Assembly (NCBI RefSeq): GCF_004361695.1
Contig: NZ_SNVW01000009.1
Location: 1 to 64,000 of the forward strand
Source of the DNA: Curtobacterium flaccumfaciens
GTDB lineage: Bacteria; Actinomycetota; Actinomycetes; Actinomycetales; Microbacteriaceae
Reading direction: 5' to 3'
Length of the DNA: 64,000 nucleotides
The notes beneath the pieces are model-generated. The model was not told where the DNA came from, ran no database searches, and saw only the letters and a list, made by a program, of their open reading frames with translations. A program made the translations under genes and the position numbers. This document shows positions 1-64,000 of this stretch, piece by piece. The stretch's first letter is position 1. Every line of letters starts with the position of its first letter.

Positions 1-2274
<2,274 letters not shown>

Positions 2275-2310
2275 GCGCCGCGGCTCCGGTCGCGCCCCGC
2301 TGCAGACATC

Positions 2311-2332
2311 GCGCCCCCTCGCGAGGGGGCGC
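2311..2332 (+). terminator. Stem-loop after leuA
   Basis: A perfect 22-bp palindrome (GCGCCCCCTC / GAGGGGGCGC around a CG centre) begins 36 nt after the leuA stop. No T-run follows. It probably acts as a terminator or 3' stabiliser for leuA and runs straight into the 19-bp tandem repeat. Confidence 0.6.
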
Positions 2333-2500
2333 GATGCGTGTCCGGGGGTGCGATGCGTGTCCGGGGGTGCGATGCGTGTCCGGGGGTGCGATGCGTGTCC
2401 GGGGGTGCGATGCGTGTCCGGGGGTGCGATGCGTGTCCGGGGTTGCGATGCGTGTCCGGGGTTGCGATGCGTGTCCGGGGTTGCGATGCGTGTGCGGGGT
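2331..2500. repeat. 19-bp tandem repeat, nine units
   Basis: Nine head-to-tail units of GCGATGCGTGTCCGGGGGT begin at 2331, 2350, 2369, 2388, 2407, 2426, 2445, 2464 and 2483. The first five are identical. Units six to eight end GGGGTT, and the ninth has a C-to-G change and loses its last base. Units are contiguous with no spacers, so this is a minisatellite (VNTR), not CRISPR. It is not coding on either strand in any convincing way. Confidence 0.95.
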
Positions 2501-2526
2501 GCGGCCGCGTGCCCTGGACGCGACCA

Positions 2527-2571
2527 CGGCCTGGAGGCGCGGTGCGGGTCCGACGCGCACCGCGCCTCCCG
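2527..2571. repeat. CTGGAGGCGCG-family palindrome
   Basis: Left arm GCCTGGAGGCGCGGTGCG and right arm CGCACCGCGCCTCC(C) flank a short loop. The arms match the other palindromes of this family in the window (about 6894, 18498, 45203, 60736 and 62760). It lies between the leuA 3' region and recO. Confidence 0.75.
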
Positions 2572-2625
2572 TGCGTGGTTGCGTGGTGCGTGCGTGCGCG
2601 TTCCTTCCCATCGCACGTGCAGTAG

Positions 2626-2684
2626 GAAGCGGAATCGCGCGTCGGGGGTCAGAACTCGTGACCTCCTATGCGCGATTCCGCTTC
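2626..2684. repeat. 15-bp inverted repeat upstream of recO
   Basis: Perfect arms GAAGCGGAATCGCGC (2626-2640) and GCGCGATTCCGCTTC (2670-2684) enclose 29 nt. That interval contains a second, inner pair GGTCA / TGACC (2647-2651 / 2659-2663), giving a two-tier cruciform-like structure 84 nt before the recO start. No gene is visible inside it. Confidence 0.7.
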
Positions 2685-2767
2685 TCATGCGCGGGTCGGC
2701 CTACTCCGGGCGGGCGGGGCGGGGCGGGGCGGCGCGGGGTGTCGGTGCGGAGGGGGATACTGGGGGG

Positions 2768-3604
2768 ATGCCGCTGTACCGGGACGAGTGCGTCGTGTTG
2801 CGCACCCACAAGCTCGGGGAAGCGGACCGCATCGTCACGATGCTCAGCCGGCAGCACGGCAAGATCCGGGCGGTCGCGAAGGGTGTGCGGCGGACGGCGT
2901 CGAAGTTCGGCTCCCGGCTGGAGCCCTTCATGGTCGTCGACGCCCAGTTCTACGAGGGTCGCTCGCTCGACATCGTCACGCAGGCGGAGTCGCTCGGCTC
3001 CTACGGCGCCCAGATCGTCGCCGACTACGGGGCGTACACCGCCGCGAGCGCGATGGTCGAGACCGCCGACCGCCTGAGCGAAGCGGACGCCGGGCTCCAG
3101 CAGTACCTGCTGCTCGTCGGAGCACTCCGGTCGCTGTCCCGCGGTGAGCACGTGTCGAGCGCCACGCTCGACTCGTACCTGCTCCGCGCCATGAGCATCG
3201 CCGGCTGGGCGCCCTCCTTCAGCGACTGCGCGGTGACCGGGGACCCAGGGCCGCACTCCGCGTTCGTCGTGCAGCTCGGCGGGGTGGTCGCCGACCGGGC
3301 GGCTCCTCCCGGCACGCCGCGCCTCGACCCCGACACGCTGCACCTGCTCGGGTCGCTCCTCGCCGGCGACTGGCGCGTGGTCGACGCCGCCGACGAGCGG
3401 ACCCGTTCCCGAGCCTCGGGCGTGGTGGCGGCGTACGCCCAGTGGCACCTGGAACGATCACTCCGTTCGTTGCCGCACGTCGACCGCTCCGAGCACCCCG
3501 CCACCGTCGCCCCGACGCCCGGCGGTGTCCCGGCCGCGGTCGCCGCGACGCCAGCCCCGGCCGTGCCCGTCGCCGACCCCGAGTCCGAAGGAACCCCTGC
3601 ATGA
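2768..3604 (+). CDS. recO: DNA repair protein RecO
   Basis: RecO anneals single strands and helps load RecA in the RecFOR recombination pathway. The 278-residue product begins [22 protein letters not shown], the typical RecO OB-fold start, and continues with [16 protein letters not shown]. It has a helical C-terminal domain and a proline/alanine-rich tail of about 40 residues. ATG 2768 sits 6 nt after a GATACT -10-like box with a G-run between, suggesting a leaderless mRNA. The stop overlaps the uppS start (ATGA), so the two genes are translationally coupled. The frame is open far upstream only because of GC bias and the tandem repeat. Confidence 0.95.
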
Positions 3605-4407
3605 GCCCGCGCGCCTCCCGTCGGTACGCCGAGTCCGAGCCCTTGCGGCCCGTCGACTGGACGGGGGAGCAGCCGCCGGCGATCCCGCTGCAGTTCGTGC
3701 CCGAGCACGTCGCGATCGTGATGGACGGCAACGGCCGGTGGGCGAACCAGCGCGGGCTCACCCGGGTCGAGGGACACCGCGCGGGCGAGGCCTCGTTGCT
3801 CGACGTCGTCGCCGGGGCCGTGCAGATCGGCGTGAAGAACGTGTCGGCGTACGCGTTCTCCACCGAGAACTGGAAGCGCTCGCCCGACGAGGTCCGCTTC
3901 CTGATGGGCTTCAACCGCGAGGTCCTGCACCGCCGCCGCGACCAGCTCAACGCCTGGGGCGTGCGGATCCGGTGGGCCGGACGTCGGCCGCGACTCTGGC
4001 GGAGCGTCATCGACGAGCTGCAGACCGCGGAGCGGATGACCGCCGACAACGACGTCTGCACGCTGACGATGTGCGTCAACTACGGCGGCCGGAACGAGAT
4101 CGTCGACGCCGTGCGGGGCATGGCCGAGGACGTCGCAGCCGGGCGCCTGAAGCCGAACCAGGTGACCGAGAAGGCCCTGGCGAAGCGGCTGTACGTGCCG
4201 GAGCTGCCCGACGTCGACCTGTTCCTCCGGAGCTCGGGGGAGCAGCGCACGTCGAACTTCATGCTCTGGCAGTCGGCGTACGCCGAGATGGTGTTCCTCG
4301 ACCGGCTCTGGCCGGACTTCCGTCGCACCGACCTGTGGGGAGCGATCGAGCAGTACGCACGCCGCGACCGACGGTTCGGCGGGGCGGTGGACGCGCCCAC
4401 CGCCTGA
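3601..4407 (+). CDS. uppS: Isoprenyl transferase (undecaprenyl diphosphate synthase)
   Basis: This cis-prenyltransferase elongates farnesyl diphosphate with isopentenyl diphosphate to make the lipid carrier for peptidoglycan and glycan precursors. The 268-residue protein has the invariant VMDGNGRWA block (catalytic Asp about 42), [11 protein letters not shown], and the C-terminal signature [15 protein letters not shown]. The start overlaps the recO stop by 4 nt (ATGA). The recO-uppS pairing followed by glyS is conserved in related actinobacteria. Chain length is not determinable from sequence alone. Confidence 0.96.
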
Positions 4408-4455
4408 GGCGGGCCGACGGGCGGGAGCGAGCCGCGCCTCCATGCCGATGCCCGC

Positions 4456-4461
4456 TAGTCT
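4456..4461 (+). promoter_or_regulatory. -10 box for glyS
   Basis: TAGTCT fits the TANNNT -10 consensus and lies about 55 nt before the TTG start of glyS, after the uppS stop. A half copy of the CGCGCCTCCA motif (about 4433-4442) lies just upstream. The promoter is inferred from pattern only. Confidence 0.45.
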
Positions 4462-4515
4462 TGCCCGGTACGTTTCCGCACCGAGCACCCAGCTCGGCGA
4501 TCTCTGGAGCTCCTC

Positions 4516-5901
4516 TTGGCACAGTCCTCCCGTCTCGACAGCGTCATCGCCCTGGCCAAGGGCCGCGGCTTCGTCTTCCAGTCGGGGGAGATCTACGGCG
4601 GATCCCGCTCCGCGTGGGACTACGGGCCCCTCGGTGTCGAGCTCAAGGAGAACATCAAGCGCCAGTGGTGGCAGCGGTTCGTCCGCGGCCGCGGCGACAT
4701 GGTCGGCCTCGACTCCGCCGTGATCCTGCCCCGTAAGGTGTGGGAAGCCTCCGGGCACGTCGCCACCTTCACCGACCCGCTCGTCGAGTGCCTGCACTGC
4801 CACCACCGCTTCCGCGAGGACCACCTCATCGAGGCGTTCGAGGCGAAGAAGAACCGCGCGCCCGAGGGGGGCATGGCCGAGATCGCCTGCCCGAACTGCG
4901 GCACCCGTGGGCAGTGGACGGAGCCGCGCGAGTTCTCCGGCATGCTCAAGACCTACCTCGGGCCGGTCGAGTCCGAAGAGGGCCTGAACTTCCTCCGCCC
5001 CGAGACCGCGCAGGGCATCTTCGTCGACTTCGCGCAGGTCGTCACGACGAGCCGCATGAAGCCCCCGTTCGGCATCGGCCAGGTCGGCAAGGCGTTCCGC
5101 AACGAGATCACGCCCGGCAACTTCATCTTCCGCACGCGCGAGTTCGAGCAGATGGAGATCGAGTACTTCGTCCCGCCGGCCACCGCGCAGGAACACTACG
5201 AGCAGTGGATCGCCGACTCGGTGGCGTTCTTCACCGAACTCGGCATCGACCCGGAGAACCTCCGGCGCTTCGACGTTCCGGACGGGGAGCGCGCGCACTA
5301 CTCCGACGCCACCGCCGACATCGAGTACCGCTTCGGCTTCGCGGGCACCGAGTGGGGCGAGCTCATGGGGGTCGCGAACCGCACCGACTTCGACCTCAAC
5401 AACCACATCGAGTCGTCCGGCAAGGACCTCCGCTACTTCGACCAGGCCGCCAACGAGAAGTACGTGCCGTACGTCATCGAGCCGTCGTTCGGTCTGACGC
5501 GTGCGCTCATGGCGTTCCTGCTCGACGCGTACCACGAGGACGAGGCCCCGAACGCGAAGGGCGGCGTCGACAAGCGCACCGTCCTGCGCCTCGACCCGCG
5601 TCTGGCCCCGGTCAAGGCCGCGGTCCTGCCGCTGTCGCGGAACGAGCAGCTCTCGCCGGTCGCCCGCGGCCTCGCCGACGACCTGCGGAAGTACTGGAAC
5701 GTCGACTTCGACGACGCCGGTGCGATCGGCCGTCGCTACCGTCGCCACGACGAGATCGGCACGCCGTTCTGCATCACGGTCGACTTCGACACGCTCGAGG
5801 ACAAGGCCGTGACGGTGCGCGAGCGCGACACGATGTCGCAGGAGCGCGTGGCGCTCGACCAGCTGCAGGGGTACCTGGCGGCGCGGTTGCTCGGCGCGTA
5901 G
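4516..5901 (+). CDS. glyS: Glycyl-tRNA synthetase
   Basis: A class II synthetase of the single-chain alpha2 type that charges tRNA-Gly. The product is 461 residues. It opens with [21 protein letters not shown] and has a zinc-binding pair CLHC (about 92-95) and CPNC (about 125-128). Motif 2 is [23 protein letters not shown], and the C-terminal anticodon-binding domain includes RDTMSQ near its end. The start is TTG at 4516, chosen because it gives the family N-terminus and has GGAG (4506-4509) as ribosome-binding site. The length matches the usual 460 residues. Confidence 0.97.
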
Positions 5902-5976
5902 GCGCGGCCGCCGGGCGGCGGCGCCCGGCGCGCGCGGCCGCCGGGCGGCCGCGCCCGGCGCGCGCGGTCGCCCGGC
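5902..5976. repeat. GC-rich tandem repeat after glyS
   Basis: A roughly 30-bp unit containing GCGCGGCCGCCGGGCGGC followed by a GCGCCCGGC segment is repeated about 2.5 times directly after the glyS stop. The units are self-complementary, so the transcript would fold strongly and may end glyS transcription. No gene is visible. Confidence 0.7.
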
Positions 5977-5992
5977 GCGGCTTGGAACCACG

Positions 5993-6037
5993 GAACCGAC
6001 ATCGAACCAGGGCGCGAGCCCGGTTCGATGTCGGTTC
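5993..6037. repeat. 16-bp perfect inverted repeat before the dsbA-like gene
   Basis: GAACCGACATCGAACC (5993-6008) pairs perfectly with GGTTCGATGTCGGTTC (6022-6037) across a 13-nt loop, 79 nt before the next gene. It could be an operator, a transcript hairpin or a mobile palindrome. AT content is higher than in the flanking repeat. Confidence 0.75.
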
Positions 6038-6115
6038 GCTGGTTCGACGCTCGGACCTCGGCACCGGACCCTCGGAAACCGGGAATGACACCGCGACCGC
6101 CGCGTTGCACCGAGC

Positions 6116-6865
6116 ATGAACGACAGTGCTCTCAACGACACCGTGAAGGTGGATGTCTGGTCGGACATCGCCTGCCCCTGGTGCTACATCGGCAAGCGGA
6201 AGTTCGAGGCCGGCGTCGCCGCCTTCGCCGCGACGGACGCCGCCCGCCCCGTCGAGGTCGAGTACCACTCCTTCGAACTCAGCCCGGACACCCCCGTCGA
6301 CTTCGAGGGCACCGAGGCCGAGTTCCTCTCCGGTCACAAGGGCATGCCGGTCGACCAGGCGCAGCAGATGCTCGACCAGGTCACCGCCATCGCGGCATCC
6401 GTCGACCTCGCCTACGACTTCGAGTCGATGCACCACACCAACACGGTGAAGGCGCACCAGGTCATCCACCTCGCCAAGCAGCAGGGCAAGCAGCTCGCGA
6501 TGGTCGAGCGGCTCTTCGCCGCCTACTTCGAGCGCGGTGAGCACGTCGGCCAGGACGAGTCGCTGGCCGCCCTCGCCGCCGAGGTCGGCCTCGATCGCGA
6601 CGAGGTCCTCGCGACCCTGCGCGACGACTCGCAGCTCGCGGCGGTCCGCGCCGACCAGGAGCAGGCGCAGGCCTACGGCATCAACGGCGTCCCGTTCTTC
6701 GTCATCGACGGCAAGTACGGCGTGTCCGGCGCGCAGGACCCCGCCGCGTTCGAGCAGGTGCTCACGCAGGTGGTCGCGTTGCGCGAGACGACCCCGTCGG
6801 ACCTCGCGGACGCCGAGCAGCGTGCCGCGGAGGACGCGGCAGCCGACGCGGAGGCGACCCGATGA
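6116..6865 (+). CDS. DsbA-family (FrnE-like) oxidoreductase
   Basis: A thioredoxin-fold protein of the DsbA/FrnE group, 249 residues, with the redox motif CPWC at 20-23 (DIACPWCYIGKRKF) and the cis-proline segment INGVPFFVIDGKYGVSGAQ near residue 200. No signal peptide is visible, so it should be cytosolic. Relatives include FrnE and 2-hydroxychromene-2-carboxylate isomerase-like proteins; the reaction (disulfide exchange or glutathione-like isomerisation) cannot be fixed from sequence. Its stop overlaps the start of a 57-codon ORF (ATGA). The start ATG 6116 lacks a clear ribosome-binding site. Confidence 0.9.
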   Translation: MNDSALNDTVKVDVWSDIACPWCYIGKRKFEAGVAAFAATDAARPVEVEYHSFELSPDTPVDFEGTEAEFLSGHKGMPVDQAQQMLDQVTAIAASVDLAYDFESMHHTNTVKAHQVIHLAKQQGKQLAMVERLFAAYFERGEHVGQDESLAALAAEVGLDRDEVLATLRDDSQLAAVRADQEQAQAYGINGVPFFVIDGKYGVSGAQDPAAFEQVLTQVVALRETTPSDLADAEQRAAEDAAADAEATR

Positions 6866-7035
6866 CGGACGTCCGACAGGTCGGCCAGGCCGAGCCGCGC
6901 CTCCAGTCCGGCAGCAGCCTGGAGGCGCGCCCCGCCCTGCTCACGCTCGTCACGCCCGGCGGTGCGCCGGTCTGCGAAGGCGACTCGTGTTTCGTGCCCG
7001 GCGCTGAGGGGGACTGGAGCGAGGTCCCCGACTGA
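6862..7035 (+). CDS. Small CX4C protein coupled to the DsbA-like gene
   Basis: A 57-residue ORF overlaps the upstream stop by ATGA, which argues that it is translated. It begins MTDVRQVGQAEPRLQSG and ends with a segment containing VCEGDSCFVPG (Cys38, Cys43) and an acidic tail. I do not recognise a named family. A CX4C pair beside a thiol oxidoreductase makes a redox partner or metal-binding role possible, but that is inference. Codons 12-23 are made of a CTGGAGGCGCG-family palindrome (6894-6930), read as EPRLQ...LEARP, so the repeat has been absorbed into the coding sequence. Confidence 0.55.
   Translation: MTDVRQVGQAEPRLQSGSSLEARPALLTLVTPGGAPVCEGDSCFVPGAEGDWSEVPD
6894..6930. repeat. CTGGAGGCGCG-family palindrome inside an ORF
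   Basis: GCCGCGCCTCCAG (6894-6906) and CCTGGAGGCGCG (6918-6929) form the palindrome in the opposite arm order to most other copies. It lies within the 57-codon ORF that follows the DsbA-like gene. Confidence 0.7.
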
Positions 7036-7126
7036 GTGGCTTCGTCCCGACGAGGCGCGTGCTGCCGCGGCCCGTGTCGACGCCTTCAGTGTCGACGTGG
7101 GCCGTGGCGTCGGGGCGCGGTCCGTG

Positions 7127-7609
7127 CTAGCGGACCGGTTCCTCGTCGGTGATGTCGGCGACCGTCGCGCCGAACGCGGCGACGAGGTCGTCGGCGTCGA
7201 CGAAGGCGCTCGCACCGTGCCGGCCGGCGCCGAGGGCGATGCGGCGGCCGGCGATGCGCTCGTCGGCGTAGACCGGCAGGTCGCCCGTCGCGCCGATCGG
7301 GGTGATGGTGCCGCGTTCGTAGCCGGAGGCCTCGAGCGCGGTGGCCGCGTCGGGCATCGAGAGCTTGTTCACGCCGACGACCGTGCGGAGCTTCTTCCAC
7401 GCGATGCTGCGGCCGCCGGGCACCAGGGCGAGCAGGAAGCCGCCGTCGTGGCGCTTCACCACCAGGGTCTTGACGATGTCGCCGGGGTCGATGCCGAGCA
7501 GGGCTGCAGCCTCGTGCAGGGAGTTCGCGGCCGGGCGTTCGACGACCTCGACCCGGAGGCCGCGAGCGGTCGCGTCGGCGTCGAACCTGGTGCTGGCGTC
7601 GATGGTCAT
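7127..7609 (-). CDS. YbaK/EbsC-type aminoacyl-tRNA deacylase
   Basis: Proteins of the YbaK/ProX superfamily hydrolyse mischarged tRNAs, classically Cys-tRNA(Pro), in trans. The 160-residue product reads MTIDASTRFDADATARGLRVEV and has the family core: DIVKTLVVKRHDGGFLLALVPGG with the conserved Lys, and GYERGTITPIG followed by the VYADERI segment. A GTG start 24 nt further upstream is possible. I prefer ATG because a TAGCGT -10 box ends exactly 7 nt before it, the leaderless pattern seen repeatedly in this window. Substrate specificity is not assignable. Confidence 0.88.
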   Translation of the reverse strand: MTIDASTRFDADATARGLRVEVVERPAANSLHEAAALLGIDPGDIVKTLVVKRHDGGFLLALVPGGRSIAWKKLRTVVGVNKLSMPDAATALEASGYERGTITPIGATGDLPVYADERIAGRRIALGAGRHGASAFVDADDLVAAFGATVADITDEEPVR

Positions 7610-7656
7610 GGGGAGAACGCTACCGGCGGGCACCGACGTGGGAGAATGGGAGACGT

Positions 7657-8829
7657 ATGACGATCACTGACGCACCCAGGACGGCGACCCGTCCGGCGAA
7701 GCCCCTGCGCATCGGCCCCATCGAGGTCGACGTGCCGGTCGTGCTCGCGCCGATGGCGGGCATCACGAACATGGCCTACCGCCGGCTCTGCCGCGAGTAC
7801 GGCGCCGGCCTGTACGTCTGCGAGATGATCACCTCGCGCGCGCTCGTCGAACGGACGCCCGTGTCGATGCAGCTCATCCAGCACCACGAGTCCGAGACCC
7901 CGCGGTCGATCCAGCTGTACGGCGTCGAGCCGAACACGGTGGCCGAGGCAGCGACGATCCTCGTCGGTGAGGACCGTGCCGACCACATCGACCTCAACTT
8001 CGGCTGCCCCGTTCCCAAGGTGACGCGGAAGGGCGGCGGAGCGGCGCTGCCCTGGAAGCTCGACCTCTTCCAGGAGCTCGTCACGAAGACCGTGCGCGCC
8101 GCCGGTGACGTCCCGGTGACGGTGAAGATGCGCAAGGGCATCGACAGCGACCACCTCACCTACCTCGACGCCGCCCGCATCGCGCGCGACGCCGGGGTCG
8201 CGGCCGTGTCCCTGCACGCCCGCACCGCGAACGAGCACTACTCCGGGCAGGCCGACTGGTCGGCGATCGCCACCCTGAAGGAGACCGTCACCGACATCCC
8301 GATCCTCGGCAACGGCGACATCTGGTCCGCCGCCGACGCCCTGCGCATGGTCGACGAGACCGGCGCGGACGGCGTCGTCGTCGGGCGCGGGTGCCTCGGG
8401 CGGCCGTGGCTGTTCGGTGACCTGGCGGCGGCGTTCCGCGGCGAGGGACTCCGCTACATGCCGTCCCTCGGCGAGGTCGCCGACGGGTTCCGCCGGCACG
8501 CCGAGCTGCTCGTCGAGTTCTTCGGCTCCGAAGAGCACGGCTGCCGCGACATCCGGAAGCACGTGGCGTGGTACTTCAAGGGGTACCCGATCGGCAGCGG
8601 CGTCCGATCCGGACTCGCGATGGCGTCGAGCCTGCAGGAGATCGACGACCTGCTCGCACAGCTCGACCACGACGCACCGTACCCGGGCGCCGACGCCGAG
8701 GGGCCGCGCGGTCGCGCCGGTCACCCGAAGCGCACGGCACTGCCGGACCGCTGGCTCGAGTCGCGCGACGTCGACGGCGAGTTCCGCAAGGTCCTCGCCG
8801 CCGCCGAGCTGCACCACAGCGGCGGATGA
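7657..8829 (+). CDS. dusB: tRNA-dihydrouridine synthase
   Basis: A flavin-dependent reductase that makes dihydrouridine in the tRNA D-loop. The 390-residue protein has a TIM barrel with LAPMAGITNMAYRRLC near the N-terminus, the active-site DLNFGCPVPKVTRKGGGAALP (catalytic Cys in FGCP), VTVKMRKGID, the SLHARTANEHYSG loop and GNGDIWSAADA. It is the single-Dus (DusB-like) form typical of actinobacteria. The stop overlaps the next start (ATGA). Confidence 0.95.
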   Translation: MTITDAPRTATRPAKPLRIGPIEVDVPVVLAPMAGITNMAYRRLCREYGAGLYVCEMITSRALVERTPVSMQLIQHHESETPRSIQLYGVEPNTVAEAATILVGEDRADHIDLNFGCPVPKVTRKGGGAALPWKLDLFQELVTKTVRAAGDVPVTVKMRKGIDSDHLTYLDAARIARDAGVAAVSLHARTANEHYSGQADWSAIATLKETVTDIPILGNGDIWSAADALRMVDETGADGVVVGRGCLGRPWLFGDLAAAFRGEGLRYMPSLGEVADGFRRHAELLVEFFGSEEHGCRDIRKHVAWYFKGYPIGSGVRSGLAMASSLQEIDDLLAQLDHDAPYPGADAEGPRGRAGHPKRTALPDRWLESRDVDGEFRKVLAAAELHHSGG

Positions 8830-10121
8830 GCGCCGCGAGTTCGTACGGGCCCGCAGACGCCGAGCGCTGGCTGCCCGAGACGCACGGCAGCCGCCGCTCC
8901 GACTTCGCCCGCGACCGCGCCCGGCTCCTGCACTCCAGCGCGCTCCGCCGCCTGGCCGCGAAGACGCAGGTGCTCAGCCCGACGACCGGCCTCGACTTCG
9001 CCCGGAACCGCCTGACCCACTCGCTCGAGGTCGCCCAGGTCGGCCGCGAGCTCGCCGACTCCCTCGGGCTCGACCCCGACGTCGTCGACACCGCCTGCCT
9101 CGCGCACGACATCGGCCACCCGCCGTTCGGGCACAACGGCGAGACGGCCGTGAACGCCTGGGCCACGGACATCGGCGGGTTCGAGGGGAACGCGCAGACG
9201 CTCCGGCTCCTCACCCGGCTGGAGCCGAAGGTCTACGGCCCGCGCTCCGGGGCGTCGGGCGACCGTCCCTACGGCCTGAACCTCACCCGCGCTTCGCTCG
9301 ACGCCAGCTGCAAGTACCCGTGGCCGGCGGCGCAGGGTGTGTCCGAGGCCTCGTCCGGCCGCACGAAGTTCGGCTTCTACGACGACGACCACGACGCGTT
9401 CGAGTGGCTCCGCGCCGGCGCTCCCCGTCGTCAGCGCTGCATCGAGGCCCAGGTCATGGACCTCTCCGACGACATCGCGTACTCGGTGCACGACTTCGAG
9501 GACGCCGTCGTGGCGGGCTTCATCGACGTCGCCGCCCTGGGGGACCGGGTCGGCGAGAACGACATCGTGTCGGCGATGCACGCGTGGGTCGGGTCGGACC
9601 TCAGCCGCGACGAGCTGCTCGAGGCCTTCGACCGGCTGCGGTCCCTGCCGCTGTGGATGACCTCGTACGACGGCTCCCGGCAGGACGCCGCGCGGCTGAA
9701 GAACCTCACGTCGCAGCTCATCGGACGCTTCGCCCGGACCGCCACCACCGCGACGCGCGAGTCCTACGCGTCCGGGTCGCTCGTGCGGTTCGCCGCGTCC
9801 GTCGTGACCCCGCCCGAGATCATCGGCGAGATCGCGGTGCTCAAGGGCATCGTCGCGGCCTTCGTCATGACGCACGGCGACCGGCAGCCCGTGTACGAGG
9901 AGCAGCGGCGGATCCTCACCGAACTGCTCGACGCCCTCGCTGCGAGCGGGAGCGCAGACCTCGAGCCGGGCTTCGCGGCGGACTGGCGTGCGGCGTCCGG
10001 CGACGCGGGACGGCTGCGTGCCGTGGTGGACCAGGTCGCGAGCCTGACCGACCAGGGGGCGCTCGCCTGGCACCGGCGACTGGTCGTGGGGGAGCACGAG
10101 GCCGTGCACATCCCGGTCTGA
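8826..10121 (+). CDS. dgt: Deoxyguanosinetriphosphate triphosphohydrolase-like protein
   Basis: An HD-domain dNTPase that cleaves dNTPs to nucleoside and triphosphate. The 431-residue protein carries RLTHSLEVAQVG (His65), ACLAHDIGHPPFGHNGE (His94-Asp95) and the distal Asp in MDLSDDIAYSVHD. ATG 8826 overlaps the dusB stop (ATGA); longer upstream frames have no family similarity. The dusB-dgt-dnaG order is conserved across actinobacteria and ties dNTP control to the primase next door. Whether the protein itself hydrolyses dGTP is unproven here. Confidence 0.93.
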   Translation: MSAASSYGPADAERWLPETHGSRRSDFARDRARLLHSSALRRLAAKTQVLSPTTGLDFARNRLTHSLEVAQVGRELADSLGLDPDVVDTACLAHDIGHPPFGHNGETAVNAWATDIGGFEGNAQTLRLLTRLEPKVYGPRSGASGDRPYGLNLTRASLDASCKYPWPAAQGVSEASSGRTKFGFYDDDHDAFEWLRAGAPRRQRCIEAQVMDLSDDIAYSVHDFEDAVVAGFIDVAALGDRVGENDIVSAMHAWVGSDLSRDELLEAFDRLRSLPLWMTSYDGSRQDAARLKNLTSQLIGRFARTATTATRESYASGSLVRFAASVVTPPEIIGEIAVLKGIVAAFVMTHGDRQPVYEEQRRILTELLDALAASGSADLEPGFAADWRAASGDAGRLRAVVDQVASLTDQGALAWHRRLVVGEHEAVHIPV

Positions 10122-10196
10122 TCGGTTCGTCCGGTCGGTGGACGTCGGCGCTGTCCGGGGTTCCACACCCGGTCGGGAGGTGTCACCCGCACGAAC

Positions 10197-10202
10197 TAGG
10201 AT
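10197..10202 (+). promoter_or_regulatory. -10 box for leaderless dnaG
   Basis: TAGGAT lies 6 nt upstream of the dnaG GTG start. Transcription would begin at or next to the start codon. This is one of thirteen clear TANNNT-N6/7-ATG/GTG arrangements in the window. Confidence 0.55.
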
Positions 10203-10208
10203 CGAGGG

Positions 10209-12137
10209 GTGGCTGGCAGGATCGCGCGGAACGACATCGACGAGGTCCGCGCGCGCGTGAACATCGCCGACATCGTGGGCGACTACGTCACCCTGAAGTC
10301 CGCCGGGGTCGGTTCGCTCAAGGGCCTCTGCCCCTTCCACGACGAGCGATCACCGTCGTTCCACGTGCGGCCCCAGGTCGGTCGGTACCACTGCTTCGGG
10401 TGCGGTGAGGACGGCGACGTCTTCGAGTTCATCATCAAGCAGGACCACACGACCTTCCAGGAAGCCGTCGAGCGGATGGCGGCCAAGATCGGCTTCACCC
10501 TGCACTACGAAGAGGGCGACGGTCCCCGCACCGACTACAACCAGCGTGCGCGGTTGATCGCCGTGAACGAGGCGGCACTGGCCTTCTACCAGTCGCAGCT
10601 CACGACCGCTGCGGCCGAGCCCGCCCGCCAGTTCCTCGGGGAGCGCGGGTTCGATCCCGCGGCGGCGCAGCACTTCGGTGTCGGTTTCTCGCCGCAGTCG
10701 TACGACGCCACGCGCGAGCACCTCCGCGGCCGCGGGTTCTCGATGGACGAGATCCTCGCCGCGGGGCTCGCCGGGCAGGGCGACCGGTCGCCGTACGACC
10801 GGTTCCGCGGGCGGCTGATGTGGCCGATCCGCGACGTCACCGGGGCGACGATCGGGTTCGGTGCGCGTCGACTGCTCGACGACGACAAGGGCCCGAAGTA
10901 CCTCAACACGCCGGAGACCCCGATCTACCACAAGAGCCAGGTGCTCTACGGCCTCGACCTCGCCCGGCGCGACATCTCGAAGCAGAAGCAGGTCGTCATC
11001 GTCGAGGGCTACACCGACGTGATGGCCTGCCACCTCGCGGGCATCACCACCGCCGTCGCGACGTGCGGCACGTCGTTCGGCGTCGACCACATCAAGGTGC
11101 TGCGGCCGATGCTCGGCGATTCCGCCGGTGCACACCTGTCGCAGCTCGGCAACATCGTCTTCACGTTCGACCCGGACGAGGCCGGGCAGCGCGCGGCCGC
11201 GCGGGCCTTCGCCGAGGAGAGCCGGTTCGCCGCGCAGACCTACGTCGCCGTCGCGCCCGGCGGACTCGACCCGTGCGACCTGCGGCTCGCCCGTGGTGAC
11301 TCGGCCGTCACGCGACTCATCGACACGAAGCGCCCGATGTTCGAGTTCATGATCCGCCGTCGGCTCGCCGCCCACGACATCGAGACCGCCGAGGGGCGCG
11401 TCGCCGGTCTGCGCGATGCCGCCCCGGTCGTCGCCGGGATCCGAGACCGCACCCTCGCCACGGCCTACACGCGCGAGACCGCGAAGTGGCTCGGCATGGA
11501 CATCCCCGAGGTCCGTCGCGCCGTCGAGAGCGCCCGGCAGCGGGCCGGTGCCGCCGGTTCGCGGCAGGACGACCACCGGGCGACGGGCAGCGTGCCCGTC
11601 GGGCAGGCCGGTCCCGGTGGTGAGCTCGTCGCTCCACCAGAGGAACCGATCGCGGGCCTCCGGCTCCTGCCGAACGACCCGATCACCCGGATGGAGCGCG
11701 ACGCCGTGATGGCGATGGTGCAGCAGCCCGGGCACGTCGGGGCGCAGCTCCTCGGGCTCGCCGCGTCGGCCACCTTCTCGGCGCCGATGCTCGCGGTCGT
11801 GCGGGACGCGGTCGTGGCGAACGTCGACGCCGTCGGAGCGGGGGACTGGCTCGACCGACTGCTGCAGGACGTGCCGGCGCCGTTCCGTGGCCTCGTGCAG
11901 GAGCTCGCGCTCGCGCCGATCCCGGCCCGCACCGACGAGGACCTGGCGATCTACGCGCGGAGCATCGTCGTCGCGCTCGTCGAGCGGGACCTGCTCGCCC
12001 GGAAGGCCTCGTTGCTCGGGCAGCTGCAGCGCGCGGATCCGAACGAGCAGGCCGACCGTCGCGCCGACATCCAGCGGCAGCTCGTCGACATCGACGCGCA
12101 GCGCATGCGGCTCCGCGCCGACGCCGAGGCCTCCTAG
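10209..12137 (+). CDS. dnaG: DNA primase
   Basis: DnaG makes RNA primers at the replication fork. The 642-residue protein starts MAGRIARNDIDEVRARVNI. It has an N-terminal CHC2 zinc finger (Cys41, His44, Cys62, Cys65 in CPFHDERSPSF and HCFGCGEDGD). The TOPRIM core includes VVIVEGYTDVMACHLAG and the acidic FDPDEAGQRAA. A C-terminal helicase-interaction domain follows a low-conservation linker around residues 450-480. The GTG start has no Shine-Dalgarno but a TAGGAT -10 box 6 nt upstream. Confidence 0.97.
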   Translation: MAGRIARNDIDEVRARVNIADIVGDYVTLKSAGVGSLKGLCPFHDERSPSFHVRPQVGRYHCFGCGEDGDVFEFIIKQDHTTFQEAVERMAAKIGFTLHYEEGDGPRTDYNQRARLIAVNEAALAFYQSQLTTAAAEPARQFLGERGFDPAAAQHFGVGFSPQSYDATREHLRGRGFSMDEILAAGLAGQGDRSPYDRFRGRLMWPIRDVTGATIGFGARRLLDDDKGPKYLNTPETPIYHKSQVLYGLDLARRDISKQKQVVIVEGYTDVMACHLAGITTAVATCGTSFGVDHIKVLRPMLGDSAGAHLSQLGNIVFTFDPDEAGQRAAARAFAEESRFAAQTYVAVAPGGLDPCDLRLARGDSAVTRLIDTKRPMFEFMIRRRLAAHDIETAEGRVAGLRDAAPVVAGIRDRTLATAYTRETAKWLGMDIPEVRRAVESARQRAGAAGSRQDDHRATGSVPVGQAGPGGELVAPPEEPIAGLRLLPNDPITRMERDAVMAMVQQPGHVGAQLLGLAASATFSAPMLAVVRDAVVANVDAVGAGDWLDRLLQDVPAPFRGLVQELALAPIPARTDEDLAIYARSIVVALVERDLLARKASLLGQLQRADPNEQADRRADIQRQLVDIDAQRMRLRADAEAS

Positions 12138-12816
12138 GCGCGGTCCGCGCCGCGCGCGCCCACCCGGCGGCACGGAGTCGAGCGCGCGGAACGCGCCGTC
12201 GGGTGCGCGCCGACCGGGCAGAAGCGCCCGCCGGAGTGCACGAGCGTGACGAATCGGGCCCGCTCGGGGGTGTTCGGGCGTTCGTGCGCCGCCGAGATCG
12301 CACTTCGGCGGGGTTCGCCGGCGCCGGGCCCCGCCGAAGTGCGATCTCGCGCCGCCGATCGCCGACGTGGGCCCGCGCGGAAGTGCGACCTCGCGCTGCC
12401 GATCGCCGACGCCACACCGCCGAAGTGCGATTTCGCGCCGCCGGTCGGGCACGCCAGCACGCGGCCGACCTCCGGCGGCACGGCGTCGAGCGGGCCGAAC
12501 ACGCCGTCGGGTGCGCGTCGACCGGGCAGAAGTGCCCGCCGGAGTGCGCCGAGCGTGACGAATCGGGCCCGCTCGGGGTGCTCGGGCGCTGCCGAGATCG
12601 CACTTCGGCGCCGCTCGCCGGTGCCGGACCCCGCCGAAGTGCGATCTCGCGCCGCCGACCGGCCCCGCCCGCGCCTCCGCCGAACCGCGGCCCCGGCGCC
12701 GGCGGCGCCCGGCGCGGGCGGCGCCCGGCGGGCACCCAGGTTGCACCGCGCAACAATCGTGCGCGACGCGCCGCTCACCATCGCACGGATGATGCGCCAT
12801 GCGACGCCCTCGTGCA
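12138..12816. repeat. Repeat-filled intergenic region after dnaG
   Basis: No gene is supported. Two direct copies of a roughly 190-bp block lie at about 12167-12357 and 12474-12657. They share the order: GGCACGG(A/C)GTCGAGCG, the CGTCGGGTGCGCG segment, GACCGGGCAGAAG, GAGCGTGACGAATCGGGCCC, GCCGAGATCGCACTTCGGCG, CCGCCGAAGTGCGATCTCGC. The last two elements are inverted copies and give a hairpin. The 115 bp between blocks hold two further GAAGTGCGA(C/T)(C/T)TCGCG variants. A shorter piece (GACGCGCCGCTCAC) recurs near 180-195. Confidence 0.8.
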
Positions 12817-12830
12817 TTACAGCGGTGTAA
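12817..12830. promoter_or_regulatory. TTACA-N4-TGTAA palindrome upstream of the peptide transporter
   Basis: A 14-bp AT-richer palindrome (TTACA GCGG TGTAA) stands out in this GC-rich region, 127 nt before the substrate-binding protein start. It is a plausible repressor operator for the transporter operon. A weak TTGCAT-like -35 lies at 12850. The assignment is inference. Confidence 0.4.
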
Positions 12831-12956
12831 ACAAATCGCTCGGAGTTCGTTGCATTCCGTGACAGGGTGATAGCAATGAGCGTTCCTGGCCGGGCACACA
12901 GACGTTCCACCCGCCGGCCGGAGCCCTTGCATTCACCACCGAGAGAGGCATCGAAC

Positions 12957-14588
12957 ATGGCATCCGTGTTCAAGAAGCACACCGCCACGTGGGGCAGGCG
13001 CGGCATCGCGCTCGGCGCCGGAGCAGCAGCGACGGCGCTGGTGCTCACCGGCTGCGCCGGCGGCAGCGTGAGCAACGCCGACCTGAACGGCCTGAGCATC
13101 GGCACGACCGACAAGATCACGTCGCTCGACCCGGCCGGCTCGTACGACAACGGCTCCTTCGCCGTGCAGAACCAGGTCTTCCCCTTCCTGATGAACACCC
13201 CCGTCGGCAGCCCGGACGTCAAGCCGGACATCGCGACCAAGGGTGAGTTCACCAACGACACGACCTACACGGTCACGCTCAAGAAGGGGCTCGAGTTCGC
13301 GAACGGCAACGAGCTCACGTCGAGTGACGTGAAGTTCTCGTTCGAGCGCGAGCTCAAGATCAACAACGAGAACGGCCCGCAGTCGCTGCTCGCCAACCTC
13401 AAGAGCATCGACACGCCGGACGACACCACCGTCGTGTTCCACCTCGACCACGCCGACCAGACCTGGCCGCAGGTGCTCTCGAGCCCCGCCGGCCCGATCG
13501 TCGACGAGCAGGTCTTCTCCGCGGACAAGCTGACGCCCGCGGCGGACATCGTCAAGGGCAAGGCGTTCGCCGGGCAGTACGAGATCACCTCGTACAAGGA
13601 GAACGACACGATCCAGTACAAGGCGAACCCGAAGTACGACGGCCTCCTCGAGAAGGCGAAGACCTCCGAGGTCACCGCCAGCTACTACACCAAGGAGACC
13701 GACCTGAAGCTCGCCGTGCAGAAGGGCGACGTCGACGTGGCGTACCGCTCGCTGACGCCGACCGACATCGCCGACCTGCGCAAGGACGACAAGGTCAAGG
13801 TCACCGACGGCCCCGGCGGCGAGATCCGCTACCTGGTCTTCAACTTCAACACGCAGCCGTTCGGTGCGAGCCAGTCGGACAAGGACGAGTCGAAGGCCCT
13901 GGCCGTGCGTCAGGCCGTCGCGGACGTCGTCGACCGCGAGAAGCTCGCGAAGGACGTCTACAACGACACCTACTCGCCGCTCTACTCGATGGTCCCGGAC
14001 GGCCTCACGGGTGCCGCGAAGCCGTTCGAGAAGCTCTACGGCGACGGCAACGGCGGCGCGGACGTCGACAAGGCCAAGGACACGCTGTCCAAGGCCGGCG
14101 TGACCGGCAAGGTCAAGCTCGACATCCAGTACGCACCGGACCACTACGGTTCGACGTCGGACGACGAGTACGCCGAGCTCAAGACGCAGCTCGAGAACTC
14201 GGGCCTGTTCACCGTGAACATCCAGTCGACGGTCTACACGACCTACGCCCAGGAGCGTACGAAGGACGCCTACCCCGTGTACCAGCTCGGTTGGTTCCCG
14301 GACTTCTCGGACGCCGACAACTACCTGTCGCCGTTCTTCACGAAGGACAACTTCGTGCAGAACCACTACGACGACCCGACGATCCAGGGTCTCATCTCGC
14401 AGGAGCAGCAGGAGTCCGACAAGGACAAGCGCGCCACGCTCATCGAGCAGGCACAGGAGCGTGAGGCGACGCAGATCTCGACGCTGCCGCTGCTGCAGGG
14501 CAAGTCCGTCGCGGTCGCGGCGAAGGACGTCAAGGGCCTGACCCTCGACTCCTCGTACAAGTTCCGCTACGCGACCCTCTCCAAGTAA
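12957..14588 (+). CDS. Peptide ABC transporter substrate-binding lipoprotein
   Basis: A family 5 (SBP_bac_5) solute-binding lipoprotein of 543 residues that would capture oligopeptides or similar solutes outside the membrane. The signal peptide ends in LVLTGC with the lipidated Cys at 33. The mature domain has the family pattern KKGLEFANGNELTSSDVKFSFER and repeated Pro/Tyr-rich segments such as NPKYDGL. ATG 12957 has a strong ribosome-binding site (GAGAGAGG, 12941-12948). It is the first gene of an importer operon and is separated from the permease by a strong stem-loop, which fits the higher stoichiometry needed for binding proteins. The ligand is unknown. Confidence 0.93.
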   Translation: MASVFKKHTATWGRRGIALGAGAAATALVLTGCAGGSVSNADLNGLSIGTTDKITSLDPAGSYDNGSFAVQNQVFPFLMNTPVGSPDVKPDIATKGEFTNDTTYTVTLKKGLEFANGNELTSSDVKFSFERELKINNENGPQSLLANLKSIDTPDDTTVVFHLDHADQTWPQVLSSPAGPIVDEQVFSADKLTPAADIVKGKAFAGQYEITSYKENDTIQYKANPKYDGLLEKAKTSEVTASYYTKETDLKLAVQKGDVDVAYRSLTPTDIADLRKDDKVKVTDGPGGEIRYLVFNFNTQPFGASQSDKDESKALAVRQAVADVVDREKLAKDVYNDTYSPLYSMVPDGLTGAAKPFEKLYGDGNGGADVDKAKDTLSKAGVTGKVKLDIQYAPDHYGSTSDDEYAELKTQLENSGLFTVNIQSTVYTTYAQERTKDAYPVYQLGWFPDFSDADNYLSPFFTKDNFVQNHYDDPTIQGLISQEQQESDKDKRATLIEQAQEREATQISTLPLLQGKSVAVAAKDVKGLTLDSSYKFRYATLSK

Positions 14589-14598
14589 CACCGACGAC

Positions 14599-14635
14599 GA
14601 CCAGGGGGCGTTCCCACGAGGAACGCCCCCTGGTC
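14599..14635 (+). terminator. Intra-operon stem-loop between binding protein and permease
   Basis: GACCAGGGGGCGTTCC (14599-14614) pairs perfectly with GGAACGCCCCCTGGTC (14620-14635) around a 5-nt loop, 10 nt after the substrate-binding gene. The permease starts 24 nt later. No T-run follows. It is probably a partial terminator or mRNA-stabilising element that raises binding-protein output. Confidence 0.8.
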
Positions 14636-14658
14636 ACGTCCACGAAAGGCACCCTCCC

Positions 14659-15768
14659 GTGACCCTCAGCACTCCCGAGGCGACGCAGGACGTGAACGGT
14701 TCCGACCCCACCAAGCCCCAGGCACAGCGCGGTGCCAAGAGCAGCGGTGGCGGACTCGGCCGGTACATCCTCGTCAGATTCCTGCTCATCTTCCCGACCG
14801 TCTTCATCCTGGTGACGCTCGTGTTCTTCCTGATGCGCGTGATCGGCAACCCGATCACCGCGTCCGTCGGCGGTCGGCTCACCCCGGACCAGCTGCAGGA
14901 GCGCCTGCACGCCGCCGGGTACGACCGTCCCGTGTTCGTGCAGTACATCGAGTACCTCGGCAACATCGTCCGCGGAGACTTCGGCACGACCGCGACCGAC
15001 AACCGTCCGATCACCGAGGTCATCGTCACGTACGGCGGCGCGACCGCGGAGCTCGTGTTCTACGCGCTCATCGTCGCCCTCGTGCTCGGCATCCCGCTCG
15101 GCATGCTCGCGGCGTACCTGCGCGACAAGTGGCCGGACGTGCTGTTCCGCGCCCTGGCGATCCTGACGTACGCGACGCCGGTGTTCTTCGGCGGTCTGCT
15201 GCTCAAGCTCGTGTTCTCGGTGTGGCTCGGCTGGCTCCCGCTCGGGGACCGCGCGTCCACGCGGGTCTCGCTCGTGCTCGACAACATCCCGGGAGCGACC
15301 GGCATCTACCTGATCGACGCGCTCCGCACCGGCAACGCGCAGATCATCGCCGACGTGCTGTCGCACGCCGTCCTGCCGGCCCTGACGCTCGGCCTGCTGA
15401 CGGCCGGCATCTTCCTGCGGCTGGTGCGCGCCAACATGATCGGTTCGCTCGGTTCCGAGTACGTCGACGCGGCCCGCTCACGCGGCGTCCGGGAGGCGCG
15501 GCTCGTCCGGACGCACGCGTTCCGTCCGGCGCTGGTCCCGATCATCACCGTGATGGGTCTGCAGATCGCCATGCTGCTGGGTGGGTCGGTGCTCACCGAG
15601 ACCACCTTCGGCTGGCGCGGGCTCGGTTTCCAGCTCAACCAGTACCTGTCGGCCCGCGACTTCGTCGCGGTGCAGGGCATCGTCGCGATGCTCGCGGTCA
15701 TCGTCGCCCTGACCAACTTCATCGTCGACGTCGTCGCCGCCCTCATCGACCCGAGAGTGAGGTTCTAG
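14659..15768 (+). CDS. Peptide ABC transporter permease (DppB-like)
   Basis: An inner-membrane permease of 369 residues. A 35-residue Gly/Ser-rich cytoplasmic N-terminus precedes GRYILVRFLLIFPTVFILV, the first transmembrane helix. About six helices follow. The EAA-type loop is EYVDAARSRGVREARLVRTHAFRPALVP, and the fold ends at LIDPRVRF, typical of DppB/OppB. The start is GTG 14659. It pairs with the DppC-like permease 2 nt after its stop. Confidence 0.93.
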   Translation: MTLSTPEATQDVNGSDPTKPQAQRGAKSSGGGLGRYILVRFLLIFPTVFILVTLVFFLMRVIGNPITASVGGRLTPDQLQERLHAAGYDRPVFVQYIEYLGNIVRGDFGTTATDNRPITEVIVTYGGATAELVFYALIVALVLGIPLGMLAAYLRDKWPDVLFRALAILTYATPVFFGGLLLKLVFSVWLGWLPLGDRASTRVSLVLDNIPGATGIYLIDALRTGNAQIIADVLSHAVLPALTLGLLTAGIFLRLVRANMIGSLGSEYVDAARSRGVREARLVRTHAFRPALVPIITVMGLQIAMLLGGSVLTETTFGWRGLGFQLNQYLSARDFVAVQGIVAMLAVIVALTNFIVDVVAALIDPRVRF

Positions 15769-15770
15769 AG

Positions 15771-16766
15771 ATGGCTGACACCTCCCTCGTCGACCGCCAC
15801 GAGCCGCTCTGGAAGCGGCTGCCCGTGGTGGTCCAGCTCCGCAAGAGCACCGGCTGGCAGCGCGCCATGCTCATCGTCGGCGTGGTCATCTGCGCCCTCT
15901 ACCTCGTCGTCGCGGTCGCCGCTCCGCTCATCGCCCCGTACGGCTTCGGGCAGCTGCAGAGCGCCGACGGCCAGGGGTTCCCGCGCACCGGCGCACCGAG
16001 TGCCGAGCACATCTGGGGCACGACCGTCGGCGGCTTCGACGTGTTCAGCCGCGTCGTCTACGGCGCCCGGACGGCCGTCCTCGTCGTGATCGTCGCCGTC
16101 GTGGTGTCGATCATCGTCGGTGTCCTGCTCGGCATGGTCTCCGGCTACATCGGCGGCTGGCTCGACCGGATCCTGGTCGTGGTCGCCGACGCGATCTACG
16201 CCTTCCCGTCGCTGCTCCTCGCGATCGTCGTCTCGATCGTCATCTCGGGCGGCAACTCGAGCTACGCGGGCGGCATCATCGCCGCGGCGATCTCGATCAC
16301 GGTCGTGTACGTCCCGCAGTACTTCCGGGTCGTCCGCGCCGAGGCCGTTCGCCTGAAGAACGAGGCGTTCGTCGAGTCGGCGCGGGTGCTCGGCACGAAC
16401 CCGTGGCGGATCATGACGCGCCACGTCCTCCGGAACTCGACGCGTTCGCTGCCGCTGATCCTGACGCTCAACGCGAGCGACGCGATCCTGACGCTCGCGG
16501 GCCTCGGCTTCCTGGGCTTCGGCATCGGCCCGACCAGCGGCGCGGAGTGGGGCTACGACCTCAGCCGCGCGCTGTCCGACGTCGCGTCGGGCGTCTGGTG
16601 GACCGGTGTCTACCCGGGTGTCGCGATCGTGGTGCTCGTCCTCGGCGTCACGTTCATCGGCGAGAGCCTCAACGACATCTCGGACCCGCGTCTGCGTGCC
16701 CGCCGGCGCCTCAAGCAGCTGGTGTCCCGCAAGCAGGCCAGCCGCACGGAAGGGGCGACCGCATGA
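15771..16766 (+). CDS. Peptide ABC transporter permease (DppC-like)
   Basis: The second permease subunit, 331 residues, with an OppC-type N-terminal helix (AMLIVGVVICALYLVVAVAAPLIAP), an extracellular loop containing EHIWGTTVGGFDVFSRVVYGAR, and the EAA loop NEAFVESARVLGTNPWRIMTRHVLRN. It ends NDISDPRLRARRR. ATG 15771 follows the upstream stop by 2 nt, and its own stop overlaps the ATPase start (ATGA). Together with the upstream gene it forms the translocation pore. Confidence 0.93.
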   Translation: MADTSLVDRHEPLWKRLPVVVQLRKSTGWQRAMLIVGVVICALYLVVAVAAPLIAPYGFGQLQSADGQGFPRTGAPSAEHIWGTTVGGFDVFSRVVYGARTAVLVVIVAVVVSIIVGVLLGMVSGYIGGWLDRILVVVADAIYAFPSLLLAIVVSIVISGGNSSYAGGIIAAAISITVVYVPQYFRVVRAEAVRLKNEAFVESARVLGTNPWRIMTRHVLRNSTRSLPLILTLNASDAILTLAGLGFLGFGIGPTSGAEWGYDLSRALSDVASGVWWTGVYPGVAIVVLVLGVTFIGESLNDISDPRLRARRRLKQLVSRKQASRTEGATA

Positions 16767-18481
16767 CGGACGCAACCGGCCAGCCGGGCGCCACCACGCG
16801 CCTCCAGGCTGGCGACACGACCACCGAGCCGGTCGCCGTCGTCGACGACCTGACCGTCACCTTCGCGACCGACGGCGGCGCCGTCGACGCGGTGAAGGGC
16901 GTCAGCCTCGACGTCCGTCCGGGCGAGGTCCTCGCCCTGGTCGGCGAGTCGGGCTCCGGCAAGTCCGTCACGGCCCGGAGCATGCTCCGGCTGATGCCGG
17001 AGACCGCGACGCTCGGCGGGGCCGTCTACCTCGACGGCACCGACGTCCTCAGTGTCGGCGCGCAGAAGCTCCGCGAGCTCCGCGGCACGGCGGGTGCGAT
17101 GGTGTTCCAGGAGCCGAGCACGGCGCTGAACCCGGTGTTCACGGTCGGATGGCAGATCGCCGAGGGCCTCCGGGCGCACGGCGGCGTCTCGCGGAAGGAG
17201 GCGCGCGCGAAGGCGATCGACTACCTCCGCCGCGTCGGCATCCCTGACCCGGAGACCCGGGTCGACCACTACCCGCACCAGTTCTCCGGCGGGCAGAAGC
17301 AGCGCGTCGTCATCGCGAGCGCGCTTGCCCTCGAACCGAGCGTCATCATCGCGGACGAGCCCACCACGGCACTCGACGTGACGGTGCAGGCGGAGATCCT
17401 CGACCTGCTCCGCCGCTGCCGTGACGAGTTCGGCGCCGCGATCGTCATCATCACGCACAACATGGGCGTGGTCGCCGACCTGGCCGACCGCGTCGCCGTG
17501 ATGTACCAGGGTGAGGTCGTCGAAGAGGCCCCCGTGGCGCAGCTGTTCGCCGCACCGCAGGCGGACTACACGAAGCGCCTGCTCGCCGCGGTGCCCCGGC
17601 TCGAGGCCTCGACCGGCGCCGCCCGCCGTGCCGCGATCACGTCGGAGGTCGAACCGCTGGTGTCGGCGCGGGGGCTCGAGATCGAGTACCCGGGTCGTCT
17701 CGGCGCGCCGGCGTTCCGCGCGGTGAAGGGCGTCGACCTCGACATCCGGCCGGGCGAGGTCCTCGGCCTGGTGGGGGAGTCCGGCTCGGGCAAGACCACG
17801 ATCGGCCGCGCGATCGCCGGGCTCACCCGGATCACCGGCGGTTCGCTCGACGTGCTCGGCACCGAGATGCTCGGCTACCGGGAGCGCGACTTCAAGCGGC
17901 ACCGCAAGGACATCGGGTTCGTCTTCCAGGACCCGGCGACCTCGTTCAACCCGCTCCTCACGATCGCGGAGTGCGTCGCCGAGCCCCTGGTCGTGCACGG
18001 CGAGGCATCCAGCCCCCGGGCTGCCCGCAAGCGGGTCGGCGAGCTCCTCGAGATGGTGCAGCTCCCGGCCGCGTACGGCGACCGCTACCCGCACGAGCTC
18101 TCCGGTGGGCAGCGCCAGCGGGCCTCGCTCGCGCGGTCGATCGCGCTCCGGCCGAAGCTCCTCATCGCGGACGAGCCGACGAGTGCGCTCGACGTGTCCG
18201 TGCAGGCGCGCGTGCTCGAGCTGTTCCTCGAGCTCCAGCAGGACCTCGGGTTCGCCTCGCTGTTCATCAGCCACGACCTCGCCGTCGTCGGCGCGCTCTC
18301 CGACCGGATCGCCGTGCTGTACCGCGGCGACCTGGTCGAGACCGGCACGACGGCCGAGGTCCTCGGCGCACCGCAGCACCCTTACACGCAGCGGCTGCTG
18401 GCCTCGTTGCCGGTCCCGGACCCGGCGGAACAGGCGGAGCGACGGCGTACGCTGGTGGCACTGGAGAACGCCGGGTCCTGA
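16763..18481 (+). CDS. Fused double ATPase of the peptide importer (DppD-DppF)
   Basis: One 572-residue chain carries both ATPase domains that are separate DppD and DppF subunits elsewhere. Domain 1 has Walker A GESGSGKS, signature FSGGQKQR, Walker B IIADEPTTALD and switch ITHNMGVV. Domain 2 has GESGSGKTT, LSGGQRQR, LLIADEPTSALD and FISHDLAVV. Both halves look fully active. The N-terminal 25 residues are poorly conserved, and TRLQA there is encoded by a half copy of the CTGGAGGCGCG palindrome (16796-16808). ATG 16763 overlaps the permease stop. Confidence 0.94.
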   Translation: MTDATGQPGATTRLQAGDTTTEPVAVVDDLTVTFATDGGAVDAVKGVSLDVRPGEVLALVGESGSGKSVTARSMLRLMPETATLGGAVYLDGTDVLSVGAQKLRELRGTAGAMVFQEPSTALNPVFTVGWQIAEGLRAHGGVSRKEARAKAIDYLRRVGIPDPETRVDHYPHQFSGGQKQRVVIASALALEPSVIIADEPTTALDVTVQAEILDLLRRCRDEFGAAIVIITHNMGVVADLADRVAVMYQGEVVEEAPVAQLFAAPQADYTKRLLAAVPRLEASTGAARRAAITSEVEPLVSARGLEIEYPGRLGAPAFRAVKGVDLDIRPGEVLGLVGESGSGKTTIGRAIAGLTRITGGSLDVLGTEMLGYRERDFKRHRKDIGFVFQDPATSFNPLLTIAECVAEPLVVHGEASSPRAARKRVGELLEMVQLPAAYGDRYPHELSGGQRQRASLARSIALRPKLLIADEPTSALDVSVQARVLELFLELQQDLGFASLFISHDLAVVGALSDRIAVLYRGDLVETGTTAEVLGAPQHPYTQRLLASLPVPDPAEQAERRRTLVALENAGS

Positions 18482-18497
18482 CCCGACGCGACCATCC

Positions 18498-18540
18498 CTG
18501 GAGGCGCGGCTGACGTCGACGACGCACGCCGCGCCTCCAG
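18498..18540. repeat. CTGGAGGCGCG-family palindrome
   Basis: CTGGAGGCGCGGC (18498-18510) and GCCGCGCCTCCAG (18528-18540) are perfect inverted arms around a 17-nt loop, 14 nt after the double-ATPase stop and 90 nt before the next ABC gene. It may partially terminate the importer transcript. Confidence 0.85.
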
Positions 18541-18629
18541 GCGGTCGCCTCCACCGCACCACGCACGACGGACCGGTCCACGCTGGTCCGTCGCGAACCG
18601 CCGCCAGGGGGCGGCGCGGAAGGGGACCC

Positions 18630-19562
18630 ATGATCGCGGTGAACGGACCGGCGGTCGTCGCAGACGACGTGTCGATCGAGTACCGGAGCGGACGGGGGAC
18701 GGACGCGATCCGGGCCATCGACGGCGTGAGCCTGACGGTCCGCCAGGGGGAGATCCTCGCCGTGCTCGGCGAGTCCGGGTCCGGCAAGTCGACGTTCGCC
18801 GCGGCCGTGGCGGGCCAGCTCGGCGCCACCGGCGAGGGCGAGGGTGCCCACCGTCGGCACATCGTCGGGGGCGAACTCACCGTGCTCGGGCAGAAGACCC
18901 GGGGGCTCCGGCCGACGTCGCGCAAGGCCGAACGCCTCAGCGGGCGCATCGGGTACCTGCCGCAGGACGGCGCGGACCGGCTCAGCCCCGACCTCACCGT
19001 GGGCGAGGCGATCGCCGAACCGATCTACGCCCGCGACCGCCGGTTCGACCGGAAGGAAGCCGGGCTCATCGTCGCGCGTCTGGTCGACGCCGTGCACCTG
19101 CCGCTCGGCGTGATGCGCCTCAACACGTGGGAGCTCTCGAGCGGGCAGCGGCAGCGCGTGGCCCTGGCCCGGGCACTCGTGCTCGAACCGCAGCTCCTCG
19201 TCGCCGACGAACCCGCCCGCGGTGTCGACATCCTGGTCCGCCAGTCGGTGCTCGAAGCACTCTCGACGCTCCAGCGCAACCGCCAGTTCTCCGCCGTCGT
19301 CGTGTCGAGCGACCTGCGCGAAGCCCGTGCCCTCGCGGACCGGGTGGCGATCTTCGCCGAGAGCCGGCTCGTCGGGCTCGGCACCTTCGACGAGGTCCTC
19401 GACAACCCCGTCGACCCCTACGTGAAGACGCTCGCCGCCACCGCGGCGCGTCCGGTGAAGCGCCGCCCCGCGGCCCCCGCCGCTCCGCGCCGCTCGTCGG
19501 CGCCCCGCCGCCCGGTGTCCGCCGGCACCGGCCCCCGAACCGATCGTCAGGAGAACGCGTGA
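18630..19562 (+). CDS. ABC transporter ATPase, DppF-like, lacking the switch histidine
   Basis: A 310-residue peptide-type ABC ATPase. Walker A is GESGSGKST, the Q-loop region GYLPQDGADRLSPDLTVGEAI, the signature LSSGQRQRVALARAL and Walker B LLVADEPARGVD. The H-loop reads VVVSSDLREA where relatives have S-H-D, so the catalytic switch histidine appears replaced by Ser. A basic Ala/Pro/Arg-rich tail of about 45 residues follows. The D-loop (RGVDI) is also atypical. It sits behind the complete importer and is coupled by GTGA to a dehydrogenase. It may energise a second permease, act as a regulatory paralogue, or be impaired. Confidence 0.85.
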   Translation: MIAVNGPAVVADDVSIEYRSGRGTDAIRAIDGVSLTVRQGEILAVLGESGSGKSTFAAAVAGQLGATGEGEGAHRRHIVGGELTVLGQKTRGLRPTSRKAERLSGRIGYLPQDGADRLSPDLTVGEAIAEPIYARDRRFDRKEAGLIVARLVDAVHLPLGVMRLNTWELSSGQRQRVALARALVLEPQLLVADEPARGVDILVRQSVLEALSTLQRNRQFSAVVVSSDLREARALADRVAIFAESRLVGLGTFDEVLDNPVDPYVKTLAATAARPVKRRPAAPAAPRRSSAPRRPVSAGTGPRTDRQENA

Positions 19563-20605
19563 GCACGTCCGTCGTTGGAGTTGGAGCTGGAGCTGGAGCT
19601 GGTGCTGGTGGTGTCGCTCGTGGGCACCGCGCCGTCGTGACCGATGCCGGGGCGGCGCTGCCGATCGCCCCGCCCACCGCCGGACCGGTGGCGATCCTGC
19701 CCGAGGCGGCGGCGCTGCACGTCACGGCCGTCACCGAGGCCGGCGGGACGGTGGCACCACTCGACGCCGACACCCGCGGGCTCGTCTGGCTCGACCCGCG
19801 CGACCCGTCCGGTCTCGCGGCGGCGCTCGACTCGGCGCCGGGTGTCGGCTGGGTGCAGCTGCCGTTCGCCGGGGTCGACGCCTTCGCCGACCTCATCGCC
19901 TCGCACGGTGACCGCGTGCTCTTCACCTCCGCGAAGGGCGCCTACGCCGAGCCCGTCGCCGAGCACGCCCTCGCACTGACCCTGGGGACCCTGCGCGTGC
20001 TGCAGAAGCGTGCCCGGGCCCGCTCGTGGGCGACCGAGCCCGAGGGCGTCTCGCTCTACGGCCGGAACGTCGTCGTGATCGGTGCCGGCGGCATCGCGCT
20101 CGAGTACATCCGGCTGCTCGCGCCGTTCGAGGTCTCCGTCACCGTGGTCCGTCGCGCGGCGTCCCCGGTGGACGGCGCGGACCGGACGGTCACGACGGGC
20201 CAGCTCGACGAGGTCCTGCCGGACGCCGACGTGGTGATGATCGCCGCGGCGATGACGTCGGGCACCGCGAAGCTGTTCGGCCCGCGGCAGTTCGCACTGA
20301 TGAAGCCGTCGGCGCGACTGGTGAACATCGCCCGCGGTGGGCTCGTCGACACCGACGCCCTGGTGGAGGCCCTCCGATCCGGCGCGATCGCGGCAGCCGG
20401 GCTCGACGTCACCGACCCGGAGCCCCTGCCCGACGGGCACCCGCTCTGGGACGAGCCCGGCGCGATCATCACGCCGCACCAGGCGGACACGCCCGAGATG
20501 GTGGCGCCGCTCCTCGCCGAGCGGGTGCGCCGCAACGCCACGGCGTTCCTCGGTGGCGCGGGGGACGGGTTCGTCGGCGTGGTGGACCCGGCCGCGGGGT
20601 ACTGA
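19559..20605 (+). CDS. NAD-dependent D-isomer 2-hydroxyacid dehydrogenase
   Basis: A 348-residue member of the D-2-hydroxyacid dehydrogenase family (lactate, glycerate or phosphoglycerate type). The catalytic set is visible: Arg in VNIARGGLVDTDAL, Glu in DVTDPEPLPDGHPLW and His in IITPHQADT. The Rossmann motif is VVIGAGGIALEYI, with Ala at the last glycine position. The start is GTG 19559, overlapping the ABC stop. The first 20 residues are a Gly-Ala-Val run encoded by a GGAGCT hexanucleotide microsatellite. The substrate is unknown. Confidence 0.9.
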   Translation: MSTSVVGVGAGAGAGAGGVARGHRAVVTDAGAALPIAPPTAGPVAILPEAAALHVTAVTEAGGTVAPLDADTRGLVWLDPRDPSGLAAALDSAPGVGWVQLPFAGVDAFADLIASHGDRVLFTSAKGAYAEPVAEHALALTLGTLRVLQKRARARSWATEPEGVSLYGRNVVVIGAGGIALEYIRLLAPFEVSVTVVRRAASPVDGADRTVTTGQLDEVLPDADVVMIAAAMTSGTAKLFGPRQFALMKPSARLVNIARGGLVDTDALVEALRSGAIAAAGLDVTDPEPLPDGHPLWDEPGAIITPHQADTPEMVAPLLAERVRRNATAFLGGAGDGFVGVVDPAAGY

Positions 20606-20687
20606 GCGCGGGGTCGTGCTCGTGGGGTCGTGAGCGCGGCACGCCCGGGATGCGTGGTCGATGCGCGGGGGCGCTCCCAGGTGCTGC

Positions 20688-20693
20688 TATGCT
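20688..20693 (+). promoter_or_regulatory. -10 box for tRNA-Asn
   Basis: TATGCT lies about 46 nt upstream of the mature tRNA-Asn 5' end, in the gap after the dehydrogenase gene. The assignment is by pattern only. Confidence 0.4.
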
Positions 20694-20733
20694 GTTACCC
20701 GTTGTTCGCACGTCATTCGCCAGCGGACAGTGA

Positions 20734-20806
20734 TCCTCGATAGCTCAATTGGCAGAGCAGCCGGCTGTTAACCGGCAGGTTGTTGGTTCGAGTCCAACTC
20801 GGGGAG
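20734..20806 (+). tRNA. tRNA-Asn (GTT)
   Basis: A 73-nt cloverleaf. Acceptor TCCTCGA pairs with TCGGGGA (one G-U); the anticodon stem GCCGG/CCGGC encloses loop CTGTTAA with anticodon GTT (20767-20769). The T-arm contains GGTTCGAGTCC. The discriminator base is G and CCA is not encoded. A strong intrinsic terminator follows within 10 nt. Confidence 0.95.
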
Positions 20807-20812
20807 CAGACA

Positions 20813-20841
20813 GGCCCTCACCCTTCGGGGTGGGGGCCTTT
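20813..20841 (+). terminator. Intrinsic terminator after tRNA-Asn
   Basis: GGCCCTCACCC (20813-20823) and GGGTGGGGGCC (20828-20838) form an 11-bp stem with a stable TTCG tetraloop, followed by TTTC. It is one of the few hairpins in the window with a recognisable U-tract. Confidence 0.85.
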
Positions 20842-21034
20842 CGCGTTGGCGGGCGCTGGCGCCGGCTTCCTCGGGCGGGCGCCGGCGCGAAGGTTCGGCC
20901 TGGGCGACAGTTCACGGGCGCTGAGGCGCGAGAAGTGTCGCTGAGCCCGAAACGCGGGCGGCCGGGGCCCAGGCTCGGCAGCGGCCGGGCGAGCTCGCAG
21001 CCGACGTGGGGACGGAAGCTGTTAGCGTTCACAG

Positions 21035-21523
21035 GTGATCACCGTGCGCCGAGCCCTCGCCGCGGGCGTCGTCGTCGCCGCGGCGATCGGCCTCGCGGGC
21101 TGCACGGCCGGCGCGGAGTCCGAGCCCGAGGACTCGATCGACAGCTCCGCCACCGCGGGCGTCTCGGCCTCCGGCACGGCACCGATCGTCTTCGCCTTCG
21201 TGTGCGCGGTCGGCTCGTCGGACCGCACCGAGACCTACACGACGTACTCCGCCGTGTGGGAGGACGAGCGCACCGACTGCCGGGCCGAACGCATCACCGG
21301 CACCGAGCTCTCGTCGCAGCAGCGCGCTGCCGTGCAGGCGGCCGCGGGCGACGCGACGCTCGAGGAGCTGGCGGCCGGATGCGCGGTCCGGGGGACCGGC
21401 CCGTGGACCGGAACCGTGGGGTCGGCGGCCGGGGCGCACCTCGCCGCGGGCCTCCTCGAGTACTGCCCCGGGCATCCGGAGACCGACCACCTGCGGGACG
21501 CCGTCGCCGCCTGGCGGAGCTGA
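21035..21523 (+). CDS. Small putative lipoprotein of unknown function
   Basis: A 162-residue protein with a lipoprotein signal (RRALAAGVVVAAAIGLAGC, lipobox LAGC). A Ser/Glu-rich linker and a roughly 110-residue domain with three Cys follow (AFVCAVGSSDRTETYTTYSAVW, ERTDCRAE, AGCAVRG, EYCPGHPE). I do not recognise the domain. The GTG start is preceded by TAGCGT at 21023-21028 with a 6-nt spacing, another leaderless arrangement. It stands alone between tRNA-Asn and def. Confidence 0.75.
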   Translation: MITVRRALAAGVVVAAAIGLAGCTAGAESEPEDSIDSSATAGVSASGTAPIVFAFVCAVGSSDRTETYTTYSAVWEDERTDCRAERITGTELSSQQRAAVQAAAGDATLEELAAGCAVRGTGPWTGTVGSAAGAHLAAGLLEYCPGHPETDHLRDAVAAWRS

Positions 21524-21536
21524 GCCGCGCCTCCAG
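21524..21536. repeat. Half copy of the CTGGAGGCGCG palindrome
   Basis: GCCGCGCCTCCAG directly abuts the stop codon of the preceding lipoprotein gene. No inverted partner is present within 60 nt, so this is a solo arm of the family. Confidence 0.6.
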
Positions 21537-21601
21537 GCAGTCGCCGGACCGGACCGGAGCGCACTGGGTCAGACCGGATCGGACCGCACCGACCGCCGGG
21601 G

Positions 21602-22177
21602 TCAGCCCTCGGGGTGGTCGCGCCCGGGCAGCCAGGACTTGCCGGGGCCGCCCCAGCTGTTCTTGCGGATCGCCTTCGCGACCTGCTTGCCGTACGGGTG
21701 CACGAGGCGGTCGGCGTAGAGGTACCCGTCCAGGTGGTCGTACTCGTGCTGGAAGATCCGCGCGAGCCAGCCGTGCGCCTCGACCTCGAAGGGTTCGCCG
21801 TGCTCGTCCTGCGCGCGGAGCAGTGCGGCTTCGGAGCGACGGAGCGGAAAGCGTTCGCCGGGCACCGACAGGCAGCCCTCGGACTCCTCGTCCTCGTCGA
21901 GTTCCTCCACAGCCTCGGGGACCGGGGGTGTGATCCACAGGACGGGGTTCACCGCGGCGCCGCGGTGCACGACCTCGGCATCATCGACCCATGAGTACAC
22001 GAAGAGGCGCTTGCCGACGCCGACCTGCGGACCGGCGAGCCCGACCCCGGGCGCCAGGTCCATGGTCTCGAACATGTCGGCGACGAGTGAACGGAGGTCG
22101 TCATCGAACTCGGTGACCTCGGCTGCACGCTCGTGCAGGACGGGTTCGCCGGTGATGCGGATCGGGAGAACGGCCAT
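21602..22177 (-). CDS. def: Peptide deformylase
   Basis: Removes the N-formyl group from nascent proteins. The 191-residue product has all three motifs: GVGLAGPQVG (Gln51), EGCLSVPGE (Cys102 metal ligand) and HEYDHLDG (His144, Glu145, His148). An acidic insertion (EELDEDEESE) precedes motif 2. Its ATG is 6 nt from a TAACCT -10 box, and this promoter is divergent from and nearly touching that of the NIPA-like gene. Confidence 0.96.
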   Translation of the reverse strand: MAVLPIRITGEPVLHERAAEVTEFDDDLRSLVADMFETMDLAPGVGLAGPQVGVGKRLFVYSWVDDAEVVHRGAAVNPVLWITPPVPEAVEELDEDEESEGCLSVPGERFPLRRSEAALLRAQDEHGEPFEVEAHGWLARIFQHEYDHLDGYLYADRLVHPYGKQVAKAIRKNSWGGPGKSWLPGRDHPEG

Positions 22178-22183
22178 TCACCC

Positions 22184-22210
22184 AGGTTATCCGGCGGGGG
22201 ACGGTAGCCT
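22184..22210. promoter_or_regulatory. Back-to-back leaderless promoters of def and the NIPA-like gene
   Basis: On the minus strand TAACCT (22184-22189) precedes the def ATG by 6 nt. On the plus strand TAGCCT (22205-22210) precedes the transporter GTG by 6 nt. Only 39 bp separate the two start codons, so the -35 regions must overlap the opposing -10 box or start site. Confidence 0.6.
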
Positions 22211-22216
22211 CGACGC

Positions 22217-23131
22217 GTGACGACGGACCTCCAGCTGCCGGATGCGGTGAGCAACCTCACGCCGTTCCAGGCGCTGATGATCCCGGTCGCGCTCGTCGGT
22301 GCGGTGTTCCTGTCGCTCGGGGCACAGTTCCAGAGCCGCGGGGTGCAGCGGGTCGAGGCCCGGCTCGGTCGGCAGTCGCACGGCCTCAGCGTCCGGCACG
22401 TCGTGGCCCTGGTCTCCAGCGGCTACTGGGTGCTCGGCACGCTCATGCTCGGCGTCGCGGTCGTGCTCCAGCTGATCAGCATCACCTTCGCGCCCCTCAT
22501 CGTCGTGCAGCCCCTCGGTGCCGTCGCGCTCGTCATCACGACGTGGTTCTCGTCGCGGTCGTCGGGCGTGCCCCTCGGCCGTCGGGCGCGTCGAGCAGTG
22601 TGGACCTGCATCATCGGTGTCGGCATCTTCGTCGGCATCGCGGCCTTCGTCGGACACGAGAGCGCCATCACCCGGCAGCAGCTCGTGACGGTGCTGGTGA
22701 TCCTGGCGGTCGTGCTCGTCCTGGTGCTCGTGTCGTTCCGCCTCGTCGCGAAGCACAAGAGCGCGCTCTACTACATCGTCGGCGCGGGCGTCCTCTACGG
22801 GTTCGTGGCGACGCTCGCCAAGGTCGTGCTCAACCGGTTCGTGAACGGCACCTTCGACTGGCTCACCGTCCTGGCGATCATCGGGGTCGTCGTCGCTGCG
22901 AGCCTCGGCGGCTACTTCGTGCAGAACGCGTACTCGAGCGGTTCGGCGGACCTCGTGATCGCCGGACTGACCGTCATCGACCCGATCGTCGCCGTTGGCA
23001 TCGGCGTGATCGTGCTCGACGAGGCGTCGGGCGCGCCCTGGATCGCCGTCGCCGGGTTCGTGGTGGCGGCCGCCATCGCCATCACGGGTGTGTTCATGCT
23101 CGCCAAGTACCACCCGCAGACCCGGAGCTGA
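22217..23131 (+). CDS. DMT-superfamily (NIPA-like) membrane protein
   Basis: A 304-residue protein with about nine hydrophobic helices. It begins with a short hydrophilic leader and FQALMIPVALVGAVFLSLGAQFQSRG, and contains LIVVQPLGAVALVITTWFSS, a pattern of the NIPA/DMT group whose eukaryotic members move Mg2+. C-terminal helices include ADLVIAGLTVIDPIVAVGIGVIVLDE. The transported species in actinobacteria is unknown. GTG start with a 6-nt-spaced -10 box. Confidence 0.85.
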   Translation: MTTDLQLPDAVSNLTPFQALMIPVALVGAVFLSLGAQFQSRGVQRVEARLGRQSHGLSVRHVVALVSSGYWVLGTLMLGVAVVLQLISITFAPLIVVQPLGAVALVITTWFSSRSSGVPLGRRARRAVWTCIIGVGIFVGIAAFVGHESAITRQQLVTVLVILAVVLVLVLVSFRLVAKHKSALYYIVGAGVLYGFVATLAKVVLNRFVNGTFDWLTVLAIIGVVVAASLGGYFVQNAYSSGSADLVIAGLTVIDPIVAVGIGVIVLDEASGAPWIAVAGFVVAAAIAITGVFMLAKYHPQTRS

Positions 23132-23271
23132 GCGGTCCGGCTCCCGCCGACTGCCAGCGGGCACTGCGCCGCTCCGGCACCGGGGCGCCTGGTGTCGCCG
23201 TCACCCCGCCGTCACCCCTGGGTATGGCCGGGTCCGCCGCGAGGCGGACGCGCACCCCGCAACGGGTGCGG

Positions 23272-23277
23272 TAGCGT
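23272..23277 (+). promoter_or_regulatory. -10 box for the glycosyltransferase gene
   Basis: TAGCGT lies 43 nt before the GTG start. Unlike many genes here, this one would have a short leader with a GAGAGGA ribosome-binding site (about 23303-23309). Confidence 0.45.
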
Positions 23278-23320
23278 CGCAGACCGACCCGCATTCGCCC
23301 ACGAGAGGACGACGCCAGCC

Positions 23321-24532
23321 GTGTCAGAGGACGCCACCACCGCCACCGCCGAGCCGACGGGTGCGACGGGCGGTCACCGACCGCTCCGCGTCCTGATCGC
23401 AGCGGACACCTTCGCCCCCGACGTGAACGGCGCTGCCACGTTCGCCGAACAGCTCGCCGTCGGCCTCACCGAGCGCGGGCACGAGGTCCACGTCGTCGCC
23501 CCGGCGTCGAGCCGCCACTACGGCACCTTCGACGAGGAACTCCACGGCGTCACCCTCGTCGTGCACCGCCTGAAGTCGTACAAGTGGCCGCTCCACCCGT
23601 GGCTCCGCTTCGTGTGGCCGTGGAGCGTCCGGAAGTGGACGGGCCCGATCCTCGACGCCGTCCAGCCCGACGTGCTCCACATCCAGTCGCACGTCGTGGT
23701 CGGCCGCGGCATCGTGCACGAGGCGAAGGCCCGTGGCATCCGGGTGATCGCCACGAACCACTTCATGCCCGAGAACCTGCTCGAGTACACGCCGTTCGGC
23801 AAGTGGACGCTGCCCATCGCGCTGAAGCTCGCGTGGAACGACGCCGCGAAGACGTACCGGCAGGCCGACGCGATCACGACGCCGACGAACCTGGCGGCCG
23901 ACTACCTGCGCCGTGCGATCGCCGGGCAGCGCGTGCTTGCGATCTCGTGCGGGATCGACGCCTCGCGCTACGTCGCCCGCGAAGGGCGTCCGGCGAACAA
24001 CGACATCGTCTTCGTCGGCCGGGTCGCTCCGGAGAAGAACCTCGACGTCCTCGTGCGGGCCCTGGCGATCCTGCCGGCCGAGCTCGCGACGACGCTGACG
24101 ATCGTCGGCGACGGCGAGATGATCCCGAAGCTCACCGCCCTCGCGAAGGAGCTCGGACTCGAGGACCGCGTGCGCTTCCTCGGGTTCGTCTCGGACGAGG
24201 TCAAGCAGCAGGCGCTCACGAACGCCACGGTGTTCGCGATGCCCTCCACGGCGGAGCTGCAGAGCATCTCGTCGCTCGAGGGGATGGCCTCGGGGCTGCC
24301 CGTCGTCGCGGCGGACTCGATGGCGCTCCCGCACCTCATCGACGGCAACGGCTACCTGTTCGCGCCCGGCGACGTCGACGACCTCGCGGCGAAGCTCACG
24401 GCGGTGCTGACGGCGTCCGACGACGACTACGTCGCCATGCGGGAGCGCAGTCTGGCCATGATCGAGGCACACGACATCAACCGCACGCTCGCGACGTTCG
24501 AGGCGCTGTATCGTGGGGAGCCGGTGGCCTGA
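23321..24532 (+). CDS. GT4-family glycosyltransferase
   Basis: A 403-residue GT-B fold enzyme of the family 4 mannosyl/glucosyl type. The N-terminal domain has RVLIAADTFAPDVNGAATFAEQLA; the linker has CGIDASRY; the donor-binding C-terminal domain has VFVGRVAPEKNLDVLVRAL and the STAELQSISSLEGMASGLPVVAAD segment (EX7E-like). It resembles actinobacterial GDP-mannose-dependent transferases of glycolipid synthesis (PimB/MgtA type), but donor and acceptor are inferred. The start is GTG 23321. tRNA-Met lies 13 nt downstream. Confidence 0.9.
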   Translation: MSEDATTATAEPTGATGGHRPLRVLIAADTFAPDVNGAATFAEQLAVGLTERGHEVHVVAPASSRHYGTFDEELHGVTLVVHRLKSYKWPLHPWLRFVWPWSVRKWTGPILDAVQPDVLHIQSHVVVGRGIVHEAKARGIRVIATNHFMPENLLEYTPFGKWTLPIALKLAWNDAAKTYRQADAITTPTNLAADYLRRAIAGQRVLAISCGIDASRYVAREGRPANNDIVFVGRVAPEKNLDVLVRALAILPAELATTLTIVGDGEMIPKLTALAKELGLEDRVRFLGFVSDEVKQQALTNATVFAMPSTAELQSISSLEGMASGLPVVAADSMALPHLIDGNGYLFAPGDVDDLAAKLTAVLTASDDDYVAMRERSLAMIEAHDINRTLATFEALYRGEPVA

Positions 24533-24545
24533 GGGTCCCCGGCGA

Positions 24546-24620
24546 GGGGCGGTAGCCAAGCTGGTCAAGGCAGTCGGCTCATAACCGAACGATCCGCGGG
24601 TTCGAGTCCCGCCCGCCCTA
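24546..24620 (+). tRNA. tRNA-Met (CAT, elongator)
   Basis: A 75-nt cloverleaf: acceptor GGGGCGG with CCGCCCT (terminal G-U), a long D-loop with AAGCTGGTCAAGG, anticodon loop CTCATAA giving CAT, T-arm GCGGG-TTCGAGT-CCCGC, discriminator A. CCA is not encoded. The three G-C pairs of the anticodon stem that mark initiators are absent, so it is called elongator. It sits between the glycosyltransferase stop and a GTG that follows by 1 nt. Confidence 0.93.
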
Positions 24621-24621
24621 C

Positions 24622-25752
24622 GTGCACTTGCCCAAGAAGCGCGACACGCAGCAGGAAGACCACAGCCCCACACCGAACGTGACGTTCGAGGTGACCCGGG
24701 GTGGCACCGGCGTGCGCGTCAACGCGTTCCGGATCGGCTTCATGGGAGCGATCGGCGTCCTGGTCGCCCTGATCGCCGGGTCGATCGTCAACCAGCTCAG
24801 CACCGTCCTCGTCTACATCGGGGTGGCGCTGTTCCTCGCGCTCGGCATCGACCCGCTCGTGTCGTTCCTCGAGCGGCTCGTCCCGCGCTGGGTGGCGATC
24901 ACGGTGGTGGTCGTCGGCGTGCTGGCGGCGTTCGCCGGCGTGGTGTTCGCGGTCGTCCCGATCCTGGTGCAGCAGGCCACGAACCTCATCCAGAACTTCC
25001 CGGACATCGTGAAGGACCTGTCCGCGCAGCAGTGGGTGCAGGACCTGTCGGACCAGTTCAACGGGTCCTTCGACATCGACCACGCGCTGCAGTCGCTGCA
25101 GTCGTTCGTCGAGAACCCGGGCAACCTGCTGAGCCTCGGTGGCGGGATCCTGGCGGTCGGCAGCGGCATCCTCTCCGGGCTCACCGGCGCCGTCATCGTC
25201 ATCATCCTGATGCTCTACTTCCTCGCGTCGATGCGGGGGATGAAGTCGATGACGTACCGGTTCGTCCCGGCGTCGCGTCGGCAGAACTTCATCGACGTCA
25301 GCGAGCAGATCACCCAGGCGGTCGGCCGCTACGTGGTCGGGCAGATCTCGCAGGCGCTCATCAACGGCATCCTCAGCCTGGTGTTCCTGCTCATCATCGG
25401 CGCTCCGCTGCCGGTGCTGCTGGCGTCCTTCGCGTTCCTCGGGTCGCTCATCCCGCTGGTCGGCACCCTGGCGGCCGCGATCGTCATCTCGCTGCTCTGC
25501 TTCTTCGCCTCGCCGGCCACGGCCCTCGCCGCCGCGATCTACTACCTCGTGTACATGCAGGTCGAGGCCTACGTCATCTCGCCGCGCATCATGTCGCGCG
25601 CCGTGCAGGTGCCTGGTGCGCTCGTCGTCATCGCAGCCGTCGCGGGCGGCACGATCGGCGGCGTCCTCGGCGCCCTGGTCGCGCTGCCGGTCGCCGCGTC
25701 GGTGATCATCATCGTGCAGAAGGTCATCTACCCCCGGCAAGAGCAGGCGTGA
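24622..25752 (+). CDS. AI-2E family transporter
   Basis: A 376-residue membrane protein of the AI-2E/PerM family. A 35-residue cytoplasmic start precedes about eight helices: paired N-terminal helices (GFMGAIGVLVALIAGSIV, VLVYIGVALFLALGIDPLV), an extramembrane region rich in Gln (QQWVQDLSDQFNG), then GQISQALINGILSLVFLLIIGAPLPVLLA and the conserved FLGSLIPLVGTLAAAI and ISPRIMSRAVQVPGALVVIA. The function is generally unclear (permease or ion exchanger). GTG 24622 lies 1 nt after tRNA-Met, so the mRNA would be created by processing at the tRNA 3' end; a downstream in-frame start cannot be excluded. Confidence 0.88.
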   Translation: MHLPKKRDTQQEDHSPTPNVTFEVTRGGTGVRVNAFRIGFMGAIGVLVALIAGSIVNQLSTVLVYIGVALFLALGIDPLVSFLERLVPRWVAITVVVVGVLAAFAGVVFAVVPILVQQATNLIQNFPDIVKDLSAQQWVQDLSDQFNGSFDIDHALQSLQSFVENPGNLLSLGGGILAVGSGILSGLTGAVIVIILMLYFLASMRGMKSMTYRFVPASRRQNFIDVSEQITQAVGRYVVGQISQALINGILSLVFLLIIGAPLPVLLASFAFLGSLIPLVGTLAAAIVISLLCFFASPATALAAAIYYLVYMQVEAYVISPRIMSRAVQVPGALVVIAAVAGGTIGGVLGALVALPVAASVIIIVQKVIYPRQEQA

Positions 25753-26564
25753 GCACCTTCGACGAGCACGTCGCCGGTCGCGACCGCTGGGCGACGAGTC
25801 CCCGCGGACCGCTCGCCCTGGTGAACGCGCAACGTGTCGACCTCCCGCAGCCCGTGTGGCCGGTCCCGGGGCAGTGGGCGCCGGCCGTCGGCGGACTGAC
25901 GGTCACGGCCGCCGCCGAGGACGGCGTGGTCGTCGACGGCGTCCCGGTCGACGGCACCGTGCTCGTCGCCGGCGACGAGGCCGTCGTCGCCTCGACGGTC
26001 GCCTTCCCCGACGGCTTCACCGGGACCGTCTCCCGCGGCACGCTGCGCGTGTGGGACCCCGCGTCCGACGCGATCAGCCGGTTCGCGCGGATCGCCCGCT
26101 TCGACCGCTCGGACGCCTGGGTCACCCCCGGCAGGTACACGCCGGTCCCGGTGGACGGGGCCGGCCTGGAGGCACGTGGCAGCGTCGTCGACGCCGCCGG
26201 CGATCCGCTCGAGGTCGCCGGGCACATCGAGACGGCCTTCGGCACCACCGCGGTGCGGCTCGTCGCCGTGCGGTCCGCGGTGTTCCAGGGTGCGGCGCGG
26301 CTGCAGCTCATCGTGCAGGACGCCACGAGCGCGCTGCCCGAGGACGACCCCGGCAGCACGTACTCGATGGGGCGCTTCCTGTACCTCGACGACCCGGGCG
26401 AGGCCGCCGACGTCGCGCTCGACTGGAACCTGGCGGTCCTGCCGCCGTGCGCGTTCTCGTACCAGTTCGCCTGCCCGATCCCGCCGGAGGACAACCGGAT
26501 CCCGGTGGCGATCACCGCGGGGGAGCGTCACCCGGTCGACACCGCGGGTTCCGTCCTGCACTGA
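25749..26564 (+). CDS. DUF1684 domain protein
   Basis: A 271-residue protein of the DUF1684 family. The diagnostic C-terminal blocks are DPGSTYSMGRFLYLD, ALDWNLAVLPPCAFSYQFACPIPPEDNRIPVAITAGE. No signal peptide is visible. The biochemical role of the family is not established. GTG 25749 overlaps the AI-2E stop (GTGA). The gene ends in the first partial unit of a 16-bp tandem repeat. Confidence 0.85.
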   Translation: MSTFDEHVAGRDRWATSPRGPLALVNAQRVDLPQPVWPVPGQWAPAVGGLTVTAAAEDGVVVDGVPVDGTVLVAGDEAVVASTVAFPDGFTGTVSRGTLRVWDPASDAISRFARIARFDRSDAWVTPGRYTPVPVDGAGLEARGSVVDAAGDPLEVAGHIETAFGTTAVRLVAVRSAVFQGAARLQLIVQDATSALPEDDPGSTYSMGRFLYLDDPGEAADVALDWNLAVLPPCAFSYQFACPIPPEDNRIPVAITAGERHPVDTAGSVLH

Positions 26565-26565
26565 C

Positions 26566-26650
26566 CCCGTTCTGCACAGCGCCCGTTCTGCACCGAGCCC
26601 GTTCTGCACGGCGCCCGTTCTGCACGGCGCCCGTTCTGTGCCCGTTCGCC
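26566..26650. repeat. 16-bp tandem repeat CCCGTTCTGCACNGCG
   Basis: Four units (CCCGTTCTGCAC followed by AGCG, CGAG, GGCG, GGCG) and a degenerate fifth (CCCGTTCTGTG) run head to tail immediately after the DUF1684 stop. The gene's own last codons (GTCCTGCACTGA) look like a diverged unit, so the array probably eroded from or into the gene end. Confidence 0.85.
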
Positions 26651-26681
26651 GCGGTGTGTGGCGTTCCCGGGCTGCAGCCTG

Positions 26682-26687
26682 CATAAT
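26682..26687 (+). promoter_or_regulatory. -10 box for the DUF3145 gene
   Basis: CATAAT is the closest match to TATAAT in this gap and would give a roughly 95-nt leader before the GTG start. By pattern only. Confidence 0.4.
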
Positions 26688-26789
26688 GGGCGTGTCCGCG
26701 AGGACATCACAATCGCATATCGATGGTTCCGAACGAGAACCTCCAGCTCAGGTCGATGGGGAAGTCGCACCTGACGAATCGGAGGAATC

Positions 26790-27290
26790 GTGAACGGAAC
26801 GACCACCGGGGTGCTCTACGTGCACTCCTCACCACGCGCGCTCTGCCCACACGTCGAATGGGCAGCAGGTCGCGCGATGAACCGTGCCGTGAACTTCTCG
26901 TGGCTCGACCAGCCGGCGCAGGACGGCGCCCGCCGGACCGAGTTCACCTGGACCGGCTCGGTCGGGACCGGCGCTGCGATCGCCTCCGCCCTGCGCGGGT
27001 GGGAGCACCTCCGCTACGAGGTCACCGAGGAGCCGACCGCGCAGTCGGACGGCGGCCGCTGGATGCACACCCCCGACCTCGGCGTGTTCTACGCGCAGAC
27101 CGACGTCACCGGCAACATGGTCGTCCCCGAGGACCGCGTCCGCTACGCCATGGAGGTCGCGGGCAGCAACGCCCTCGAACTCCACCGCGAGCTGCGTCTG
27201 GCGCTCGGACAGGCCTGGGACGACGAGCTCGAGCCGTTCCGGCACGCCGCCGAGGGCAACCCCGTCGTCTGGCTCCACCGCGTCGGCTGA
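26790..27290 (+). CDS. DUF3145 family protein
   Basis: A 166-residue actinobacterial protein with the family signature at its N-terminus, TGVLYVHSSPRALCPHVEWA, followed by FSWLDQPAQDGARRTEF and GWEHLRYEVTEEP. No signal or membrane segment is seen. The function of the family is unknown. The GTG start has GGAGG as ribosome-binding site 7 nt upstream. A strong hairpin separates it from the convergent fabF. Confidence 0.9.
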   Translation: MNGTTTGVLYVHSSPRALCPHVEWAAGRAMNRAVNFSWLDQPAQDGARRTEFTWTGSVGTGAAIASALRGWEHLRYEVTEEPTAQSDGGRWMHTPDLGVFYAQTDVTGNMVVPEDRVRYAMEVAGSNALELHRELRLALGQAWDDELEPFRHAAEGNPVVWLHRVG

Positions 27291-27310
27291 CCCCCGCACG
27301 CTTCCTCCGG

Positions 27311-27341
27311 CACGAACGCCGCCCCTCGGGGCGGCGTTCGT
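27311..27341. terminator. Stem-loop after the DUF3145 gene
   Basis: CACGAACGCCGCCCC pairs with GGGGCGGCGTTCGTG around a minimal TC(G) loop, 20 nt after the stop. The stem is symmetric and lies between convergent units, so it could act in both directions. Confidence 0.75.
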
Positions 27342-27394
27342 GCGTCCGGGCCGTCCCCGCCGCACCTGCCCGCCTCCCCCCCCCTGTCACGAAA

Positions 27395-27433
27395 GCGACA
27401 GATGTCCGCGGAACCTCCGCGGACATCTGTCGC
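27395..27433. repeat. 18-bp perfect inverted repeat with 3-nt loop
   Basis: GCGACAGATGTCCGCGGA (27395-27412) and TCCGCGGACATCTGTCGC (27416-27433) are exact complements. A further half copy, GCATCTGTCGCTTTC, follows about 30 nt later. It lies between the DUF3145 hairpin and the fabF hairpin; the rest of the gap (27434-27550) shows no gene. Confidence 0.85.
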
Positions 27434-27550
27434 CTTCGCGGCTCGGACGGCGGGCCCGGTCGCGCATCTGTCGCTTTCGGGGCCGAGACTCGGCAATGCG
27501 GGGGCGCGGCACGGGGAGCGCCCCGCGCGCGGGCCGGCCACGGGAACGAC

Positions 27551-27584
27551 GGAGGCCCGCCCCGCGGACGCGGGACGGGCCTCC
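27551..27584 (-). terminator. Stem-loop downstream of fabF
   Basis: GGAGGCCCGCCCCGCG (27551-27566) pairs with CGCGGGACGGGCCTCC (27569-27584) with one mismatch, 17 nt beyond the fabF stop on the minus strand. The outer GGCCTCC-AGG resembles the CTGGAGG palindrome family. Confidence 0.65.
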
Positions 27585-27600
27585 AGGCCGACAGCCGGAC

Positions 27601-28845
27601 TCAGGCGGTGCGGAACGCGACCACGGCGTTGTGCCCACCGAAGCCGAACGAGTTGCTCACGGCGAGCAGGTCGCCCTGCGGCAGCTCGCGCGGCGCCGTC
27701 GCGACGTCCATGACGATCTCCGGGTCCTGCTGCGTCAGGTTGATCGTCGGCGGGGCGACCCGGTTGTGGAGCGCGAGGGCCGTGAACGCGGCCTCGATCG
27801 CACCGGCACCACCGAGGAGGTGACCGGTCGACGCCTTGGTGGCCGACACGACGATGCTGTCGAGGTGGTCCCCGAAGACACGACGCATGGCGTGGTACTC
27901 GGCGATGTCGCCCACGGGCGTCGAGGTGGCGTGCGCGTTGACGTGGATGACGTCCTCGCGGCTGGCGCCGGCGTGCTCGAGCGCCTGCAGGACCGCACGG
28001 GCGGCGGCGCTGCCCTCGGGGTCCGGAGCGGTGATGTGGAACGCGTCGGAGGTGATGCCGGCACCGGCGACCTCGGCGTAGATCTTCGCGCCGCGGGCCT
28101 CGGCGTGCTCCTTCGTCTCGAGGATGAGCGCCGCGGCGCCGTCCCCGAGCACGAATCCGTCGCGCGTGACGTCGTACGGACGCGACGCGGTCTCGGGGGA
28201 GTCGTTCCGGCGGGACAGCGCCTGCATCGCCGCGAAGGCCGCGAGGGGCAGCGGGTGCAGGGCGGCCTCGGCGCCACCGGTGATGACGATGTCCGCCTCG
28301 CCGGTCGCGACGTGCCGGTAGGCCTCGGCGAGGGACTCGGTCGAGGACGCGCACGCCGAGAGGTAGGTGCGGGCGCCGCCACGGGCGCCGAACTCCATCT
28401 CGATGGCGGCGGCGGGGCCGTTCGCCATGAGCATCGGGACCGTCATCGGCATGACGCGACGCGGGCCCTTCTCGCGCAGGGTGTCCCAGGCGTCGAGCAG
28501 CGTGTTCACGCCGCCGATGCCGGTGGCCCAGTCGACGATGAGGCGCTCGGGGACGACGGACTCGGCGTCGATGCCGGCGTCGGCCCAGGCCTCGCGCGCC
28601 GCGACGAGCGACAGCTGCGACGACGGGTCGAGGCGCTTCGTCTCCGGGCGGGTGAGCTGGTCGGTGAGGAACCGGCGCGCCTGGCCGGCGAACTCGACGG
28701 GGAGTTCGAGCTCGGCGTAGCGCGGGTCCTCGATGCGGGTGATGCCGGACTTGCCGGCGAGCAGCGCCTCCCACGTCTCCGGGGCGGTCGCGGCGAGGGG
28801 TGTGATCGCACCGATCCCGGTGACGACGACGGTCTTGTTGGTCAT
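27601..28845 (-). CDS. fabF: 3-oxoacyl-[acyl-carrier-protein] synthase II
   Basis: The elongating condensing enzyme of type II fatty-acid synthesis, 414 residues. Catalytic Cys165 lies in YLSACASSTE, His305 in VNAHATSTP, Lys337 in SATKASTGH and His342 in GHLLGGAG; the C-terminal GFGGHN motif is present. It is the last gene of the fabD-fabH-acpP-fabF order shared with Streptomyces and other actinobacteria. A stem-loop separates it from acpP. Confidence 0.96.
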   Translation of the reverse strand: MTNKTVVVTGIGAITPLAATAPETWEALLAGKSGITRIEDPRYAELELPVEFAGQARRFLTDQLTRPETKRLDPSSQLSLVAAREAWADAGIDAESVVPERLIVDWATGIGGVNTLLDAWDTLREKGPRRVMPMTVPMLMANGPAAAIEMEFGARGGARTYLSACASSTESLAEAYRHVATGEADIVITGGAEAALHPLPLAAFAAMQALSRRNDSPETASRPYDVTRDGFVLGDGAAALILETKEHAEARGAKIYAEVAGAGITSDAFHITAPDPEGSAAARAVLQALEHAGASREDVIHVNAHATSTPVGDIAEYHAMRRVFGDHLDSIVVSATKASTGHLLGGAGAIEAAFTALALHNRVAPPTINLTQQDPEIVMDVATAPRELPQGDLLAVSNSFGFGGHNAVVAFRTA

Positions 28846-28926
28846 GGAACGACGTGTTCTTTCGTGTGGACGTGCGACGAGCGACGATCGCCCGCGGTGT
28901 GAACGAGCGCGGTGGTGAACGAGAAG

Positions 28927-28963
28927 AGCGCCGCGGCCCGCGGTTCGCCGGGGCCGCGGCGCT
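28927..28963 (-). terminator. Stem-loop between acpP and fabF
   Basis: AGCGCCGCGGCCC (28927-28939) pairs with GGGCCGCGGCGCT (28951-28963), beginning 13 nt after the acpP stop. It sits inside the fab operon and has no U-tract. It is probably a processing or partial-termination site that lets acpP outnumber fabF. Confidence 0.75.
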
Positions 28964-28976
28964 CAGGAAGCTCGCG

Positions 28977-29225
28977 TCAGGCCTGCGCCTTGACGATGTA
29001 GTCGACGGCGTCGCCCACGGTCTTGAGGTTCTTGACCTCTTCGTCGGGGATCTTCACGTCGAACTTCTCTTCGGCGTTCACGACGATGGTCATCATCGAG
29101 ATGGAATCGATGTCGAGGTCGTCGGTGAACGACTTGTCGGCGGCGACGGTGTCGGTCGCGATGCCGGTCTCGTCGTTGATCAGCTCGGCCAGGCCGGCGA
29201 GGACTTCTTCGTTGGACAGGGCCAT
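28977..29225 (-). CDS. acpP: Acyl carrier protein
   Basis: An 82-residue acidic helical protein that carries the growing acyl chain on a 4'-phosphopantetheine. Modification Ser41 lies in DDLDIDSISMM, with Ile replacing the usual Leu after Ser. The strong ribosome-binding site AAGGAG lies 7-8 nt upstream of ATG 29225, which decides the start over longer frames. It is flanked by fabH and fabF. Confidence 0.95.
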   Translation of the reverse strand: MALSNEEVLAGLAELINDETGIATDTVAADKSFTDDLDIDSISMMTIVVNAEEKFDVKIPDEEVKNLKTVGDAVDYIVKAQA

Positions 29226-29337
29226 GGGGATTCTCCTTGAGGGGGGTGTCGTTTGACCGTGGACCAGCCTAGGGCACGAGCGGCGCGCGTGCCCGGAGGC
29301 TCGTCGGGTGATCACGCCGGAGCGCGATCGGGGTGGG

Positions 29338-30342
29338 TTAGGGGAGGACGACGACCTGGGCGCCGAACACGAGGCCCGCGCCGAAGCCGATCTGCAGCGC
29401 GAGGCCGCCGGACAGGTCCGGGTGCTCCTCGAGCAGCCGGTGCGTGGCGAGCGGGATGCTCGCCGCCGAGGTGTTGCCGGTGGTGGTGATGTCGCGGGCG
29501 ATCACGACGGACTCGGGCAGGCCGAGCTGCTTCGCGAACTCGTCGATGATGCGGATGTTCGCCTGGTGCGGCACGAATGCGGCGAGGTCGGACGCGGCGA
29601 CGCCAGCGGTCTGCAGGGCTTCTCGTGCGACCTTGACCATCTCCCAGACGGCCCAGCGGAACACGGTCTGCCCGGCCTGCCGCATCGTCGGACGGGGTGC
29701 ACCGTCGGCCCACTCGTTGTAGGTCGCGGTCATGCCGATCGCGTCCCACTTCGAACCGTCCGAGCCCCAGATCGTCGGGGCGATGCCGGGGAAGTCGCTC
29801 GGACCGATCACGGCGGCGCCGGCGCCGTCCCCGAGCAGGAACGAGATGGAGCGGTCGGTGGGGTCGACGACGTCGCTGAGCTTCTCGGCACCGACGACGA
29901 GCACGTGGTCGGCGAGGCCGGACTTGATGAACGAGTCGGCCTGGGCGATGCCGTACGCGTACCCGGCGCACGCGGCGCTGATGTCGTAGGCGGCGGCGGG
30001 CGTGGCGCCGATCCGCTCGGCGAGCAGCGACGCCATGGAGGGCGTGGCGACGGTGTGGGTCACGGTGCTGACCAGGACCACCCCGATCTGCGACGGCTCG
30101 ATGCCGGCCTTCGCGATCGCCTCCCTTGCGGCGGTCTCGGCGAGGTCGACGGCTTCGACGTCCTTACCGGCGCGCTTCCGCGTGACGATGCCGGTGCGCT
30201 GGCGGATCCACTCGTCGGAGGAGTCGATCGGGCCGACCAGGTCGTCGTTCGGCACGACGTTCTCACCGCGGGCCGCGCCGAACGCGAGGATGCGGGTGAA
30301 CTCGTGGCCGCGTCGCTGGGAGAGGGTGGGGCGGTCGGTCAT
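29338..30342 (-). CDS. fabH: 3-oxoacyl-[acyl-carrier-protein] synthase III
   Basis: Initiates fatty-acid synthesis by condensing an acyl-CoA with malonyl-ACP. The 334-residue protein carries the Cys-His-Asn triad: Cys125 (ISAACAGYAYG), His259 (FVPHQANIRI) and Asn290 (TGNTSAAS). In actinobacteria FabH usually prefers branched starters, which would fit iso/anteiso membranes, but specificity is not readable here. Its start overlaps the fabD stop by 4 nt. Confidence 0.95.
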   Translation of the reverse strand: MTDRPTLSQRRGHEFTRILAFGAARGENVVPNDDLVGPIDSSDEWIRQRTGIVTRKRAGKDVEAVDLAETAAREAIAKAGIEPSQIGVVLVSTVTHTVATPSMASLLAERIGATPAAAYDISAACAGYAYGIAQADSFIKSGLADHVLVVGAEKLSDVVDPTDRSISFLLGDGAGAAVIGPSDFPGIAPTIWGSDGSKWDAIGMTATYNEWADGAPRPTMRQAGQTVFRWAVWEMVKVAREALQTAGVAASDLAAFVPHQANIRIIDEFAKQLGLPESVVIARDITTTGNTSAASIPLATHRLLEEHPDLSGGLALQIGFGAGLVFGAQVVVLP

Positions 30343-31280
30343 GCGGTTGCGTCTGCTTCCTGGCCCGCGCTCTGCAGCAGGTCGATCGCTGCGGGCAGGT
30401 CGTCGGGGGTCTTGATGGCGACGGTCGGCGTGCCGCGGAGGCCGCGCTTCGCCAGACCGACGAGGGCACCGGCGGGTGCGAGCTCGATGATGCCGGTGAC
30501 GCCGGCGGCCGCGAACGACTCCATCACGGCGTCCCAGCGCACGGGGTTCGCGATCTGGTGCACCATGAGGTCGACGAAGCGACGGCCGTCGTCGACGCGG
30601 GAGCCGTCGGCGTTGGTCCAGATCGGGAGCGTCGGGTCCTGCACGGTCGCGGCGGCGGCCACGGGGGCGACCCGCTCGACCGCGGGGGCCATGTACCGGG
30701 TGTGGAACGCACCGGCGACGGCGAGCGGGATGACGCGGGCCTTGGCGGGCGGGTCCGCTGCGAGGGCTGCGATGCCGTCGGCCGTGCCCGCGACGACGGT
30801 CTGGCCGCCGCCGTTGTGGTTCGCCGGCACGAGTCCGTGCGCCTCGAGCGCCGCGGCGACCCCGTCCGGGTCGCCGCCGAGGACGGCGGCCATCGAGGTC
30901 GGCTCGAGCGCGGCGGCGTCCGCCATGGCCCGGCCACGCTCGGCGACGAGGGCGACGGCGTCGGTCGGCTCGAGGATCCCGGCGACGCCGGCCGCGGTGA
31001 ACTCGCCGACCGAGTGCCCGGCGACCCCGCCGACGAGGGCACGACGGCCGTCGGCGAGCAGGGCGTCGGCCGTGATGAGGCCGGCAGCGACGATGAGCGG
31101 CTGCGCGAGAGCGGTGTCCTTGATGGTCTCAGCGTCCGAGTCGGTGCCGTGCGCGGCGAGGTCGACGCCGATGGCCTCGGACCACGCTCCGACACGGTCA
31201 CGGACGGCGCTGTCCTCGAGCCAGGGGGCGAGGAAGCCGGGGGTCTGGGAGCCCTGTCCGGGCGCGACGACGACGATCAC
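30339..31280 (-). CDS. fabD: Malonyl-CoA:ACP transacylase
   Basis: Transfers malonyl from CoA to ACP. The 313-residue protein starts MIVVVAPGQGSQTPGFLAPW. Nucleophile Ser90 is in VAGHSVGEFTAAGVAG and catalytic His193 in VAGAFHTRYM; the conserved Gln of GQGSQ is present. I chose GTG 31280 because it gives the family N-terminus; the frame remains open upstream without similarity. It begins the fab block just after the fasR-like gene, as in Streptomyces. Confidence 0.94.
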   Translation of the reverse strand: MIVVVAPGQGSQTPGFLAPWLEDSAVRDRVGAWSEAIGVDLAAHGTDSDAETIKDTALAQPLIVAAGLITADALLADGRRALVGGVAGHSVGEFTAAGVAGILEPTDAVALVAERGRAMADAAALEPTSMAAVLGGDPDGVAAALEAHGLVPANHNGGGQTVVAGTADGIAALAADPPAKARVIPLAVAGAFHTRYMAPAVERVAPVAAAATVQDPTLPIWTNADGSRVDDGRRFVDLMVHQIANPVRWDAVMESFAAAGVTGIIELAPAGALVGLAKRGLRGTPTVAIKTPDDLPAAIDLLQSAGQEADATA

Positions 31281-31314
31281 CGGACAATCCTGCCCGTCGC
31301 GGTCGGAACGCCCT

Positions 31315-31331
31315 GTGTGGGCTTGCCACAC
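31315..31331. promoter_or_regulatory. GTGTGG-N5-CCACAC palindrome upstream of fabD
   Basis: A 6+5+6 inverted repeat lies 35 nt upstream of the fabD start and downstream of the fasR-like stop. Its position makes it a candidate binding site for the FasR-like activator. No experimental or comparative support is available from this sequence. Confidence 0.4.
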
Positions 31332-31425
31332 GAAACGCGACCGATCGTTGTGGGGTTCCACGCGGACGAGCCAGCAGAGCCGGACGCGCCGGCCGAGCGG
31401 GACGTGACCGCCCGCGCCGCCGTGT

Positions 31426-32655
31426 TCACCGTCGGCGCGGCAGGCGTCGCCGACCGGCCGTCGACTCGGACATCGCGCCGAGGATGAGCGCCGACTGCAC
31501 GATGAGGGCGTCACGCGCGTGCGTGGCGTCCCACCCGATGATGTCGGCGACTCGGCGGAGCCGGTAGCGCACCGTGTTCGGGTGGACGAAGAGCTCTCGG
31601 GCGGTGGCCTCGAGCGACCGCCCGGTGTCGAGGTAGCACCAGAGCGTCTGGAGGAGCTCCGTCGACTGGTCCTTCAGCGGGACGTAGATGCGCTGCACGA
31701 GGGCGGAGCGGGCGAGGGGGTCGCCCGCCAGCGCACGCTCCGGCAGCAGGTCGTCGGCGAGTGCCGGCCGGGGAGCGCCGCGCCAGGCCCGCGCGACGGC
31801 GAACCCGGCGAGGGCGCCCTTCGCGCTGGTCGACGCGTCGACGACGCCGGGGACCTCGTTGCCGAGGACCAGGTGCCCTTCGCCGAACGAGGGCTCGAGC
31901 GCCTGCGCGATCGCGGTGAACGAGACGGGTTCCTCGCCCTCGGGGACGTCGTCGCGCGGGGTCGCACGGCCGATGACCACGACGAGCCGCGACCCCTGCA
32001 CGCCGATGAGCACGTCGGCGTCCATGTGGCGGGCGGTGCGGCGGATCTGGTCGACCTCGAGCTGCTTCGGGGCGTTGCCCACCAGCACCGAGACCTCGCC
32101 GTGGCCGTGCCAGCCGAGCGCCGCGATGCGGGACGGCAGTTCGTCGTCGTACTCGCCGGAGAGGATCGAGTCGACCACGAGTGCTTCGAGTCGGGCGTCC
32201 CAGAGCCCGCGGGCCTCGGCCGCCCGGGCGTACACGTCGGCCGCGGCGAAGGCGATGTCCCGCGAGTACTTGAGGATCGCCTCCTGCAGCATCTCGTCGT
32301 CCTTGGCGCGCTCTTCCACGACGGTGACGACCACGCGGATGAGCTGCAGCGTCTGCTGCAGGCTCACCGAACGGAGGAGCTCGCGGGGAGCGGAGCCGAA
32401 CACGTCGGCGGCGGCGATCCACGGGGTGGACGCGCTGCCCTCGAGCCACGAGATGAACGACGTGATGCCGGCCTGCGCCACGAGGCCCACGGCGGACCGT
32501 CGACCCGGGGGCATCTCGCTGTACCAGGGAAGGGTGTCCTCGAGCCGCTTGATGGTCGCGGTCGAGAGTTCGCCCGACACCTGCCGGAGCCAGGAGAGCG
32601 CCCGTTCACGGTCGCTCTGCTGGCCCGCGGCAGGGTCGGTGCGGGGTGTCGTCAC
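31426..32655 (-). CDS. fasR: FasR-like PucR-family regulator of fatty-acid synthesis
   Basis: A 409-residue regulator. The C-terminal PucR-type helix-turn-helix reads LEATARELFVHPNTVRYRLRRV, with a preceding GGDEF-like/CdaR-type domain. Streptomyces FasR has the same architecture, sits immediately upstream of fabD and activates the fabD-fabH-acpP-fabF operon. The identical context here supports orthology. The start is GTG 32655, 7 nt after the aceE stop, so aceE and fasR are probably cotranscribed. Confidence 0.85.
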   Translation of the reverse strand: MTTPRTDPAAGQQSDRERALSWLRQVSGELSTATIKRLEDTLPWYSEMPPGRRSAVGLVAQAGITSFISWLEGSASTPWIAAADVFGSAPRELLRSVSLQQTLQLIRVVVTVVEERAKDDEMLQEAILKYSRDIAFAAADVYARAAEARGLWDARLEALVVDSILSGEYDDELPSRIAALGWHGHGEVSVLVGNAPKQLEVDQIRRTARHMDADVLIGVQGSRLVVVIGRATPRDDVPEGEEPVSFTAIAQALEPSFGEGHLVLGNEVPGVVDASTSAKGALAGFAVARAWRGAPRPALADDLLPERALAGDPLARSALVQRIYVPLKDQSTELLQTLWCYLDTGRSLEATARELFVHPNTVRYRLRRVADIIGWDATHARDALIVQSALILGAMSESTAGRRRLPRRR

Positions 32656-32662
32656 CGGGTGA

Positions 32663-35401
32663 TCAGCTCTCGCCGCCGGCGCTGCCCGTGGTGCCGGCGG
32701 TCACGTCGTGCAGGCGGTACTTGTCGATCGCCTGCTGGACGAGCGCGCTGTCGACCTTGCCCTGGCGGGCGAGCTGCTGCAGCGTCCGCACGACGACCGA
32801 GGGGCCGTCGATGTGGAAGAAGCGGCGAGCGGCCGGGCGGGTGTCCGAGAAGCCGAAGCCGTCGGCGCCGAGCGTGGCGTAGTCGGTCGGCACGAACGGG
32901 CGGATCTGCTCCTGCACCTGGTGCATGAAGTCGCTCACGGCGACGACCGGACCCTCGGTGCCGAGCAGACGCTCGGTGACGTACGGCGTGCGCGGGGCCT
33001 CGTTCGGGTTGAGGAACGCGTGCTGCTCCGCGTCGAGACCGTCGCGGTACAGCTCACCCCAGCTCGTGACGCTCCACACGTCGGCGGCGACGCCCCAGTC
33101 CTCGGCGAGGAGCTGCTGGGCCTCGAGGATCCACGGCACCGCGACACCGGAGGCGAGCAGCTGGGCCTTCGGGCCGTCGTGCTCGCTCCGCTTGAGCAGG
33201 TACATGCCCTTGACGATGCCCTCGACGTCGATGCCCTCGGGCTCCGCCGGCTGGACGATCGGCTCGTTGTAGACCGTCAGGTAGTACATGACGTTCGGGT
33301 CGGCGTGCTTCGGCGAGCCGTCCTCGTTCGTGCCGTACATCCGGTCGAGGCCGGCCTGCACGATGTGCCCGATCTCGTAGCCGTACGCGGGGTCGTAGGA
33401 CACCACGGCCGGGTTCGTCGTCGCGAGGAGCAGCGAGTGGCCGTCGGCGTGCTGCAGGCCCTCGCCGGTCAGCGTCGTCCGACCGGCGGTGGCGCCGATC
33501 ATGAAGCCACGGGCCATCTGGTCGCCGGCGGCCCAGATGGCGTCGCCGGTGCGCTGGAACCCGAACATCGAGTAGAAGACGTAGACCGGGATGAGCGGCT
33601 CGCCCTGCGTCGAGTACGAGGTGCCGACCGCGGTGAACGCCGCGAGGGCGCCCGCCTCGTTGATGCCGACGTGGATGATCTGGCCCTGCGGGCTCTCCTT
33701 GTAGGCCAGGAGGAGCTCGCGGTCGACCGACGTGTAGTGCTGGCCGTTCGGGTTGTAGATCTTCGCCGTCGGGAAGTACGCGTCCATGCCGAACGTGCGT
33801 GCTTCGTCCGGGATGATCGGGACCACGCGGTCGCCGAAGTCGGGGGAGCGGAGCAGGTCCTTGAGCAGTCGGGCGAACGCCATGGTGGTGGCGATCTCCT
33901 GCTTGCCGGAGCCCTTCTTGACGACCTGGTACTTCGAGTCCTCGGGGAGGGTGATCGAGGTGTACTTCGTCCGACGTTCCGGCACGTACCCGCCGAGCTC
34001 GCGCCGGCGCTCGTGCATGTACTGGATCGCCTCGTCGTCGTTGCCCGGGTGGTAGTACGGCGGCGTGTAGGGGTTCTCCTCCAGCTGCGCGTCGGAGATC
34101 GGGATGCGCATCTCGTCGCGGAACTGCTTGAGGTTGTCGAGCGTGAGCTTCTTCATCTGGTGCGTCGCGTTGCGCCCCTCGAAGCTCGGGCCGAGGCCGT
34201 AGCCCTTGACCGTCTTCGCGAGGATGACGGTCGGCTGGCCCTTGTGCTCGGTCGCGGCCTTGAACGCGGCGTAGACCTTGCGGTAGTCGTGGCCTCCGCG
34301 CTTGAGGTTCCAGATCTGGTCGTCGGAGTAGTCCTTGACCAGCTCGAGCGCCTTCGGGTCGCGCCCGAAGAAGTTCTCGCGGACGTACGCGCCGTTCTCG
34401 GCCTTGTACGTCTGGTAGTCGCCGTCCGGCGTCTGGTTCATCAGGTTGAGGAGCGCGCCCTCGGTGTCGCGGGCGAGCAGGTCGTCCCACTCGCGGCCCC
34501 AGACGACCTTGATGACGTTCCAGCCCGCACCGCGGAAGAACGCCTCGAGCTCCTGGATGATCTTGCCGTTGCCGCGCACCGGACCGTCGAGCCGCTGCAG
34601 GTTGCAGTTGATCACGAAGTTCAGGTTGTCGAGGCCGTCGTTCGCGGCGACCTGGAGCTGCCCGCGGGACTCGACCTCGTCCATCTCGCCGTCACCGAGG
34701 AAGGCCCAGACCTGCTGGTCGGAGGCGTCCTTGATGCCGCGGTTGGAGAGGTACTTCGCCTGCTGCGCCTGGTAGATCGCGTTGATCGGGCCGATGCCCA
34801 TCGACACGGTCGGGAACTGCCAGAACTGCGGCATGAGGCGCGGGTGCGGGTACGACGACAGCCCGCCGCCGGCGTGGGACTTCTCCTGCCGGAAGCCGTC
34901 GAGCTGGTCCTCGTCGAGACGCCCTTCCATGTACGCGCGGGCGTACATGCCGGGGGACGCGTGGCCCTGGAAGAAGACCTGGTCGCCGCCGGACGGGTGG
35001 TCCTGCGCGCGGAAGAAGTGGTTGTAGCCGACCTCGTACATGGCGGCGCTCGACGCGTACGTCGAGATGTGGCCGCCGACCGCGATGCCGGGGCGCTGTG
35101 CGCGGTGCACGGTGATCGCGGCGTTCCACCGGATCCACCGGCGGTAGCGGCGCTCGAGCTCCTCGTCGCCCGGGAACTCCGGTTCGTTCTCCGGCGCGAT
35201 GGTGTTCACGTAGTCCGTGGTCGGGACCATCGGCACACCGAGGTGCAGTTCCTTGGACCGCTTGAGCAGGCTGAGCATGATCTCGCGGCCACGCTGGTGG
35301 CCGTGGGTCTGCACCAGTCCGTCGAGGGACTCACGCCACTCGGCGGTCTCCTCCGGGTCCTGGTCGCTGCTGCCGTGGCTGTACGGGTCCTGGTCGTTCA
35401 C
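32663..35401 (-). CDS. aceE: Pyruvate dehydrogenase E1 component, homodimeric
   Basis: The thiamine-diphosphate subunit that decarboxylates pyruvate for acetyl-CoA formation. The product is 912 residues, typical of the AceE type. The TPP motif [20 protein letters not shown] is intact, and the N-terminal [22 protein letters not shown] is characteristic. I place the start at GTG 35401 ([12 protein letters not shown]) because AAGGG lies 5 nt upstream; GTG 35407 two codons earlier is possible. It leads a minus-strand block into fasR and the fab genes, coupling acetyl-CoA supply to lipid synthesis. Confidence 0.95.
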
Positions 35402-35432
35402 CGTCACCCTTGACCTCGTTCGTTCTCGTGGT

Positions 35433-35453
35433 GGTGGACATAGGTGGTCCACC
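35433..35453. promoter_or_regulatory. GGTGGAC-N7-GTCCACC inverted repeat upstream of aceE
   Basis: A 7-bp perfect inverted repeat lies about 32 nt upstream of the aceE start. It may be an operator or a 5' UTR hairpin. A TAGAGT-like -10 on the minus strand lies further upstream (about 35493-35498). Confidence 0.4.
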
Positions 35454-35547
35454 GATCGATCGGGTCGCGACCGGCGGTGGGGCCTCGTCCACTCTAGGCC
35501 CCACCGCCGACGCGCAGCCTGATGGTGACGCGCAGGTGGACAGGTGC

Positions 35548-35575
35548 TTGCATTCGGATGTCGTCGGCGTACGAT
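35548..35575 (+). promoter_or_regulatory. Sigma70-type promoter for the peroxiredoxin gene
   Basis: TTGCAT (35548-35553) and TACGAT (35570-35575) are separated by 16 bp, the best -35/-10 pair in the window. It lies 80 nt before the peroxiredoxin ATG and is divergent from aceE. Confidence 0.6.
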
Positions 35576-35654
35576 TGCCGATCGTGCACACGCGATCCGT
35601 GCGTGCACGACGACACCGGGCACACCCCACGCCCGAGGAAGAAGCAACGCACTG

Positions 35655-36143
35655 ATGGCTCTGGAGATCGGCTCACTCGCGCCGGACTTCGAACTCCCCA
35701 ACCAGTTCGGGGAGCACGTCCGCCTCAGCGACTTCCGCGGTGTCCGCCCGGTCGCACTCGTCTTCTTCCCGCTCGCGTTCTCGTCCACGTGCACGAACGA
35801 GCTCTGCGCCCTGCAGGACAACATCGCGATGTTCCAGGACCAGCGCGTCGAACTCGTCGGCATCTCCGTCGACTCGAAGGCGACACTCCGCTCGTTCGCC
35901 CAGACGAACGGCTACGACTTCGAGCTGCTCGCCGACTTCTGGCCGCACGGCGCGGTCTCGAAGGAGTACGGCGTCTTCCTCGAGCAGAAGGGCTTCGCGA
36001 ACCGCGCGACCTTCGTCATCGACGTGCAGGGCCGCATCAAGGCATCGATCATCTCGGAGCCCGGCGTCGCCCGCGACGTCACCGAGTACAAGGCGGCGCT
36101 CGACCGCCTCGCCGCCTGCGCCGCACCCGTCGCCGTCGGCTAG
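35655..36143 (+). CDS. Peroxiredoxin (AhpE/BCP-like)
   Basis: A 162-residue thioredoxin-fold peroxidase that reduces hydroperoxides. The peroxidatic Cys46 lies in [20 protein letters not shown], with a second Cys51 five residues on, placing it in the AhpE/PrxQ range. The arrangement P-x3-(S/T)-x2-C is satisfied in relaxed form (PLAFSSTC). ATG 35655 gives the family start [19 protein letters not shown]. The electron donor is unknown. Confidence 0.9.
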
Positions 36144-36195
36144 CGTTCCGAACCCTCCGGGAAGACGCTGTCGCGTCTGTCTGACTGGAGGCACG

Positions 36196-37191
36196 GTGCA
36201 CGCCATCGACACGGACTCGCCTGAGCGTGCGGTCGCGCTCGACCCCAGTGGTCGCGTCGACGCGGTCGGTCCCGACGGGTACGCCCCGTTCCCGGTCGTC
36301 GCCGACCCCGATCGCTGGCGGCTGACGCGGACGGTCGTGCCGACCGCCGACGGCCCCGTGGTCGTGCACCACCGGGCGGGTCGCGATCCGCTCCTGCTGC
36401 TGCACGGCGTCGCCGGCTCGTGGACGACGTGGACGCCGCTGCTCCGCGCCGCCGAGGGAGCCGCGGACCGTGCCGACCACGCTGTTGCCGACCGCCTCGA
36501 CGATCGCGGGCTCGTGCTCGTCGACCTGCCGGGGTGGGGATCCTCGCCGGCGCCTGCCGAACCGCTCGACGTCGACGGGTCCGCACGCGCGCTGACCGCC
36601 GTCCTCGACGCCCTCGGGGTCGGGTCCGTCGACGTGGTGGGGCACTCGATGGGCGCCTTCGTCGCGATGCACCTCGCGCTGACCGAACCCGCTCGGGTCC
36701 GCTCCGTCGCCCTCGTGTCCGGCACGACGGTGGCCACCGCCGACGCCGCACGGCACCCGCTGCGCGGCCTCCGGACCCTGCCGGCCTTCACGCTCCTGCG
36801 TGCGGGCCTGGCGATCACCGGCGAGACAGCACGCCCGGTGCTCCGCGGGATCGCCCGGGTCGGTCTCCTGCCGCTCGTGGCGTCGCCGGTCTTCACGCAC
36901 GTGCGACGGCTCGACCCGAGCGTCCTCGACGCCTTCGTCGAGGAGCTCCGGCCGACCGGCTTCACTGCTGCCGCACGGTCGGCCGCGGGCTACGACCTCG
37001 ACCGGTGGCGGTCGGTGACGTGCCCGGTCACGGCGATCGCCGGGCGCGACGACGTGTTCGCCCGGGTGTCCGACCTCGACGCCCTGGCCGACCTCCTGCC
37101 GCAGGTGCGCACGGTGCTGCTCGACGACTGCGGACACTTCGCGCACGTCGAGCACCCGGGCGCCGTCGCCCGGGTGCTCGACCTCGCCTGA
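36196..37191 (+). CDS. Alpha/beta hydrolase
   Basis: A 331-residue alpha/beta hydrolase. The oxyanion strand is LLLLHGVAGSWTTW, the nucleophile elbow VVGHSMGAFVAMHLAL (Ser) and the catalytic His LDDCGHFAHVEHPG; an Asp precedes in AIAGRDDVFA. A variable 70-residue N-terminus and a cap around 200-260 are present. The start is GTG 36196, 52 nt after the peroxiredoxin stop. It ends 3 nt from the convergent end of the carrier-protein operon, but no functional link is shown. Confidence 0.87.
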   Translation: MHAIDTDSPERAVALDPSGRVDAVGPDGYAPFPVVADPDRWRLTRTVVPTADGPVVVHHRAGRDPLLLLHGVAGSWTTWTPLLRAAEGAADRADHAVADRLDDRGLVLVDLPGWGSSPAPAEPLDVDGSARALTAVLDALGVGSVDVVGHSMGAFVAMHLALTEPARVRSVALVSGTTVATADAARHPLRGLRTLPAFTLLRAGLAITGETARPVLRGIARVGLLPLVASPVFTHVRRLDPSVLDAFVEELRPTGFTAAARSAAGYDLDRWRSVTCPVTAIAGRDDVFARVSDLDALADLLPQVRTVLLDDCGHFAHVEHPGAVARVLDLA

Positions 37192-37194
37192 CCG

Positions 37195-38781
37195 TCAGGC
37201 GTGCGCGGGGAACACCGGCACGGGGAACACTGCGGCGACCTCGGCGCGGACCGCGGCGAGCACCGCCTCGCGCATCACCGGCGAGAACAGCGAGTGGTCG
37301 CCCTCGGGCACCCGCACGACCCGGAGTTGCCCGGCCCACCTGCGCTCGGCCCGCTGCCCGCCGAGCTGGTCGAACAGCTCGGCGTCGCCGGGCGACGTGA
37401 TGAGCACGACCTCGATGCCGTGCTCGACGAGGGGCCGCACGTGGCCGGCGACACCGCCGGCACGGTCACGGCGTGCCACGCGGTCCCGTACGACCTTCGG
37501 GACGATCGTGTTGTACCAGCCGCGGATGCGCAGGCGTGCCGGTGACGGCTGCGCGACCGAGCGTGCGCCGTCGGCGTACGAACCGGGAGCAGCGGCCTGC
37601 CGCCGGTAGTCGTTCGGGCTGATCTCGACGACGAGCCGCGGGGACTCCTCCGACGCCCGGCCGGCGAGCCACGCGCCGGCGCACATGCCGACGAGGGCGA
37701 GCCGTTCGGCCGGTACAGCGAGGGCGGCGACGACGGCCGACTGGTCGTCGACCCACTCCTGGGTGAAGAGGAACGACCGCTCGTCGGCGCGGACCGGGGT
37801 GCTCTCGCCGGTGCCGCGTCGGTCGAGGCGGACCACCCGGGCACCGTCGCGGGCGAGTGCCCGGGCGAGGGCGACCTGGTAGTCGGACGCGCCGACCCGG
37901 TGCTCCGCGGCACCGCTGTGCAGCACCACGACCGGGGCGTCCTCGGACTGACCGGAGGCGACGGTCTCGACCGCGAACAGGGCGTCCGGGCCGAGCTGCA
38001 CGATCCGCTCGGACACGCGGGCGTCGACGTCGAGCACCTCGGTGAGCGGCGGCAGGACCGTCGGCACCGTGGCCTCGGGCACCCAGGCGTCCACCTGGTC
38101 GACGACCGTGGCGACCGCGGCGCTCGGGATCACCGCGATGATGCTCGTGCCGTCGAGGAGTTCGGCGCTGCCGTCGACCTCGACGGTCGGCACCGCGCCG
38201 AGGGCCCGCGGCGCCGTGGCACCGGGGCGGACCAGGGCGACGGTCGGCCCGGACCGCGGCGCGAACCCGAGCGCACCGAGCGCGGCGGCCTCGTCGGGGT
38301 CGAGGTCGATCCCGACCAGGCTCTCGACACCGTCGACCACGCGGTCGAGGCCGATGGTCATCGTCGCGAGGGCGCGTTGCCCGCGCAGCCAGGCGCGACC
38401 GGAGGCCGGGGCGTCCCAGACGACCAGGCCGTCGGTGTCGTCGGCCGCCGCGGCGGCGACGAGCGCGGCGGACGCGAGTCCGACGAAGACGACGTGGTCG
38501 ATGCCACTGGACCGCAGCAGGGCTGCGGCGTGCCGGGCGGACCGGACCTGCGCGTCCGGAGCACCGTCGGGCGCGGCGTCTCCACGTCCGGACGGGTCGT
38601 AGCGCACCGAGGCCACGCCACGCGCCTCCAGGCCGTCGGCGAGCAGCCGCAGCGTGCGGTACGCGATGACGCCCTGCTGTCCGAGGGGCGGGCAGATCAC
38701 GACGCCCGCACGTGCCGCGGGCGGCAGCTGGAGGGCGACGCGGAGTGCCGGGTGACCCGACCAGCCGTGGTGCGTGCTCAC
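37195..38781 (-). CDS. Tandem alpha/beta hydrolase with cysteine nucleophile, carrier-protein operon
   Basis: A 528-residue protein that reads as two alpha/beta-hydrolase domains. The N-terminal one (about 1-230) has the fold pattern (VVICPPLGQQGVIAYRTLRLLADGLEARG, VRYDPSGRGD), but its elbow is GLASAA, with no Ser/Cys nucleophile in place. The C-terminal one (about 280-528) has RLDRRGTGES, elbow LVGMCAGAWLAG with Cys367, and VPEGDHSLFSP with His496. A Cys nucleophile suggests acyl or aminoacyl transfer via a thioester, or thioesterase activity. GTG 38781 overlaps the ligase stop (GTGA), so it is the terminal gene of the aminoacyl-carrier operon and a plausible offloading enzyme. Confidence 0.8.
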   Translation of the reverse strand: MSTHHGWSGHPALRVALQLPPAARAGVVICPPLGQQGVIAYRTLRLLADGLEARGVASVRYDPSGRGDAAPDGAPDAQVRSARHAAALLRSSGIDHVVFVGLASAALVAAAAADDTDGLVVWDAPASGRAWLRGQRALATMTIGLDRVVDGVESLVGIDLDPDEAAALGALGFAPRSGPTVALVRPGATAPRALGAVPTVEVDGSAELLDGTSIIAVIPSAAVATVVDQVDAWVPEATVPTVLPPLTEVLDVDARVSERIVQLGPDALFAVETVASGQSEDAPVVVLHSGAAEHRVGASDYQVALARALARDGARVVRLDRRGTGESTPVRADERSFLFTQEWVDDQSAVVAALAVPAERLALVGMCAGAWLAGRASEESPRLVVEISPNDYRRQAAAPGSYADGARSVAQPSPARLRIRGWYNTIVPKVVRDRVARRDRAGGVAGHVRPLVEHGIEVVLITSPGDAELFDQLGGQRAERRWAGQLRVVRVPEGDHSLFSPVMREAVLAAVRAEVAAVFPVPVFPAHA

Positions 38782-39746
38782 AGCGCGAGGGCCGTGCGGA
38801 CGTCCGCCGGCCAGGTGTCGGGGTCCGTGCCGTGCGCGGCGAACAGCGCGATCGTGGTGCGCTCGAGGCCGTAGGCGACGCAGGCGCTGTGCGCGACCCC
38901 GCCGTCGGCGCTCCGGATGCCGAACGAGGTGCCGAAGTGGTCCTCGTGCAGGTTCGCCGAGCCGATCGCGGTCGCCGGGTGGTCGTCGCCGTACACCGGG
39001 GTGACGAACTCGAACTTGAGCGCCTGCTCGACCTGGCTCCGGGCGAGCATCTGTCCGACGCGGCCGAAGAACGGGTCGTTGGCCGGGACGACGTCGACCT
39101 CGAGGCCGAACGACTCGAGCAGCGCTCGCATCACCGGGATGCGACCGTCGCGGTGCTCCCGCGCGCTGTCCGGCGTGCCGACGTGCACGAACTCGTGCAT
39201 GTGGAAGGACTGCAGCCGCATCGGGTCGAGGGAGGGCTCCCGGCGGAAGGAGTCGCCGAGGATGTCGAACGTCCGTCCTCCCGGCGGGAGCGCACCCGAG
39301 AGCATGCCGTAGAGGGGGTGGCAGACGGCCGGGGTGAGCATGAGGTCCGCGGGCTCGAGGAACGACTCCCAGCGGTCGCCGCGCTCCCGGGCCGCCAGCA
39401 GGGCGCGGTGCGTGCGGTCGTCGCCCGTGAACGCCGAGATCGACGCGGCGAGGTCGGGGAACGACGCGATGTAGTCCGTGCGCTCGAAGGCCGCGAGCGG
39501 CTCGACGGGCGGGAAGCGGAGCACCTCGGCGTCGAGGTCGGCCTGGTTCCGGACGCCGGCGGCGTCGACCGCCTGGTAGACGCGCTCGAAGACGCCGGAG
39601 CGGCCGTACAGACCGGGGGAGCCGAGGTCGAGCAGGACACCGTCGTCGAGCAGGCGGGCGCGGAGTTCCGCGCGGGCGGCGTCGAGGTCGGTGGCGGTGG
39701 TGCCCGTGGTGGGCTCGGTGCTGGTGGTCGGTTCGGTGATGGTCAC
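38778..39746 (-). CDS. Amino acid:[carrier protein] ligase (class II aaRS-like)
   Basis: A 322-residue paralogue of atypical seryl-tRNA synthetases that lacks a tRNA-binding domain. Such enzymes adenylate a small amino acid and load it onto the phosphopantetheine of a dedicated carrier protein, as shown for Bradyrhizobium and Agrobacterium homologues. Visible features: motif 2 SFRREPSLDPMRLQSFHMHEFVHVG, motif 3 VAYGLERTTIAL, and the zinc triad Cys142 (TPAVCHPL), Glu185 (MHEFVH), Cys289 (HSACVAYG). The GTG start overlaps the dehydrogenase stop (GTGA). The first 20 residues are a Thr-rich tail. The amino acid is not predictable with confidence; Gly or Ala is likely by family. Confidence 0.88.
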   Translation of the reverse strand: MTITEPTTSTEPTTGTTATDLDAARAELRARLLDDGVLLDLGSPGLYGRSGVFERVYQAVDAAGVRNQADLDAEVLRFPPVEPLAAFERTDYIASFPDLAASISAFTGDDRTHRALLAARERGDRWESFLEPADLMLTPAVCHPLYGMLSGALPPGGRTFDILGDSFRREPSLDPMRLQSFHMHEFVHVGTPDSAREHRDGRIPVMRALLESFGLEVDVVPANDPFFGRVGQMLARSQVEQALKFEFVTPVYGDDHPATAIGSANLHEDHFGTSFGIRSADGGVAHSACVAYGLERTTIALFAAHGTDPDTWPADVRTALAL

Positions 39747-41008
39747 AGGATCGCTCCGGTCATGAGTGCCAGTCCGGCGTCGTTCTGCAGGAGACGGTCG
39801 TTGCTCACCATGACGGCGGCACCGTGCGAGTCCCGGAGGAGGCGGGCCACGCTGAGCGGCCCGGTGGCGGCGAAGCCGGCGATGCCGACGATCCGCATCG
39901 CCTTCGTGACGATGTCGGTGACCCGCTCGGACGCACTGATCTTCAGCGCGTTCGCGGCGAGGGCGTACGCCGTCGACTCGAGGACCTCGGGGTCGTCCGC
40001 GACCGCGTCGAAGCGGTCTGCGGCGTGCCGCACGGCGTCGGCCAGCGCCTGCAGGTCGACGAGGACCTCGGCGAGCCGGAGGGCTCCGGGCGGGGTCTGG
40101 CCCACCGCGGCGCGGGCCTGCTTGCGGACCGCGCGTCGGGCACGGTCGGCGGCCTCGGCGGCGAAGCCGAGCCAGACCGAGGCCCAGAGGACGTGCGACA
40201 CCGGCAGGACCGTGCGGGCGGAGATCACGGCGTAGTCGTCGTGGAGGATCCGGTCCTCGTGGGTCTCGGTGTCGAGCACCCAGCCGTTGCTGCACGTGCC
40301 GCGGAGCCCGAGGGTGTCCCACGTCGAGGTCTGGGTCAGGGTGGTCTCCGACGGCAGGCAGACGACGAGACGCTGGTCCGAGGCCGCGGCGTCGAGGTCA
40401 CGGCGGGCGGTCACGAGGATCGCGTCCGCCTCGGTCGCATACGAGATCACCGGGGCGTCCTTGCGGAGCCGGATCCGGCCCGCGTCGTCGACCTCGATCG
40501 CGCAGGTGCTCCGGCGGGCGTCGCCGCCGATGCCCTTCTCGGTCGTCGACGAGGCGACGAGGGCGCCCGCGCGGACGGCCTCGACCATCGTGGTGACACC
40601 GGGGGCGGAACCGCCGTGCCGCCAGAGGGCCATCGCCTGGCCCTGGTGCATCGCGAAGACCATCGCGGTCGCACCGCACGCGCGGCCGAGTTCGGTCGCG
40701 ATGACGGAGAGCTCGGCGAGGGTCGCGCCCTCGCCGCCGAGCGACACCGGGACCGCGGCGGCGAGGAGGCCGTGCTCCTTCATCGCGGCGATGGCCTCGC
40801 GCGGGGGACGTGCGTCGCGGTCGACCTCGTCGGCGAAGTGCGCGGCGACCTCGGCGACGAGAGCCGTGCGTGCGGCGAAGCGGTCGGTCGTGGCGGTGAG
40901 GGCCGGCGACGCTGCCGGTGCCCCTGCCGTGGTCGCGTCCGGTTGCGTCGTCGCGTCCGGTCCGGTGGCGGCCGCGGTGGTCGTCCGGTCGAGGACCGGC
41001 GCGGTCAC
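39743..41008 (-). CDS. Acyl-CoA/ACP dehydrogenase homologue of the carrier-protein operon
   Basis: A 421-residue flavoprotein of the acyl-CoA dehydrogenase superfamily after a 40-residue Thr/Ala-rich extension. Family landmarks: HGLLAAAVPVSLGGEGATLAELSVIATELGR, MVFAMHQGQAMALWRHGG, ASSTTEKGIGGDARRS, and the C-terminal MRIVGIAGFAATGPLSVARLLRDSHGAAVMVSNDRLL. The Glu that serves as catalytic base in medium-chain enzymes is not present at the equivalent place, so either another residue does the job or the chemistry differs. In context it may oxidise the aminoacyl group on the carrier, as flavoenzymes do for prolyl carriers; that is inference. It overlaps genes on both sides (GTGA). Confidence 0.85.
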   Translation of the reverse strand: MTAPVLDRTTTAAATGPDATTQPDATTAGAPAASPALTATTDRFAARTALVAEVAAHFADEVDRDARPPREAIAAMKEHGLLAAAVPVSLGGEGATLAELSVIATELGRACGATAMVFAMHQGQAMALWRHGGSAPGVTTMVEAVRAGALVASSTTEKGIGGDARRSTCAIEVDDAGRIRLRKDAPVISYATEADAILVTARRDLDAAASDQRLVVCLPSETTLTQTSTWDTLGLRGTCSNGWVLDTETHEDRILHDDYAVISARTVLPVSHVLWASVWLGFAAEAADRARRAVRKQARAAVGQTPPGALRLAEVLVDLQALADAVRHAADRFDAVADDPEVLESTAYALAANALKISASERVTDIVTKAMRIVGIAGFAATGPLSVARLLRDSHGAAVMVSNDRLLQNDAGLALMTGAIL

Positions 41009-41292
41009 GCGCCCAGCTCCGCGGCCGCCGTGATCGACTCGATGGTCGCGAAGGTCGAACGGTTCAGCACGGCGTCGGGGAACTCCACGTCGAGTTCGTT
41101 CTCCACCGCGAGCATCACGTTCACGGTCGCGTGCGACGTCAGCCCGAGGGCGTACAGGTCGGCGATGGACGCCACGTCCATGGCGTCGGTGCTGAGGCGC
41201 CCGTGGTCGGCGAGAGCTCGGCGGACGGCCAGTTCGGTCGTCGGGGTGGCGAGTGCGACGGCGGTCGCTGCGGTGGTCTGGTCCTGGTGCAT
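41005..41292 (-). CDS. Dedicated phosphopantetheine carrier protein
   Basis: A 95-residue carrier with a 20-residue Thr/Ala N-terminus and a four-helix core. The attachment site is LYALGLTSHATVNVMLAVENE, with Ser53 in place of the DSL serine. The acidic segment ENELDVEFPDAVLN is typical of partners of amino acid:carrier ligases. It differs clearly from the fatty-acid AcpP at 28977. A TATCGT -10 box (41300-41305) lies 7 nt upstream of the ATG, so this gene probably starts its own leaderless transcript. The stop overlaps the dehydrogenase start. Confidence 0.88.
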   Translation of the reverse strand: MHQDQTTAATAVALATPTTELAVRRALADHGRLSTDAMDVASIADLYALGLTSHATVNVMLAVENELDVEFPDAVLNRSTFATIESITAAAELGA

Positions 41293-41392
41293 GCCCGCAA
41301 CGATAAGGACCGCGGGCGCCCGGAAAACCGCCGTGCGGGTGCGCGAAGCCGCACGTGGTCCGGCGTTGCTGTGCGGTCGTGCAGGAAGGCGC

Positions 41393-41770
41393 TCAGCGGG
41401 CGGTCAGCGCCACCGCGGTCGCGACCGCCAACCCGCGCTCGTGCGCCAGGGAGACGGCGATCGTGTCGCACCCGATCGCCTCGGCGAGGGCCGCTGCCCG
41501 GCCGCGCAGCGCGACCACCGGGGCGCCGGCCGCGTCGAGGAGGATCGCCACGTCCGTCAGCGGGACCGCGTCCGAGCGGTCGGGCCGGAGGAGCTTGACC
41601 ACCGCCTCCTTGCCGGCGAACCGTGCCGCCAGGCGCTCCGGGTCGTCGCCGGCGTCGGCGCGCTCCGCGGCGGTGAACACCCGGGACAGGTACCGCTCGC
41701 CGTGCGCGTCGATGCCGGCGATGACGTCCTCGACGGCGGCGAGGTCGGTCCCCGTGCGGATGGTGGTCAT
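41393..41770 (-). CDS. acpS: AcpS-type 4'-phosphopantetheinyl transferase
   Basis: A 125-residue holo-ACP synthase family protein that attaches phosphopantetheine to carrier proteins. Conserved parts: RTGTDLAAVEDV (Asp9), YLSRVFTAAERAD, and RFAGKEAVVKLL (Glu54, Mg2+ ligand). It lies 100 nt upstream of the carrier gene and has its own TAGCCT -10 box 6 nt before the ATG. It could be the general AcpS of the cell, serving AcpP too, or dedicated to the neighbouring carrier; the window does not settle this. Confidence 0.88.
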   Translation of the reverse strand: MTTIRTGTDLAAVEDVIAGIDAHGERYLSRVFTAAERADAGDDPERLAARFAGKEAVVKLLRPDRSDAVPLTDVAILLDAAGAPVVALRGRAAALAEAIGCDTIAVSLAHERGLAVATAVALTAR

Positions 41771-41814
41771 GGCAGCAGGCTACGGCGACACAGCGGGCGA
41801 CGCAGCGGGCACCG

Positions 41815-42477
41815 TCAGCGGAACGCCTGCACGACCCCCGGGACGACGGCGTCGGGCGTCAGCTGGATGAGCCGGTACCTGGTGCCCTGGTCGTAGGCGA
41901 GGACGACGGTGTGCCCCTCCCAGAGGTACGGGTACGAGCTCGGCTTCGGCCGGTTCGCGGTGAACTCCGACAGCACGGCGCTCCGCGCGGTGGTGCCGCG
42001 GTGCACGTCGTAGAGCGCGACCTCGTCCGGCGAGCTGCCGGTCGCGAGCGAGCACGTCGTGTCGACGAGGTACTGCGTCCCGCCGTCACCCCGGAGGTCG
42101 CCCGAGGCGGTGACGAGGGAGGCGAGGTCGCCGTCGCAGATCTGCAGGCCGGGGTGCTCCGCGGCGCTGATCGCCGCGGTGAGCCCGGGGACCGTGGACG
42201 CGTTCGGGTACTGGTCCTGCCGGCCCGGTCGCGGCGGCTGCCCGGTGGGGAACGTCGGCGTCGGCGCGGCCGTGGTCGGCGCCGTCGTCGGGGCCGTCGT
42301 CTGCGGTGCCGTCGTGGTGGGGGCAGTCGACGTCGAGGCAGCGGTGGTCGCCGACGCCGTCGGGCCACTGCCGGAGGCGTCGGCCGGGGTGGTGGTGCTC
42401 GCGCACCCGACGAGGGCGACGGACGCCAGTGCGGCGGACGCCAGCACGGCCAGGAGGTTCGGGGTGGTGCACTTCAC
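41815..42477 (-). CDS. Putative lipoprotein with Thr/Pro-rich linker
   Basis: A 220-residue protein: lipoprotein signal LLAVLASAALASVALVGC, a Ser/Thr/Pro/Ala linker of about 60 residues, then a roughly 130-residue domain (PGLTAAISAAEHPGLQICDGDLASLV, YLVDTTCSLATG, LWEGHTVVLAYDQGTRYRLIQLTPD) with two Cys. No family is recognised. GTG 42477 has AGGAAGGGAAG upstream. It is divergent from the two-component operon and shares its intergenic region with the ACGGAACTGACACA motif. Confidence 0.75.
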   Translation of the reverse strand: MKCTTPNLLAVLASAALASVALVGCASTTTPADASGSGPTASATTAASTSTAPTTTAPQTTAPTTAPTTAAPTPTFPTGQPPRPGRQDQYPNASTVPGLTAAISAAEHPGLQICDGDLASLVTASGDLRGDGGTQYLVDTTCSLATGSSPDEVALYDVHRGTTARSAVLSEFTANRPKPSSYPYLWEGHTVVLAYDQGTRYRLIQLTPDAVVPGVVQAFR

Positions 42478-42620
42478 GGGGGCGGTCTTCCCTTCCTGCG
42501 AGCGGCTGCTCGCGACGGAGTCCGACGGTAGGCCCGCCACGTCTCGCTGCGGTGTCGTGCCAGCCTGCCCCGGAGCGCCCGGACGTCGTCCATCCGCACG
42601 CGGACGTGCGACGATCTGTG

Positions 42621-42634
42621 ACGGAACTGACACA
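42621..42634. promoter_or_regulatory. ACGGAACTGACACA motif upstream of the two-component operon
   Basis: This 14-mer recurs with one mismatch at 45579-45592, at the other end of the two-component locus. It lies in the gap between the divergent lipoprotein and secreted-protein genes, 44 nt before the latter. It is a candidate response-regulator site. Confidence 0.45.
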
Positions 42635-42677
42635 TCGCTGCAGCGCGACGGACACCGAGGGGAACCAGGCTCGCACC

Positions 42678-43175
42678 GTGACCATCCCCTTCCGTCCCCG
42701 CACCGCCGGCATCGTCGCCACCGCGCTCGCCGTCGTCGCGGTGTTCGTCGTGGCGGTGTCCGCGATGGCGGCGCCGGCCCCGCAGGACACCGCACCCCGG
42801 GCAGCCGTGCTCGCACTCGCGCCCGCGTACTACGCCGGGTGCGGTGAGCAGGCGGTCGCCGAGCCGTCGTCCGTGCCGATCTGGTGCGAGTCCTCGGACC
42901 AGCGCCTGGAGAACCTGGTGTGGTCGTCGTGGGGCGACGAGGACGCGGCCGCGACCGGCGTCCTCACCGACAACCCCTGCGACTGCGCCGGGGGGACCGT
43001 GACGGCGTACCCGGTGGCCGTCCGGTTCGACGGCGCAACGCGCGTCGGCGAGGTGCAGCGGTACCAGCGGCTCAGCATCACCTTCGCCACCCACCGACCG
43101 GCGTGGGCGGTCCGTCCGACCATGCACTTCCTGTGGGGCGACCTCGGGTTCGTCAGCGACCAGGAGCGACCATGA
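42678..43175 (+). CDS. Secreted protein encoded with a two-component system
   Basis: A 165-residue protein with a signal peptide or anchor (GIVATALAVVAVFVVAVSAMAAPAP) and four Cys in the exported part (YYAGCGEQ, PIWCESSD, NPCDCAGG), probably two disulfides. The C-terminal half contains VAVRFDGATRVGEVQRYQRLSITF. No family is recognised. Its stop overlaps the response-regulator ATG, so it could be a sensory accessory or the main target of the pair. Confidence 0.75.
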   Translation: MTIPFRPRTAGIVATALAVVAVFVVAVSAMAAPAPQDTAPRAAVLALAPAYYAGCGEQAVAEPSSVPIWCESSDQRLENLVWSSWGDEDAAATGVLTDNPCDCAGGTVTAYPVAVRFDGATRVGEVQRYQRLSITFATHRPAWAVRPTMHFLWGDLGFVSDQERP

Positions 43176-43891
43176 CCCCGCCCAGCCCCGTACACAACGC
43201 CCCGGCACACAGCACCGCGAACGGTGGGCCGTCCCCGCTGGTGCTGCTCGCCGAGGACGACGCCGACGTCCGTGAGACCACCCAGCTGCTGCTCCTCCGT
43301 CGCGGCTGGCGCGTCACCCCCACCGCCGACGGCGTCGAGGCACTCGAAGCGGTCGACGTCGAGCTGCCGGACGTCGCCGTCGTGGACGTCGCGATGCCGC
43401 GGCTGAACGGCCTCGACCTGACCGGACGGCTCACCGCCCTCGGCGTCCCGGTGGTCCTCCTCACCGCCCGCAGCCTGCCCGTCGACGAGGTGCAGGGGCT
43501 CGCGGCCGGCGCCGACGACTACGTCACGAAGCCGTTCGACGCCGACGTGCTGTCGGCCCGGCTGCACGCCGTCCTCCGCCGCCGCCGTGGTCCGGCGACC
43601 GAGGTGACGACGGTCGGCGACGTCCGCATCGACGTCACCGGGCGCCGGGTCGACCGCGCGGGCACCCTCGTGCCGCTCAGCTCCGTGGAGTTCCGGGTGC
43701 TCGAGGCCCTGCTCCGGAACCGCGGCGCGGTGCTGAGCCGCGAGCAGGTCATCGCGATGGCGTGGGACAGCACGTGGCAGGACCCGCGCATCGTCGACAC
43801 CAACGTGCAGCGGCTCCGCCGGAAGCTCGGCCCCGACGTCATCGAGACGGTGCGCGGCTTCGGCTACCGGATCGAGGTCGCGCCCTCGTGA
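43172..43891 (+). CDS. OmpR-family response regulator
   Basis: A 239-residue regulator: receiver domain with the acidic pair AEDD (about 28-30), phosphoacceptor Asp72 (VVDVAMPRLNG) and Lys120 (DYVTKPF), then a winged-helix DNA-binding domain (EFRVLEALLRNRGAVLSREQVIAMAW, IVDTNVQRLRRKLG, VRGFGYRIE). A 20-residue N-terminal extension precedes the receiver. It overlaps genes on both sides (ATGA upstream, GTGA downstream). Confidence 0.95.
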   Translation: MTPPSPVHNAPAHSTANGGPSPLVLLAEDDADVRETTQLLLLRRGWRVTPTADGVEALEAVDVELPDVAVVDVAMPRLNGLDLTGRLTALGVPVVLLTARSLPVDEVQGLAAGADDYVTKPFDADVLSARLHAVLRRRRGPATEVTTVGDVRIDVTGRRVDRAGTLVPLSSVEFRVLEALLRNRGAVLSREQVIAMAWDSTWQDPRIVDTNVQRLRRKLGPDVIETVRGFGYRIEVAPS

Positions 43892-45156
43892 CCGGCACCC
43901 CCGCGACGTGGACCTCTGCCTCGAGCACGGTCCGGCAGCCGACCGCGCCGACCGAGCGCACCCCGTGGTGGCGGTCGCTCCGGTTCCGTACGGCGGCCGC
44001 GATGACGGTCCTCGCCACCACGCTCGTCGTCGCCGCGGGCGCGGTGTTCGCGCACACCGCCATCGACGACGCGACCGAGCAGCTCCGGCAGCAGGCGCTC
44101 ACCCAGCTCGACGAGACCATCGCCACCCAGTCCTTCGGTGGCGCGCTGCCGTCACGGGCGACCGACGACCCGTCCGTCCTGCCCGCCGCCCTCCGCACCG
44201 CGATCGGCCGCGGCTCCACCGCGACCTACGACGACGGCACCTGGATGTGGGCGGCGCGGGAGCAGGCCTCCGGCGTCATCGCCACCCGGGTCGACAACAC
44301 CGCACTCCGGACCCAGTGGGCGAACCTGCAGCGCACGTTCGTGCTCGCCGCGGTGCTCGCGGCCGTGCTCGCCGCCGCCGGCTCGTGGATCGCCGCCGGA
44401 CGGCTGACCGCGCGGCTGCGGCGTGCCGCCCGCACCGTGGACGACACCGTCGCCGGCCGCGCCCCCGCCGAGGTCCGCGGGGACGACGAGGTCGCGGTCC
44501 TGTCCCGCGGGCTCGCGGAGACCGCCGCCGCGCTCGCCCGGAGCCTCGACCACGAGCGGGCGATCAGCGCCGAGGTCGCACACGACATGCGGACGCCCGT
44601 GACGGCGCTCGTCGGTGCCGCCGAACTCCTGCCGGACGGCCCGGACGCCGAGCGCGTGCGCCGGGTCGCCGCGCGACTCCGCCAGCTGCTCGACGACCTG
44701 CTCCACCTGTCCCGCGCCGCACACGAGGCCGGGCAGGTGCGGTCGGTGCCGGCGGACCTGGCACCGACCGTCGAGCACGTCCTGCACGCCGAGGGCCTCG
44801 ACGAGCGGGTGCGATTCGCACCGGGCGAGTCGGCGCGGGTGCTCGTCGACGTGGAGCACCTCGGGCGCGCGCTGACGAACCTCGTGGCGAACGCGGAACG
44901 GCACGGGGAGCAGCCGGTCGTCGTGCGGGTCGACGGGGCGTCCGTGACGGTCACCGACAGCGGCGCGGGGTTCCCGGACGACGTCCTGCGCGACGGTCCC
45001 CGGCGGTTCGGGGCGCTCGGCTCGCACGGCGGGTCCGGCATCGGGCTCGCCATCGTGCTGCAGCACCTGGCCGCCTTCGGTGCCGTGCTCCGGCTCGCGA
45101 ACACCGACCACGGCGCCGTCGCGACGGTCGAGCTGCGCCGCGCGCCGCAGCGCTGA
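43888..45156 (+). CDS. Sensor histidine kinase
   Basis: A 422-residue membrane kinase: one helix at about 36-56, a roughly 95-residue extracellular sensor, a second helix at about 151-170, a HAMP-like linker, dimerisation domain with His232 (SAEVAHDMRTPVTALVGA), and ATPase domain with N box LTNLVANAERHGEQ, DSGAGFP and GGSGIGLAIV. The signal is unknown. It is the third gene of the secreted protein-regulator-kinase unit. Confidence 0.94.
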   Translation: MTGTPATWTSASSTVRQPTAPTERTPWWRSLRFRTAAAMTVLATTLVVAAGAVFAHTAIDDATEQLRQQALTQLDETIATQSFGGALPSRATDDPSVLPAALRTAIGRGSTATYDDGTWMWAAREQASGVIATRVDNTALRTQWANLQRTFVLAAVLAAVLAAAGSWIAAGRLTARLRRAARTVDDTVAGRAPAEVRGDDEVAVLSRGLAETAAALARSLDHERAISAEVAHDMRTPVTALVGAAELLPDGPDAERVRRVAARLRQLLDDLLHLSRAAHEAGQVRSVPADLAPTVEHVLHAEGLDERVRFAPGESARVLVDVEHLGRALTNLVANAERHGEQPVVVRVDGASVTVTDSGAGFPDDVLRDGPRRFGALGSHGGSGIGLAIVLQHLAAFGAVLRLANTDHGAVATVELRRAPQR

Positions 45157-45200
45157 GGCGACCCGCGGGGAGCGGCCCACCGCCCAGCGTGACCAGCGGA

Positions 45201-45243
45201 CGGCCTGGAGGCGCGGTGCGGAGCCGCCACGCGCCTCCCGGCC
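45201..45243. repeat. CTGGAGGCGCG-family palindrome
   Basis: GGCCTGGAGGCGCGGTGCG faces an imperfect right arm CGCCACGCGCCTCCCGGCC, beginning about 45 nt after the kinase stop. It is immediately followed by a perfect GC palindrome at 45277. Confidence 0.75.
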
Positions 45244-45276
45244 CGGGGTGGTCGCGACCAGGGCCGCGCAACGGTC

Positions 45277-45308
45277 CCCGCGGAGCCCACCCGGGTGGGC
45301 TCCGCGGG
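45277..45308. terminator. Perfect palindrome between convergent genes
   Basis: CCCGCGGAGCCCACCC and GGGTGGGCTCCGCGGG form a 16-bp palindrome with no spacer bases. It sits between the kinase (plus) and a small membrane protein (minus), and could terminate both. Confidence 0.75.
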
Positions 45309-45335
45309 TCGGGTCGGCTCAGCCGACTTGCGTGC

Positions 45336-45476
45336 TCAGCCGACCCAGAGCAGTGCGAGGCCGATGATGCCGGCGAAGACGACGGCGATCGCCACCTCGA
45401 GGAGGACCACGACCAGGTCGTCCCGCTGCGGGGCGTCGTCGAGGTCGGAGGGGCGGTGGGAGGGGATCGCTCGCAT
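45336..45476 (-). CDS. Small single-span membrane protein
   Basis: A 46-residue ORF: MRAIPSHRPSDLDDAPQRDD followed by one transmembrane helix rich in Val, Ile and Leu (LVVVLLEVAIAVVFAGIIGLALLWVG). Support comes from the TAGCGT -10 box 7 nt before the ATG (45484-45489), G/C-rich third codon positions and a terminator palindrome just beyond the stop. Function unknown; it may relate to the adjacent kinase. Confidence 0.6.
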   Translation of the reverse strand: MRAIPSHRPSDLDDAPQRDDLVVVLLEVAIAVVFAGIIGLALLWVG

Positions 45477-45578
45477 GACCGGGACGCTAGGGCGCGCTCG
45501 TGGCAGCCGTGCGGCGACGACCGCCGGTCGTGCCGGCGTGGTGCGGCGGATCCGCACGGCTGCGCCGAGCGATCCGAC

Positions 45579-45592
45579 ACGCAACTGACACA
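45579..45592. promoter_or_regulatory. ACGCAACTGACACA motif, second copy
   Basis: Matches 13 of 14 bases of the site at 42621. It lies about 100 nt upstream of the small membrane protein start. The pair brackets the two-component genes and suggests shared control. Confidence 0.4.
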
Positions 45593-45614
45593 CGGCCCGA
45601 CGTCGCGGGAGCCG

Positions 45615-46175
45615 TCAGCGGTACTGGGGCGGCCAGTCGAACGCCGGGGGCAGGTGCGGCACCTCGCCGACGGACGTCACCGCGAGCACGACCTCGCGGC
45701 GGTTCGTCAGCGCGATCGAGCGGGGGTCGCCGATGAATCGGCGCCCGTCCACCCACACCGTCAGCTCGCCGCGCAGGCCACCGACGCGCCAGGCGCTCAG
45801 CGGCACACCCCACTCGTCGAAGAACTGCCCGAGCGTGAAGGTCTGCCGGGTCGGCGACTCGACGTGCAGGATGCCCGACGTGTCGTGCGTGTGGAGCTGC
45901 GCGGCGAAGCGCTGCTCGTCCGAGTGCCCGACGTTCGCCGGGACGGTGACCGGGGCCTGGCCGTCGAGGATCGTCAGGTGCGTGTGCACGTGCTCGGCGA
46001 GGCGTTCACCCCACACGTTCCGGAGCCCCGCCGCGTCGGCGCGTTCGGCGAGCGCCGTCGGAGCCGGCCACGGGGGAGCGGTCCGGGTCGTGCCGGCCGC
46101 CGAGGTCGTGCCACCGGAGAGCAGCGCCAGGACGGTGAGCACCGCCAGCGCCAGCCCGACGACGGACGACCTCAC
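45615..46175 (-). CDS. Exported histidine-rich-motif protein of unknown function
   Basis: A 186-residue protein with a signal/anchor (SSVVGLALAVLTVLALLSGG) and an extracellular domain containing two conserved-looking His clusters, AEHVHTHLTILDGQAPVTVPANVG and AAQLHTHDTSGILHVESPT, then FTLGQFFDEWGVPLSAW. The HxH patterns suggest metal binding. I know similar actinobacterial exported proteins but no assigned function. GTG 46175 overlaps the aldo/keto reductase stop (GTGA). Confidence 0.75.
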   Translation of the reverse strand: MRSSVVGLALAVLTVLALLSGGTTSAAGTTRTAPPWPAPTALAERADAAGLRNVWGERLAEHVHTHLTILDGQAPVTVPANVGHSDEQRFAAQLHTHDTSGILHVESPTRQTFTLGQFFDEWGVPLSAWRVGGLRGELTVWVDGRRFIGDPRSIALTNRREVVLAVTSVGEVPHLPPAFDWPPQYR

Positions 46176-47152
46176 CACTTGTCGTGCACGCTCGCGCGGA
46201 ACCACTGGTCGTAGAGCTCGCGGACCGTCTCGTCGAGCCCTGGGACCTCCGGCAGGTCGCCCGCGCCGGCGTTCGACCGGGCCTGCTCCGGGTTGCGCGC
46301 GCCCGGGATCGCCGCGGTCACGCCCTCCTGCGCGATGACCCACGCGATGGCGGCCTGGGGGACGGACACCGCGTCCGGCAGCGAGGCAGCGAACGTCTGC
46401 GCCGCCTGCACGCCGTCGTCGAAGTCGACGCCGCTGAAGGTCTCGCCCTGGTCGAACGCCTCGCCGTGCCGGTTGTAGTTGCGGTGGTCGCCCTCGGCGA
46501 ACGACGTCTCCGTCGTGTACTTGCCGGACAGCAACCCCGATGCCAGCGGGACGCGCGCGAGGATGCCGACCCCTGCCTCCCGGGCCGCCGGCAGCACGCG
46601 GTCCAGCGGCTTCAGCCGGAACGCGTTGAGGATGATCTGGACGGTCGCGACGCCGGGCCGGGCGATCGCGGTGAGCGCCTGGTCGGTGGTCTCGACGCTG
46701 ACGCCGTAGGCGGCGACGGAGCCGTCGGCGACCAGCGCGTCGAGGGCGTCGTAGACCGCGTCGTCTTCGTAGACCGGGGTCGGCGGGCAGTGCAGCTGCA
46801 CCAGGTCGAGGGTGTCCTGCCGGAGGTTCCGCCGCGACCGGTCCACCCACTCGCGGAAGTTCGCGGCGACGTAGTTCGAGGGGACCTGCTCGGCGCGGCG
46901 GCCCATCTTCGTCGTGATCGTCAGCGGGACGTCGGGGTTCGCGGCACGCCATGTGCCGATGAGCTGCTCGCTGCGGCCGTCGCCGTAGACGTCGGCGGTG
47001 TCGAAGAGGGTGACGCCGGACTCGACGGAGGCGTCCATGACGGCGTTCGCGTCCGCTTCCGAGACCGGGCCCCAGTCACCGCCGAACTGCCAGGTGCCGA
47101 GGCCGACGGGGGAGACTTCGCGGCCGGTGCGACCGAGGGTGCGACTCTGCAT
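46172..47152 (-). CDS. Aldo/keto reductase
   Basis: A 326-residue NADPH-dependent TIM-barrel reductase. The catalytic Asp/Tyr lie in TLFDTADVYGDGRSEQLIG, Lys in ITTKMGRRAEQ and His in VQLHCPP; cofactor residues near AIPGARNPEQARSN are present. It resembles general-stress and YhdN-like reductases; the substrate is unknown. ATG 47152 has TACGCT 7 nt upstream (47160-47165). Confidence 0.93.
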   Translation of the reverse strand: MQSRTLGRTGREVSPVGLGTWQFGGDWGPVSEADANAVMDASVESGVTLFDTADVYGDGRSEQLIGTWRAANPDVPLTITTKMGRRAEQVPSNYVAANFREWVDRSRRNLRQDTLDLVQLHCPPTPVYEDDAVYDALDALVADGSVAAYGVSVETTDQALTAIARPGVATVQIILNAFRLKPLDRVLPAAREAGVGILARVPLASGLLSGKYTTETSFAEGDHRNYNRHGEAFDQGETFSGVDFDDGVQAAQTFAASLPDAVSVPQAAIAWVIAQEGVTAAIPGARNPEQARSNAGAGDLPEVPGLDETVRELYDQWFRASVHDKW

Positions 47153-47205
47153 GGGGTCGAGCGTAGTCAGCGGGTCAGGCGTGCTGTTCAGGCGGTGGGG
47201 CGGGC

Positions 47206-47272
47206 GGTTCGGTCGGTCGGGCGGTTCGGCGGCCTTCGGGTGGTTCGGTCGGTCGGGCCGTTCGGTCGGTCC
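47206..47272. repeat. GGTTCGGTCGGTC degenerate tandem repeat
   Basis: A low-complexity run built from GGTTCGG, GGTCGGTCGGGC and variants fills most of the gap between the aldo/keto reductase promoter and the end of the next membrane-protein gene. No gene is visible in it. Confidence 0.7.
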
Positions 47273-47274
47273 GT

Positions 47275-47802
47275 TCAGCCGATCGTGGAGACGCCGCGGC
47301 GCAGGAGCGCCCGTGCTGCGCGGGCGCGCGGGATGACCCAGACGGCGGCCCACAGGGCCATCGCGCTCCACAGCAGGATGAGCACCGTCGTGATGACGGC
47401 ACCGTGCTGGTCGCGCATCGACCACGTCATCGCGATCCACAGCACACCGAGCACGACCTTGCCCCAGCCCGCACCCTCGCGGTCGGCTTGGGCCTGCACA
47501 GCCGGGATCCACTGGTCCGCCGGTACCCCGGCCGGGATCGCCCCGTCCGCGATCCACTCGCGGACGGCGATCGAGCGTTCGTAGCCGCCCTCGGCACGCC
47601 ACGCGCGGCGCTGCAGCACGACACCGATCGCGGCTCCGACGGCTGCCGTGGGGATGCCCACCGAGACCAGCACGGTGGTCGTCGCCTCGGTCCACGAGGA
47701 CAGCACGAGCATGACGAGGACCACGGCGAACGCCGCACCCGTCACGCCCGCGCCGATGAGACGGAGCCGCCCGGCTTCGTCGAGGACCCCGACACCGTTC
47801 AC
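47275..47802 (-). CDS. Four-helix membrane protein of unknown function
   Basis: A 175-residue protein with two helix pairs: LIGAGVTGAAFAVVLVMLVLSSW and TTTVLVSVGIPTAAVGAAIGVVL, then a loop with ERSIAVREWIADGAIPAGVPADQW, then KVVLGVLWIAMTW and AVITTVLILLWSAMALWAAVWVI. A basic tail follows. No family is recognised. GTG 47802 is chosen because TACGCT (47810-47815) lies 7 nt upstream. Confidence 0.75.
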   Translation of the reverse strand: MNGVGVLDEAGRLRLIGAGVTGAAFAVVLVMLVLSSWTEATTTVLVSVGIPTAAVGAAIGVVLQRRAWRAEGGYERSIAVREWIADGAIPAGVPADQWIPAVQAQADREGAGWGKVVLGVLWIAMTWSMRDQHGAVITTVLILLWSAMALWAAVWVIPRARAARALLRRGVSTIG

Positions 47803-47937
47803 GGGGGAGAGCGTACCTGCGGTGCTGGGGACCGGGCCGTGCGTCGGTGTCCGGTGGTCGGCGCGCGGTGGTCGGGGCGGTCCGCGCCGCTTCGTGCCGT
47901 TGGGCACGTCGCGGCGACACCGTAGGATCGTGGACGA

Positions 47938-48010
47938 GGGCCTTTAGCTCAGCTGGTAGAGCGCCACGTTTACACCGTGGATGTCGTCGGTTCGATCCCG
48001 GCAGGGCCCA
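47938..48010 (+). tRNA. tRNA-Val (TAC)
   Basis: A 73-nt cloverleaf: acceptor GGGCCTT with AGGGCCC, D-arm GCTCAGCTGGTAGAGC, anticodon stem CCACG/CGTGG with loop TTTACAC (anticodon TAC), T-arm GTCGG-TTCGATC-CCGGC, discriminator A, CCA not encoded. A TAGGAT -10 box lies at about 47923-47928. Its 3' half is overlapped on the opposite strand by the end of a GNAT gene. Confidence 0.95.
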
Positions 48011-48533
48011 CCGTCGACGACTCCGTGCCAGTCGTTTCCCGCTGTCCTCCCGACCCGTCCCCGAGCGCCCGGGCGTAGTCGACCGTCGGGTACGGCACGA
48101 AGCCGAGGGATTCGTACAGCGCTCGTGCCGGAGCGTGGAACTCGTCACCCCCGGTACCGATGTGCACCACCGTGACGCCCTGCTGCTCGAGTCTCCGCAG
48201 CACCGCCGAGCACAGGGCCCGCGCAACGCCTCGACGTCGGGCATCGGGGTGGACGGCGACCATCTCCAGTCGCCCCGAGTCCCCGGTGGTGTTCCAGCCG
48301 ACGTACCCGAGGGGTCGGCCGTCCTCCTCCGCCAGGGTGATGAACCGACCGTCGTCGGGCGCGAGCAGGGACGGTACCTCGTGCCGGTAGTCGTCCTCCC
48401 AGTGCCCGTGGTCGTGTGCGGTCACGTCGGGTCGGAGCTGCACGAGCGAGCCGGCGAGCAGCGGCCGGAAGGTCTCGATCGTCAACTCGGTCAGCGCGGG
48501 CAGGTCGAGCGGTGTGCAGTCGCGGATGTGCAT
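47970..48533 (-). CDS. GNAT-family N-acetyltransferase overlapping tRNA-Val
   Basis: A 187-residue GNAT acyltransferase. The acetyl-CoA loop is MVAVHPDARRRGVARALCSAVL, preceded by GRPLGYVGWNTTGDSG and followed by VVHIGTGGDEFHAPARALYESLGFVPYPTVDY. The core ends about 25 residues before the stop. The last 13 residues (VGPAGIEPTTSTV) are the antisense reading of the tRNA-Val 3' half, a peptide that arises when a gene runs into a tRNA on the other strand. Either the gene has lost its original stop or the tail is tolerated. Substrate unknown. Confidence 0.85.
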   Translation of the reverse strand: MHIRDCTPLDLPALTELTIETFRPLLAGSLVQLRPDVTAHDHGHWEDDYRHEVPSLLAPDDGRFITLAEEDGRPLGYVGWNTTGDSGRLEMVAVHPDARRRGVARALCSAVLRRLEQQGVTVVHIGTGGDEFHAPARALYESLGFVPYPTVDYARALGDGSGGQRETTGTESSTVGPAGIEPTTSTV

Positions 48534-48730
48534 TGTCGTACCTCGTTCGTGAGCAGTCTGAAGGCTCCACCCCGGGATCGGGGTGGAGGGGGATCGACGG
48601 CCGTGCCGTCCCTTCAGTCGCGCGTGCGCCAGCTCGCGAAGCAGTCCATGCGGCCACGGTACTTCGGCCGGTGGTCGGGTGTTCGAACGGCTCGACCAGG
48701 AGAGCCCGTTGGTCGGGTGGACATGCAAGA

Positions 48731-48750
48731 ATCTGCGTATGGATGCAGAT
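48731..48750. promoter_or_regulatory. ATCTGC-N8-GCAGAT operator over the arsR-family start
   Basis: A perfect 6+8+6 inverted repeat spans the ATG of the ArsR-type regulator (48739). ArsR/SmtB repressors bind such palindromes at their own promoters, so autoregulation released by metal is likely. Confidence 0.55.
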
Positions 48751-49110
48751 AGCAGGTGCGGCCGTCACGTCGACAACGAGTACGTCGAACTGGCGGTCGA
48801 GGTGTTCAGCATGCTCGCCGATGCGACCCGGGTGCGGATCGTGCTGGCGCTCTCCGGCGGCGAACTGCCTGTGAACGACCTCGCCGCGCAGGTCGGCAAG
48901 TCCCCGGCCGCGGTGTCGCAGCACCTCGCCAAGCTGCGCCTGGCTCGCGTGGTCGCCACTCGACAGGAGGGCACTCGGGTCTTCTACCGGCTGACGAACG
49001 AGCACGCCCGACAGCTCGTGTCGGACGCGATCTTCCAGGCCGAGCACCAGCTCGACCGCACCCCAGCCCACCACCACGACGGAGCCTCGCGTGCCGACCG
49101 CACTGCGTAG
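48739..49110 (+). CDS. ArsR/SmtB-family metal-responsive repressor
   Basis: A 123-residue winged-helix repressor. The recognition region is NDLAAQVGKSPAAVSQHLAKLRLARVVATRQEGTRVFYRL. The C-terminal helix carries metal-type ligands (TNEHARQLVSDAIFQAEHQLDRTPAHHHDGAS), and the N-terminus adds Cys and His (DSRCGRHVDNEY). This fits Zn/Ni/Co-sensing SmtB-like proteins more than arsenic sensors. ATG 48739 lies inside a palindrome. Its 3' end overlaps the transporter gene by 20 nt. Confidence 0.88.
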   Translation: MDADSRCGRHVDNEYVELAVEVFSMLADATRVRIVLALSGGELPVNDLAAQVGKSPAAVSQHLAKLRLARVVATRQEGTRVFYRLTNEHARQLVSDAIFQAEHQLDRTPAHHHDGASRADRTA

Positions 49111-50134
49111 CCGCGGCGTCCAGGCTGCGCTGCTCTCCGCGGTGCTCTTCGGGGCGGGGACCCCGGCGGCGAAGCTGCTCCTCGATTCGGTCAGCCCGTT
49201 CATGCTCGCCGGACTGCTCTACACCGGGTCGGGCCTCGGGCTCGGTCTCATCCGACTCGTCCGACTGTCGCCGCGCGTGCACCTCGCTCGAGACGAGCGT
49301 CTGCCCCTCGCCGGTGCGATCCTGTTCGGCGGCGTCCTCGGGCCGGTACTCCTGCTGATCGGCCTGGTGAACACGCCCGCTTCTGGGGCGTCGTTGCTGC
49401 TCAACGCCGAGGGCGTCGCGACCGCACTGCTGGCCTGGTTCGTGTTCCGCGAGAACTTCGACCGCCGCATCGCACTCGGGATGCTCGCCATCGTCGCCGG
49501 AGCCGTCGTGCTGACCGTCCCGGCCGGGATCGAGTTCGGCAGCGCCTGGCCGTCGCTGGCGATCCTCGGCGCGTGCCTGTCGTGGGGCATCGACAACAAC
49601 CTCACCCGGAAGGTCGCCATCCACGACGCGTCGTGGCTCGCCGCCGTCAAGGGTGGGGTCGCCGGACCCGTCAACCTGGTCCTGGCATTCATCCTCGGCG
49701 CGCAGCTGCCCGCCCTCGGGAACGTCGCCGCTGCGATGGTGGTCGGGTTCTTCGCCTACGGCGTGAGCCTGGTGCTCTTCATCGTCGCACTCCGCCACGT
49801 CGGCACCGCCCGCGCCGGCGCCTACTACTCGGTCGCGCCGTTCTTCGGCGCCGTCCTCGCGATCGTGCTCGGCGAACCCGTGACCGTGCCCCTCGTCATC
49901 GCCGGCATCCTCATGGCCGTCGGCATCTGGCTCCACCTCACCGAGCGACACGAACACGAGCACACCCACGAGGCCATCACCCACGACCACTGGCACCACC
50001 ACGACGAGCACCACCAGCACGAGCATGCCGAACCCGTCGCCGCAGGGACCTGGCACCGGCACGAGCACACCCACGAGCCGATCACCCACACGCACGAGCA
50101 CTACCCCGACAGCCACCACCGCCACACGCACTGA
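49091..50134 (+). CDS. DMT-family exporter with histidine-rich C-terminal tail
   Basis: A 347-residue protein with ten EamA/DMT-type helices (AALLSAVLFGAGTPAAKLLL, EGVATALLAWFVFRENFDRRIALG, GVSLVLFIVALRHVGTARAGAYYSVAPFFGAVLAIVLGE). A 65-residue cytoplasmic tail follows, holding over twenty His in HxH and HHH clusters. The tail and the co-transcribed ArsR-type repressor point to export of a divalent metal (Zn, Ni, Co or Cd). No DMT metal exporter of this architecture is known to me by name, so the substrate is inference. GTG 49091 is used; it overlaps the repressor stop. Confidence 0.88.
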   Translation: MPTALRSRGVQAALLSAVLFGAGTPAAKLLLDSVSPFMLAGLLYTGSGLGLGLIRLVRLSPRVHLARDERLPLAGAILFGGVLGPVLLLIGLVNTPASGASLLLNAEGVATALLAWFVFRENFDRRIALGMLAIVAGAVVLTVPAGIEFGSAWPSLAILGACLSWGIDNNLTRKVAIHDASWLAAVKGGVAGPVNLVLAFILGAQLPALGNVAAAMVVGFFAYGVSLVLFIVALRHVGTARAGAYYSVAPFFGAVLAIVLGEPVTVPLVIAGILMAVGIWLHLTERHEHEHTHEAITHDHWHHHDEHHQHEHAEPVAAGTWHRHEHTHEPITHTHEHYPDSHHRHTH

Positions 50135-50602
50135 CGCCGTCGCGATCGCGGATCGCCGGTCGGGGGGCGAGCTCGGAAGCGAGGAGACGCAGCGCAGCCG
50201 TCGCGATGACCGTGACGCCGGGGAGGAGACCGCCCGCGGCTGCGATGACGCTCAGCACCGGCCGGCAGTCGGTGCGTGCGCGTCGAGGCCGGATGAGTGG
50301 GCTTCATGGCCGGTTGCTACCCGGTCTCGCCCGGACTCTGCACGGGCCGCTCGAACTGGACCTCGGCGGCCCGGGTGGCGGCCGGAGGCAGCTGGAGCCG
50401 CAGGACGACCGCATCGTCGTCTCGGCGCTCGCCCCGGACGCGGCACCGTTGTCGCAGCGTGTCACCCCGACCTCGGAGAGCTTCCTCGCCTGGGCGACGA
50501 AGCGCCTCCCGTGGCGTGGCAACGCCGAACTCACCGACGACTCGGACGCCGACTTCCTGGACGCCCTGAACCTCATCTAGTCCACGTCCAGAAGCCGACC
50601 CG
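50135..50602. other. Gap with gene remnants after the DMT exporter
   Basis: No complete known gene is visible. On the plus strand, ATG 50293 to stop 50580 encodes 95 residues whose last 75 show strongly G/C-biased third positions and a protein-like acidic end (PTSESFLAWATKRLPWRG, DDSDADFLDALNLI). The first codons do not, so it looks like the 3' remnant of a gene. On the minus strand, GTG 50258 opens a short frame with a hydrophobic stretch (VIAAAGGLLPGVTVIATAAL), also codon-biased. I cannot name either. Confidence 0.4.
50293..50580 (+). pseudogene. Possible 5'-truncated gene remnant
   Basis: A 95-codon frame. The codon pattern becomes coding-like only from about codon 16 onward, through RIVVSALAPDAAPLSQRVTP and FLAWATKRLPWRGNAELTDD. 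No ribosome-binding site or promoter supports the ATG. It could be an intact small gene of unknown type or the tail of a lost one. Confidence 0.35.
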
Positions 50603-51298
50603 CTACCGGGACGGCGTGATGGTCAGTTCGGCGACCTCGACCACCGCGTCCGAGGGCATGTCGGGGTAGTAGTTCTCCCGGAGCTGCTGCGCGAAGCGGT
50701 GCATGTCGGTTCCGGGCGGTTGGTGTGCCTGTTCGGCCGTGAGGGTGTCGAGGCGGTACTGCTGCACGGCGGTCACGGTGCCGGCGACGGCCTCCGCCGT
50801 CGGGTGCTCGTCGAAGACGAAGACCGCCGATCCCACCGGTACGGACTCGTTCCACCGAACGGTGGTGACCTTCTCGCCGGTCATCATCGCTTCGTGGTGC
50901 TTCCGGTGGAAGTGGATCGTGTGCACCGCTGCACCCCGTCCGACCAGCGCGTGCCGGACACCGCCGGCGGGTGATGCGACGTCCCCGACGAACCGGGGGA
51001 TGACGTGCACGTGCGCGTGGAAGACGGTCTGGCCGGCTGCTGCTCCGTCGTTGAACCCGACGTTGTACCCGTCCGGATGGTGCGCCTCGTCGAGATGCTC
51101 CTTCACGGCTGAGACGAGCTCCGCCATCGCGGCGACCTCCGCCACCGTCGCGTCGAACCAGCTCACGATGGGCCGCTTGGGGATGACCAGGGTGTGCCCG
51201 GGCGAGACCGGGTGCGCGTCGCGGATCGCGAACGTCAAGGCGTTGTGCGCCAACCACTCATCGCTCGGGACCTGTTCGAACACCGACGTCGTCGTCAT
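50603..51298 (-). CDS. HIT-ASCH fusion protein
   Basis: A 231-residue two-domain protein. The N-terminal HIT domain (about 1-120) has NALTFAIRDAHPVSPGHTLVIPKR and the nucleotide-hydrolase triad HAHVHVIPR (His94, His96, His98). The C-terminal part (about 125-225) looks like an ASCH/PUA-like RNA-binding domain: HFHRKHHEAMMTGEKVTTVRWNESVPVGSAVFVFD, VAGTVTAVQQYRLDTLTAEQ, FAQQLRENYYPDMPSDAVVEVAEL. HIT enzymes hydrolyse or transfer nucleotides; ASCH domains act on RNA or modified nucleosides. A fused pair suggests an RNA- or cap-related nucleotidase, which is inference. The start has GAGTGGGAG upstream. Confidence 0.82.
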   Translation of the reverse strand: MTTTSVFEQVPSDEWLAHNALTFAIRDAHPVSPGHTLVIPKRPIVSWFDATVAEVAAMAELVSAVKEHLDEAHHPDGYNVGFNDGAAAGQTVFHAHVHVIPRFVGDVASPAGGVRHALVGRGAAVHTIHFHRKHHEAMMTGEKVTTVRWNESVPVGSAVFVFDEHPTAEAVAGTVTAVQQYRLDTLTAEQAHQPPGTDMHRFAQQLRENYYPDMPSDAVVEVAELTITPSR

Positions 51299-51340
51299 GC
51301 TCCCACTCAACCCCGTTTCCACGGCTCGCTCAACCACCGA

Positions 51341-52060
51341 CTAGTGCGACGCGTGCGGACCTGAGTGGACGCGGAAGGCGACCGCGCCGGCGACGTACCG
51401 GTCGTCCCCGAGCTCGATGGGCCGTCCGTCCGCGCCGGCGCTGAGCCGCAGCGAGCGCAGCAACGGCGAGCCTTCGGGTACCCGGAGGTACGCGGCATCG
51501 GCTGCGGACGCGGCGACCGCGTCGATCGTGCTCTCCGCGGAGGCGATGGTCACACCGAACCGGTCCTCCATGGCGGCTGCGACCGAGGACTGCCAGTCGG
51601 GCATCGAGCGGATGATCTCGGCCATCCACGCGGGGTACGTGCTGCGCTCGACCATGACGTCTCGGCCGTCCAGCGACCGGATCCTGGTGACGTGCAGGAC
51701 GCGTTCGCCGGGTTCTGCCCTGAGCCGTCGACGCTCGACGACGGTCGCGACGACTTCGTCGACGGACACCACCTGGCCACCAGGGTTGAGTCCTCGTGCC
51801 CGAGCCCACTGTGCGAACGACTCGAGCCGGCCGGGGTCCTGGCTCTGCTCGGCCGTGGTGATCCGCCAGCGCGATCCGGGACGGGCATCGAGGACGCCCT
51901 GCGCACGCAGCTGTGTGAGGGCGTTCCGGATGGTGCCGCGCGCGACGCCGTAGTCCGCGGCGAGGGCGTGTTCGGACGGCAGCGGGCGCTCCGGGTCGAA
52001 CTCGTCCCGCAGGATGCGATCGGCGACGTCGGCCGCGATGAGTCGGTAGTGGGTCAGCAC
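51341..52060 (-). CDS. GntR/HutC-family transcriptional regulator
   Basis: A 239-residue regulator: GntR winged helix (ILRDEFDPERPLPSEHALAADYGVARGTIRNALTQLRAQGVL) and UTRA effector domain (VLHVTRIRSLDGRDVMVERSTYPAWMAEII, PLLRSLRLSAGADGRPIELGDDRYVAGAVAFRV). HutC-type regulators sense sugars, amino acids or phosphonates. GTG 52060 gives the family start LTHYRLIAADVADRI. It is divergent from the phospholipase pair and may regulate it, or the HIT-ASCH gene downstream. Confidence 0.9.
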   Translation of the reverse strand: MLTHYRLIAADVADRILRDEFDPERPLPSEHALAADYGVARGTIRNALTQLRAQGVLDARPGSRWRITTAEQSQDPGRLESFAQWARARGLNPGGQVVSVDEVVATVVERRRLRAEPGERVLHVTRIRSLDGRDVMVERSTYPAWMAEIIRSMPDWQSSVAAAMEDRFGVTIASAESTIDAVAASAADAAYLRVPEGSPLLRSLRLSAGADGRPIELGDDRYVAGAVAFRVHSGPHASH

Positions 52061-52241
52061 GAGGCGATCCTCCGACGGCGTCCTGACCAGCTGGCTGCCG
52101 TCGAGTTGCCTGCAACGGAACCGATCGTGTCGGTCCGGTGGCCGGGGACCTGGACAGGTCGGTCCGATCCTCCCGTCCGCGTTCACCGCGTCGCAACGGG
52201 CGGTCAAGGCGCGATTCAGCGGCCACCGCTGTCATGCACGG

Positions 52242-54185
52242 GTGCGTCTCTCACCTCATCTCGCGGTCGTCTCCGCGCTGATCGCTCTCGCCGGTGTCGT
52301 CCTCCCCGGAGGAGGCGCAGCCGTCGCCGCCGCCGGCCCGACGGACGGCGGGGCGCTCCACCTCGAATCATCGGGAGCACACGTCGGGGAGACCATCCGC
52401 TTCTCGTTCGCGACCGCCACCCCGGACGCGACGAACTGGATCGGCGTGTACACCGACCCCGCCACCGTGCCGACGAACGGCGTGTCGCACGGCGCATCGA
52501 CCGCGTGGACCTACGTGCCCGCCACGACCACGGGCGTCGCCGACCTCGCGACGGCGGGACTGCCCGCCGGAGCGACGCTCACCGCGGTGCTGCTCTACCA
52601 CGACGGGTACCAACGACTCGCGCCGCCGATCACCTTCACGCTCGCGCCCAAACCGCCGACCGTCGGCTCCGATGCCCCCACGACCGCGCACTTCGTCACG
52701 GACGACGTCGTCGAGCCGACGGCGACCGTCGGTGCTGCGGTCCACCGATCGGTGGCCGGCCTCTGGCGAGCCGTCGACGGGAGCGCGCCGACGAGCGCCG
52801 TCCGGTTCGCTGCGACCGCTGCGCCCGCGTGGGTGCACGTCGCACCCGACGGCCTGGTGACCGGGACCGCGCCGGGATCGGTCCCGCCGCACCGGGCGCT
52901 CGTGACGGTGACCGCGACGGACACCGACGGGGTCACCGGCACGATCGTCCTCGAGTTCCCGGTCACCGCATCTCGGACCGTCCCGACACTCAAGGTCGAG
53001 ACGCTCGAGGCGTGGGACGGCGGTGCGCACGTCGACGATCCGATCGAGAAGCTCGCCCGGTCGGTGCTCCACGATCGCATCGACCTGCTCACGTTGCAGG
53101 ACACCGGCGGGACGGAGGGTGCGGCCCTCGCCGCGGTGCTCGACTGGCACGTGCAGGAGAGCCCTGACGGCCTCGCCACGCTCACGCCGTACGCGATCGC
53201 CCCGCGTGCCGGCGTGCCAGCCGGAGTCCCCGCGATCGCGTCCACGGTCACCGTGGGAGGCCGCCCGGTGTCGGTCTGGAACGTCGCGCTCGCCGTGGAC
53301 TCCGTCGACCCTGCCCAGGTGTGCACCACGGGCGCGACGGCGATGATCGCCGCGCAGCGCGGGACCGAGACGCACCGGCAGGCGGTGGCCCTCGCCGGTG
53401 CGCTCCGTCGACAGGTCGCATCCGGGGAGCGTGTGGTCCTCCTCGGTGCCCTGCGTTCACCGTCACACCTCGACTGGACGGCCGGTGCGGACACCTGCGG
53501 CGTGGGGCCGGTCGCCTGGCCAGTGACGACGGTCCTCGCCCGCGCAGGACTGTCCGACGCATTCCGCACCGCGAACCCCTCGGTCGCGCGCGACCCCGGG
53601 AGCACGGCGGACGTGTTCTCCGGGCACAGCGCCAGCCCGGAGCCGACGCGTGCCGACGTCACCGCCGTCCCGGCGACGATCGGGCGGACCGACGCCGTCC
53701 AGTTCGGTGGACCCGTCCGCGTCACCGAGGCGCACACCGCCGTCGACGGCTTCCCCGTGCCGAGCGCTCGCACGAACGCGTGGACGTCCGACCGTGCCGC
53801 GGTGGCCGCGACGCTGGTCCTCACCACGGACGACGACGCCGGGTCGGGCGGTCACGGGGCGGGCGGTCACGGCTCCGGGAACGGCGGAAGCGGTGCGTCC
53901 GGTGGTGGAACCGATCCGCACCACGGCGGCAGTGGTGCGGGCCAGGGGCGACCGGCGGCGGTCGGGTCACCCCTCGGGTCGGGTCCCGCCGGCCTGCTCG
54001 CGTTCACCGGCCCCGGCGCCGTCGTCGCGACGGCGGCACTCGCACTCGCCCTGCTCGCGCTCGGCGCGTTCATCACCTTCCGTCGTCGCCGAGTTCTCGT
54101 CCATCCCGCAGACGGCGGTCCGGCCCTCGTCCTCGATCCCATCCCCGATCTCCTCCCCGATCCCCACCAGGAAGGCACCTCGTGA
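52242..54185 (+). CDS. LAFTG-anchored surface protein with phosphoesterase-like domain
   Basis: A 647-residue secreted protein. Signal peptide LAVVSALIALAGVVLPGGGAAVAAA; an Ig-like domain (ESSGAHVGETIRFSFATATPDATNWIGVY); a putative-Ig segment; then a roughly 270-residue region resembling the endonuclease/exonuclease/phosphatase fold (TLKVETLEAW, GERVVLLGALRSPSHLDW) with weak catalytic residues. A Gly/Ser/His linker leads to LLAFTGPG, a membrane helix and RRRR. LAxTG is the recognition motif of actinobacterial class E sortases. The 30-residue tail after RRRR is unusually long. The stop overlaps the phospholipase start (GTGA). Confidence 0.8.
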   Translation: MRLSPHLAVVSALIALAGVVLPGGGAAVAAAGPTDGGALHLESSGAHVGETIRFSFATATPDATNWIGVYTDPATVPTNGVSHGASTAWTYVPATTTGVADLATAGLPAGATLTAVLLYHDGYQRLAPPITFTLAPKPPTVGSDAPTTAHFVTDDVVEPTATVGAAVHRSVAGLWRAVDGSAPTSAVRFAATAAPAWVHVAPDGLVTGTAPGSVPPHRALVTVTATDTDGVTGTIVLEFPVTASRTVPTLKVETLEAWDGGAHVDDPIEKLARSVLHDRIDLLTLQDTGGTEGAALAAVLDWHVQESPDGLATLTPYAIAPRAGVPAGVPAIASTVTVGGRPVSVWNVALAVDSVDPAQVCTTGATAMIAAQRGTETHRQAVALAGALRRQVASGERVVLLGALRSPSHLDWTAGADTCGVGPVAWPVTTVLARAGLSDAFRTANPSVARDPGSTADVFSGHSASPEPTRADVTAVPATIGRTDAVQFGGPVRVTEAHTAVDGFPVPSARTNAWTSDRAAVAATLVLTTDDDAGSGGHGAGGHGSGNGGSGASGGGTDPHHGGSGAGQGRPAAVGSPLGSGPAGLLAFTGPGAVVATAALALALLALGAFITFRRRRVLVHPADGGPALVLDPIPDLLPDPHQEGTS

Positions 54186-56344
54186 GCTCCTCCAAGCCAG
54201 AGCACGCAGCACCCGACGTCCGGCTCGCCGCCGCGCCCCCGCTCACCCCGGACGCCACCTACTCCAGCCGAGTCCAGCGAGGCCTCAGCCGGCGGTCGCT
54301 GCTCCTCGGCGGTGCCGCGTCGATCATGGCCGGTGTCGCGGCGGGCTCCGCGTTCGGCCGTGGCGCGGACGCCGCATCGGCGGCGACCGCAGCAGCGCGT
54401 CGGACGGGATCGATCAAGGACGTCCAGCACGTCGTGGTCCTCATGCAGGAGAACCGGTCGTTCGACCACTACTACGGAACCATGCCCGGCGTTCGCGGCT
54501 TCTCCGACAAGCAGGCCCTCGAGCTCCCCGGTGGTCGCGACGTCTTCCACCAGCCGGCTGCCGCGCGCACCGACGGCGGTGTCATGCTCCCGTTCCGGCT
54601 GGACACCACGAAGTACAACGCCCAGAACGCGGGTGGCCTCGACCACTCGTGGGGCGGCGGACACACCGCCTGGAACAACGGCGCGTGGAACCAGTGGGTG
54701 GACGCCAAGAGCCCACAGACCATGGGGTACTTCACCGAAGAGGACATCCCGTACCAGCACGCGTTGGCGCGTGCCTTCACGATCCTCGACGACTACCACT
54801 GCTCCCTCAACGGACCGACGACACCGAACCGGTTGTACCAGTGGACCGGCACGATCAACCCACAGGGCGGGTCCGGCGGGCCGGCGACCGACAACCCGGC
54901 TGACTACGACCCGGTCTACCGCTGGAGCACGTACGGTGAACGGCTGCACGACGCCGGCGTGACGTGGAAGACGTACGCCAACGACGAGGTCGGGGACAGC
55001 GGCGCCGACCCGTACGTCGGCGACTACGGCGACAACCCGCTCTGGTTGTTCCAGCAGTACCACGACGCGCTCGCCTCGACGGATCCGTCACGGAAGCAGC
55101 TGGCCGACGCCGCCGGCCTGCACGACGGTTGGAAGCCGAACTCCGGGAAGGGCCTCGACGTCTCGTACCTGCTCAGTCAGTTCGGCGAGGACTGCGCGAC
55201 GAACTCCCTGCCCACCGTGTCCTACGTCGTCGCTCCGTACGGTTGGTGCGAGCACCCGGCCGCCAGCCCCGACTACGGCGCGCACTACACGAACGCCGTC
55301 GTGCAGGCGCTGTTCAGCAACCCGGAGACCTGGGCCTCCACCGTGCTGCTGATCAACTACGACGAGAACGATGGCTACTTCGACCACGTCGTACCGCCGT
55401 TCCCCGAGACCGGGACGCCCGACGAGTTCGTGGACGGGCTCCCGATCGGCATGGGCGCCCGGGTTCCGATGACCATCGTGTCGCCGTGGAGCCGCGGGGG
55501 CTGGATCAACTCGCAGGTCGCCGACCACACCTCGGTCATCCGCTTCCTCGAGCAGGTCACCGGCGTGATCGAGCCCAACATCTCAGCGTGGCGACGCACC
55601 GTGGCCGGCGACCTCACGAGCTGTTTCGACTTCGCCCACCCCGACACCAGCATCCCGGGCACGGACGTCGTCCCCGGTCTCGCGCAGACGCAGGAGCTCG
55701 TCGCCGCAGCGGACGCCGACCACGCGAAGCCCGCGATCGAGCAGCCGGCGATCGGTGCGCAGCAGATGCCGGCGCAGCACACCGGTACCGCGAAGCACCG
55801 GACGCTCCCGTACCGGCAGCGCGCCGACGCCACGGTCGACCGACGTACCGGCGCCGTCACCCTGACCCTCGGGAACGACGGCACGCAGGGCGTCAACCAC
55901 CTGGTCTACCCGAACATCGCACTGCCGTTCCGTGCCGACCCGCACACGCTCCCCGCCGGAGCGACGACGACCTGGACCTGGGACACCGCAGCGACCGACG
56001 GCCGGTACGACGTCAGCGTCTACGGGCCCGACCGGTTCCTCCGTCGCTTCGCGGGGACGGTCGTGCCGGGCACCCGGACGGACGTCGCGCTCCCGCGTGC
56101 CACGGTCACCACGGCGGGCCGGGCGAAGCGGACGTTGCGCGTCGTGCTCGGGAACGACGGCGGAGCAGAGGTCCGCTACGAGCTCCGCGCGAACGACTTC
56201 GTGACGCACCAGGCGACCGCGTACGTGTCCGGGCACGCGGAGCAGTCCGTCGAGTGGCCTGTCGACGAGTGGGGCTACTACGACGTCGTCGTCACCGCGA
56301 ACACGGGGGACGGCTTCCGGTACCGGTTCGCTGGACGAGTCTGA
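54182..56344 (+). CDS. Tat-exported phospholipase C (phosphocholine-specific)
   Basis: A 720-residue phosphoesterase of the acid-phosphatase-like PLC family that hydrolyses phosphatidylcholine or related lipids outside the cell. Tat signal LSRRSLLLGGAASIMAGVAAG (Arg37-Arg38). Active-site block HVVVLMQENRSFDHYYGTMPG, metal/substrate blocks LDDYHCSLNGPTTPNRLYQWTGT, NYDENDGYFDHVVPP and VADHTSVIRFLEQ. Two C-terminal DUF756 domains follow (VTLTLGNDGTQGVNHL, LRVVLGNDGGAEVRYEL). GTG 54182 couples it to the LAFTG protein. Substrate choice between phosphocholine and other head groups is inferred. Confidence 0.93.
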   Translation: MSSSKPEHAAPDVRLAAAPPLTPDATYSSRVQRGLSRRSLLLGGAASIMAGVAAGSAFGRGADAASAATAAARRTGSIKDVQHVVVLMQENRSFDHYYGTMPGVRGFSDKQALELPGGRDVFHQPAAARTDGGVMLPFRLDTTKYNAQNAGGLDHSWGGGHTAWNNGAWNQWVDAKSPQTMGYFTEEDIPYQHALARAFTILDDYHCSLNGPTTPNRLYQWTGTINPQGGSGGPATDNPADYDPVYRWSTYGERLHDAGVTWKTYANDEVGDSGADPYVGDYGDNPLWLFQQYHDALASTDPSRKQLADAAGLHDGWKPNSGKGLDVSYLLSQFGEDCATNSLPTVSYVVAPYGWCEHPAASPDYGAHYTNAVVQALFSNPETWASTVLLINYDENDGYFDHVVPPFPETGTPDEFVDGLPIGMGARVPMTIVSPWSRGGWINSQVADHTSVIRFLEQVTGVIEPNISAWRRTVAGDLTSCFDFAHPDTSIPGTDVVPGLAQTQELVAAADADHAKPAIEQPAIGAQQMPAQHTGTAKHRTLPYRQRADATVDRRTGAVTLTLGNDGTQGVNHLVYPNIALPFRADPHTLPAGATTTWTWDTAATDGRYDVSVYGPDRFLRRFAGTVVPGTRTDVALPRATVTTAGRAKRTLRVVLGNDGGAEVRYELRANDFVTHQATAYVSGHAEQSVEWPVDEWGYYDVVVTANTGDGFRYRFAGRV

Positions 56345-56362
56345 CGAGGTCGGGACGGCGGG

Positions 56363-56397
56363 GTGGGCGGTGAGCGTCAGCGACGCGCACCGCCCAC
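56363..56397. terminator. Stem-loop between convergent phospholipase and ABC exporter
   Basis: GTGGGCGGTG...CACCGCCCAC with an inner GCGTC-AGC-GACGC makes an almost uninterrupted 16-bp hairpin, 19 nt after the phospholipase stop and 37 nt beyond the exporter stop. Confidence 0.75.
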
Positions 56398-56433
56398 ACC
56401 GTCGCGGGCTGTGGACTCGCCGTCACGCAGCGG

Positions 56434-58317
56434 TCACTCGTCCGCCGCGACGTTCTTCTGCACCGCGAACTGGGTCCGGTGCAGCTCCTCGTAGCGTCCG
56501 CCCACGGCCAGCAGTTCCTCGTGGGTGCCTCGCTCCACGATCGAGCCGTCCTCGACCACGAGGATCAGGTCCGCGCTGCGGATCGTGGAGAGGCGGTGCG
56601 CGATCACCATCGCCGTCCGCCCCTCGAGTGCCTCACTGAGGGCAGCCTGCACGGCGGCCTCGGACGTCGAGTCCAGTGCCGCCGTGGCCTCGTCGAGGAT
56701 GACGACGCGCGGCTGGGCGAGCAGGAGCCTCGCGATGGTCATCCGCTGGCGCTCACCACCGGACAGCCGGTAGCCGCGCTCACCGACCATGGTGTCGAGC
56801 TGGTCCGGCAGTGACCGGATGAGCGGCTCGAGCCGCGCGCGGCGCACGGCGTCCCACACGTCGTCCTCCGTCGCCCCGGGCCGCGCGAGGCGCAGGTTGG
56901 ACCGGATGGTCTCGTGGAACAGGTGACCGTCCTGCGTCACCATGCCCATGGTGTGCCGCATGGAGGCGAAGGTGACGTCGCGGACGTCCGCCCCGGCGAG
57001 GCGGACAGCACCACTGTCGACGTCGTACAGGCGGGACAGGAGCTGCGCGATGGTGGACTTGCCGGCACCGGACGTCCCGACGAGCGCGACGGTCTGCCCC
57101 GGTTCGATCCGGAAGGACACGCCGTGGAGCACCTCCTCGCCGCCGCGGGTGTCGAGTGTGGAGACCTCTTCGAGGGAAGCGAGGGAGACCTTGTCCGCGG
57201 ACGGGTAGGCGAAGCGGACGTCGTCGAACTCGACGGAGACGGGGCCGTCGGGGACGGTGACGGCGTCGGGCTTCTCCTGGATGAGCGGCTTCAGGTCCAG
57301 CACCTCGAACACGCGCTCGAAGCTCACCACGGCGCTCATGATCTCGACCCGGGCGTTCGCGAGGCTGGTCAGCGGCGCGTACAGACGGGTGAGCAGGAGG
57401 GCCAGCGTGACCACGTCGCCGGTGTTCAGTCGGCCACCGAGTGCGAGGGAACCGCCGACCCCGTAGACGAGCGCGAGCGCCAGCGCGGAGACCAGGGTGA
57501 GCGCGGTGACGAAGACGAACTGCAGGAGCGCGCTGCGGACCCCGATGTCCCGCACGCGGGCGGCGCGGACGCGGAACTCCTCGGCTTCCTCGTCGGGGCG
57601 GCCGAACAGCTTGACGAGGGTGGCGCCGGGCGCCGAGAACCGCTCGGTCATCTGCGTGCTCATCGCGGAGTTGTGGTCGGCGGCCTCTCGGCGCAGCGCA
57701 GCGAGGCGACTGCCCATCCGGCGTGCGGGGATGAGGAAGACCGGGAGCATGACCACCGCGAGCACCGTGACGAGCCACGAGGTGCTGAGCATGACGGCCA
57801 GGGTGAGGATCAGCGCCACGACGTTCGTGACCACGCCGGACAGCGTGCCGCTGAAGGCCTGCTGCGCACCGATCACGTCGTTGTTGAGGCGGCTCACGAG
57901 GGCGCCCGTCCGCGTGCGGGTGAAGAACGCGATCGGCATCTTCTGCACGTGGTTGAAGACGGCGGTGCGGAGGTCCAGGATCACACCCTCGCCGATCCGC
58001 GCCGAGTACCAGCGGGTCACCAACGACGTGGCGGCGTCGGCGACCGCGACGAGGGCGATGACGACGGCGAGCCAGACGATCGTGCCGACCGCGCCCCGAG
58101 CAGCGATGACGTCGACCACCTGGCCGGCGAGCACCGGCGTCGCGACGGCCAGGAACGCCCCCACGACGGAGAGGACGATGAAGACCACCAGCTTGGACCG
58201 GTACGGCACGGCGAACGTCATGATCCGCCGCACGGACTCGCGGGAGATGCCGTGCTTGCCGTCCCGGGCGGTGGAGATCTTGTAGAGCGAGCTCCAGGCA
58301 ACGCCTTCCATGCTCAT
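56434..58317 (-). CDS. ABC exporter, permease-ATPase fusion
   Basis: A 627-residue half-transporter of the multidrug/lipid exporter type. Six helices in the first 330 residues; then the nucleotide-binding domain with Walker A VGTSGAGKST, signature YRLSGGERQR, Walker B VVILDEATAALD and H-loop VIAHRLSTI. A spacer (SLASLEEVSTLDTRGGEEVL) interrupts the usual start of the ATPase domain. It should work as a homodimer or with a partner not in this window. ATG 58317 has GGAAGGA upstream. Confidence 0.92.
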   Translation of the reverse strand: MSMEGVAWSSLYKISTARDGKHGISRESVRRIMTFAVPYRSKLVVFIVLSVVGAFLAVATPVLAGQVVDVIAARGAVGTIVWLAVVIALVAVADAATSLVTRWYSARIGEGVILDLRTAVFNHVQKMPIAFFTRTRTGALVSRLNNDVIGAQQAFSGTLSGVVTNVVALILTLAVMLSTSWLVTVLAVVMLPVFLIPARRMGSRLAALRREAADHNSAMSTQMTERFSAPGATLVKLFGRPDEEAEEFRVRAARVRDIGVRSALLQFVFVTALTLVSALALALVYGVGGSLALGGRLNTGDVVTLALLLTRLYAPLTSLANARVEIMSAVVSFERVFEVLDLKPLIQEKPDAVTVPDGPVSVEFDDVRFAYPSADKVSLASLEEVSTLDTRGGEEVLHGVSFRIEPGQTVALVGTSGAGKSTIAQLLSRLYDVDSGAVRLAGADVRDVTFASMRHTMGMVTQDGHLFHETIRSNLRLARPGATEDDVWDAVRRARLEPLIRSLPDQLDTMVGERGYRLSGGERQRMTIARLLLAQPRVVILDEATAALDSTSEAAVQAALSEALEGRTAMVIAHRLSTIRSADLILVVEDGSIVERGTHEELLAVGGRYEELHRTQFAVQKNVAADE

Positions 58318-58398
58318 GGCAGTTCCTTCCGTCGGGCGCCGGGCCCGACCGAGCCGTCGGGTGACGTGCCCGACGGAGCGCAGGGAGTCAGGATACGA

Positions 58399-58761
58399 CT
58401 AGGGCTTCTCGTCGACGAGCGCGATGAACCGGCTGCCCACACCCTCGACCTCGCGCCGCGTGAGCCCGGCCGTCGGGTCCGGCGCCTGCCACGGCTCGTG
58501 GTAGTCGCACATCAGGTAGTCCCAGTCGGGCCACCACTTCTTCGGTCGAGCCGTCTCGGCGAAGGCGCACACCACGCACTCGAGGCGCACCCAGACCTTC
58601 TTCTTCCCGGTGCGGTTCGCCCGGGACTGCACGAGCCATGCCGGCGGGTCCTGCTCGATGGCGTCGAGCTCGGCTTCGCTGAGGCGCGAGGGGATCCCGT
58701 GGTGGGTCGCCATCTCGAGGGGGATGTCGAGCCGGACGGCGGCTTCACGTCGGGAGAGCAT
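58399..58761 (-). CDS. Small protein with putative zinc ribbon
   Basis: A 120-residue protein: MLSRREAAVRLDIPLEMATHHG looks like a short helix-turn-helix-like start, EAELDAIEQDPPAWLVQSRANRTGKKKVW follows, then CVVCAF and LMCDYH, a possible CxxC...CxxH zinc site. Similar to DUF5997-like actinobacterial proteins in layout only; I do not claim membership. TACCCT (58768-58773) lies 6 nt before the ATG and is divergent from the kinase gene. Confidence 0.7.
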   Translation of the reverse strand: MLSRREAAVRLDIPLEMATHHGIPSRLSEAELDAIEQDPPAWLVQSRANRTGKKKVWVRLECVVCAFAETARPKKWWPDWDYLMCDYHEPWQAPDPTAGLTRREVEGVGSRFIALVDEKP

Positions 58762-58820
58762 CCGACCAGGGTATCCGGACCGGGGGAGCAACACCGGCGC
58801 GGGTCCGACATGATGGGAGC

Positions 58821-59843
58821 GTGGCGGACGAGGTGGTCGACCAGGCGTGGCTCCGGACGGTGCTCGCGTCGGTGGGTGGATCGACGGACCGCACGGAGCG
58901 TCTCACGGGCGGCGCGGTGAACCACACCTACCGGGTGGACCGAGCGGACGCCGAACCGGTCGTCCTCCGCTTCGCCGTCGACCCGCTCCGCACCGACGAG
59001 TTCCCGGTCGAGGCATGGGCGGCCGAACAGGCGAGCCGCATCGGGATCCCCACCGCGAGACCCATCGCGCACGGCGTCGAGGGCGGGGTGCCGTACGCGC
59101 TGTCGGAGTACGTCGCACCGGACCCCCGGGCCGTCCACCGACCCTGGCGCTGGCTCGGCACCTACGCCCGCTCCGTCGCCGCGATCCCGCTCCGCGACGC
59201 ACCGCCGATGCTGTACTCCCGGTTCGGCACGGACCTCGCACACGCGTGGTCCGCCCACCTCGCCTACAACCTCGACGCGCTCGGCCCGCACGACCCGATC
59301 CGCCGCGACGGCGCGTACGCGTCACCCGAGGGCGTGCACGACCTGCTCGAACCGCTGCTGACGGGGGAGTTCGCGTTCGGACTCGCACACGGCGACCTCG
59401 CTCCGCGCAACCTCGTCTCCCGCGGCCCCGACCGCCCACCCGTCCTCATCGACTGGGGCGCTGCCGAGACCGGCCCGACGCCCTGGACGGACGCACGCCG
59501 CGTCTTCGAGTGGACGTTCGTCGACGGATCGGTCGCACGAGCGGACCACGACGACTTCACGGCAGCGGCCGGGCTGACCTCGGCGGCGGACCTCCGGACC
59601 CTCGCGTCGATGACGGCGCTGCACCTGCTCGACGTCACACGATGGGCACGCGAACACCGGCCGGACCAGTACGACGAGTACGTCGGACGCTGCCGCACCG
59701 GACTCGACCGGATCGCCCGCACCCCGGTCGAGCGCCAGCGTCGCCGGCACCCCGGACGAGCGCCAGCGTCGCCGGCACCCCGCACGAGCGCGAGCGTCAC
59801 CCGCGGCCCGACGGACCGGGCACGGCGACGCGGACCGCGCTGA
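58821..59843 (+). CDS. Aminoglycoside-phosphotransferase-family kinase
   Basis: A 340-residue protein of the APH/choline-kinase fold. N-lobe RLTGGAVNHTYRV and VVLRFAVDP; catalytic loop FGLAHGDLAPRNLV (Asp in HGD) and metal-binding PVLIDWGAAE. Such proteins phosphorylate antibiotics, sugars or choline; nothing here points to drug resistance. GTG 58821 has CATGAT 6 nt upstream. The last 40 residues are encoded by a 28-bp tandem repeat and overlap the end of the convergent SMP-30 gene by 47 nt, so the C-terminus is unlikely to be conserved. Confidence 0.85.
   Translation: MADEVVDQAWLRTVLASVGGSTDRTERLTGGAVNHTYRVDRADAEPVVLRFAVDPLRTDEFPVEAWAAEQASRIGIPTARPIAHGVEGGVPYALSEYVAPDPRAVHRPWRWLGTYARSVAAIPLRDAPPMLYSRFGTDLAHAWSAHLAYNLDALGPHDPIRRDGAYASPEGVHDLLEPLLTGEFAFGLAHGDLAPRNLVSRGPDRPPVLIDWGAAETGPTPWTDARRVFEWTFVDGSVARADHDDFTAAAGLTSAADLRTLASMTALHLLDVTRWAREHRPDQYDEYVGRCRTGLDRIARTPVERQRRRHPGRAPASPAPRTSASVTRGPTDRARRRGPR
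59721..59804. repeat. 28-bp tandem repeat in the kinase 3' end
   Basis: Two near-identical units (ACCCCGG(T/A)CGAGCGCCAG continuing CGTCGCCGGC) and a degenerate third lie at 59721, 59749 and 59777. Because 28 is not a multiple of three, each gain or loss of a unit would change the reading frame of the kinase tail, and the third unit ends inside the convergent gene overlap. Confidence 0.85.
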
Positions 59844-60672
59844 TCCGCCCGGCCCGCGTCCGCGCCGTGGTGCCCGGGTCGTAGCTGTCCGCCGTCGCCA
59901 GGTACAGGGTCCGCCCGTCGTCGCCGCCGAGCGCGCAGTCGATCGCGCACCGACCCGGAGCGTCGATGCGGTCCGTCACCTCGCCGCCCTCGACGACGCG
60001 GAGGAACTCGCCGGTGTCCACCGAGCACACCCAGATCGCACCCTCGGCGTCCACCGTGCTGCCGTCCGGGGTCACGCCCTCCGGCAGGGCCGCCCACACC
60101 CGGCGCCCCGTGAGCGACCCGTCCGCCTCGATGTCGAACGCGGTCAGCCGTCCACCCCACGTCTCGCTCACCACGAGGGTCCGTGTGCCGGGCAGCACGT
60201 TCGCACTGTTCGGGAACACCAGCCCCTCGGCCGCGAGCCTTACGGTGCCGTCCGGCTCGATCACGTACAGCGGACCGGGCCGGAGCTCCTCGCCGCCGTA
60301 CAGGTCGTACCCGAACGCCCCGATGTACGTCCGACCGGTCGCCTCGTCGACGACCAGGTCGTTGAGGAGCGACGACTCGATCCCGGACAGGTCCGCGAAC
60401 TCCTCCGTCGAGCCGTCCGGCCGCACCGCCACGACCGTGCGCGACTCCATCGCGCTCACCACCAGGCGACCGTCCGCCAGCCACCCGAGCCCGGACGACT
60501 GCCCCGCGACCGTCGCCTCCAGCCGCGGACCGACACCGGCGGCGGGATCGATCGAGAACACCTCACCGGTGTGCATGTCCGAGTACCAGAGCCGCCCGCC
60601 GTGCCAGCGGTTCCCCTCGGGGAACCGGATACCGGAGACGACGTCGGACGCAGAGTCGAGAGTGGTGTGCAC
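59797..60672 (-). CDS. SMP-30/gluconolactonase-family protein
   Basis: A 291-residue six-bladed beta-propeller. Metal/active-site candidates: FPEGNRWHGGRLWYSDMHTGEV (Glu), SLLNDLVVDEATGRTYIG (Asn) and TPDGSTVDAEGAIWVC (Asp). The family hydrolyses lactones or related esters with divalent metals; the substrate is unknown. GTG 60672 follows AGGGTGAAGG. The 3' end overlaps the kinase gene on the other strand. Confidence 0.9.
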   Translation of the reverse strand: MHTTLDSASDVVSGIRFPEGNRWHGGRLWYSDMHTGEVFSIDPAAGVGPRLEATVAGQSSGLGWLADGRLVVSAMESRTVVAVRPDGSTEEFADLSGIESSLLNDLVVDEATGRTYIGAFGYDLYGGEELRPGPLYVIEPDGTVRLAAEGLVFPNSANVLPGTRTLVVSETWGGRLTAFDIEADGSLTGRRVWAALPEGVTPDGSTVDAEGAIWVCSVDTGEFLRVVEGGEVTDRIDAPGRCAIDCALGGDDGRTLYLATADSYDPGTTARTRAGRISAVRVAVPGPSGRG

Positions 60673-60735
60673 ACCTTCACCCTGCCACCGCGCCGGTGGG
60701 CACGAGACGAGCCGTCCGTCACGTCCCGCACACCG

Positions 60736-60794
60736 GTGACCGCCTGGAGGCGCGACCTGCGTTCCGGACGCGAGTCGCGCCTCCAGGCGGTCAC
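60736..60794. repeat. CTGGAGGCGCG-family palindrome, longest arms
   Basis: GTGACCGCCTGGAGGCGCGA (60736-60755) pairs perfectly over 20 bp with TCGCGCCTCCAGGCGGTCAC (60775-60794) across a 19-nt loop. It lies in the divergent gap between the SMP-30 and MFS genes, so this copy is at 5' rather than 3' ends. Confidence 0.9.
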
Positions 60795-60903
60795 CACCCA
60801 CCACCGTGAGCGGGGTTCCGACAGAACCCGTCTGCACAGCACCTGGCGCACCGGCGACGCCGTCGCATTCCATGGAGGTCCGACACCAGCGAAGGACCGG
60901 CGT

Positions 60904-62106
60904 TTGACCACCTCCACCCCCGCGACCACCACCTCGTCACCCGTCCCCGCCGCGCGCGGACGGATGCCGTGGCTCCCGCTCACCGCGCTCGCCGCCATCG
61001 GGTTCGTCCTGCTGTCGGCGGAGACCATGCCCGCCGGACTCCTGCCGGTGATCGCACGCGACCTCGGCACCGGTGAGGCCGTCATCGGGCAGTTCATCAG
61101 CGTCTGGGCACTCGGTACCGTGGTCGTCACCGTCCCCGCCATCACGTACACCCAGGGGTTCCGCCGGAAGCCCCTGCTGCTCGCGGCGCTTGCCGGGTTG
61201 GTGATGGCGAACGGTGTGACGGCGGTGTCGTCCGACGTCGTCCTGTCGCTCGTGTCCCGCTTCGTCGGCGGGGCGTTCACCGGCGTGCTCTGGGGGATGC
61301 TGGCGGCGTACGGACGGCGGATCAGTCCGCCGGACCGCGGCGGGCTGGCACTCGCTGTGGTCGCCACCGGCGCTCCCGTGGGGTTCGCGCTCGGCACGCC
61401 GCTCGGCGCGTGGGTCGGCGGGGTCCTCGACTGGCGGTGGTCCTTCGCCGGGCTGTCGGTGCTCGGCGTCGTCCTCATCGTCGTCATCGCGGCGATCGTC
61501 CCCGGGCTGAGCGGGCACGCGCGCACAGCCCGGCTGCCGCTGCGCCGCGTGTTCCTGCTGCGGGGCATCCCGATCGTGCTCCTGGTGATCGTGGTCTGGA
61601 TGCTCGGTCACAACACGATCTACACGTACATCGCGCCGTTCCTCCGCGACGGCGGGAGCGGGCTCACCCCCGACCTCGTGCTCCTGGTCTACGGGGTGGC
61701 GTCGATCGGTGGCGTCGTCGTCACCGCCCTCGTGATCGACCGCCACCCGCGGTTGCTCCTGCAGGCGAGCATCGTGGCGTTCGTCGTCGCCGCCGTGGTG
61801 CTCGTCGTGGAGCACGCATCGCCGGTCGCGGTCCTGCTCGCGGCGGGGCTGTGGGGGCTCTCGTTCGGTGGCGCGTCGCCGCAGCTGCAGAGCGCGCTGT
61901 CGATCGCCGGGGGTGCCCAGGCGGACCTCGCGAACGCGTTCCTGCCGGTCGCGTTCAACCTGGCGATCTTCGCCGCCGGGCTGGTCGGGGCGGTGCTCCT
62001 CGGGGTCTCCGGCGGCCTGGTGCTCGGCGTGTTCATGGCGGTGCTCGGGGTCGTCGCCCTCGGGCTCACCGTGGTCGGGCGAGCGACCTTCTCGGCGCGG
62101 GGCTGA
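60904..62106 (+). CDS. MFS transporter (drug/sugar efflux type)
   Basis: A 400-residue, twelve-helix major facilitator of the DHA1/AraJ-like class: LTALAAIGFVLLSAETMPAGLLPVIARDLG, the loop GFRRKPLLLAALAGLV, LVSRFVGGAFTGVLWGMLAAYGRR and GAPVGFALGTPLGAWVG in motif C position. Substrate unknown. I use TTG 60904 with AAGGA about 8 nt upstream; ATG 60963 would shorten the cytoplasmic start by 20 residues and is possible. Confidence 0.88.
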   Translation: MTTSTPATTTSSPVPAARGRMPWLPLTALAAIGFVLLSAETMPAGLLPVIARDLGTGEAVIGQFISVWALGTVVVTVPAITYTQGFRRKPLLLAALAGLVMANGVTAVSSDVVLSLVSRFVGGAFTGVLWGMLAAYGRRISPPDRGGLALAVVATGAPVGFALGTPLGAWVGGVLDWRWSFAGLSVLGVVLIVVIAAIVPGLSGHARTARLPLRRVFLLRGIPIVLLVIVVWMLGHNTIYTYIAPFLRDGGSGLTPDLVLLVYGVASIGGVVVTALVIDRHPRLLLQASIVAFVVAAVVLVVEHASPVAVLLAAGLWGLSFGGASPQLQSALSIAGGAQADLANAFLPVAFNLAIFAAGLVGAVLLGVSGGLVLGVFMAVLGVVALGLTVVGRATFSARG

Positions 62107-62126
62107 CGCGGACCGGCGCCGTGTGG

Positions 62127-62411
62127 TCAGGTGCGGGTGGCCCGGCCGACCGCGTACCCGACGGCGATCGCCACCGTGGTGAGCATGACCGCGGCTGCTG
62201 CGCAGGGGAGCACCCGGAAGTCCACCCCGCCGCCCTCGGGCGCGAAGACGACCACCTGGATGCCGAGCACGACCGCGGCCACCGCCCCGACGACCGCGAA
62301 CGTCGCGACCACCGCGAGTTGCGCGGCGTACGCGTTCCACGTGCGGCGGACCGGCGGGGTCGGTGCGGGACGGCCGTCACCGTACGGCGAAGGGTCGGGC
62401 ACTGCGCTCAC
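62127..62411 (-). CDS. Small two-helix membrane protein
   Basis: A 94-residue protein with a Pro-rich cytoplasmic start (AVPDPSPYGDGRPAPTPP) and two helices (AVVATFAVVGAVAAVVLGIQVVVF; VLPCAAAAVMLTTVAIAVGYAVG). No family known. GTG 62411 overlaps the end of the next small membrane gene by 4 nt. Confidence 0.65.
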   Translation of the reverse strand: MSAVPDPSPYGDGRPAPTPPVRRTWNAYAAQLAVVATFAVVGAVAAVVLGIQVVVFAPEGGGVDFRVLPCAAAAVMLTTVAIAVGYAVGRATRT

Positions 62412-62647
62412 CGCGACTCGGCGCGGAACGCGCGGACGGCGTTCCAGATCGCGACGGCGCCCACGACCGCGCCGACGAGGACGATCCCCCAGAGGAGCGG
62501 GACGCCGACGGCCGGACCCGAGGTGCACACGCTCTCGCCCTCGCCGGCAGCTGCATCCGCGCAACTGCTCACGCGGAGGAGCGCGGAGAACACCACGACG
62601 ATCAGGGTGACGACGGCGACCGTCGACCATGCGATTCCCCGGTGCAT
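62408..62647 (-). CDS. Small two-helix membrane protein with exported cysteines
   Basis: A 79-residue protein: helix AWSTVAVVTLIVVVFSALL, an exposed loop with two Cys (VSSCADAAAGEGESVCTSG) that could form a disulfide, and helix LLWGIVLVGAVVGAVAIW. It overlaps the downstream gene by 4 nt, so the two form a coupled pair. Function unknown. Confidence 0.65.
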   Translation of the reverse strand: MHRGIAWSTVAVVTLIVVVFSALLRVSSCADAAAGEGESVCTSGPAVGVPLLWGIVLVGAVVGAVAIWNAVRAFRAESR

Positions 62648-62759
62648 CCCTGCGTCCCCCGTTCGACGGTGCCTGCACGACCGAGCCTGGCGCACGACGC
62701 CCCCGCACGCCAGTCACGATCGTGCAACGTCCGCGGTCGCCCCTGGGACCGACCCACGG

Positions 62760-62805
62760 ACGGACTGGAGGCGCGGTGCGGGCTGGCACCGCGCCTCCAG
62801 GCCGT
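62760..62805. repeat. CTGGAGGCGCG-family palindrome
   Basis: ACGGACTGGAGGCGCGGTGC (62760-62779) and GCACCGCGCCTCCAGGCCGT (62786-62805) form a 20-bp stem with one mismatch and a 6-nt loop. It is divergent-side, between the small membrane gene and the HhH mini-protein. Confidence 0.9.
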
Positions 62806-62850
62806 CATCGGGTGGACTCTCCAGCCGACGCGACCCCGTAGGTTGGCCCC

Positions 62851-63030
62851 GTGAGCAACGACCTCCCTGCCATCGGGGCGCCGGCGAAGCGGGCGCTCGA
62901 CGAGGCGGGCGTGCGCACGTTGGACGACCTGCGACGAGTGGGCCCGGATGCACTGGCCGGGCTGCACGGGGTCGGGCCGAAGGCGCTGCGGCTCCTGCGG
63001 GAGGCGCTCGAGGCGCCCGCCGGGGACTGA
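62851..63030 (+). CDS. Helix-hairpin-helix mini-protein
   Basis: A 59-residue protein that is almost entirely one DNA-binding HhH unit like the C-terminal domain of RNA polymerase alpha: IGAPAKRALDEAGVRTLDDL then LAGLHGVGPKALRLLREAL. The GVGPKA hairpin contacts DNA backbone in relatives. TAGGTT (62839-62844) precedes the GTG by 6 nt, which supports expression. Likely a small nucleic-acid-binding protein; target unknown. Confidence 0.75.
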   Translation: MSNDLPAIGAPAKRALDEAGVRTLDDLRRVGPDALAGLHGVGPKALRLLREALEAPAGD

Positions 63031-63071
63031 GCCGTCGCGGCGCGCGTCAGCGGTGGACGCGCGTCGGTGGA

Positions 63072-63833
63072 TCAGTGTGCGGCCAGGAACGGGTCGATCA
63101 CCGCCCAGGTCGCCTCGGGCGCTTCGAGGTGGGGCAGGTGGCCCGCGGCGGCGACCTCGGCGAACTGCGCTCCCGGCACGGCGGCGGCGACGGCTCGCCC
63201 GTAGTCGGGCGTGACGATCCGGTCGCTGGCGCCCCAGACCACGAGCGTCGGCACCTGCACGGCGCCGAGGCGGGCGAGGAGCGTCGGGTCGCTCATGCCC
63301 CCGGCCACCGCGGCCATCGTGCGGCCGTTCGCCTGCTGCACCGCGCGCTGCTCGTCGGTGAAGCCGGCGGGGTCCTGGTAGCCGCGCTCCGGGTCGTGCC
63401 AGGCGGCCTCGGCGAGACCACGCGCGTCGAGGGAGAAGAAGTCGGCGATCGGCTGCCCCTCGACGACGACGCCGACCCCGTCGATCACGACCACGGCACC
63501 GAGCCGACCGGCGAAGCGGTCGTCGGCGGCGGACTGGACGGCCATCTCGAGGGCGATCCAGCCGCCGATGGACGACCCGACGACGAGGACGTCCCGCTCG
63601 TCGTGGTCGACGAGCGCCTCGAGGTAGGTGCGGGCCAGGTCGGCGACCGAGGCGATGGACTCGGGTCGCTCGGTGCCGTCCCAGCCGGGGTGCGTCGGGG
63701 CGGTGGCCAACCGTGTCGCGGCGAGGTGGCCGACGATCGGGGCGACGGTGCGGGGACCTCCGCCGCCGTGCAGGACCAGCGCGGGGCGGGTGCCGGGCGT
63801 ACCGGCTTGGAGGACGGGGATGGTGGTGGTCAT
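63072..63833 (-). CDS. Alpha/beta hydrolase under MarR control
   Basis: A 253-residue alpha/beta hydrolase: PALVLHGGGGPRTVAPI, elbow VLVVGSSIGGWIALEMAV (Ser), acid VVWGASDRIVTPDYG and His AAAGHLPHLEAPE. ATG 63833 has AGAAGGGG upstream. It is divergent from the MarR-type gene, with a shared palindrome between, so it is probably derepressed by a small aromatic or oxidant ligand. Substrate unknown. Confidence 0.9.
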   Translation of the reverse strand: MTTTIPVLQAGTPGTRPALVLHGGGGPRTVAPIVGHLAATRLATAPTHPGWDGTERPESIASVADLARTYLEALVDHDERDVLVVGSSIGGWIALEMAVQSAADDRFAGRLGAVVVIDGVGVVVEGQPIADFFSLDARGLAEAAWHDPERGYQDPAGFTDEQRAVQQANGRTMAAVAGGMSDPTLLARLGAVQVPTLVVWGASDRIVTPDYGRAVAAAVPGAQFAEVAAAGHLPHLEAPEATWAVIDPFLAAH

Positions 63834-63856
63834 GGTGGCCCCTTCTCGAAGGTTCT

Positions 63857-63888
63857 GTATCAACATGCTTATATACGGTTGTTGATAC
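63857..63888. promoter_or_regulatory. GTATCAAC-N16-GTTGATAC operator
   Basis: Perfect 8-bp arms (63857-63864, 63881-63888) enclose an AT-rich stretch CATGCTTATATACGG that serves as -10 for both divergent genes. Position and form fit a MarR-family repressor controlling itself and the hydrolase. Confidence 0.7.
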
Positions 63889-63897
63889 GGTAACACC

Positions 63898-64000
63898 ATG
63901 TCGACGGATCTCGAAGCACTCGGGCAGGCGGTCAAGCGGGCGCAGTACCGGAACCACCGCACGATGGACGCCGCCCTGAAGGACGTCGGCGTGAGCCTCG
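63898..64000 (+). CDS. MarR-family regulator, cut by window end
   Basis: Only the first 34 codons are present: MSTDLEALGQAVKRAQYRNH continuing RTMDAALKDVGVSL. This is the typical N-terminus of MarR repressors (xKRAQYRxHRxxDAALxxxGxSL). The gene continues past position 64000. Divergent from the hydrolase gene with an operator between. Confidence 0.8.
   Translation, partial: MSTDLEALGQAVKRAQYRNHRTMDAALKDVGVSL

Follow-up and report, generated by a model that had tools for sequence, protein, structure and literature searches.

The window, by which we mean the whole 64,000-nucleotide stretch of Curtobacterium flaccumfaciens DNA analysed here, carries a cassette of five minus-strand genes encoding a 4'-phosphopantetheinyl transferase (PPTase), a carrier protein (CP), an acyl-CoA dehydrogenase (ACAD) homologue, an amino acid:CP ligase resembling class II aminoacyl-tRNA synthetases (aaRS) and a tandem alpha/beta hydrolase (Table 1). 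The cassette is a real unit, and we give about an even chance to the reading that it is a self-contained aminoacyl-transfer module by which an amino-acid-derived group is transferred to a polysaccharide precursor. A sequence-only reading of this DNA had described the same gene set, the last four genes being joined by GTGA overlaps; all five open reading frames were found, and the overlap is present at each of the three junctions (CP/ACAD, ACAD/ligase and ligase/hydrolase), while 100 bp separate the PPTase and CP genes. The family assignments were likewise upheld by HMM searches, in which the ligase, CP and PPTase scored above curated cut-offs, and the ACAD homologue was above the Pfam cut-off for its N- and C-terminal domains and below it for the middle domain.

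Table 1. Genes of the cassette in the window, with profile matches
Feature	Positions	Strand	Evidence
AcpS-type 4'-phosphopantetheinyl transferase (PPTase), 125 aa	41393..41770	-	PF01648 44.6 bits; TIGR00556 57.0 (cut-off 45.35)
Carrier protein (CP), 95 aa, attachment Ser53 in L-T-S-H	41005..41292	-	NF005480 85.4 bits (cut-off 72)
ACAD-fold flavoprotein homologue, 421 aa, without canonical base Glu	39743..41008	-	PF02771/PF00441 above cut-off
Amino acid:[carrier protein] ligase, class II SerRS-like, 322 aa, GTG start	38778..39746	-	NF005479 382 bits (cut-off 357)
Tandem alpha/beta hydrolase, 528 aa; C half Cys367, Asp466, His496	37195..38781	-	TIGR03101 40.2 and TIGR03100 56.6 bits, both under cut-off

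Loading of the holo-CP by the aaRS-derived ligase is a well supported prediction, given the family scores, the preservation of the zinc-site and class II residues, and a cognate CP and PPTase encoded alongside. The ligase matches PDB 3mey (Bll0957) with E 1.4e-72, and its Cys142, Glu185 and Cys289 (Met counted; 141, 184 and 288 in P0002), which we take to be the zinc site, are identical in 42/42 aligned ligases, as are the class II motif arginines Arg167 and Arg295 (P0002 numbering). The residues of the zinc triad noted earlier are intact and would be expected to bind zinc. The LTSH attachment site of the CP, which had been called non-canonical, is also present but is a trait of the family and not a peculiarity of the window: of 31 aligned CPs, 30 have Ser53 and His54 (the remaining row being masked) and 27 have Thr52. 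The corresponding motifs in three proteobacterial CPs are LTSH, LTSF and LSSL. The PPTase, which presumably converts the CP to its holo form, misses the narrower acpS equivalog TIGR00516 (45.8 bits against a cut-off of 59.8), and forms one protein with the CP in six relatives (L060, L064, L066, L067, L068 and L075). These alignments were drawn from loci L002–L015 and L049–L076 only, that is, actinobacterial loci plus the ligase of L015, within length limits of 260–420 aa for the ligase, 340–430 for the ACAD homologue, 480–640 for the hydrolase and 70–110 for the CP, limits that removed the short models of L011, the uncalled ones of L059 and the PPTase-CP fusions.

The absence of the canonical ACAD glutamate, already remarked on, was confirmed: Val401 stands where solved ACADs have the Glu of their YEGT motif, and across 34 homologues this MCAD/SCAD-type site holds Val in 28, Ile in four and Glu in two. 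Dehydrogenation is uncertain because the canonical Glu position is occupied by Val. The alternative, isovaleryl-CoA dehydrogenase-type Glu position presumably corresponds to Ser271 here, which adjoins the nearly invariant His272 (33/34).

The C half of the hydrolase is above the cut-off for Abhydrolase_1, and its Cys367 and Asp466 are each conserved in 31 of 32 aligned hydrolases and His496 in all 32. The Cys367 elbow had been listed as an oddity; it is indeed there, but such an elbow is general among these hydrolases and also occurs in exosortase-A hydrolase 1, and this conservation marks it as a shared, probably catalytic feature. Below cut-off, the N half is similar to exosortase-A hydrolase 2 (TIGR03101, cut-off 202.75) and the C half to exosortase-A hydrolase 1 (TIGR03100, cut-off 168.45). 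This likeness is weak on its own, since TIGR03100 also matches alpha/beta hydrolases of other kinds (28 of 60 genomes and eight of 14 controls at E 0.001).

Relatives of the cassette were found across several genome sets, so that the idea of a set unique to one genome was rejected. Within the Microbacteriaceae the conservation of neighbourhood anticipated by the sequence-only reading was observed, though the ligase family is matched in only 20 of 398 genomes. The hydrolase profile matched 21 of the 398, comprising all 20 ligase-positive genomes and one of the other 378 (Fisher P 8e-33), a figure to be read with the knowledge that many of the matched genomes contributed rows to the profile and that related genomes (G436 and G506 are of one genus) make neither this test nor the proximity tests below independent. 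Four of the 21 matches (G685, G555, G427 and G615) run through one stop, which gene coordinates place at the protein end. In G769 (locus L180) the hydrolase is retained and the other four cassette genes are gone, and in G592 the hydrolase neighbours a GT2 gene and a phosphoketolase gene, a long way from the ligase. Among 30 proteobacterial loci an ACAD gene is present within 7 kb of the ligase in 24 and the hydrolase in only six; DUF1839 and a GH2-like gene each occur in 15. A megablast search of plasmids with the cassette gave no match, and five of 93 plasmid records were opened. At L015, the 590-aa gene adjoining the ligase is not the hydrolase, its sequence suggesting an AMP-binding enzyme that includes a carrier domain; a hydrolase-like match lies on another contig of the same genome.

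The case for a polysaccharide acceptor comes from genome-wide Pfam positions and from Pfam and NCBIfam scans, which constitute the independent evidence. Of 28 actinobacterial genomes, six have a PF02397 sugar-transferase gene no more than 10 kb from the ligase, where 0.30 would be expected (P 4e-7), and the other 22 have none in that interval; these 28 are the 29 ligase-positive genomes less the marginal G393, with one best ligase taken per genome. The test also took in 21 of a second set of 37 ligase-positive genomes, in which regions were opened for all 21 over the cut-off and for five of the 16 others. PF13440 occurs near the ligase in five of 49 genomes against 0.53 expected (P 2e-4), two of the five being hydrolase fusions and one (G788) falling under the cut-off. 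In the proteobacterial locus L120 the hydrolase is fused to this PF13440, Wzx-type flippase domain, and L121 encodes a protein of the same length, 91% identical, which also matches PF13440; as the two are close relatives, the fusion may represent one event. In L060 and L075 the gene for the fused PPTase-CP shares 4 bp with a glycosyltransferase gene, L075 being from the window's genus and at the same aceE/peroxiredoxin site, and Pfam confirms GT4 in both and PF02397 in L075. A Tsukamurella plasmid carries the ligase, CP, PPTase and a hydrolase homologue amid genes annotated as glycosyltransferases, polyprenyl glycosylphosphotransferase and LPS biosynthesis protein (PF01943/PF13440 matches).

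Our own gene labels were rejected as stand-alone evidence since their HMMs were trained on these loci's own genes. They place a polysaccharide-type gene within 9 kb in only 19 of 73 tabulated loci, several with a single glycosyltransferase (the table leaves out L140 and L141, which are other stretches of L015's genome, and short search loci), and several, such as PGPT in L080 and L123, come from these HMMs alone. The flippase label in L062 and L063 is likewise our own: the L063 protein has ten TM-like windows and no Pfam match, nor does the polymerase-labelled gene of L063 or the 440-aa gene beside L015's ligase have one, PF13440 being only sub-cut-off at that place in L015's genome. The nine-row clade of the window's ligase (support 100/99 in a tree of 53 loci) has no polysaccharide-type label within 9 kb, although in one member, G430, a PF02397 gene lies at a distance of 19 kb. 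The cassette stands alone in the window's clade, and the acceptor pathway there would therefore act in trans, or may differ.

These stand-alone cassettes are consistent with the likeliest of the alternatives, an improbable one in our estimation, that the cassette makes a small metabolite, with Gly or Ala loaded, oxidised on the carrier by the ACAD homologue, and released by the hydrolase or passed to a small-molecule partner. ACAD homologues do oxidise the carrier-bound amino acid on prolyl carriers, the Azospirillum ACAD weakly matches the RedW NCBIfam model (41 of 650 bits), and ATP-grasp genes adjoin the cassette in L069 and L070, with a class-III aminotransferase in L070. However, the four ATP-grasp-labelled genes of L069 sit in a locus with GT4, GT2 and PGPT labels, there is no recognisable export or resistance gene within the cassette, and the hydrolase-flippase fusion and the overlap with glycosyltransferase genes count against it. 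Somewhat less probable still is another envelope acceptor (a teichoic-type polymer, lipid, peptidoglycan or protein), the polysaccharide link reflecting a shared lipid carrier or envelope function; Dlt provides a precedent, the CP matches DltC models weakly and under cut-off, and the window's own cassette is without a polysaccharide neighbour within 9 kb, but no MBOAT-like (DltB) or teichoic gene was seen among the part of the neighbours scanned with Pfam, and the flippase and sugar-transferase links indicate polysaccharide export. That the hydrolase works as a thioesterase that edits or clears mis-charged carrier, and lies near polysaccharide genes by chance or in genomic hot spots, is the least likely of the three, for although alpha/beta hydrolases often serve as type II thioesterases and the hydrolase persists alone in G769, its near-perfect co-inheritance with the ligase, the PF02397 proximity, an elbow of Cys and not Ser, and physical fusion with a flippase domain all argue against it.

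We return to transfer onto a polysaccharide precursor. The genes present, their conserved motifs, their shared inheritance, the statistical association with polysaccharide genes and the flippase fusion are observed, and from them we infer the amino acid, the redox step, the direction of transfer and the acceptor as follows. The AcpS-type enzyme would arm the carrier protein, and the SerRS-derived ligase, by analogy with characterised relatives, would activate Gly, Ala or a comparable small amino acid and attach it to the CP through a thioester. Where there is an ACAD-fold flavoprotein, it may modify the aminoacyl group on the carrier; the tandem hydrolase would then accept the group on Cys367 of its Cys-His-Asp triad and hand it to an acceptor, most likely a lipid- or nucleotide-linked sugar bound for exported surface polysaccharide, before the flippase step. 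Of the sequence of loading, oxidation and transfer or release put forward earlier, loading has gained support from family scores, residues and the CP and PPTase, oxidation is uncertain given Val401, and the group may be transferred or released. The polysaccharide loci and the hydrolase-flippase fusion favour transfer to a glycan precursor, which was absent from those proposals.

More tentatively, and with rather less confidence than for the module itself, the aaRS-like ligase, CP and Cys alpha/beta hydrolase might constitute a general route in Actinobacteria and Proteobacteria for putting an amino acid, or its ACAD-oxidised derivative, onto exported polysaccharides, with the exosortase-A hydrolase pair as an unfused version of the same transferase. 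If true, this would give a purpose to the amino acid:CP ligases, whose role is called unknown in an excerpt of a 2022 review (PMC9437257). Among the titles and abstracts listed for open-licence PMC literature, none links these ligases to polysaccharide. The linkage of ligase, tandem Cys hydrolase and polysaccharide genes in several relatives provides a concrete, testable hypothesis for the amino acid's destination, and points to a possible function of the exosortase-A hydrolases as well.

The closest known systems are the PRK07080/NF005479 ligases and PRK07081/NF005480 CPs (Bradyrhizobium Bll0957, PDB 3mey), which share the family scores, triad and class II residues and pair a short catalytic-core ligase with an adjacent CP, as here; compared with these pairs, the window operon has in addition an AcpS-type PPTase of its own and the tandem Cys hydrolase. 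Bradyrhizobium bll0957 and the acyl-CoA dehydrogenase gene bll0958 rise jointly in a phaR mutant, according to an excerpt of PMC10888616. The exosortase-A loci offer a likeness in the proposed transferring enzyme: the hydrolase-1 gene has the Cys elbow in 16/16 loci, the order of hydrolase 2 then 1 is that of the window's tandem, with a natural fusion at L178, and a carrier-protein gene directly precedes hydrolase 2 in two of the 16 (L163 and L166), whereas the window hydrolase is far under the curated cut-offs and the activating enzyme here is a class II aaRS-like ligase. Transferases of the CmaE/SyrC type employ a Cys nucleophile. They shuttle aminoacyl groups between carrier proteins (excerpt of PMC8748450), and are likened here by described role and not by sequence, their context being NRPS as opposed to polysaccharide loci.

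The best known route in which a carrier protein serves to aminoacylate an envelope polymer is Dlt D-alanylation, which proceeds by adenylation, carrier loading and transfer to that polymer. The likeness is in this logic only (DltA adenylates, DltC is loaded, the polymer receives), and the activating and transferring enzymes would be unrelated: Dlt has the ANL enzyme DltA, mentioned with lipoteichoic acid in an excerpt of PMC6594144, whereas no ANL-type DltA, a mark of Dlt, lies beside the carrier in the window, where activation falls to a class II aaRS homologue and transfer, as proposed, to a Cys-elbow alpha/beta hydrolase. Were the general-route reading true, these genes would represent a second, independently evolved counterpart of Dlt.

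The five minus-strand genes make up a conserved aminoacyl-carrier module. The sequence-only reading had placed all five exactly, and the GTGA overlaps that it described are present at the carrier protein (CP)/ACAD, ACAD/ligase and ligase/hydrolase junctions, the second because the ligase starts at a GTG codon at 39746. Curated NCBIfam cut-offs are exceeded by the ligase (NF005479, 382 vs 357 bits), the CP (NF005480, 85.4 vs 72 bits) and the phosphopantetheinyl transferase (PPTase) domain (TIGR00556, 57.0 vs 45.35 bits). The nearest solved ligase structure is Bradyrhizobium Bll0957 (PDB 3mey, E 1.4e-72).

Coordinates of the cassette genes and of other features in the window and in opened loci of relatives
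Feature	Location	Strand
PPTase, AcpS-type	window:41393-41770	minus
CP	window:41005-41292	minus
ACAD, acyl-CoA dehydrogenase homologue	window:39743-41008	minus
Amino acid:CP ligase, class II aaRS-like	window:38778-39746	minus
Tandem alpha/beta hydrolase	window:37195-38781	minus
Lone GT4-type glycosyltransferase gene	window:23384-24529	
Four-gene insert	window:41815-45476	
Hydrolase gene of G769	L180:8095-9675	
Radical SAM and class II tRNA-synthetase-like genes	L120:11652-13762	
Four ATP-grasp-labelled genes	L069:6997-13936	
Two ligase-CP sets	L053:7144-18327	

At E 0.001 the ligase family matches 10 of 396 genomes drawn evenly from the phylum (4 over cut-off) and 20 of 398 within Microbacteriaceae (16 over cut-off). 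Conservation of the neighbourhood, proposed earlier as a check, was borne out: CP, ACAD, ligase and hydrolase are kept in all 20 loci of the window's genus (window counted), no two of which are near-identical in hydrolase, and PPTase is seen in 19, the exception being L011, a locus truncated by a contig end. The set is mostly kept in 12 loci of other Microbacteriaceae genera (CP and PPTase 12/12, ACAD and hydrolase 11/12), and PPTase and CP are fused into a single protein in six relatives. A separate search of the 398 genomes with a tandem-hydrolase profile (E 1e-20) gave 21 matches, namely all 20 ligase genomes and G769 (Fisher P 8e-33, treating genomes as unrelated and with a profile built from many of them). 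G769, of the window's genus, retains the hydrolase gene at its usual chromosomal site; the genome gave no ligase match, and labels for ACAD, CP and PPTase are absent next to that gene. In the Bradyrhizobium diazoefficiens phaR mutant under microoxia, bll0957 (ligase) and bll0958 (acyl-CoA dehydrogenase) are both up, with transcripts raised 3.0-fold each and protein log2 values of 2.5 and 1.7, respectively; many further genes are altered in this mutant, and the table consulted predicts no operon for the pair (PMC10888616).

The ligase Cys-Glu-Cys triad, reported as intact in the window, is identical in 42/42 aligned ligases, as are the motif arginines, and the CP attachment serine is found in 30/31 CPs, the remaining row being masked. 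The canonical ACAD glutamate is indeed missing, the MCAD/SCAD-type site being Val in 28/34, Ile in 4/34 and Glu in 2/34. His272, present in 33/34, probably adjoins the helix position that serves isovaleryl-CoA dehydrogenase for its base, and these residues suggest that the ACAD may be a dehydrogenase with another base, an oxygenase or a binding protein; the oxygenase option is considered because the PDB matches of the ACAD include DnmZ and 3mxl, an entry titled nitrososynthase.

In the likeliest use of the module, to which we give about an even chance, a polysaccharide precursor would receive an amino-acid-derived group. Taking gene positions genome-wide in 28 actinobacterial genomes, and counting related genomes as independent, PF02397 (sugar-phosphate transferase) genes lie within 10 kb of the ligase in 6 genomes vs 0.30 expected by random placement (P 4e-7) and within 25 kb in 9 vs 0.72; on the same basis PF13440 flippase genes lie within 10 kb in 5/49 genomes vs 0.53 (P 2e-4), these five including the two hydrolase fusions and, in G788, a match below cut-off. 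At L060 and L075 the genes for a polyprenyl glycosylphosphotransferase (PGPT), GT4s, PPTase-CP, ACAD, ligase and hydrolase are consecutive, the GT4 and PPTase-CP genes overlapping by 4 bp; L075 comes from the same genus as the window, and its cassette sits at the same aceE/peroxiredoxin site. At L062 and L063, which have GT4 and PF02397 genes nearby, the hydrolase gene overlaps one that encodes a polytopic membrane protein with no Pfam match. A Tsukamurella plasmid carries ligase, CP, PPTase and a hydrolase homologue amid polysaccharide-type genes (four annotated glycosyltransferases, a flippase-like protein and a PGPT). In proteobacterial L120, a 1093-aa protein joins an N-terminal PF13440 domain to a C-terminal hydrolase; its L121 counterpart is 91% identical, and both adjoin a GT4 gene and a CP-ACAD-ligase-DUF1839-GH2 set.

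Against this destination, polysaccharide-type labels occur within 9 kb in 19/73 loci, some being a single glycosyltransferase (genus 1/20, other Microbacteriaceae 7/12, other Actinobacteria 3/11, Proteobacteria 8/30), and the window's nine-row ligase clade (100/99), where the acceptor may differ, is without such neighbours. In G430, a genome of that clade, a PF02397 gene is present at a distance of 19 kb, and farther out come GT4 and Wzc-like labels. The lone GT4-type gene, ~14 kb from the ligase, aside, our HMM set gave no polysaccharide-type label within the window; PF02397 and PF13440 genes lie on other contigs of its genome, and contig C6 bears Wzc-, Wzy- and GT4-type labels. In G592, another surveyed genome, the hydrolase adjoins a GT2 gene and a phosphoketolase gene. 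Within 7 kb of the ligase in 30 proteobacterial loci, hydrolase is present in 6, compared with 24 for ACAD and 22 for CP; DUF1839 and a GH2-like gene occur in 15 each.

The window's insert (lipoprotein-like gene, gene without Pfam match, response regulator, histidine kinase) separates the cassette from genes for a 187-aa unknown and an aldo/keto reductase, and clustered with L072 only; at L002, L071, L073 and L074 those two genes directly adjoin PPTase. The CP-ACAD-ligase set of L120 has two further neighbours, a radical SAM protein that matches lysine-2,3-aminomutase weakly and a protein resembling class II tRNA synthetases; together they look like an EF-P lysylation pair. The ATP-grasp-labelled genes of L069, one Pfam-confirmed, flank CP and ligase at a locus that also has glycosyltransferase and PGPT labels. 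The distinct L053 sets, ~11 kb apart at most, have PPTase in one and ACAD, DUF1839 and GH2-like genes in the other. Divergent ligase-like proteins (L142, L144, L146, L054-L058), often ~400 aa, score ~100-175 bits and have different neighbours.

Against NCBIfam, the C half of the hydrolase best matches exosortase-A hydrolase 1 and the N half exosortase-A hydrolase 2, both well below cut-off; an Azospirillum relative scores 109 bits against each. Used by itself, the hydrolase-1 model discriminates loosely: it matches 28/60 Microbacteriaceae genomes and 8/14 controls at E 0.001, none over cut-off, though the top five of the 60 are the five that carry the ligase. At E 1e-25 it matches 16/299 proteobacterial genomes, 15 over cut-off. 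The N half may be structural or acceptor-binding, since its elbow serine is kept in 26/32 only. The catalytic set lies in the C half, where Asp466 (31/32) and His496 (32/32) accompany Cys367, which had been considered an oddity of the window. It is not: the cysteine is present in 31/32 cassette hydrolases (L075 has Ser), and a G-x-C-D elbow in 16/16 exosortase-A hydrolase-1 loci (L163-L178). A CP-like gene immediately precedes hydrolase 2 in two of these 16 (L163, L166) and L178 is a natural fusion of the exosortase-A hydrolases. The cysteine is thus shared by a broader group of hydrolases, sometimes linked to a carrier protein. Its occurrence in exosortase-A hydrolase 1 argues for thioester chemistry in the exosortase-A system too.
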